Virus record (IMG/VR): IMGVR_UViG_3300001533_002344
Span: 1 to 23,129 of that record
Reading direction: 5' to 3' (one strand)
Origin: a virus
Length of the DNA stretch: 23,129 bases
The position numbers were made by a program, and so were the translations under genes. The notes beneath the pieces are model-generated. The model was not told the DNA's origin. It saw only the letters and a program-made list of their open reading frames with translations, and made no database searches. This document shows, in pieces, positions 1 to 23,129 of the stretch (position 1 is the stretch's first letter; every line of letters starts with the position of its first letter).

Positions 1-237
1 ACATACTGTAACAACTGCCAGTTTAGCCCTGAAACCTTCTAAATCCATTTCATACTCAACTGGTTTTCTTTTATTCCCCGATGGTTTTTGTTTCATAAGG
101 GACTTTTCCCAAATGTCTTTTTCTTTCCCTGTCATTTCACGAACAAACACATGTCCACGTGTCAGTTCAACTTTTTCAATCTTCAATTCATCCCTCTGTA
201 AAAGGGCATCCCTGTTTAATAAAATTGATTCTTTCAT
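1..237 (-). CDS. Tail assembly chaperone, partial (C-terminus outside window)
   Basis: The first 79 codons of a minus-strand gene that runs off the left edge; ATG at 237. The N-terminal half contains VFVREMTGKEKDIWEKS, a pattern I recognise from the short siphovirus tail assembly chaperones (gpG-like, Phage_TAC families), which are encoded just after the tail tube gene and coat the tape measure before tube polymerisation. Its position directly downstream of the tail tube gene fits this. In many phages this gene is extended by a programmed frameshift (G/GT type); that part would lie outside the window. Assignment rests on motif and position. Confidence 0.7.
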   Translation of the reverse strand, partial: MKESILLNRDALLQRDELKIEKVELTRGHVFVREMTGKEKDIWEKSLMKQKPSGNKRKPVEYEMDLEGFRAKLAVVTVC

Positions 238-273
238 TTTTGATTAAATTTTAATTTGTAAATAAATAACTTT

Positions 274-294
274 AAAAACCATGATTAGGTTTTT
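274..294 (-). terminator. Weak hairpin with U-tract between tail tube and chaperone genes
   Basis: Read on the minus strand, AAAAACC pairs with GGTTTTT (7 bp, 7-nt loop) and the 3' arm itself ends in five T. The stem is AT-rich, so it would be at best a partial terminator (attenuator). It would lower chaperone mRNA relative to the abundant tail tube mRNA. Confidence 0.35.
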
Positions 295-303
295 CAGCCC
301 CTA

Positions 304-738
304 TTAGGCAGGGGCACTTGACTCTGCACCAGAGTTAACAGTTACTTCACCATTTACTTTAATGGTTACGTTAGCTGTAATTTTATCATCGGTTGGAATT
401 TCCAATGGTAATTCTGTTACAAGACCTGCAAATTCAAATGACGTTGCATCTGCATCTGGCAATACAATCTCATAATTTTGAGATTCATCATCTTCAAAAT
501 CCAACTTCATTAGGTCATAGGTGTCCCTTGTAAAGTTCATTGTTAAGTTTACAGTTCCACCATCTCTAAATCCCGCAATAAATTCTCGATAACCACCGGT
601 ACTATCCAAGTTGGTTACGTCTATGAAATCGCGAGTCATACTCGGTCCTGAAATCGAACTAATTTCGGCTAAGTCAGTCCATGAAGAACCATCCCACCGG
701 CGAAACTTCGTTCCAACACCACTTACTGCATTACTCAT
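304..738 (-). CDS. Major tail tube protein
   Basis: 144 aa. Forms the stacked hexameric rings of the tail tube. The sequence has the features of the lambda gpV-like tail tube family: a beta-rich protein with an N-terminal VGTKFRRWDGSSWTDLAEISSIS strand pair, then the MTRDFIDVTNLDSTGGYREFI segment and GTVNLTMNF strand, which in this family precede the inner-tube sheet. It is preceded by a strong Shine-Dalgarno sequence (AAAAAAGGAGG, about 7 nt before the ATG), as expected for a highly expressed virion protein. The short Ser/Ala C-terminus (residues 135-144) looks like a flexible tail. Neighbours are the tail terminator and the tail chaperone. Confidence 0.85.
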   Translation of the reverse strand: MSNAVSGVGTKFRRWDGSSWTDLAEISSISGPSMTRDFIDVTNLDSTGGYREFIAGFRDGGTVNLTMNFTRDTYDLMKLDFEDDESQNYEIVLPDADATSFEFAGLVTELPLEIPTDDKITANVTIKVNGEVTVNSGAESSAPA

Positions 739-759
739 AATATACCTCCTTTTTTAAAT

Positions 760-1164
760 TTACCTTCTTTGTACATTAAAATTCAAAATAAATCTCGGAT
801 TATTGTTTTGGTCAAAATCCAACAATGTTGGACCATTCAAACAATAAATCACAGAATAATAGGTTCCATTCCATGTCTCATGCGCCCGGCCATGTAATGA
901 ATCCTTTATAGAGTTCGCCAAACTCCAACAATCCAAATAATCCGTAGAACGGACACGTATTTGAACCGATGGATATTCATATATTTCATCCTTATTAAAA
1001 TTCAATTGTGGTGGATAACCACCTGTTTCAAAAATAGTAATACTATTTTCTGGATTATCAGGTTCTTTGCCTATGAATATATCATAACAACCAACTGAAC
1101 TATCCACCTCAACATCACCATCAGCTTGAAGCATTGCCTTAATATCTACTGCAACTGAGTTCAT
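760..1164 (-). CDS. Tail terminator / tail completion protein
   Basis: 134 aa. Residues 40-75 (ITIFETGGYPPQLNF...YPSVQIRVRS) match the pattern of the phage minor capsid/tail terminator family (Pfam Phage_tail_terminator type), small alpha/beta proteins that cap the head-proximal end of the tail tube. It starts in an ATGA overlap with the stop of the gp10-like gene, so translation is probably coupled. Gene order (adaptor, stopper, gp10-like, terminator, tail tube) is the standard siphovirus neck order and supports the call. Confidence 0.75.
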   Translation of the reverse strand: MNSVAVDIKAMLQADGDVEVDSSVGCYDIFIGKEPDNPENSITIFETGGYPPQLNFNKDEIYEYPSVQIRVRSTDYLDCWSLANSIKDSLHGRAHETWNGTYYSVIYCLNGPTLLDFDQNNNPRFILNFNVQRR

Positions 1165-1631
1165 AACATCTTTCCTTTTATATGGGTACGCATAATTGCT
1201 GTTGCTTTTCCCTTATTCCTTTGTAATGCCTTTTCAAGAAACTTAGGTCCTGAATTTGGTCTTTTCCAATTAATTTTCTTACCATACGCTTCATCTATCA
1301 TTTCATGAACATATACAGCATAATTAGCTTTAAATCCAGCCTTAACATATGGAAACGCTTTAGAATAACCTGAACCACTAACAAACCATGAACCGTTCAA
1401 ATTACCTGTATCTACCGGAACAACAGGCGGTGTAACTTGCATATCCTTATAAATATAATTACATATTGAAATTAAACCAGCCTTTGTAATTCCATCAAGT
1501 TTAGCTAATTGCAAATTTACATTTTCAACAGCTTCTCTTAATCCAACTACTCTTGCATAAATTCCCAATGCGTTCTTCTTAGCCATTGAGGGAATCTTGG
1601 TTCCTGGTATGTAATTATATCCTTTCGGCAT
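1161..1631 (-). CDS. HK97 gp10-like head-tail joining protein
   Basis: 156 aa. The hallmark is VPVDTGNLNGSWFV followed by YAVYVHE, typical of the HK97 gp10 family (PF04883), small neck/tail completion proteins. The N-terminal 35 residues are basic. It overlaps the tail terminator gene by 4 nt and sits after the stopper gene. Confidence 0.8.
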   Translation of the reverse strand: MPKGYNYIPGTKIPSMAKKNALGIYARVVGLREAVENVNLQLAKLDGITKAGLISICNYIYKDMQVTPPVVPVDTGNLNGSWFVSGSGYSKAFPYVKAGFKANYAVYVHEMIDEAYGKKINWKRPNSGPKFLEKALQRNKGKATAIMRTHIKGKML

Positions 1632-1647
1632 AATTTAAGCTCTCCTA

Positions 1648-2028
1648 TCATATATATAAATGTGCAACTCTAACAAATTCATCAGTTTTAAAAACCATAG
1701 GTGTTTTATCAAAACGATGAATAATATAAGCACCTTGAATATCTTGTGGTTTACTTGTATCAACCGTACTATCAAAATCATCCAAGCTACCTAAGTACAG
1801 ATAACCCAATTCATCTAAATCTTGTGTAACCATTATTGAGGAACGTGTTAATTGTATATTTCCATCTGGTCCAACATCAACTTTTGAAACATCATCCCAT
1901 CTACACATAATTTCTACTGGTGAATCAAATGTAAATCCACCATAACCATCGTTCGTAGGATTTCCCCAATATACAGCAGTCTGTACACAAAACTTCGATT
2001 CTACTTTTTCTATACCTTTTAGTGCCAT
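1648..2028 (-). CDS. Head closure (stopper) protein
   Basis: 126 aa beta-rich protein. The pattern CRWDDVSKVDVGPDGNIQLTRSSIMVTQDLDELGYLYLGSL is that of SPP1 gp16-like/phage head-tail joining proteins, which seal the connector after packaging. Position between adaptor and gp10-like genes agrees. The family is divergent, so the call leans on synteny as well as the motif. Confidence 0.65.
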   Translation of the reverse strand: MALKGIEKVESKFCVQTAVYWGNPTNDGYGGFTFDSPVEIMCRWDDVSKVDVGPDGNIQLTRSSIMVTQDLDELGYLYLGSLDDFDSTVDTSKPQDIQGAYIIHRFDKTPMVFKTDEFVRVAHLYI

Positions 2029-2030
2029 AA

Positions 2031-2411
2031 TTAATCAAAACTTGTAACCGCACGTATTGTTGCAGTTTTCTTTGTTTCTAATTCCGGTTTTAAAGTATCA
2101 CTTGAATCAAGTGATATAGCTACTTGTCCCCAAGAAGTTGAAGACAAACCCTGTCCCCAACTTCCAGTATATAGTATTTCAGCACTTCCAGCCTTAGCTT
2201 CTTTAGCACTTAGTTCCCTTTCCCTTGAAACTGCAATTAAATGAGCTGTAACCCATCTTTCAATTTCTTTTAACAAATCGTCAGAATGGCCTTCACCGCT
2301 TAATTGGTCAGTAACAAAAACATTTGCAGTTGATATAAATATATCAACTATGGTACTATCTAAATCGGTATCTATAATACTTGTTACGTCAGCTGCTACT
2401 ACTCTACCCAT
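2031..2411 (-). CDS. Head-tail connector (adaptor) protein
   Basis: 126 aa, mostly helical N-terminus followed by the pattern IERWVTAHLIAVSRERELSAKEAKAGSAEILYTG, then GLSSTSWGQVAISLDSS. This is the typical gp6/gp15-like connector layout: an interfacial helix with a beta-hairpin that docks on the portal. Its ATG lies 6 nt after the stop of the sulfotransferase gene, so the head-tail genes resume here after the seven-gene modification cassette. Confidence 0.7.
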   Translation of the reverse strand: MGRVVAADVTSIIDTDLDSTIVDIFISTANVFVTDQLSGEGHSDDLLKEIERWVTAHLIAVSRERELSAKEAKAGSAEILYTGSWGQGLSSTSWGQVAISLDSSDTLKPELETKKTATIRAVTSFD

Positions 2412-2417
2412 GACCTT

Positions 2418-3134
2418 TTACTTTAAAATTAAACTACTTTTCTTTTTCCTTGCTTTCCATAATTTAGGTTCTATAAATTTTGGAATATCACTATTCCATT
2501 TTAAACCTAACCATTCTAACATTTCATACATTTGACTGTAATCACCATCAACCATTCGTTCAGGCCATACAATTTTACAATTCAAACCAGCTTCCAACAT
2601 TTCTCTAAAGTGGCGTTCATGTTGGTGTACCCACCATTTCCAACCTTCTGCAGAAGATTTTACACCAATAGCTTTTTGAACTGCAACATTGTTAAATGCT
2701 GTCATAAACGCAGTTTTTTCACAACTTGCAATTATATCACCTGTTCTACGTCTAACAATAATCCATTTTGCATTAGGAAAAGCATAATCCCAAACAGGCC
2801 AATTAAAACACATTTTAGGACATTTATAGAACCACGGACCATCTTTGTACCCTTGTTCTTTCATAACATTAATTATTCTTTCACGCCAATTAAAAGGAAT
2901 AACTATATTATCTGTTTCAGCCAAAGGATATTGAGCTTTTGGGTCAACACCCAAAGATTGAAAATAAGGTCGAACAATGGTACTACGTATTTTAAGGTTC
3001 TCATACATACCTTTTTGGTTATATGGATTCGGACCTTGCATATCTCCACCAAAAGCACCACACAAGTCGATTATTCCAGCTACCATGCTGGTTCCACTTC
3101 TTGCACAACCTGTTATTAGAATTGGTTCTTTCAT
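2418..3134 (-). CDS. PAPS-dependent sulfotransferase
   Basis: 238 aa. Residues 8-16 (TGCARSGTS) form the 5'-phosphosulfate-binding P-loop, and residues 124-138 (WIIVRRRTGDIIAS) form the 3'-phosphate-binding strand-helix with the conserved Arg and Ser. These are the two signatures of the sulfotransferase superfamily, which moves sulfate from 3'-phosphoadenylylsulfate to a hydroxyl or amine. The start overlaps the cupin stop (ATGA). It is the last gene of the glycosyltransferase cassette, so a sugar acceptor is the likely substrate; that is inference. No signal peptide or membrane segment, so it would act in the cytoplasm. Confidence 0.88.
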   Translation of the reverse strand: MKEPILITGCARSGTSMVAGIIDLCGAFGGDMQGPNPYNQKGMYENLKIRSTIVRPYFQSLGVDPKAQYPLAETDNIVIPFNWRERIINVMKEQGYKDGPWFYKCPKMCFNWPVWDYAFPNAKWIIVRRRTGDIIASCEKTAFMTAFNNVAVQKAIGVKSSAEGWKWWVHQHERHFREMLEAGLNCKIVWPERMVDGDYSQMYEMLEWLGLKWNSDIPKFIEPKLWKARKKKSSLILK

Positions 3135-3478
3135 TCTGCTTTTCCCCCTAATTTGAATCGTTCAATATCGTTTTTATCGTATTCAACATACATTTCTTCA
3201 ATTACTTTGTTGTCCACGCCTACCCCTTCAAATTCATGCCATTGTCCGGGTTTAGTTGTAAAGGATTGACCTTCACCAATAAAAGTTTCTCTTATTTCTC
3301 CTAATTCCTCAACTTTCACTTTCAAAACACCTTCCAAAACTACAAAAAGATTATACTTCTGTTGATGTTTATGCCAACTGCAACGATAACCTTTGCGTAC
3401 TTTCAAATAAGATACTTCATGGGTAGAATCCCTTCTTAACACCCAACGTTCACCCCAAATTTTAAGTTCTACTTCCAT
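3131..3478 (-). CDS. Small cupin-fold protein (sugar isomerase-like)
   Basis: 115 aa, one cupin domain. Motif 1 is SWHKHQQKYNLFVVLEGVLKV with metal ligands H36 and H38; motif 2 is GQWHEFEG with H80. It resembles the mannose-6-phosphate isomerase type II / WbuC-like cupins found in polysaccharide loci. The ATG at 3478 overlaps the preceding stop as TGATG; a GTG one codon upstream (3481) is possible but less likely. The usual glutamate of cupin motif 1 appears to be Q or K here, so metal binding may differ. Probably a sugar-nucleotide modifying or sugar-binding enzyme serving the cassette. Confidence 0.75.
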   Translation of the reverse strand: MEVELKIWGERWVLRRDSTHEVSYLKVRKGYRCSWHKHQQKYNLFVVLEGVLKVKVEELGEIRETFIGEGQSFTTKPGQWHEFEGVGVDNKVIEEMYVEYDKNDIERFKLGGKAE

Positions 3479-4818
3479 CACTTCATCTTTTTAAATACAA
3501 GTAAACTTCCAACTCTTTTTACTAACTTCAATAAATTTGGATTCTGATTCACAAATTCATCTATTGCTTTTGTAACTCCCAGATAATCCTTGTTTTCATA
3601 ATCATGAAAGGCAACAAAGCCATTTACAGAAACAAGTTCAATCCAACGAATATCACTCTTAACACCATCATACGAATGGTCTGCATCTATGAAAAGGAAT
3701 TGAATTTTTCCTTTAAATAATCCTTCTGGGTAAACTCTTTCTTTATCTTTAAATACATTTTCAGAAAAATCCTGTACAGGTGTAATGTAATTTTCACAAT
3801 CAGCCTTTCTAATATTTTGCAAGAAATCAGAAAGTTTAGCACCATCCTTTCTATTTTCCCAATTACGTAATTTTTCCCAAGCGTCAATACAAAATAATCG
3901 ACCTGTACCAAGAACCTTTAATCCAGAAGCAATAGCACAAGATGACCTTCCCCGATAACTACCAACTTCCAAAGTAATTCCCCTAACCTTAGAAGCTACT
4001 TCATATAATAATTCAACTTGCTCATCAGAAATACCATATGTTTTGTTAATGTGTTTTATAATATTATGGTCAAATTTTTTAGTAATGTTACTATGTAGAT
4101 AATTATCCAAATACTCTCTCAACCACGGAGTGAAAGGAGCAGCTTGCCAAATTCTTGGTTGACCATGAAATACTACAATATCTTCAATACCATGTAATTT
4201 TATTCTTTTTACCCTTGCTTTTTCAGTTGGTGAGTATATTCTTTCATCAATTTTGTATGAAACAATTCCTTTGTTCAAATCCTGCCAATAAACATCTGGT
4301 GCATTAATCACAGAATTAATAAATGTTTGGTCTCCACCTACTCTATGTGTTTTCATATGAGTTTCTGGATTATTGGTAAAAGTTTCCCAAATCTTAGAAA
4401 CCCTTTCATCTTTAGCAGGAATCCACATCAAACCAGAAGTACCACCAATTCTTTCAGGGTGAAAGAACATACGTAACATCACAAAATTACTTTTATCTGT
4501 AACGGCATTAATCAAACGTGAAATAGGTTTTAGTATTACTGTGTCCAAATCAATATATAAAAATGGGCGCAAGTATTCTAAATTTGGTGAAAACATATTC
4601 ATTTTAGCCCACCAACCATTCCAATCATGTTCTAATGGCAACAATGTAACGTATGGTAAATTTACTGTTTGCCCTTGCTGCACAATGTTAGTTAAGCACC
4701 AAACTTTAACTTCAATATCAGCATTTTCAACTATTCGTTCAGATAACAAATTAACGTCTCTAATGCTATAATCACCACCGGTACGCAAAACTAATAATAT
4801 GTTATTTACTTTATTCAT
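3478..4818 (-). CDS. Bifunctional glycosyltransferase (GT8-like) / SAM methyltransferase
   Basis: 446 aa from the ATG at 4818, chosen because it overlaps the upstream stop as ATGA; an ATG 21 nt upstream (4839) is also open. Residues 5-240 form a GT-A nucleotide-sugar transferase with the DxD motif YIDLDTVILKP (D90, D92) and a GGDQTF motif near 161-166, as in GT8/GT32-like enzymes. Residues 260-446 form a class I methyltransferase (Methyltransf_24 type): SAM-binding loop EVGSYRGRS (284-292), acidic FCIDAW, and FIDADHSYDGV (376-386), then FHDYEN. The fusion suggests that a sugar is added and then O-methylated. Acceptor unknown. Confidence 0.85.
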   Translation of the reverse strand: MNKVNNILLVLRTGGDYSIRDVNLLSERIVENADIEVKVWCLTNIVQQGQTVNLPYVTLLPLEHDWNGWWAKMNMFSPNLEYLRPFLYIDLDTVILKPISRLINAVTDKSNFVMLRMFFHPERIGGTSGLMWIPAKDERVSKIWETFTNNPETHMKTHRVGGDQTFINSVINAPDVYWQDLNKGIVSYKIDERIYSPTEKARVKRIKLHGIEDIVVFHGQPRIWQAAPFTPWLREYLDNYLHSNITKKFDHNIIKHINKTYGISDEQVELLYEVASKVRGITLEVGSYRGRSSCAIASGLKVLGTGRLFCIDAWEKLRNWENRKDGAKLSDFLQNIRKADCENYITPVQDFSENVFKDKERVYPEGLFKGKIQFLFIDADHSYDGVKSDIRWIELVSVNGFVAFHDYENKDYLGVTKAIDEFVNQNPNLLKLVKRVGSLLVFKKMK

Positions 4819-5531
4819 TTCCAATTTTTTATTACCCATTTTTTACGTAAAATTGAAGGGTCTGCTCTTCCAGCGAATAACACTAATTTAGCTCCTTTTG
4901 GTAAAGATTTTCCTTCAAACCTCCTATATTCATAAACTCCATCTTCATTAGTAAATGTAGCTTCACTTTTATTTAAAGTATGTGCAATCCACGCTTGGTC
5001 TGTTCCTATAATTTCTCTTTCCTTTTTCCTCTTTTGTATTATTTTAGGACTTTTAACTGGATTAAATGAACTCCAAACCTGTGAACGTGAACCGGTATTC
5101 ATTAGAATTAATCCACCATTACACCATTGTTCAGAATATTCATTTATTAATCCGATGTATGAATTAATTACAAAATCTTCCTCTCTACCAAAAATATTAT
5201 CTAAAGAACCTATTACTACACAATCTAAATCAATAGAAGCTATCCTATCCCCAAACAAATATTTAATATTTGGATTGAATAACATTAACCGTGTATAACA
5301 GCCACCTAAATCTCTGTAAGTATTCCACAATGGAAAAGTAGGACAATTAACACCTTTCGGATTATCAGTTATACATATAAATTCATGTGGTATTGTTAAA
5401 TTCCTTTCAATAGAATTATATAAACGATTTACATGGTCTGCTGTATAATTATCAATAACATCTAATGAAGGCAATTTTGCACCCTTAGTGTATTCCCACT
5501 TAAAACATAATATTTTTAGTTTATCTGCCAT
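4815..5531 (-). CDS. Glycosyltransferase, GT8-like
   Basis: 238 aa. GT-A fold with DxD in ASIDLDCVVIGS (D101, D103), followed by the WCNGGLILMNTG segment and GTDQAW (D178), the order seen in GT8-type retaining transferases. It resembles the N-terminal half of the neighbouring fusion protein in layout but is not a close copy. It overlaps the upstream GT2 gene by 16 nt and the downstream fusion gene by 4 nt. No membrane segment. Donor and acceptor cannot be told from the sequence. Confidence 0.82.
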   Translation of the reverse strand: MADKLKILCFKWEYTKGAKLPSLDVIDNYTADHVNRLYNSIERNLTIPHEFICITDNPKGVNCPTFPLWNTYRDLGGCYTRLMLFNPNIKYLFGDRIASIDLDCVVIGSLDNIFGREEDFVINSYIGLINEYSEQWCNGGLILMNTGSRSQVWSSFNPVKSPKIIQKRKKEREIIGTDQAWIAHTLNKSEATFTNEDGVYEYRRFEGKSLPKGAKLVLFAGRADPSILRKKWVIKNWK

Positions 5532-6094
5532 CCCATTCTCATTTGTCTAATACCCCTGTGATGAATTACATACAGTCCGGGTATTTGATAAATTTTGTAA
5601 CCTTTTTCCAACAACCTACCACAATAATTCCAATCAACTTCTGCAACCCCTCTATTATTACTTTCAAATTTTAGTTCTTCCCAAATAGATTTTTTAACCA
5701 ACATAAAAAATCCTGTGGTCTTATAGGTTTTAATTTCTTCGAGTTTGTACTTGTACTTCATCCAAAGCATTTTGGCAACTCTGATATGCCTTTCAATCCT
5801 ATCTGAATGTTCTGGAATCGCTGCAACCTGTGGGTAAGTATGTCGCAAACTTTTATAAGTGTCTAAATAATTTGTAACACACGTAATTAAACCCACATCA
5901 TCAGGAACCATATTTATAACTTTAATAAGAATTTCATACCACAAAGGATTGCAACACACGAATACATCATGGTCAAGCAATAAAACCCATTCAGTATCAG
6001 CAGAAGCCATAGCCAAATTATATGCACCAGCTAAATCTTCATTTAAACCGTAAGGTATTTTAACTTCAATCCTATTGTATTTTAATTCATTCAT
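5516..6094 (-). CDS. Glycosyltransferase, GT2-like, lacking the first strand
   Basis: 192 aa. Contains the GT2 central segment NEDLAGAYNLAMASADTEW followed by LLLDHDVF (D41, D43, the DxD-type metal site) and the acceptor-side FFMLVKKSIWEEL and EVDWNYCGRLLEKGYKIYQIPG. The usual N-terminal strand (a VIIPTYNR-like segment) is missing: the protein starts where a GT2 domain is already about 40 residues in. The upstream ORF overlaps by 4 nt and is itself a GT2-like protein that has that strand (TIITPVSRP), so the two could form a split pair. Function is therefore less certain than the family. Confidence 0.75.
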   Translation of the reverse strand: MNELKYNRIEVKIPYGLNEDLAGAYNLAMASADTEWVLLLDHDVFVCCNPLWYEILIKVINMVPDDVGLITCVTNYLDTYKSLRHTYPQVAAIPEHSDRIERHIRVAKMLWMKYKYKLEEIKTYKTTGFFMLVKKSIWEELKFESNNRGVAEVDWNYCGRLLEKGYKIYQIPGLYVIHHRGIRQMRMGWQIN

Positions 6095-6618
6095 CTCAAA
6101 AAATTATAAATACTAAACGTTTTGTTAATGTAAAATGGATTCTTTGACTTAGCAAATAGTTCTTCTGCAAATACACCATCAGCAGTTCTACCAACTTCTC
6201 TTTTAAGTCTTGAATCCCCTATTAATTCTCTTGAAGCAAGATAACACCCTATGTCAATCTTTCCAACTTTAACTTCTCCACCAACTCTAAACTTACCATC
6301 TTTAAAAACTTGATTGAAATAAATAAAATCATGTTTAGAAGATAATAATAGTAATTTACAAAACTTATGATGAATTACTGTATCATCATCAAGAAAATAA
6401 ATATGACCATAATCAACTAATTCAATACCACGATTCCTCTTGTCATCTTCATTAGATGATTCTATTACTTCAACCTTTGAATTTTCAGGCAAATCATCTT
6501 TAGGTATAGTCGTATTAGAATCAAACAATAACAACCAATCACACTCCTTTGGAATTGTGGGTGCAATTGACTTTAAAAAGTGTGGCCTACTCACAGGCGT
6601 AATAATTGTTACTTTCAT
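6091..6618 (-). CDS. Glycosyltransferase, GT2-like
   Basis: 175 aa. Begins with MKVTIITPVSRPHFLKSI, the first nucleotide-binding strand of GT-A glycosyltransferases, and has IYFLDDDTVI with D77-D79 as the metal/donor site. NKRGIE-like text (KRNRGIELVDYGH) before it is the usual GT2 helix. It overlaps both neighbours by 4 nt (ATGA). Shorter than typical GT2 enzymes (about 220-300 aa), and its C-terminus lacks a recognisable acceptor domain. Confidence 0.75.
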   Translation of the reverse strand: MKVTIITPVSRPHFLKSIAPTIPKECDWLLLFDSNTTIPKDDLPENSKVEVIESSNEDDKRNRGIELVDYGHIYFLDDDTVIHHKFCKLLLLSSKHDFIYFNQVFKDGKFRVGGEVKVGKIDIGCYLASRELIGDSRLKREVGRTADGVFAEELFAKSKNPFYINKTFSIYNFLR

Positions 6619-7325
6619 ATTCCCGCTATTTTAAAAGCCGCTTTCAAACTAATTTTTGGCAACACATTTATAGCACTTTCAGGGCTGACATTGTATATAT
6701 CAATACCCAAGTACTTAGCATCGGTAGATATTGCCGGGAAACCCTCCAAATGCCGCTTGAAAGGCGTTTGTACAACAGGCTTACCGTTTACAGGTGTATA
6801 TAATCCATGCCAATGCTTATTCTCTCCAACTTTTTTCATATCAAAACCTAAAAGGAATATACGCTTAACACCTAAATGATGAGCTAAACTAATTGCAGCT
6901 GCACCACTATTTTGATTCCATGAAACAGTATATTTTTCATTAGAAATCCCCTCAGAATGTTTTTTATTCAGCGGAATGTATTTGACACCCAAATACTTTA
7001 AATCCCTTTTAGCAAAGTAAGATTTACATCCAACTTTTAAGTTAGGAAATGAAGCCAACCTGTATTCATTCTCTAAAAACCAACGCTTATCTCCAAAGAA
7101 TACAATGTCAATCCAATTACCAATTAAATAAGCAGCATTGATTCCAATTACATGCTTGTCATGAATAGGTTCCATATACTTAGAATATGTAGAAGGTAGT
7201 AACTTCCCAGACTGTACTTTCTTTATAAGTTCATCAGGGACACCAAATTGGTGAGGCATAGATGGACCACCACCTATAATCCAACAATCACCACCGTCCC
7301 ATATCTTAGGAACCTTCCATGCCAT
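6615..7325 (-). CDS. MptE/DUF115-like Rossmann protein (phage glycan-associated)
   Basis: 236 aa. N-terminus CWIIGGGPSMP (GGGPS at 18-22) is the nucleotide-binding loop of the DUF115 / 6-hydroxymethylpterin diphosphokinase MptE-like family; NSGAAAISLAHHLGVKRIFLLGFDM (139-163) is the second conserved segment. Such proteins are common in phages next to glycosyltransferases and resemble the sialyltransferase-like or motility-associated factor folds. A sugar-nucleotide transferase role is plausible but not shown. First gene of the cassette; its ATG overlaps the preceding stop as TAATG. Confidence 0.75.
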   Translation of the reverse strand: MAWKVPKIWDGGDCWIIGGGPSMPHQFGVPDELIKKVQSGKLLPSTYSKYMEPIHDKHVIGINAAYLIGNWIDIVFFGDKRWFLENEYRLASFPNLKVGCKSYFAKRDLKYLGVKYIPLNKKHSEGISNEKYTVSWNQNSGAAAISLAHHLGVKRIFLLGFDMKKVGENKHWHGLYTPVNGKPVVQTPFKRHLEGFPAISTDAKYLGIDIYNVSPESAINVLPKISLKAAFKIAGI

Positions 7326-7708
7326 TACTGTAATTCCTTAATCAATTCCTGTGCTTCCTCTTTACACATCTTTTTCTCGTTAATCACCTTACCATTATCA
7401 TCAACAATATCATACCAACCACCACTTACATGTTTTGGTGAGTATTTTGTTTTTAATACTGGAACAGGTGCTACTGGATTTGGAACCTTATTATTACTCT
7501 GTTTTTCCAAAGGAATAATGCTATCACGAAATGCCTTTGGAATTTCAGATGGATAGGCTTCAAATATTTGGTTCTCTTTAATTATTCTGTTTGACATACG
7601 AAAAAACCCTTTGCCAATCTTTCTCCACTTAACAAGTTTTTCTCCCAACAAGTTAACTTCGGGCTTTTCTTCTTCAACTACTGCCTTAGTGTTTCTAACT
7701 CTTTTCAT
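7325..7708 (-). CDS. Small virion-region protein of unknown function
   Basis: 127 aa. Charged N-terminus, then EAYPSEIPKAFRDSIIPLEKQ, a Pro-rich linker (KVPNPVAPVPVLKTKYSP), and a C-terminal HVSGGWYDIVDDNGKVINEKKMCKEEAQELIKEL. Similar short proteins with an EIPKAFRD motif sit after capsid genes in other phages as I recall, but I cannot name a function. It may be a minor head protein. Separated from the major capsid gene by a hairpin (7733-7751). Confidence 0.6.
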   Translation of the reverse strand: MKRVRNTKAVVEEEKPEVNLLGEKLVKWRKIGKGFFRMSNRIIKENQIFEAYPSEIPKAFRDSIIPLEKQSNNKVPNPVAPVPVLKTKYSPKHVSGGWYDIVDDNGKVINEKKMCKEEAQELIKELQ

Positions 7709-7732
7709 AATTGATTACTTAAAAAATTAAAC

Positions 7733-7751
7733 TATCACTTGATTAGTGATA
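7733..7751 (-). terminator. Hairpin with T-rich 3' flank downstream of the capsid gene
   Basis: On the minus strand TATCACT pairs with AGTGATA (7 bp, loop AATCA) and is followed by GTTTAATTTTTT. It sits 8 nt after the capsid stop codon. Likely an attenuator that keeps capsid mRNA high relative to the downstream modification cassette and neck genes. Confidence 0.5.
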
Positions 7752-7758
7752 TTTTAGA

Positions 7759-8850
7759 TTATACACTCATGTGTACAATACCATTATTTCCATCCTGGTC
7801 AGAACGGATTTGTGGAACACGGATTGCAATTACTTTAAACTTAGTAATAAACCTTCCTTCTGTACTCCACTGAACAGTCTGCATACCCATACCTTCAACC
7901 AAACGAACGTTAGTTGATTTCATTTCTACCAACAGAACATTATCATCTTCCAAGTGGTCGGCAACTTTAACTTCATTAATACCTGCAATTTTCAATAACC
8001 GTTCACGGATAGTTGTTCCGGGAGTAGTTGAATCATAATCTTCATCCAATTTGGTTTCATATCCAGTAGGAATATAAACAGTCCAAGGTCCATAGTGCTT
8101 TTTAGTAATAGAAGTTTGTTTAGCAGTAAGGACATCAGAAATTATGTCAGAGGCAGTTTTAGCAGAAGCGGTCCATGAAACAATAGTTTGCTGGTTCCTG
8201 TCAGGGAAGTTTACATAACTATAAATTTTGTTTCTTGAACGGTCATCTTTCGTACCAAAAGCATAATCGGTATTAGTAAACAGCATATCTTCCTGTTTTT
8301 CTGCAACCTTACGAGCAGCATGTTCAGCCATAATGGTATCCAATGGATTACCAAGTTTACGGCTGGCTTCCAAAGCCCTTGTGTTAATTTCGTAATCCAC
8401 ATGGATAATCGGGATAGGTAAATAGTTGGTCTGAAATACAGGCCGGTCACCTTGTCCACGAGTTACACCGTCCATTGTAAGTACGGCTTCCTGTGAATCA
8501 CTTACATCATGCCATTCAAGAACAGTTGTTCCCATAGCATTACCTAAATTATATACAAGACCTTTGCTAATAAGGTCATTAACACCAGTCAAACGGTCCT
8601 GTGCAACTTTAAGCACAGCTTCATCCAACTGTTTCCACTCATCCCGGCGCAACGTAGCATTGGTTTGAATTGGTATTGTTTTATAATTATCTGCTCTTTC
8701 CGGGTCTCCACCTGAAAAAACAGAAATATAAGGCAAACCATCTTCCCCAATAAAAGGCTTCATCGAGCCAATGTCAAGGCGACTTGAAGCAAGAAATTCA
8801 CTTGCGACTTCTCCCTTACCCATTCCATTTAATATTAAATCAACTGCCAT
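7759..8850 (-). CDS. Major capsid protein (HK97 fold, encapsulin-like)
   Basis: 363 aa. Self-assembles into the icosahedral head. The segment PIPIIHVDYEINTRALEASRKLGNPLDTIMAEHAARKVAEKQEDMLFTN (about residues 146-195) is the spine-helix and E-loop region typical of encapsulin-like phage capsid proteins, followed by the P-domain HYGPWTVYIPTGYETKLDEDY and the C-terminal beta strands ending VIAIRVPQIRSDQDG. The RBS is AAAGGAGG, ideally spaced before the ATG. Neighbours are the decoration protein upstream and the protease/scaffold gene before it. Confidence 0.88.
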   Translation of the reverse strand: MAVDLILNGMGKGEVASEFLASSRLDIGSMKPFIGEDGLPYISVFSGGDPERADNYKTIPIQTNATLRRDEWKQLDEAVLKVAQDRLTGVNDLISKGLVYNLGNAMGTTVLEWHDVSDSQEAVLTMDGVTRGQGDRPVFQTNYLPIPIIHVDYEINTRALEASRKLGNPLDTIMAEHAARKVAEKQEDMLFTNTDYAFGTKDDRSRNKIYSYVNFPDRNQQTIVSWTASAKTASDIISDVLTAKQTSITKKHYGPWTVYIPTGYETKLDEDYDSTTPGTTIRERLLKIAGINEVKVADHLEDDNVLLVEMKSTNVRLVEGMGMQTVQWSTEGRFITKFKVIAIRVPQIRSDQDGNNGIVHMSV

Positions 8851-8867
8851 AATATTTTCCTCCTTTC

Positions 8868-9344
8868 TTAAACAACTTTAATTTTAATCCTTTTGTTATA
8901 ACCAAGCGCACCGCTTGATTCTCCACCACTTGAATCAGAAGTATCAACATCTTCCAGAGCAACACCTACAATTTGGTTAGTGTAAATTGTTACACTACCT
9001 GAATCTTCGGTATGTTTCTGTAAATAACCAGTACCATTTGATTCAAGAAAATCACCTGTGGTTACATCATACCAATCAGCAAGTATAGCATATACTTCTT
9101 CACCGGGAATAGCGTTCCAAACCTGAACAGGGTCGTCTGCTTCATAAGCATCATTAATACCTTCCCCTTCAAGTTCATTCTCCAAAGCAAACATTTTTTC
9201 TGCATTTCCCCCAGCGGTAGCATGAGCTTTTACTTTTCCATCAGAATCCATTTCAAGCAACATTCCCGGAGTAATTGCAGCAGCAGCTTCGTATTCGTTG
9301 ACAATGTCAACATACTTTTTTAATTTAACTGTGTTTTTAGACAT
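8868..9344 (-). CDS. Head decoration (cement) protein
   Basis: 158 aa. Pattern AITPGMLLEMDSDGKVKAHATAGGNAEKMFALENELEGEGINDAYEADDPVQVW, then IPGEEVYAILADW: a beta-barrel protein that I recognise as the small protein regularly encoded between prohead protease and capsid genes in this capsid lineage. It probably binds the outer capsid surface. A Ser/Gly-rich linker (SDSSGGESSG) precedes the last strand. Preceded by AAGGGGGA, a moderate Shine-Dalgarno. Confidence 0.7.
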   Translation of the reverse strand: MSKNTVKLKKYVDIVNEYEAAAAITPGMLLEMDSDGKVKAHATAGGNAEKMFALENELEGEGINDAYEADDPVQVWNAIPGEEVYAILADWYDVTTGDFLESNGTGYLQKHTEDSGSVTIYTNQIVGVALEDVDTSDSSGGESSGALGYNKRIKIKVV

Positions 9345-9373
9345 AATTTAATCCCCCTTTCAATTTATTTTAC

Positions 9374-9886
9374 TTATTCTTTAAAAGTTACACCAATAGG
9401 TGCTAACGGAGCAATTTTAACCTTTTTGGGCTGTTGTCCATTACCACCAGCACTTTGAGCTGAATAATCAGCTAATTCTTCTTCATCAACACTTTCAATG
9501 GTTTTCTGTATTTTTTTAAGTACTTCCATTGACATGTTGTTAAGTTCTTCTTCTTCCCAAATTTCTTTGGCTGTATTATCCAAAATAAACTTAACAACTT
9601 TTTTGTGTTCTTCTTTATAGGTTTCCAAGCCTTTTTCAACTTGTACCTTCACGTCTGCCGGTAAGTTTTTAAGATAATCATCAACACCTTTTGAATTGGT
9701 ATTAATAACTTCCCAAGCCTTATCAACAGTAATTTCAGGAGTATTGACCGAACGTACTCTTTTAGGAATAAGTTTATCCAACTTATCTTCTGTAAGAGTA
9801 TCAAGCCATTCCCTGTCATCTTTCGTAAAATTAGTAGCAGAATTGGCAATCAATTCATCTACTTTTTCTGGACATTTTTCACACAT
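9374..9886 (-). CDS. Nested in-frame scaffold protein (ATG start)
   Basis: Predicted third product, 170 aa, from ATG 9886-9884 (residue 377 of the full protein). AAGGAGG lies 8 nt upstream, an ideal Shine-Dalgarno. The product starts MCEKCPEKVDEL and is mostly helical and acidic with heptad-like spacing (KVQVEKGLETYKEEHKKVVKFI; MEVLKKIQKTIESVDEEEL), ending in a Gly/Gln linker and a short basic C-terminus (PKKVKIAPLAPIG), the usual capsid-binding end of scaffolds. This mirrors the lambda C/Nu3 nested arrangement, where the scaffold is the C-terminal part of the protease gene translated separately. Confidence 0.6.
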   Translation of the reverse strand: MCEKCPEKVDELIANSATNFTKDDREWLDTLTEDKLDKLIPKRVRSVNTPEITVDKAWEVINTNSKGVDDYLKNLPADVKVQVEKGLETYKEEHKKVVKFILDNTAKEIWEEEELNNMSMEVLKKIQKTIESVDEEELADYSAQSAGGNGQQPKKVKIAPLAPIGVTFKE

Positions 9887-10240
9887 GATTTTTACCTCCT
9901 TGTTTTTTGGTTTTACATTCTCTTTATTTACTTCAACATAATTTACATCTCTGCGTACCTTCTGTGGTTCACCAGACAATGCCAATGAACCATCTTCGTT
10001 AATAGTATAACTTTGTCGTAACATTACTACACTATCATCTAAACGGTTACGCATCCTGTAAATAACATGATTGTCATACACATCAATTAAATAAAAAGAC
10101 TTAGTTTCAGTTTCCATAGAAGAAAGCAGGTTCCAAGCCTTTTCAATAATTTCCTGAAAACCATCAACATTCATATTAAACTGCAATACTGAATAACCTT
10201 CTTTTAATAACTCTTTAACTTTACTTGATAATTCACTCAC
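9374..10240 (-). CDS. Nested in-frame product, middle domain plus scaffold (GTG start)
   Basis: Predicted second product of the protease/scaffold gene, 288 aa, starting at GTG 10240-10238 (residue 259 of the full protein). The start is supported by AAAGGAGG 7 nt upstream, as strong as the capsid gene RBS. The junction also separates the DUF2213 protease from the next domain (GLRVNKQKGGKD is a linker). Whether it is made is not shown by the sequence alone; a Lys-Gly-Gly-Lys linker encoded by AAAGGAGGAAAA would contain such a site by chance. Confidence 0.4.
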   Translation of the reverse strand: MSELSSKVKELLKEGYSVLQFNMNVDGFQEIIEKAWNLLSSMETETKSFYLIDVYDNHVIYRMRNRLDDSVVMLRQSYTINEDGSLALSGEPQKVRRDVNYVEVNKENVKPKNKEVKIMCEKCPEKVDELIANSATNFTKDDREWLDTLTEDKLDKLIPKRVRSVNTPEITVDKAWEVINTNSKGVDDYLKNLPADVKVQVEKGLETYKEEHKKVVKFILDNTAKEIWEEEELNNMSMEVLKKIQKTIESVDEEELADYSAQSAGGNGQQPKKVKIAPLAPIGVTFKE

Positions 10241-11014
10241 ATCTTTTCCTCCTTTCTGTTTATTTACACGCAAACCACACCCATCCTTAATAGAACATGC
10301 ACCTATCTCTCCGGGCAAAAGAGCGAGATGGTCGGGTGAATAATTTAACGCTATTGATTTATATTTTTCATTATTCCATACACCTTCAACAACTTCTTCA
10401 TCTGAAAATGTACCAATACTTACTTCCATTTCTTCACTCTCCTGAATACATTGTAAAGCCTCTGGTGAAATAGAAGCCAACAACATTACATCAAGCCAAG
10501 CATCAGCTTTAAGTTTTCCATCTTCAAAACGTGAATTTCTAACTTTACCAACACCCCAACTATCCATTATTCCAGGAGTATTCACTGAAACATATAAACC
10601 CTGTTCATTAATAGGATGACTTATTGTTACAGGAATATCATTAAAATGTTCCGCATATTTAGCAAGTGTTTCAGCTTTATGGTAAATTGGTCCACGGTTG
10701 CCATTATGCACACCTTCAACCATCATTACAACAGGAACAATCAAATATTCATCTTCACCTTCTGTTACCTGTTTTACTTTATATTTTGGTTGTGTTTCTA
10801 CATTTGTACTAATGGTTCTTAATACAGTAGAAGATGTATTATTCTGAACTTTACTGTTTGCAACACGAATAGCTTTAGCATCACATACATCTTCACTATC
10901 CCCATCTTCCAAACATTTTTTACGAACACTATTAGCAATAGAAATCCATTTCTTCTTGCTGGCAGGAGTTAATCCCTTTTTGTGTTTATCAACATCTTTT
11001 ATTGTCCACGGCAT
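9374..11014 (-). CDS. Prohead protease (DUF2213) fused to a middle domain and a scaffold domain
   Basis: 546 aa from the ATG at 11014, 5 nt after the MuF stop; an earlier in-frame ATG (11065) lies inside the MuF gene and is less likely. Residues 1-55 (PWTIKDVDKHKKGLT...KKWISIANSVRKKCL...VCDAKAIRVAN) form a small ChaB-like N-terminal module. Residues 85-250 are the DUF2213 maturation protease; H133 (TISHP) and S199 (EVSIGTF) are the likely catalytic pair, by analogy with U35-type prohead proteases. Residues 259-376 form a mixed domain (FYLIDVYDNHVIYRMR, RQSYTI). Residues 377-546 are helical and acidic, like a scaffold. Two strong internal ribosome-binding sites mark residues 259 and 377 as extra start points. 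Confidence 0.85.
   Translation of the reverse strand: MPWTIKDVDKHKKGLTPASKKKWISIANSVRKKCLEDGDSEDVCDAKAIRVANSKVQNNTSSTVLRTISTNVETQPKYKVKQVTEGEDEYLIVPVVMMVEGVHNGNRGPIYHKAETLAKYAEHFNDIPVTISHPINEQGLYVSVNTPGIMDSWGVGKVRNSRFEDGKLKADAWLDVMLLASISPEALQCIQESEEMEVSIGTFSDEEVVEGVWNNEKYKSIALNYSPDHLALLPGEIGACSIKDGCGLRVNKQKGGKDVSELSSKVKELLKEGYSVLQFNMNVDGFQEIIEKAWNLLSSMETETKSFYLIDVYDNHVIYRMRNRLDDSVVMLRQSYTINEDGSLALSGEPQKVRRDVNYVEVNKENVKPKNKEVKIMCEKCPEKVDELIANSATNFTKDDREWLDTLTEDKLDKLIPKRVRSVNTPEITVDKAWEVINTNSKGVDDYLKNLPADVKVQVEKGLETYKEEHKKVVKFILDNTAKEIWEEEELNNMSMEVLKKIQKTIESVDEEELADYSAQSAGGNGQQPKKVKIAPLAPIGVTFKE
9895..9901 (-). promoter_or_regulatory. Internal Shine-Dalgarno AAGGAGG for nested scaffold start
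   Basis: Perfect AAGGAGG on the minus strand, 8 nt before ATG 9886-9884, inside the protease/scaffold ORF. Confidence 0.65.
10248..10255 (-). promoter_or_regulatory. Internal Shine-Dalgarno AAAGGAGG before in-frame GTG
   Basis: AAAGGAGG on the minus strand, 7 nt before GTG 10240-10238, inside the protease/scaffold ORF at the protease/middle-domain boundary. Confidence 0.45.
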
Positions 11015-11019
11015 AATCC

Positions 11020-11952
11020 TTATTTTTTGGGTTCTAATGGTAATGGTACTACAACACATCTGCATTGTGGATGAACAGGTATTAAATTCTCTATTTCTTC
11101 AAGTTTATATATTTTACCTTCCAAACCTGAACAAATAGGACAAACCCTTGAATCCCCAGCAGTAATTAATTCCGCTTTAACTTCAAATCCCTCAGCAGCC
11201 CAATTCTTATATTCTTGAACATTTGCAACATGATGGGCACGTGTCATTTCTGTACGTGCCATAATTTCAGCTCTACGTTTAGCAGGAATAAACCTACCCA
11301 AAGTATCAGTAATTCCTAAATCTCCCATACCAGACCCATTTATTACAGATACTAACTTCCGAGCTATTAAACGTGGATTATCTCCGTCTGCCATTCCTTG
11401 TGCAAGTACACGACTAATCATTTGAGCCATTGCATTAGTAATTCCTTTCAACTCATTGTACGCACGTATGTAAATCATACCTATTGACTCAATATGAAAT
11501 GGTGTTGACATTGAAATAGCAATACCACCTGTTTGTTCAATAGTAGGAACTTTATATCCAGCATGTATGAGTTCATCTCTTGCTCTTTGAACACCACGTT
11601 TATAAGAATCAAATAAATATTTATTATGCCATGCTTCATAAATAGATTCCCCGCTACGTGGCAATTCCCTTACTTCAAGTATTCCTCTTGCAATTAATTC
11701 ATCAAGCCAACGCATAAATTCTTCAACCTTTTCTGGCATGGTCATAAAATAAAATGCTTCTTTTCCAGGAGTTTGAAACACAGTTGGTTTACGTAATCCA
11801 AATACGTCTTCTACATCAACAGCTTTCCTTATTTCAGCAGCAACGTAATCAAACCTTCTGTTACTTTCCCTGACATAGTTATTCCTCAACACAGTAGTCC
11901 GTGTTGGGTCATAACCTGAATTAACTACAATATTTTCACAAACTTCACACAT
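11020..11952 (-). CDS. MuF-like head morphogenesis (minor capsid) protein
   Basis: 310 aa. The C-terminal half is the SPP1 gp7/Mu gpF domain: ARTEMTRAHHVANVQEYKNWAAEG, then ITAGDSRVCPICSGLEGKIY and VHPQCRCVVVPLP, with the paired CPIC and CRC cysteines that probably bind a metal. The N-terminal half is helical. MuF proteins bind the portal and are ejected or support early genome delivery. Starts 2 nt after the portal stop. Confidence 0.87.
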   Translation of the reverse strand: MCEVCENIVVNSGYDPTRTTVLRNNYVRESNRRFDYVAAEIRKAVDVEDVFGLRKPTVFQTPGKEAFYFMTMPEKVEEFMRWLDELIARGILEVRELPRSGESIYEAWHNKYLFDSYKRGVQRARDELIHAGYKVPTIEQTGGIAISMSTPFHIESIGMIYIRAYNELKGITNAMAQMISRVLAQGMADGDNPRLIARKLVSVINGSGMGDLGITDTLGRFIPAKRRAEIMARTEMTRAHHVANVQEYKNWAAEGFEVKAELITAGDSRVCPICSGLEGKIYKLEEIENLIPVHPQCRCVVVPLPLEPKK

Positions 11953-11954
11953 AC

Positions 11955-13430
11955 TTAATATTCATCTATATCAAACGATTCACCTGTTGACGTTCTGTAA
12001 TCTCTCCCAGAACGTGTTTTTAACAATTTAGCTTCTTCATCACTTAAAGGTCTTTCCTTTATAATTGGGTCACCTTGACCTTCAATTATTTGTTCAATTT
12101 GTGATTCATCCAAACCCAAAAGGTATTCCAAGAAGTATTCAAACGGCATAAGTTCTTGTGCATAAGGATTGACAGAGTATTCTTTCAATGCAATACTTCT
12201 TACTTTACCCATATTCACCTTCTCTGCATCACTCATACTGAAAGCCTTATCCCATACAACAATAAATTTACCGTCTTTAGGTTTACTCAAAACACCTAAT
12301 TCAATTAATTTATCCACAAATGGCCTTAAAATCATTGGTTCATTTTGTTCCTCCCTTCTTGCAGCAACGTAAGAAATGTATTCCTGTTTATCCTGAGCAG
12401 AACTTAATTCTCCCCTTTCACTACCTGTTAGAATCCTTTTAGGTATTGCCGTAACTGCACTAATTAATTGAAACTGAACATCTACGTGTTTACTTGGGTC
12501 TGCTATTTGTTGTTGTAAAGAAGTATAATCTACCCCTTTATTAATTAATATTCTTCGTAAATTGTGTTCAAATTCATCAACTTGTTCTTGTAGTTCTTTC
12601 ATGCCTGTATCACTGATTTCATACTCAGGGTCAAGTTTCCCTACGTATCCGGGTCTTGCACCACGCCAGAACATTTCAGCATCACCACCTACAAGTTTTT
12701 CTAAATCCATTAAACGATTGTACACCGCCTGTAAACGTGGTGTACCATATACTTCACTTTCAAGTATATCTTCAACAATATGTAGAACACGTGAATAATG
12801 TACTTTAATACTTCTTTCTACTGTTTGTCCACCGGTTGTTTGTGTTCCAATAAAAACACTATAATACTTTGGTAAACCAAACCTTTTATTTGAAGGATTA
12901 TTTTCAAATTCAAGTATTTTTGCATTTTCTTCTGAAAGTGGTTTTAAATACAATAAACGTTTACGCTTATCCCCTCTGCTTCTTGAAGGTTTAGCCCAAT
13001 CATCAATACTTTTTACATCATTTAAACCAAACAATATAATTGAATACCTACCTAATCCTGTTAATTTATCAGCACGCATGAAGATTGATTTGAATTTCAT
13101 ATCTTCATACAACTTTTTCCATTCTTTTTCAAAATTGGTTTCTTTTTCCTTATTATTCTCAATAATTGTTAACTTACCTTTCCATGAAGCCTTAACAGGT
13201 CTGTCAATTATAGCCTTTGCAATATCTTGACGAATGTATCGAGAATAGTAATCATCAAAATCAAGTTCAGTTTTATATCCAAGTGCTTCGTAAATATCCC
13301 TGTCTCCACCATATTGTTCTCCCATTCGTATAGCAAGGTTCATACGATTTAACAATTCAGAATAAATTGATACAACAGGTGGTAACTTGGGTTTACCATT
13401 ATTTCCGGTATGTACTCTACTTTCTACCAT
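11955..13430 (-). CDS. Portal protein (DUF1073-like)
   Basis: 491 aa. The N-terminus (residues 28-85: LNRMNLAIRMGEQYGGDRDIYEALGYKTELDFDDYYSRYIRQDIAKAIIDRPVKASWKG) and the central FGTPRL-like YGTPRLQAVYNRLMDLEKLVGGDAEMFWRGARPGY are typical of DUF1073-type portal proteins; AVTAIPKRILTGSERGELSSAQDKQEY is the conserved crown-side helix segment. It forms the dodecameric ring at one capsid vertex through which DNA enters. Length is within the family range. It is followed by MuF, as expected. Confidence 0.87.
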   Translation of the reverse strand: MVESRVHTGNNGKPKLPPVVSIYSELLNRMNLAIRMGEQYGGDRDIYEALGYKTELDFDDYYSRYIRQDIAKAIIDRPVKASWKGKLTIIENNKEKETNFEKEWKKLYEDMKFKSIFMRADKLTGLGRYSIILFGLNDVKSIDDWAKPSRSRGDKRKRLLYLKPLSEENAKILEFENNPSNKRFGLPKYYSVFIGTQTTGGQTVERSIKVHYSRVLHIVEDILESEVYGTPRLQAVYNRLMDLEKLVGGDAEMFWRGARPGYVGKLDPEYEISDTGMKELQEQVDEFEHNLRRILINKGVDYTSLQQQIADPSKHVDVQFQLISAVTAIPKRILTGSERGELSSAQDKQEYISYVAARREEQNEPMILRPFVDKLIELGVLSKPKDGKFIVVWDKAFSMSDAEKVNMGKVRSIALKEYSVNPYAQELMPFEYFLEYLLGLDESQIEQIIEGQGDPIIKERPLSDEEAKLLKTRSGRDYRTSTGESFDIDEY

Positions 13431-13433
13431 CTT

Positions 13434-13925
13434 TTAATATTTTTTCAATTTATAATGTTTATTCATGTAATCTGTAAATTCAACCGGATTTACAAAAGGA
13501 TTTAAATCAGAATGACCTAAATCCCGCATGGTACGTGCTGTTAATTCTACACAAGAAAATTCACGTTCTGTTTCATCACCATCCCAATCAGGTTCTTCTC
13601 CTTCACCTAACCATAAATGGAACCACATGGAAATTATCCTGACAGCGTGCCAATAAAAATTAGTAGCTTCATAATGGTGTCCAACCATTGTAGTTGGGTA
13701 CAAAGAATCAGGGACTTTCCACACCCAAGATTCCTCAGCTCTTTTACGTAATGGTACTTTCACTACTTCTGGCCATATAGCTTCAATAGTATTACCCTCT
13801 AATTCTATAAGAAAATGATTTGGATACTTTTTAGGTAATTTGAAATGAGCAATTTGCCAAAGCCACATTCCTAAATGTATGACTTTAGCCAAAAACCCAT
13901 ATGTTCTTTCACCTACAATAAACAT
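13434..13925 (-). CDS. Putative permuted papain-fold (YiiX/NlpC-P60-like) hydrolase
   Basis: 163 aa, between large terminase and portal. Residues 36-50 (NHFLIELEGNTIEAI) place a His (H37) on the first strand, and residues 122-131 (EFSCVELTAR) place a Cys (C125) at the start of a helix. That His-before-Cys order is what circularly permuted NlpC/P60 proteins of the YiiX/YebB type show. The middle is aromatic-rich (YWHAVRIISMWFHLWLG), and the C-terminus ends NPFVNPVEFTDYMNKHY, again YiiX-like (LTPADFL-type ending). It could cleave a lipid, peptide or cell-wall bond or be an inactive virion component. Motif-level inference only. Confidence 0.5.
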   Translation of the reverse strand: MFIVGERTYGFLAKVIHLGMWLWQIAHFKLPKKYPNHFLIELEGNTIEAIWPEVVKVPLRKRAEESWVWKVPDSLYPTTMVGHHYEATNFYWHAVRIISMWFHLWLGEGEEPDWDGDETEREFSCVELTARTMRDLGHSDLNPFVNPVEFTDYMNKHYKLKKY

Positions 13926-13937
13926 GACTTTACAATT

Positions 13938-15470
13938 TTAAGTTATTCTACCAGCCATCTTCCTTTTGTTAAGATAATGGAAACCACCAGAAGAAGCATC
14001 CACTTGGTCTTTAAACGTACTGTTTGGGAATATTTCAAATTCTTCTTTAAATTTGGCGTTCCATTCCGCAATACGTAAATAAACGTTTCCATTATTCACT
14101 TGAACACTAAATGGGTCTGCTCTACTGGTTTTATCTCCGGTAGGACGGTCTGCACTAACCATGAACCCTGCTAAATTACGAATCGTATTTTCAGCACTCT
14201 CTTTTCCACCACTTCCGGGTTCCTGTTCAACACATACATGAACATGGTTTCCATCAGCAATAGCAGTTTGCCGTATAATACGTTCTCTTTCTTCTGTACT
14301 CCAACGACCACGTTTCACGTCGTCAATTATGAACATACCATTAGTAAGTTTACTAATTTTCACACCACAAGTGTAAGCACCTTTTCCACCGGCTGTACCG
14401 GCTTTATCCCAAAACCGAACTGTTTTTACATAACGGTTACGGTGAATTGATTCACTGGTCATTTGGAACCTGTCAACTTTAAACATACCACCACCGGCAG
14501 GAGCAGGATTCTGACCAATTTGTCCAGCGAAACCATATTGTCCTAAGTCAGCTTCGGATTCCTGTAACACTTCCCAATTTAAACGTGTTTTATCAAATAA
14601 CCCATCCTGATAATATTGAATTACTGATTCTGGCTTCACAAATTTACCATAGTTAACACATTCTCCGGGAAATGACAAATGACGTAAATTCTTTTTCTTT
14701 TTACTTAAAAGGTGGCCTGATGGGTCATTCTGGTGTAATCGCTGCATGATTCCTATCGTTGTACTAACGTCTTTATTCGTTTTACGTGTACTAAGAGTTT
14801 GGTCAAGCCAACGATTTGCTATTTCAAGTTGATTCTCACTAACAGCCTGTTTCGGATTTATAGGGTCATCCCAAATTATAATATCGGCGTGGAACCCAAT
14901 CATTGTACCACCTACGGAAGTACTGAAACGGCTACCACCCGGAAGTTCCTTTTTATAAAAACTACGAATATCTCCGGGAACACGTTTCACTATTTTATAG
15001 TTACCTTTTGTATCTTTATCGGCTTTCACATCAAGTTCAGGGTAAACAGCTTTAAACCTATCACTTTTAATTAAATCACGTGCATATTCAGCACTTTCCA
15101 AACTAAGCTGGCTACTGTATGAAGCAGTTATAAACCTCATCCAATGCCATTTGGTCCAGCACCAAACAGGAAATACAATACTACACAAAATAGTTTTGGT
15201 ACTTCCTGGGGGTACGTTAATTAAAAGGTCATGATGTTTATGATGGCGGCGAGCTACACGTTCGGCGATTTCTTCAAGTTCATTACAGATATATGGAATA
15301 TGCCAGTTCGTTACGAATGGCTGGCTACTTAATTCAGGCCACGCCCATTGCAAAAATTCGTAAAGACTTCGGTCATTCAAGGCACGAATGGCTAACAATG
15401 GGTTCTCCATCATTAACTTTGCCTTCTCATCTTTGGTCATTACAACTCTATTTTTTGCAGTAGTTATCAT
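13938..15470 (-). CDS. terL: Terminase large subunit
   Basis: 510 aa. Motor of DNA packaging. ATPase: Walker A LLINVPPGSTKT (82-93), Walker B DIIIWDD (196-202), coupling motif IMQRLHQNDPSG (241-252). The C-terminal RNase H-like nuclease starts at VRFWDKAGTAGG (D355) and continues with VEQEPGSGGKESAE and a final acidic FKDQVDASSGGFHYL segment with an Asp. Start chosen at 15470, where ATG overlaps the small-subunit stop as ATGA. Length is normal for the family. Confidence 0.95.
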   Translation of the reverse strand: MITTAKNRVVMTKDEKAKLMMENPLLAIRALNDRSLYEFLQWAWPELSSQPFVTNWHIPYICNELEEIAERVARRHHKHHDLLINVPPGSTKTILCSIVFPVWCWTKWHWMRFITASYSSQLSLESAEYARDLIKSDRFKAVYPELDVKADKDTKGNYKIVKRVPGDIRSFYKKELPGGSRFSTSVGGTMIGFHADIIIWDDPINPKQAVSENQLEIANRWLDQTLSTRKTNKDVSTTIGIMQRLHQNDPSGHLLSKKKKNLRHLSFPGECVNYGKFVKPESVIQYYQDGLFDKTRLNWEVLQESEADLGQYGFAGQIGQNPAPAGGGMFKVDRFQMTSESIHRNRYVKTVRFWDKAGTAGGKGAYTCGVKISKLTNGMFIIDDVKRGRWSTEERERIIRQTAIADGNHVHVCVEQEPGSGGKESAENTIRNLAGFMVSADRPTGDKTSRADPFSVQVNNGNVYLRIAEWNAKFKEEFEIFPNSTFKDQVDASSGGFHYLNKRKMAGRIT

Positions 15471-16054
15471 ACCTGTTCACATTCTATATCCTCAATGTCA
15501 TTATCTTTTTCCTGTGATTTAATACCTAACTTTTTCAGAACTTGAAGTTCTTCATTACTAAAATCACTGAAATCAAGTTTATGGTTCACGTCAACCCTGC
15601 CATCCACCTGTAACTTAGTTCCCCAGATTTCAGGCTGGCGAGCACTCAACCATTTAATTGCAGCTTTCACGTTTGGTGGCCTTTCACGTTTTACGTTCAC
15701 AATTAAAGGTTCGGTATATTCTTCAACTACTTTCCCTTTTTCATTACGTTTCTTGACACGATTGGTTAATACGTGTTCTTCGGTGAATTTATATCCTATT
15801 GCACTTTTATATAAAGCGTGAGCCACACGTGAATCAGCACGTTCTTTACCTTTTCGTAGCGCAGTTAAAAATTCAGGATGTGTGTGCTTCCATGTGTTTA
15901 CAGTAGCAAGACTAACATTAAAAAAGTTTGAAATTTGTACGTCAGTAAAACCCGCCAGACACAAATAAAAAACCTGTCGTGTGTATTCCGGTTTATATAA
16001 AGTTACATTACCAGACGGTTTATTAACCTTGTTATTTCTTTGTCTTTTCACCAT
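15467..16054 (-). CDS. terS: Terminase small subunit
   Basis: 195 aa. Recognises the packaging site and loads the large subunit. Residues 31-61 (LCLAGFTDVQISNFFNVSLATVNTWKHTHPEF) form a clear helix-turn-helix; the helical middle (ADSRVAHALYKSAIGY) and the WLSARQPEIWG segment (about 135-145) are typical of this family. First gene of the leftward virion operon, with a promoter-like sequence 31-61 nt upstream. Confidence 0.9.
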   Translation of the reverse strand: MVKRQRNNKVNKPSGNVTLYKPEYTRQVFYLCLAGFTDVQISNFFNVSLATVNTWKHTHPEFLTALRKGKERADSRVAHALYKSAIGYKFTEEHVLTNRVKKRNEKGKVVEEYTEPLIVNVKRERPPNVKAAIKWLSARQPEIWGTKLQVDGRVDVNHKLDFSDFSNEELQVLKKLGIKSQEKDNDIEDIECEQV

Positions 16055-16084
16055 AACACAATTAGTTTCAATACATTAAAGTAC

Positions 16085-16115
16085 CAAAGCTAATATATTT
16101 ATTACCAAAAAACAA
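16085..16115 (-). promoter_or_regulatory. Bacteroidota-type promoter for the virion operon
   Basis: On the minus strand TTG (16115-16113), a 20-nt spacer, then TAGCTTTG (16092-16085). This fits the Bacteroidota consensus TTG / TAnnTTTG with 19-21 nt spacing. Transcription would start near 16078, about 24 nt before the terS ATG. A second TACATTTG box (16142-16135) lacks a well-placed upstream element. Confidence 0.55.
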
Positions 16116-16142
16116 TAGTTTAATCTATGGTGTTCAAATGTA

Positions 16143-16310
16143 TTTCAAATATGGTTAACATAAAATCCTTATGCCACTATGCTTTTATGAGTTTTTAAAA
16201 AAAATAAAAAATTTTTCATCTCACTTGCATATTCAAAAAATTTTTATATATGATAATTTTTTTAAATCAATATTACCATATATAAGTTTACAACCCCTTA
16301 TAAGGTAAAA
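16143..16310. other. AT-rich non-coding stretch upstream of the late promoter
   Basis: No convincing ORF. Very AT-rich, with two copies of AAAAAATTTTT (near 16209 and 16235) that would bend DNA, and a perfect 10-bp palindrome CCTTATAAGG at 16296-16305. Could hold activator or repressor sites for the late promoter. Confidence 0.4.
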
Positions 16311-16347
16311 TCGTTCTTTTGCCAGTGAAAAATACTTCAAAAATTTT

Positions 16348-16427
16348 GTGGGTCCCAACCCCACCTGTTCACCCTCTGGATGCGCCAAAAGTAGATTCGG
16401 ACCGGGAATCTCCAGTCGAGTCACCAA
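16348..16427. other. GC-rich foldable island in the divergent region
   Basis: An 80-nt island of about 55-60% GC in a very AT-rich surrounding. It can fold as two hairpins: GTGGG/CCCAC (16348-16352 with 16360-16364, 7-nt loop) and a longer one in which CTGG/CCAG (16376-16379 with 16412-16415) encloses AGATTC/GAATCT (16393-16398 with 16406-16411, loop GGACCGG). I could not fit it to a tRNA or a known ribozyme on either strand. Possibly a structured RNA or a protein-binding site. Confidence 0.4.
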
Positions 16428-16587
16428 TCTTTTCCCCTTTCACAGGACTTAACAATATTATTTATTATGACAGGATGGGTTACTTTTACATTTGTTATGA
16501 TAAGGACAGGTCCACTTGCAATTATATGTCATGTGACAGTAGTAACCTTTGCGTTTTTTATGTTATACGTTTCATACATATTTTTTT

Positions 16588-16677
16588 GAGTCATAAACCG
16601 GTCTTAGAGCGCGCGCCAAAAAACCAAAACATACGACCAAAACATACGACCAAAACATACGACCAAATTTATGACTC
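16588..16677. repeat. 10-bp inverted repeat flanking the iteron block
   Basis: GAGTCATAAA at 16588-16597 and its exact reverse complement TTTATGACTC at 16668-16677. Between them lie GCGCGCGCC (16608-16616) and the 13-bp tandem repeats. The arms contain the TTATGAC motif found elsewhere in the region. Confidence 0.7.
16624..16667. repeat. Three perfect 13-bp tandem repeats (iterons)
   Basis: CCAAAACATACGA occurs three times without a mismatch (16624-16636, 16637-16649, 16650-16662), followed by a partial CCAAA. The period of 13 bp puts copies about 1.2 helix turns apart. There are no unique spacers, so this is not a CRISPR array. Such iterons usually bind a replication initiator or a regulator. 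Confidence 0.75.
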
Positions 16678-16734
16678 CCTTATGACCACTTATGACCAGC
16701 AATACCAACGGATTCACTCCCCTCACTGGACCAT

Positions 16735-16794
16735 TGTTTACATATACTGTTTTATATTACCATGTTTACATATTATTTGTTACTGTTTTATATT
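16735..16794. repeat. Interleaved AT-rich direct repeats
   Basis: TGTTTACATAT occurs at 16735-16745 and 16763-16773, and TACTGTTTTATATT at 16745-16758 and 16781-16794. The pairs are interleaved, as if a 28-36 bp unit was duplicated and then diverged. Could be an easily melted element next to the iterons. Confidence 0.55.
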
Positions 16795-16895
16795 TTCACC
16801 GTTTTATGTTTATGACGGTCATGTTTATTACTTTTATGTTTTATATGATATTTTTGCCTGAATCCCGTCACTGGTCTGTGTTTCAAAGAACCAAC

Positions 16896-16969
16896 TAACT
16901 TTGTAGTTTAAAACTTAACAATTATTTAACATTAAATTAACATGCCGTTACTATTATTTATTACCTTTG
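16896..16969 (+). promoter_or_regulatory. Candidate promoter boxes upstream of the first rightward gene
   Basis: Two exact TAnnTTTG boxes on the plus strand: TAACTTTG (16896-16903) and TACCTTTG (16962-16969). Neither has a clean TTG at the right distance upstream, so they are weaker candidates than the late promoter. A small CCGG-8nt-CCGG hairpin (16977-16992) follows in the leader of the 17031 gene. Confidence 0.35.
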
Positions 16970-17030
16970 TTGTGTGCCGGGAATGAATCCGGTCAAATTA
17001 ACATTATGTTGAACTTAAAAATTTTTAGAG

Positions 17031-17681
17031 ATGGAATCACAAAAAGAACAAGGTCACGTCCCAACAATGGTTGAGGTGACTGCCAAGTTGCAAGCTGGTC
17101 AACCGTTGACCGAAGAGGAAAACAATGTTTTGGTAAAATTTTACCAAAACAACAAACAAGCATTAAACAAGGCCGCCGAAGCGGTTGCCGCTACCGAAGC
17201 CGAAGCCGCTGCCGAAGCCAGTTATGAGGTCAGGGTGCAAGACCACAGATTAGCAGTTAACACATTTGCAGCCGAAAACTTTGGATTCGGCAAAGTTGCC
17301 GATTTTACCGGCAAAGATGCCGACGGTAACAAACTTGTATTTTTTGACAAAATGCAATTCGACGACGCCAACACTTTAAAAACCCGCGTGCGGGAGTTGC
17401 TTAAACAACTGCCAAAGGTTCCGACCAAAAGTGGGAAAGGTAAAAAAGCAACCAAAACAATTTTAAATCCAAAATCGGGAAGCATAAATGCAAGCATTAT
17501 TAAAGTTGTAACCGAGGCGGGCGACGCCGGTATCAACCGCACCAGTCTGGAGCTTAAAGTTGCAAAGTTGCACACCGACAAAAAAGCGAAAGCTATTAAA
17601 CGTGCGGTCGGTCGTGCCGTAAACGGTAAACTGCAAATTAAACAAAAACCCGGGACTCAAAATTACATTTTGGCAAAGTAG
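17031..17681 (+). CDS. Putative DNA-binding protein with Ala/Glu-rich linker
   Basis: 216 aa, not assigned to a named family. Residues 10-45 are a helical segment (VEVTAKLQAGQPLTEEENNVLVKFY), residues 46-65 an Ala/Glu-rich helix, then a mixed alpha/beta part (HRLAVNTFAAENFGFGK). A basic linker (KSGKGKKATK, about 140) leads to a C-terminal winged-helix-like unit (SINASIIKVVTEAGDAGINRTSLELKVAKL...AVNGKLQIKQKPGTQNYIL). Its codon use is richer in GCC, CGC and GAC than the neighbours, which suggests separate origin. First rightward gene beside the iteron region, so a regulator or nucleoid-type role is plausible but unproven. Leader GAACTTAAAAA resembles the post-ribozyme leaders downstream. Confidence 0.7.
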   Translation: MESQKEQGHVPTMVEVTAKLQAGQPLTEEENNVLVKFYQNNKQALNKAAEAVAATEAEAAAEASYEVRVQDHRLAVNTFAAENFGFGKVADFTGKDADGNKLVFFDKMQFDDANTLKTRVRELLKQLPKVPTKSGKGKKATKTILNPKSGSINASIIKVVTEAGDAGINRTSLELKVAKLHTDKKAKAIKRAVGRAVNGKLQIKQKPGTQNYILAK

Positions 17682-17702
17682 TTTTTTAGTTTTGTTTTAG
17701 TT

Positions 17703-17716
17703 TTGTTTGCAAACAA
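17703..17716. promoter_or_regulatory. 14-bp perfect palindrome (operator-like) after the 17031 gene
   Basis: TTGTTTGCAAACAA is a perfect 14-bp palindrome. It is preceded by two tandem copies of TTTTAGTTTTG, each containing TAGTTTTG, an exact TAnnTTTG box (17687-17694 and 17698-17705). A repressor operator overlapping a promoter is one reading; the flanking T-runs are another reason to suspect a transcription end. Confidence 0.4.
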
Positions 17717-17801
17717 CGACTCCCCTGTTTTTTTGCACCCATTTTTGCAGTTTAACAAAATTTTTTTACTTCAAAGTAGTTTCACAAATTAACAGTACGA
17801 C

Positions 17802-17918
17802 ATGGAAACGCAAAACACCATACAACAAATTGACCACAATGGTTTTTTAAGCTGGTTATTTTTAAACATTGCAGTCAATAGCAATATTGACCATATTTTT
17901 TGTTGGTTTTATTGCTGA
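17802..17918 (+). CDS. Micro-ORF, 38 aa, HNG-motif peptide A (uncertain)
   Basis: Begins METQNTIQQIDHNGFLSWLF and ends in an aromatic stretch (HIFCWFYC). Uncertain as a gene. The reason to list it is the second micro-ORF at 18062, which shares NT...HNG and the DNA word ACCACAATGGTTT. Hydrophobic C-terminal half (about residues 15-38) could insert in a membrane. Confidence 0.25.
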   Translation: METQNTIQQIDHNGFLSWLFLNIAVNSNIDHIFCWFYC

Positions 17919-17949
17919 CTTTATTACTGCCCTGTTTTATTAGCTTTTA

Positions 17950-18020
17950 ACGGTTTATTTACTATTTGCAGGTTATTGCCTTATTTTTGGCAAAAGTTGT
18001 TTAAAACGCGAATAAACCGT
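17950..18020. repeat. 10-bp inverted repeat enclosing a smaller hairpin
   Basis: ACGGTTTATT (17950-17959) is the exact reverse complement of AATAAACCGT (18011-18020). The 51 nt between contain TTGCC/GGCAA (17976-17980 with 17989-17993). The element lies between the two micro-ORFs. As RNA it would be a two-tier stem; as DNA a spaced operator pair. Function unknown. Confidence 0.5.
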
Positions 18021-18061
18021 ATTTAAACAAAGGTTTTATTTTTACCTATATTTTTACTGTT

Positions 18062-18163
18062 ATGACACGAATCAACACATACAACCACAATGGTTTAAAC
18101 CCGATTTTTAGCCGATTTGCCGGACTTTATAGCAATTTTATTTACATTATTTTAGTTGCTTAA
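18062..18163 (+). CDS. Micro-ORF, 33 aa, HNG-motif peptide B (uncertain)
   Basis: MTRINTYNHNGLNPIFSRFA followed by a hydrophobic end (LYSNFIYIILVA). Shares NT-x-HNG with the micro-ORF at 17802 and has a similar amphipathic to hydrophobic layout. Could be a small membrane peptide or chance; the shared motif is short. Confidence 0.25.
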   Translation: MTRINTYNHNGLNPIFSRFAGLYSNFIYIILVA

Positions 18164-18186
18164 ATCGGGATTCAATTAGTTACCAG

Positions 18187-18292
18187 CGGAGCCCGACGGG
18201 AGCCGAGGTTGACCAGTCTGGCTCCGACAGGGGTATCGGCGGATTTGGGGGAAGGGGACCTTATAATAGGAAAATTTCTCCGTCCAAATCCG
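18187..18292 (+). ncRNA. GC-rich structured RNA element upstream of ribozyme 1 (family unknown)
   Basis: Two long-range stems can form: CGGAGCC/GGCTCCG (18187-18193 with 18220-18226) and CGGATTTGG/CCAAATCCG (18240-18248 with 18284-18292). A second GGAGCC (18199-18204) competes for the same partner, which would allow two alternative folds. The element is far richer in G and C than its surroundings and ends 12 nt before the first hammerhead. I do not recognise the family; strand is inferred from the downstream genes. Confidence 0.4.
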
Positions 18293-18304
18293 ATTCTAAA
18301 ATAA

Positions 18305-18354
18305 GACATGCTGATGAGACTTGATTAGTCGAAACTAATAATTTAGTCCATGTC
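18305..18354 (+). ncRNA. Hammerhead ribozyme 1 (type I)
   Basis: All conserved core positions are present. Stem I GACATG/CATGTC (18305-18310 with 18349-18354, 6 bp); core CTGATGA (18311-18317); stem II GACT/AGTC (18318-18321 with 18327-18330) with the preferred G10.1-C11.1 pair and a 5-nt loop TGATT; GAA (18331-18333); stem III ACTAA/TTAGT (18334-18338 with 18343-18347) with the required A15.1-U16.1 pair and loop TAAT; C17 at 18348. Self-cleavage is predicted between 18348 and 18349, 27 nt before the ATG at 18376. Stem I is short and has no obvious internal loop for loop-loop contact, so speed in the cell is uncertain. Confidence 0.85.
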
Positions 18355-18375
18355 AAACTTAAAAAATTAATTGTT
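18349..18375 (+). promoter_or_regulatory. 27-nt leader left by ribozyme 1
   Basis: The RNA between the predicted cut and the ATG at 18376. It reads ATGTCAAACTTAAAAA then AATTAATTGTT, nearly the same as the 27 nt after ribozyme 2. No Shine-Dalgarno; the AT-rich leader resembles Bacteroidota translation leaders. Confidence 0.7.
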
Positions 18376-18528
18376 ATGAAAAAGAAAAACATTAGATGTC
18401 CAAAATGCAATAAAAGACAAGACGCTGAAGTTTTTTATTGCGGTGGTCGAATAGTTAATGTTCTTATGACGGAATGTGGTCATAGCTTTGACTTTCAACC
18501 AGAAAAAGTATTAACCACTAAAAATTAA
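18376..18528 (+). CDS. Small zinc-ribbon-like protein, 50 aa
   Basis: Basic N-terminus, then C8-x2-C11 (CPKC), C22, C34 and H36 (ECGHSF), which could bind one zinc ion. Not assigned to a family. First gene after ribozyme 1; the next gene starts 5 nt after its stop. Confidence 0.65.
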   Translation: MKKKNIRCPKCNKRQDAEVFYCGGRIVNVLMTECGHSFDFQPEKVLTTKN

Positions 18529-18533
18529 TTACC

Positions 18534-19103
18534 ATGAAAAAATTATCAATAAACCAATTAAGAAAACACTTTGACGGGATGAGTCATTGGGAAGTACAGA
18601 AACACATTCCTAATGACATTTATATGTCAAGGCAAGGGAATAAAAACATTCTCAGTAAGCTGGTGATTGCTTGCAATAAAGTACCGAGAGCCGACAGGAC
18701 GTTTGAAAACAAAACAGATGAAATTCCGTATGCTGCTAAGATGGCAAAAAATATGCTGGAAGTGGCGTATGAAATACGGAATTTGGTTGATAAAGTAGAT
18801 GCAAGCGAAGCAGAAACGGCAATTGAAATATTACAGGTATGTAATATAATGTTCATACGTATGTTCGGTGACCAATTAACCAAACTAATCTTTGAAGGTA
18901 AAAACCTTGAAGACTGGTTTAAATCAATTTACTGTGATGAACAATTGGTTGAAAAAGCAAGGTTTTATCATAATATTGAAACTCTGCATTTGATGGGCTG
19001 GTTGCCGTATGAAATCAGAATGAGGGAAGAGGCAAAAAATGCAGAACATGCAGAACGCAAGAGGATGAGAGAAATATACATTGAAGAAAAAAAGGCATAC
19101 TGA
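18534..19103 (+). CDS. Helical early protein of unknown function, 189 aa
   Basis: Soluble and mostly helical. N-terminus MKKLSINQLRKHFDGMSHWEV, central AETAIEILQVCNIMFIRMFGDQL, and a charged C-terminal helix (EEAKNAEHAERKRMREIYIEEKK). No recognised motif. Its stop codon TGA (19101-19103) lies inside the conserved core of hammerhead ribozyme 2, so ribosomes finishing this gene would cover the ribozyme and could delay folding or cleavage. Confidence 0.75.
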   Translation: MKKLSINQLRKHFDGMSHWEVQKHIPNDIYMSRQGNKNILSKLVIACNKVPRADRTFENKTDEIPYAAKMAKNMLEVAYEIRNLVDKVDASEAETAIEILQVCNIMFIRMFGDQLTKLIFEGKNLEDWFKSIYCDEQLVEKARFYHNIETLHLMGWLPYEIRMREEAKNAEHAERKRMREIYIEEKKAY

Positions 19104-19150
19104 TGAAGGTTTAATACCAGAAAACAGGGTTAAAAACCCTGTTCTATGTC
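19094..19150 (+). ncRNA. Hammerhead ribozyme 2 (type I)
   Basis: Stem I GGCATA/TATGTC (19094-19099 with 19145-19150, 6 bp with one G-U); core CTGATGA (19100-19106); stem II GGT/ACC (19108-19110 with 19116-19118) with loop TTAAT; GAA (19120-19122); stem III AACAGGG/CCCTGTT (19123-19129 with 19137-19143, 7 bp, A15.1-U16.1 present); C17 at 19144. Predicted cut between 19144 and 19145, 27 nt before the ATG at 19172. Weak point: positions 10.1 and 11.1 are A-A instead of G-C, which should slow the reaction. The core overlaps the stop codon of the upstream gene. Confidence 0.72.
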
Positions 19151-19171
19151 AAACTTAAAAATTAATTTGTT
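19145..19171 (+). promoter_or_regulatory. 27-nt leader left by ribozyme 2
   Basis: Same length and nearly the same sequence as the leader after ribozyme 1: ATGTCAAACTTAAAAA, then TTAATTTGTT, ending at the ATG at 19172. Confidence 0.7.
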
Positions 19172-19408
19172 ATGAAAAATTTAAGTGACTCAAGAAAAAA
19201 AGAACTGTTCCAAATACTAATGGAAGAGTACGGCTACGACGATGAAATGTCGTTCCTTGAAACAGAATGTATGGGTGGTTGTGTGCCGGGAATATGTACC
19301 AACTGCGAATGTACGTACGATTATGAACCAGACCAGGATAGGGGCTGGTGTGATGAATGTGAGAGTAATACGGTTGTATCTGCGCTCATTTTGAGTGGTA
19401 TTATTTAA
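19172..19408 (+). CDS. Small zinc-ribbon phage protein, 78 aa
   Basis: C42-x2-C45 (ICTNC) and C60-x2-C63 (GWCDEC) form a zinc-ribbon pair; C33, C37 and C47 are further cysteines. The C-terminus SNTVVSALILSGII with the preceding EPDQDRGWCDEC is a pattern I recall from many small hypothetical phage proteins. Function unknown; zinc ribbons of this size often bind nucleic acid or a partner protein. Confidence 0.75.
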   Translation: MKNLSDSRKKELFQILMEEYGYDDEMSFLETECMGGCVPGICTNCECTYDYEPDQDRGWCDECESNTVVSALILSGII

Positions 19409-19419
19409 TTCATAAGAAA

Positions 19420-19611
19420 ATGGAATCTTTGAGAATCTCATTTATAAGAGAATTACCAACAAGACCAGAACCTACCTATTTGGTAGAATATACTAATGGG
19501 CTTGTTGAACGTTGGACGTATGAAAAAATGCATTCCCTTTGTGGTAGAGGTAACATTCCACAGGTATTAATCGGTGCATATGTTCGTACTATGGAAATAT
19601 GTGTAAATTAA
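19420..19611 (+). CDS. Hypothetical protein, 63 aa
   Basis: No recognised domain. Sequence is compact and mixed (SFIRELPTRPEPTYLVEYTN, then VERWTYEKMH). Starts 11 nt after the preceding stop and continues the tightly packed early operon. Confidence 0.55.
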   Translation: MESLRISFIRELPTRPEPTYLVEYTNGLVERWTYEKMHSLCGRGNIPQVLIGAYVRTMEICVN

Positions 19612-19617
19612 ATAATC

Positions 19618-19785
19618 ATGAAAGCATTAATATTATTTACAGAATTTGTTCTGGTGAGTGTATTCTTTGGAATTGCGCTTGAAACAGAAAATTACTTTGC
19701 TGCTGTCATTTCAATATTGTTTCTAATTTCAGTAGTAGTGGATTCACTTTTAATGGATTATAAAGAAACCGAAGACAATGGTTAA
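19618..19785 (+). CDS. Small inner-membrane protein, 55 aa
   Basis: Two hydrophobic segments (about residues 2-20 and 26-44) joined by ETENY, with an acidic tail (DYKETEDNG) that should face the cytoplasm. Overlaps the next gene by 8 nt. Could be an early membrane protein, for example for exclusion or host takeover; no motif supports a specific role. Confidence 0.6.
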   Translation: MKALILFTEFVLVSVFFGIALETENYFAAVISILFLISVVVDSLLMDYKETEDNG

Positions 19786-20329
19786 AACACGAATATTGGG
19801 ATTTTATGTAATCCTAACAGAAAGTCGTTATGATACCGAAGGTAAAGTAACGAATGTTAGTTTTTCTAATTATGAAAAACAAATGATAAAAAAGCGGAAA
19901 GCATACACTACGGATGTAGAAAGAGAGAGCTGTGATGGAACGTTCTCTATTACAAGGAAAATGGTTTTCCCAGAACTTAATGCAGAGGAATTGCAACAAT
20001 TAATTGAAGAAACCAACATTGAATATGAAAGGGAAACTTCATATTCCCTAACATTGGAATTTGAGCCTCTTCCTGCAAAATCTTATAGCTGTTATGATAA
20101 TTTCAAAAATCAAAGTACAAATGCTTATATTAACATTATCTTTGGATTTGAGGGTTATGAAAATATAGACGAAAAAAGTCTAATAATACAAAGGAACTAC
20201 CAATTTCAGGAAGATATAATTAACGAAATCTTTGAAGCAATTGATAATGAGGAATGGGAAGAGCTTCAAGATTTAATGGAAGAAGAATTTATCTATGATG
20301 AAACTCAACTCGAAATTAAATTTGAATAA
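19778..20329 (+). CDS. Hypothetical acidic protein, 183 aa
   Basis: N-terminal beta-rich part (RILGFYVILTESRYDTEGKVTNVSFSNYEK), basic patch KKRKAYTTD, then a second beta-rich part and a strongly acidic C-terminal helix (FEAIDNEEWEELQDLMEEEFIYDE). The acidic tail is the sort of feature seen in DNA-mimic or inhibitor proteins, but nothing more can be said. Start overlaps the membrane protein gene. Confidence 0.7.
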   Translation: MVKTRILGFYVILTESRYDTEGKVTNVSFSNYEKQMIKKRKAYTTDVERESCDGTFSITRKMVFPELNAEELQQLIEETNIEYERETSYSLTLEFEPLPAKSYSCYDNFKNQSTNAYINIIFGFEGYENIDEKSLIIQRNYQFQEDIINEIFEAIDNEEWEELQDLMEEEFIYDETQLEIKFE

Positions 20330-20330
20330 A

Positions 20331-20618
20331 ATGAACAAAGAAGAAGAAGAACGGCTTATTTATGCCGTAAAAAAAGGGGGACCTTATTCTATACTTTTAG
20401 AAATGGAAAGAATATTCCCAATAAGAATAATTAGCTGGTGTGTTAAAGATTTTGAACAAAAAGCCAGTGAAATAGAAGAAAATGCTGGTAAAAAAATATT
20501 TGACCGTAGTAAATTTTTAGACGCATTGTCTGAAATGATTGCTAAACATGATTGTAACTTTGGCATTTCCTGGGATACTGTTGAATGTTATTTGTATGAA
20601 AATTGTAAATTGGATTAA
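20331..20618 (+). CDS. Hypothetical protein, 95 aa
   Basis: The ATG at 20331, one base after the preceding stop, is preferred over an upstream in-frame ATG (20295) that lies inside the previous gene. Helical: NKEEEERLIYAVKKGG, LEMERIFPIRIISWCVKDFEQ, FLDALSEMIAKH. No recognised domain. Confidence 0.65.
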   Translation: MNKEEEERLIYAVKKGGPYSILLEMERIFPIRIISWCVKDFEQKASEIEENAGKKIFDRSKFLDALSEMIAKHDCNFGISWDTVECYLYENCKLD

Positions 20619-20620
20619 AA

Positions 20621-20788
20621 ATGAAAAAGCAAAAGTTAGAGGATGTTCAAGAATTTATGCTTGAAGGGGGATTATTAACAGTTAAAGACTGGAACAAACG
20701 GAGAGACGTTGTCAAAAAAATCTTTCCAATGGAATTAATTAACGAATTGGATTCAAGTAGTTACATAACATCACTGGATTTGATTTAA
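20621..20788 (+). CDS. Small hypothetical protein, 55 aa
   Basis: MKKQKLEDVQEFMLEGGLLT, then VKDWNKRRDVVKKIFPMELI and a short Ser-rich end. Helical and amphipathic; starts 2 nt after the preceding stop, so it belongs to the same operon. Family unknown. Confidence 0.55.
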   Translation: MKKQKLEDVQEFMLEGGLLTVKDWNKRRDVVKKIFPMELINELDSSSYITSLDLI

Positions 20789-20798
20789 GTTTGATAAT

Positions 20799-20822
20799 AG
20801 GGACAGGGGGAGCCCTGTCCCT
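20799..20822 (+). terminator. Perfect 10-bp GC-rich hairpin after the 20621 gene
   Basis: AGGGACAGGG (20799-20808) pairs fully with CCCTGTCCCT (20813-20822) around the loop GGAG. It is followed by AAAA rather than T, so it is not a standard intrinsic terminator; it could protect the 3' end of the upstream RNA or act with the tRNA-like element that starts 6 nt later. Confidence 0.5.
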
Positions 20823-20827
20823 AAAAC

Positions 20828-20907
20828 GGCATAGCCCATGCGGATGAGAGCTTGCATAGGGGTCTGGAACTATAAAAAGGTTGGTGGTTCGAATCCATCC
20901 AATGCCA
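20828..20907 (+). tRNA. tRNA-like element, degenerate or atypical
   Basis: The T arm is perfect: GGTGG-TTCGAAT-CCATC (20883-20899) with the box B word GGTTCGAATCC. The acceptor stem GGCATAG/CAATGCC (20828-20834 with 20900-20906) pairs with one A-A mismatch, and the discriminator is A (20907); CCA is not encoded. The D region (TAGCCC...GG...GAGC) resembles an A box but is shifted. I could not find a 5-bp stem with a 7-nt anticodon loop, so no amino acid is assigned. Could be a decayed tRNA, an attachment-site remnant or an RNase P/Z processing signal. A small ACTCTT/AAGAGT hairpin (20912-20926) follows. Confidence 0.4.
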
Positions 20908-20967
20908 CAATACTCTTCTAAAGAGTTAAGTGTTAATTAATAATTGTTAAATTTAAAGAAAAGAACA

Positions 20968-21300
20968 ATGGAAAAAAGTGATGTTGTTGTTAAAGAAGCA
21001 TTTCAAGTATGCAAAAGAGACATGCTTGAAAATACAAACCACGATGAAGAAAATCTTCGTGATGTGTTCCAAATTGACAAAAAGGAATCAGAAGCCGAAA
21101 CTCAAGCTACTAAAGAAGCTCACATGAGAATAATGAAAAAAACTCTCAAAGAAGGTGGCTTCAAAATCTCTTTTGTAATGGAAGAAGCCGTAAGGCTGAG
21201 TGGTAGCCTTCCAGAAGCAATTGTAGAATTCCATTTTTTAATGAGTGTAATTGAACGTCAGGAAAAATTTCTTGAACAGTTGGTTAAAGCTATTGGATAA
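20968..21300 (+). CDS. Hypothetical helical protein, 110 aa
   Basis: ATG at 20968, preceded by AAAGAAAAGAAC, is preferred over a TTG at 20944. Charged and helical (KEAFQVCKRDMLENTNHDEENLRDVFQIDKK; KEAHMRIMKKTLKEGG; VIERQEKFLEQLVKAIG). No family recognised. Its stop overlaps the next start as TAATG, so the two are translationally coupled. Confidence 0.7.
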   Translation: MEKSDVVVKEAFQVCKRDMLENTNHDEENLRDVFQIDKKESEAETQATKEAHMRIMKKTLKEGGFKISFVMEEAVRLSGSLPEAIVEFHFLMSVIERQEKFLEQLVKAIG

Positions 21301-21497
21301 TGGAAGAGTTTATCTATAATTGCAGAATAAATCCAGAGGGTAAATTACCCTCTGGTTTTTACCGTACCGAAAAAAGAGGTACTAATGGAAATGAACACAG
21401 AATAACTCACTTTCTTGGGGAAGAAGTACCAAGAATTGATTCTAAAACTGAATTTCGTAAATCAGATTATCCATTATCAACACAATGGGTAATATAA
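21300..21497 (+). CDS. Hypothetical protein, 65 aa
   Basis: YRTEKRGTNGNEHRITHFLGEE and the ending RKSDYPLSTQWVI look like a conserved compact phage protein, family unnamed. Coupled to the gene before it by a TAATG overlap. A strong hairpin with a T5 run (21333-21360) lies within its first 20 codons. Confidence 0.65.
   Translation: MEEFIYNCRINPEGKLPSGFYRTEKRGTNGNEHRITHFLGEEVPRIDSKTEFRKSDYPLSTQWVI
21333..21360 (+). terminator. Intragenic intrinsic-terminator-like hairpin
   Basis: CCAGAGGG (21333-21340) pairs with CCCTCTGG (21348-21355) around TAAATTA; with the inner TAA/TTA pairs the repeat is 11 bp on each side of a single A. TTTTT follows at once. By shape it is a classic intrinsic terminator, but it sits at codons 12-20 of an ORF, so it may attenuate unless ribosomes cover it. 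Confidence 0.55.
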
Positions 21498-21508
21498 AAA
21501 CTTAGAAT

Positions 21509-21913
21509 ATGTGCTTTTATCTTGGTAAGTACAAAAGACGCCCAAAAACTATGAAAGAAGATGTCGTAGTTTTTAAATGGGTGTACAGAGAAGTGTACCC
21601 TAATTCAAAAAAGTATGCAACACCTTATCAATTAATTCCTATACATGAAGGGCAAACAATGGAATCTAAGTTGGGTGTTCACGGTGGTGAAAGGTTGGGA
21701 ATAAAGTATGTGAAAGAAGGTTTACACTCATACCTTACAAAAGAAAAGGCATTGGAAGAAAAACCATATTTTTTTAAAATGGAAATGTTTTTCATATTGC
21801 TCCAGGTAATAATACCAAAAGGAGCAAAATACTATGAAGGGGTAGATATATCAAAAGATGAAATAGCCTCTAATAGATTAGTTTATCCGATTAAATTCAA
21901 AGATAATAAGTGA
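21509..21913 (+). CDS. Phage protein of the MC-x3-GK / TPYQ family, 134 aa
   Basis: Begins MCFYLGKYKRRP; has EDVVVFKWV (18-26), ATPYQLIPIHEGQ (38-50), a Gly-rich turn (LGVHGGERLG) and a C-terminal IIPKGAKYYEG...EIASNRLVYPIKF. I recall such proteins from many phages as uncharacterised. It has a shorter paralog at 22031. The IPKGAKYY ending resembles the strand seen after Leu-rich turns in small phage beta proteins; no catalytic residues stand out. Confidence 0.7.
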   Translation: MCFYLGKYKRRPKTMKEDVVVFKWVYREVYPNSKKYATPYQLIPIHEGQTMESKLGVHGGERLGIKYVKEGLHSYLTKEKALEEKPYFFKMEMFFILLQVIIPKGAKYYEGVDISKDEIASNRLVYPIKFKDNK

Positions 21914-21917
21914 GTCT

Positions 21918-22040
21918 ATGAAAAGATTTGAAAAAATACCTTTATGGTTACAATGTTTGATGTTTGTAGTAGGTTTCTTACTACTTTTATCTTTAGAAAG
22001 TATTATTGAAAATTTAATAAGTTTCTTATTATGTGTTTAA
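21918..22040 (+). CDS. Single-span membrane micro-protein, 40 aa
   Basis: MKRFEKIPLWLQCLMFVVGF followed by LLLLSLES: a basic amphipathic start and one hydrophobic span (about residues 9-27), then a second mildly hydrophobic end. Starts 4 nt after the previous stop and overlaps the next ORF by 10 nt. Lies between the two paralogous MC genes. Function unknown. Confidence 0.45.
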   Translation: MKRFEKIPLWLQCLMFVVGFLLLLSLESIIENLISFLLCV

Positions 22041-22213
22041 GAATTGGAAAAACAAGGGAATTGCATATTGCAGAAGACGCAATAATTGCATATAAATGGA
22101 TTGAAAAGACGAGTATTAGCGGTTGTTATAGAACACCGTATCAGTTTGCAGAAATAAAAGAGGGGCAAATACTATGTCAGAAAGTTTTGGGGAATGAAGT
22201 GTTACGCAAGTAA
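22031..22213 (+). CDS. Short paralog of the 21509 protein, 60 aa
   Basis: MCLRIGKTRELHIAEDAIIAYKW and YRTPYQFAEIKEGQ align with the first half of the 21509 protein (MC, GK, ED, KW, TPYQ, I-x-EGQ, LG). It stops where the longer protein continues with its Gly-rich turn and IPKGAKYY part, so it is either a truncated copy or a single-domain version. Confidence 0.6.
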   Translation: MCLRIGKTRELHIAEDAIIAYKWIEKTSISGCYRTPYQFAEIKEGQILCQKVLGNEVLRK

Positions 22214-22237
22214 TAAATTAATAATTGAAAAGATTTT

Positions 22238-22570
22238 ATGAAAGATTTAACAAATGGTGGACTTGAAAAAGCCCGTGAGTTCGCTAAAAAAACAGGGCAA
22301 GAGGAACAATTTGAGGGAATATTAAATCGACTTGTTGCCAGAGAAGAAAATGATAATGTAGGAAATCAGGGTAAAAAATCTGAAGTTGAACTATACCCGG
22401 ACTTTGCACCGTACTCATTCTTTTGGGTTTGGCGTGAAGTTGAGTCTAAAAGAGTAATAATGAATGGTGGATTAATTTACCACGGAAGCCATGATAATGG
22501 CGGTGATGGTAGTTCACCTACTTTTTCAGTATCTTTAACACCACAATTCGGGTGGAGTATTCACACATAA
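22238..22570 (+). CDS. DUF4120-like protein, 110 aa
   Basis: Central ELYPDFAPYSFFWVWRE, then NGGLIYHGSHDNGGDGSSP and the C-terminal SLTPQFGWSIHT. The DFAPYSF, GGLIYHG and GWSIHT words are those I associate with DUF4120, a family known mainly from Bacteroides and relatives and their mobile elements. Function unknown. Supports a Bacteroidota host. Confidence 0.7.
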   Translation: MKDLTNGGLEKAREFAKKTGQEEQFEGILNRLVAREENDNVGNQGKKSEVELYPDFAPYSFFWVWREVESKRVIMNGGLIYHGSHDNGGDGSSPTFSVSLTPQFGWSIHT

Positions 22571-22581
22571 AATTGTTTGTC

Positions 22582-23037
22582 ATGAACTCTGAAGATTACA
22601 AACTAATTGTAAAAGTTGATGATACAATCCCGGCGTTAAATGCTGGTGGATGTGCTATATTTGCATTAGCACTATACAGATACCTAAAGAATAATGATGG
22701 GTTAGTTGGAGATGAAAAATTTGTGTATGTGTATTCTACACTTGATTTAAAAATGCAGAATGATGGATATTTAGAAGGCAAAAACAAAAATCCAACTTCA
22801 TGTTCACATTGTTATTTGTATCATAATGGATATTATTATGATTCAACAGGTAAAGCAACTGAACTATATCTGTACAAACAGTATAGATATATTCATGAAA
22901 TAGATGTTGAATTAGAACAAAAATTCATGGTTGAATCTATTAATCAAAACGTATGGAATCATGCGTTTCGCAGAGAAATCTATGTTAGTAAGTTATCTGA
23001 AATGCTTGAAGTTGATTTAGATGATGTTAAATATTAA
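22582..23037 (+). CDS. Putative papain/transglutaminase-like cysteine hydrolase, 151 aa
   Basis: The ATG at 22582 is preferred over one at 22552 inside the previous gene, because it is preceded by TTGTTTGTC, like the TTTGTT leaders of other early genes. N-AGGCAIFALALYRYL puts C24 at the start of a helix; HCYLYHNGYYYDSTG supplies H76 and D87 in the C-H-D order of papain/transglutaminase-like folds. Small phage proteins with GGC-x-FA and a later H...DS-G pattern are widespread but uncharacterised as far as I know. Substrate unknown. Confidence 0.55.
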   Translation: MNSEDYKLIVKVDDTIPALNAGGCAIFALALYRYLKNNDGLVGDEKFVYVYSTLDLKMQNDGYLEGKNKNPTSCSHCYLYHNGYYYDSTGKATELYLYKQYRYIHEIDVELEQKFMVESINQNVWNHAFRREIYVSKLSEMLEVDLDDVKY

Positions 23038-23042
23038 ATAAA

Positions 23043-23129
23043 ATGAGTACAGGAAATTTTTTAAACAAGAACGCAAATAAGGTCTTTGCTTGCCTAATGG
23101 GTTATGAAAGTGAAGACGAAGATGGGAAC
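23043..23129 (+). CDS. Unknown early protein, partial (3' end outside window)
   Basis: ATG at 23043, 5 nt after the preceding stop; 29 codons are visible (MSTGNFLNKNANKVFACLMG, then an acidic ESEDEDGN). The FLNKNA-KVF start is similar to short Bacteroides phage proteins as I recall, but the family cannot be set from so little. Confidence 0.5.
   Translation, partial: MSTGNFLNKNANKVFACLMGYESEDEDGN

Follow-up and report, generated by a model that had tools for sequence, protein, structure and literature searches.

The window considered here, i.e., the whole stretch of DNA analysed, is an IMG/VR viral record of 23,129 bases. The best named matches of its TerL are those of Cellulophaga and Croceibacter phages (35-37% identity), so that a Bacteroidota host is likely. 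Two hammerhead elements (HHR1 and HHR2) precede small genes, and the features referred to below are:

17007..17030, plus strand: leader-like TGTTGAACTTAAAAA (2 mismatches), 24 nt before ATG 17031, without ribozyme
18305..18354, plus strand: HHR1, type I hammerhead (descriptor scan; held-out covariance model 68.1 bits, E 9.5e-16)
18349..18375, plus strand: predicted leader left by HHR1, CATGTCAAACTTAAAAAATTAATTGTT, 27 nt (from sequence)
18376..18528, plus strand: small Cys-containing ORF after HHR1, 50 aa, MKKKNIRCPKCNKRQ... (from sequence)
18534..19103, plus strand: 189-aa ORF between HHR1 and HHR2 (ORF list)
19094..19150, plus strand: HHR2, type I hammerhead (descriptor scan; held-out covariance model 58.9 bits, E 2.5e-13)
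19145..19171, plus strand: predicted leader left by HHR2, TATGTCAAACTTAAAAATTAATTTGTT, 27 nt (from sequence)
19172..19408, plus strand: small Cys-rich ORF after HHR2, 78 aa (ORF list)
20828-20908: tRNA-like stretch with complementary ends GGCAT/ATGCC and T-arm-like GGTTCGAATCCATCC

Both hammerheads possess CTGATGA, GAAA and U16.1-C17, with the strands in type I order and stem I open. HHR1, which is preceded by a conserved A at 18304, consists of stem I (GACATG/CATGTC, 18305-18310/18349-18354), the core CTGATGA (18311-18317), stem II with its loop (GACT-TGATT-AGTC), GAA (18331-18333) and stem III (A18334-T18347); the predicted cut falls between C18348 and C18349. In HHR2, stem I is formed by GGCATA/TATGTC (19094-19099/19145-19150), the core lies at 19100-19106 and GAA at 19120-19122, stem II is GGT-TTAAT-ACC, stem III counts 9 bp, and the cut is predicted between C19144 and T19145. 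The innermost position of stem II (10.1/11.1) is G-C in most hammerheads and also in HHR1, but A.A in HHR2; it is unpaired in 3 rows of the 31-sequence alignment described below, and the predicted cleavage by HHR2 could be slowed by it.

A covariance model trained on 29 relatives, from which the window sequences were left out, retrieved exactly HHR1 and HHR2 from the window, the third-best score being 10.8 bits, i.e., a gap of ca. 48 bits. Plain minimum free energy (MFE) folding returned alternative folds for HHR1 and not the hammerhead; for this reason model-based evidence is preferred. With descriptor scan and held-out model in agreement on the two ribozymes placed here by the first-pass annotation, 18305-18354 and 19094-19150 are, at the level of sequence and modelled structure, confirmed as type I hammerhead ribozymes. 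Their cores are spaced 789 nt apart, so that they form a tandem pair flanking genes in phage DNA. For both copies self-cleavage is predicted 3' of H17, which would yield a 2',3'-cyclic phosphate and a 5'-OH.

The predicted cuts lie exactly 27 nt before ATG 18376 and ATG 19172, as had been noticed before, the first 6 nt of the HHR1 leader being the 3' strand of stem I. The leaders indeed share sequence, since the 15-mer TGTCAAACTTAAAAA occurs exactly in both and nowhere else in the window; at the leader-like 17007..17030 the covariance model gave no match. For the 50-aa ORF after HHR1 only weak, sub-cutoff Pfam matches to zinc ribbons were obtained, and for the 78-aa ORF after HHR2 no Pfam match. 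The stop codon of the 189-aa ORF (TGA, 19101-19103) is located inside the core CTGATGA of HHR2. Upstream of HHR1, ca. 620 nt (17684-18304) are free of ORFs and there is no closely spaced gene; a cut at this site would, therefore, trim a long 5' leader and not part adjacent genes. Within this ORF-free stretch the segment 18180-18300 is G-rich, with a predicted fold of -46.3 kcal/mol (z -2.05) and a 9-bp stem CGGATTTGG/CCAAATCCG.

The tRNA-like stretch at 20828 had been proposed as a possible third processing point, a proposal that found no support. Its visible features are limited to the acceptor-like ends and the T-arm-like string, its MFE z-score is 0.03, ARAGORN called 0 genes and Rfam, including RF00005, gave no match at E<=10; the element is, therefore, not supported as a tRNA. 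A further tRNA-like stretch, sharing TGGAACT with that of the window, is present in L013 (~4690-4640, minus strand), and a comparable T-arm-like string stands before a leader in G010 (before ORF 26186).

IMG/VR was scanned with the core-only pattern CTGANGAGNNNTNAWTNNNCGAAAC, which describes the core and loop II and leaves stem I, stem III, leader and ATG free. At least 120 stretches matched, giving at least 139 non-redundant matches in phage contigs, and a complete type I hammerhead fold is found for 134 of the 139 matches listed. Among these 134, stem I is exactly 6 bp long in 133 and flanked by a 5' A in 133 and a 3' A in 134, stem I length and the 5' A being fixed by no element of the pattern. 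An ORF starts 16-42 nt past the cut in 106 of 129 matches listed for which enough flanking sequence was available (82%), compared to 18% for random points on the same contigs, and the cut-to-start distance among the matches listed is mostly 18-42 nt, with a median of 26 nt; a fixed distance of 27 nt does not, therefore, apply generally. On the other side of the ribozyme, an ORF of 40 codons or more stops within 30 nt of the core in 111 of 129 matches listed. The preferred sites among them are -10 to -8, -5 to -3, +1 (the core UGA) and +11 (loop II), which place the stop shortly ahead of stem I, within it, at the core or in loop II.

The core-only matches also bear on the nature of the leader. 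AAAC follows stem I in just 16 of the 134 folding matches listed, and the leader is, therefore, not part of the ribozyme, nor is it the fixed partner that the first-pass annotation had envisaged. CAAAC after stem I was likewise rejected as a part of the ribozyme, the first A alone being constant in the core-only matches listed. Judging from these comparisons, the CAAACTTAAAAA leader and the spacing of precisely 27 nt represent local or lineage traits. A Shine-Dalgarno (SD)-like motif precedes the ATG in 51 of 119 matches listed and an A is present at -3 in 78%, which indicates that the arrangement is not limited to hosts without SD. Two or more hammerheads occur in 17 of the 110 contigs and form trains of 2-4 copies with a spacing of 289-1155 nt (both among the matches listed).

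A second, leader-based pattern, for which stems II and III were not required, recovered 66 viral stretches, most of which fold; the 23 bacterial-genome stretches matched in the scan of a genome collection do not fold in any case (0 of 23) and were taken as the chance background. In the 75 non-redundant leader-based examples, the A before stem I is invariably present (75/75), stem I measures 6 bp in 71, and loop II shows a restricted sequence that mostly conforms to UNAWU. In 67 of the 75, the first start codon opening an ORF of 25 codons or more follows the cut after 21-33 nt (mode 25); since the leader formed part of the pattern, this set is biased in its favour. The 72 downstream proteins of this set fall into 56 clusters and the 119 of the core-only set into 102 (the latter among the matches listed), and the ribozyme is, therefore, not tied to one gene. 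Phage contigs contain 1-4 copies of the cassette, which precedes unrelated small genes with a short and fairly regular spacing to the start codon, the upstream ORF reaching its stop at the ribozyme or within it. In L070 three genes in a row are each preceded by a ribozyme. The search of relatives for ribozyme, leader and nearby ATG was thus positive, the reusable ribozyme-before-gene unit suggested earlier is supported, and the reading of a segmented operon is well motivated. In L297 (4218-4300, plus strand), a complete hammerhead is directly followed by a second hammerhead core, with no gene between them, and L026 and L053 hold candidate type III hammerheads followed by TTGGAGGA leaders.

The sequences of the stems differ while pairing is kept, as had been remarked for the two window copies. 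In the alignment of 31 sequences, changes on both sides occur at 13 of 15 pairs and 99.4% of cells are paired, which falls to 23-42% when the partner is slid by 1-3 columns; this covariation figure is partly circular because the descriptor used for collecting requires pairing. The cassette is also present in Elemovirus, a group of cultured Flavobacterium phages, in which stem II is GACT/AGTC in some isolates and GGTT/AACC in others, a compensatory change, the core differing at N7 alone. In ElemoD stem II is intermediate with two mismatches, which shows that loss was tolerated at least once. In the Elemovirus genome MT497072.1 (G011), which has the type I cassette, a type III hammerhead descriptor match was also found at ~18152 on the minus strand. 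At 16289-16396 of this genome and at homologous Elemovirus sites, phanotate calls a short ORF on the opposite strand that overlaps the ribozyme and is probably spurious.

The distribution of the cassette is patchy. In L013, a TerL relative of the window phage (56% identity), the same divergent strand bears two hammerheads ahead of the packaging genes, followed by ATGs after 31 and 18 nt. At ~4600-7100 (minus strand), L013 furthermore carries at least 4 copies of a repeated hairpin TTTTACCACGTAATCGAAAGGCTACGTGGTTTTGCCAGTAAAA before several genes, with TTTTAC/GTAAAA as its outer and CACGTA/TACGTG as its inner stem. No hammerheads were found in the closest TerL relatives searched (G006, G007, G319 and G320), records that may be fragments, and most gene junctions in these phages are without a ribozyme. 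A model search of 297 Bacteroidota genomes yielded none, which says little about absence since the model scored 18 out of several hundred candidates in each genome, and neither a distant DNA search with L107 nor a near search of isolate phages with the window gave a match. Taken as predicted from their sequences, these ribozymes are an uncatalogued hammerhead branch located between small genes in at least 100 phage sequences.

In a marine clade, the leader TCAAACTTCAA...ATG also occurs after long hairpins or after nothing at all. Leaders without ribozymes, which according to the first-pass annotation would speak against its cassette, are thus found at 17007 in the window, in L014 and before many marine-clade genes. 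This objection is thereby borne out in part: the tight coupling of leader and ribozyme is not supported, whereas the ribozyme-before-gene unit stands. Genes of the family MASTQSLYHL are preceded by a hammerhead in G013, G016 and L108 and by a long hairpin in G010, and those of the family MANFFKQPV by a hammerhead in G016 and by hairpins in G014 and L071, with the TCAAAC leader present in each case. Long hairpins were located in L147/L148 (G010), L115, L186 (G014), L158/L159 (G016), L071, L091, L101 and L108. They measure ca. 56-68 nt with 20-28 bp, lie 21-47 nt ahead of ATGs in company with the TCAAAC leader, have an apical loop TGAACGTAGTGAA or TGAGTTCTTACGAA (UGA/GAA module) and often a second, internal TGA/GAA loop, and their stems covary. 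A tandem-GA hairpin descriptor demanding exact pairing beside TGA/GAA missed these hairpins and was replaced by folding of the sequence before leader-bearing ORFs. Those of L071 match no Rfam family above threshold. The long hairpins are possibly RNase III sites or a new RNA class, and the simplest reading would be that hammerheads and long hairpins alike are processing sites in front of a translation leader.

The reading we favour, with a probability of roughly 0.7, is that the hammerheads of the window are intercistronic self-processing sites leaving short 5'-OH leaders. The identity of the ribozymes, their covariation, their position between stop and start, their gene-agnostic reuse and their exchange for hairpins at orthologous genes can be read from the sequences. 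RNA polymerase would traverse a series of small phage genes, most of them unconserved, and each ribozyme would fold on emerging and cut the transcript, leaving ca. 25 nt to the following start codon. A structured 3' end with a 2',3'-cyclic phosphate would remain on the upstream mRNA. The downstream gene would gain a short, A-rich and unstructured 5'-OH leader, detached from the sequence upstream of it. This would then be the ordinary translation leader of the phage and the ribozyme the cutter in front of it, a role that in relatives a long hairpin appears to take over. We infer that cleavage proceeds in vivo and cotranscriptionally, the benefit presumably being the independent translation or the stability of single-gene mRNAs. 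In Flavobacterium, mRNAs have no SD, their leaders measure 33 nt on average, and local structure and A-3 modulate initiation (PMC6847099); the freeing of a short A-rich leader would, therefore, make sense in such a host. It is also conceivable, though rather unlikely, that hammerheads, tandem-G.A hairpins and perhaps tRNA-like elements form an interchangeable RNA punctuation, swapped before the same leader and genes, with cutting gated in addition by ribosomes at the core UGA.

Such gating leads to the idea of a regulated switch, in which a protein, Mg2+ or translating ribosomes would control folding and in which, for example, ribosomes at the core UGA would block it and thereby link cleavage to upstream translation. 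The 189-aa ORF of the window, ending within the HHR2 core, fits this idea, and among the matches listed the upstream ORF stops at the core UGA in 24 of 129, in loop II in 10 and in stem I in 28. However, the core UGA is invariant and ORFs entering in that frame must, therefore, stop there. The stop also often lies upstream of the ribozyme (at its edge in 32 of the 129 matches listed, further upstream in 13, none within 30 nt in 18), and a conserved extra domain or ligand pocket was not seen, so that we regard a switch as unlikely. The cut could alternatively serve the upstream RNA or its decay, with ribozyme hairpins and cyclic phosphate providing a protected 3' end, or with the downstream gene being lowered by 5'-end-dependent decay, the leader geometry then being a by-product of compact genomes. 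The ribozyme would, according to the sequence, remain on the upstream fragment, and 5'-OH ends are known to alter the access of 5'-sensing nucleases. This explanation seems, nevertheless, distinctly unlikely, since the distance to the ATG is too regular (82% within 16-42 nt, against 18% for random points, among the matches listed) and HHR1 and others have no close upstream ORF, 18 of the 129 matches listed being without a stop within 30 nt.

Gene-agnostic occurrence, patchy distribution, repeated near-identical leaders that could recombine and the tandem ribozyme copies of L297 would all suit a mobile or selfish cassette, spread possibly via circular RNA or leader recombination and kept because it is harmless. 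Against this stand the covariation of the stems and the conservation of the core over wide divergence and the compensatory change in Elemovirus, which together argue for purifying selection on cleavage competence. The precise stop-to-start placement is, furthermore, unexpected for a neutral insert, and the flanking genes are without a recognised mobility function; we consider a selfish origin very improbable. That the elements merely resemble hammerheads by chance and lack catalysis is hardly credible: loose matches to the hammerhead motif do occur in addition to the two ribozymes (7 observed in the window, with 1.61 expected by chance), but as to structure the ca. 48-bit gap of the held-out model and the statistics of the core-only family refute it.

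The hammerheads described here form a uniform and abundant subclass with a precise genetic address, i.e., stop codon, ribozyme, 16-42 nt and start codon. Natural experiments are available in the orthologous genes carrying either a ribozyme or a hairpin and in strains with intact or mismatched stem II. With the cultured pair of Flavobacterium sp. BAL314 and Elemovirus, the role of the ribozyme can be tested by point mutation. In the Rfam scan of the window and related records, nothing exceeded the gathering score of any hammerhead model: for RF03152 (RAGATH-1-hammerhead) HHR1 reached 29.6 bits against a gathering score of 56.3, and for RF00163 (Hammerhead_1) the best of 21 phage records was 23.8 bits against 34. 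The core and three stems are thus shared with RF00163 and RF03152, but the matches are weak, and annotation pipelines at current Rfam thresholds miss the phage subclass.

In T7, the early polycistronic mRNA is cut at RNase III hairpins between genes to give gene-sized mRNAs. The cuts are intercistronic there too, and in the marine clade long hairpins occupy the sites where relatives have hammerheads; in T7, however, a host protein cuts, whereas in the phage hammerheads the RNA itself is predicted to do so. HDV-like theta ribozymes of gut phages have been described as self-cleaving RNA-processing devices in phages of Bacteroidota and Bacillota, associated with tRNA 3' trailers (PMC10879173). 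They are likewise small self-cleaving RNA processors in phages, but with an HDV-like fold and at tRNA 3' trailers, and a search through the text of that paper returned neither hammerheads nor start codons nor operons. De la Pena and colleagues noted in a review that hammerheads flank ORFs for small non-conserved proteins, their role in prokaryotes being an open question (PMC6155905). In the open-access literature searched, the cassette was not found described, and this holds for the uniform subclass, the strict stop/start geometry, the hairpin exchange and the occurrence in cultured Elemovirus.

The arrangement, which the first-pass annotation regarded as no textbook one, is not unprecedented. 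Perreault et al. (2011) reported clustered hammerheads flanking genes in prophages and proposed mRNA processing to operon or gene length (PMC3088659), so that the idea itself is not new. Cleavage was demonstrated in vitro for three tandem sets associated with phages and in E. coli for one set, and the loci include the A. tumefaciens ardA locus, C. scindens and A. caulinodans (PMC3088659). HHphage of the haloviruses HF1/HF2 is a hammerhead of an early polycistronic region, 13 nt ahead of a start codon and with a transcript end linked to the cleavage site (PMC3088659); it differs from the subclass of the window in being a core variant of archaeal viruses described at one helicase gene. The clusters of Perreault et al. 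likewise consist of tandem hammerheads, which in DNA of phage origin flank short blocks or single genes. They mix types I-III, with pseudoknots being common, whereas the phage subclass described here is uniformly type I and distinguished by an open 6-bp stem I between conserved A's, a UNAWU loop II, a location at stop/start junctions, a short and set spacing to the following ATG and its occurrence in phage contigs as well as isolates.
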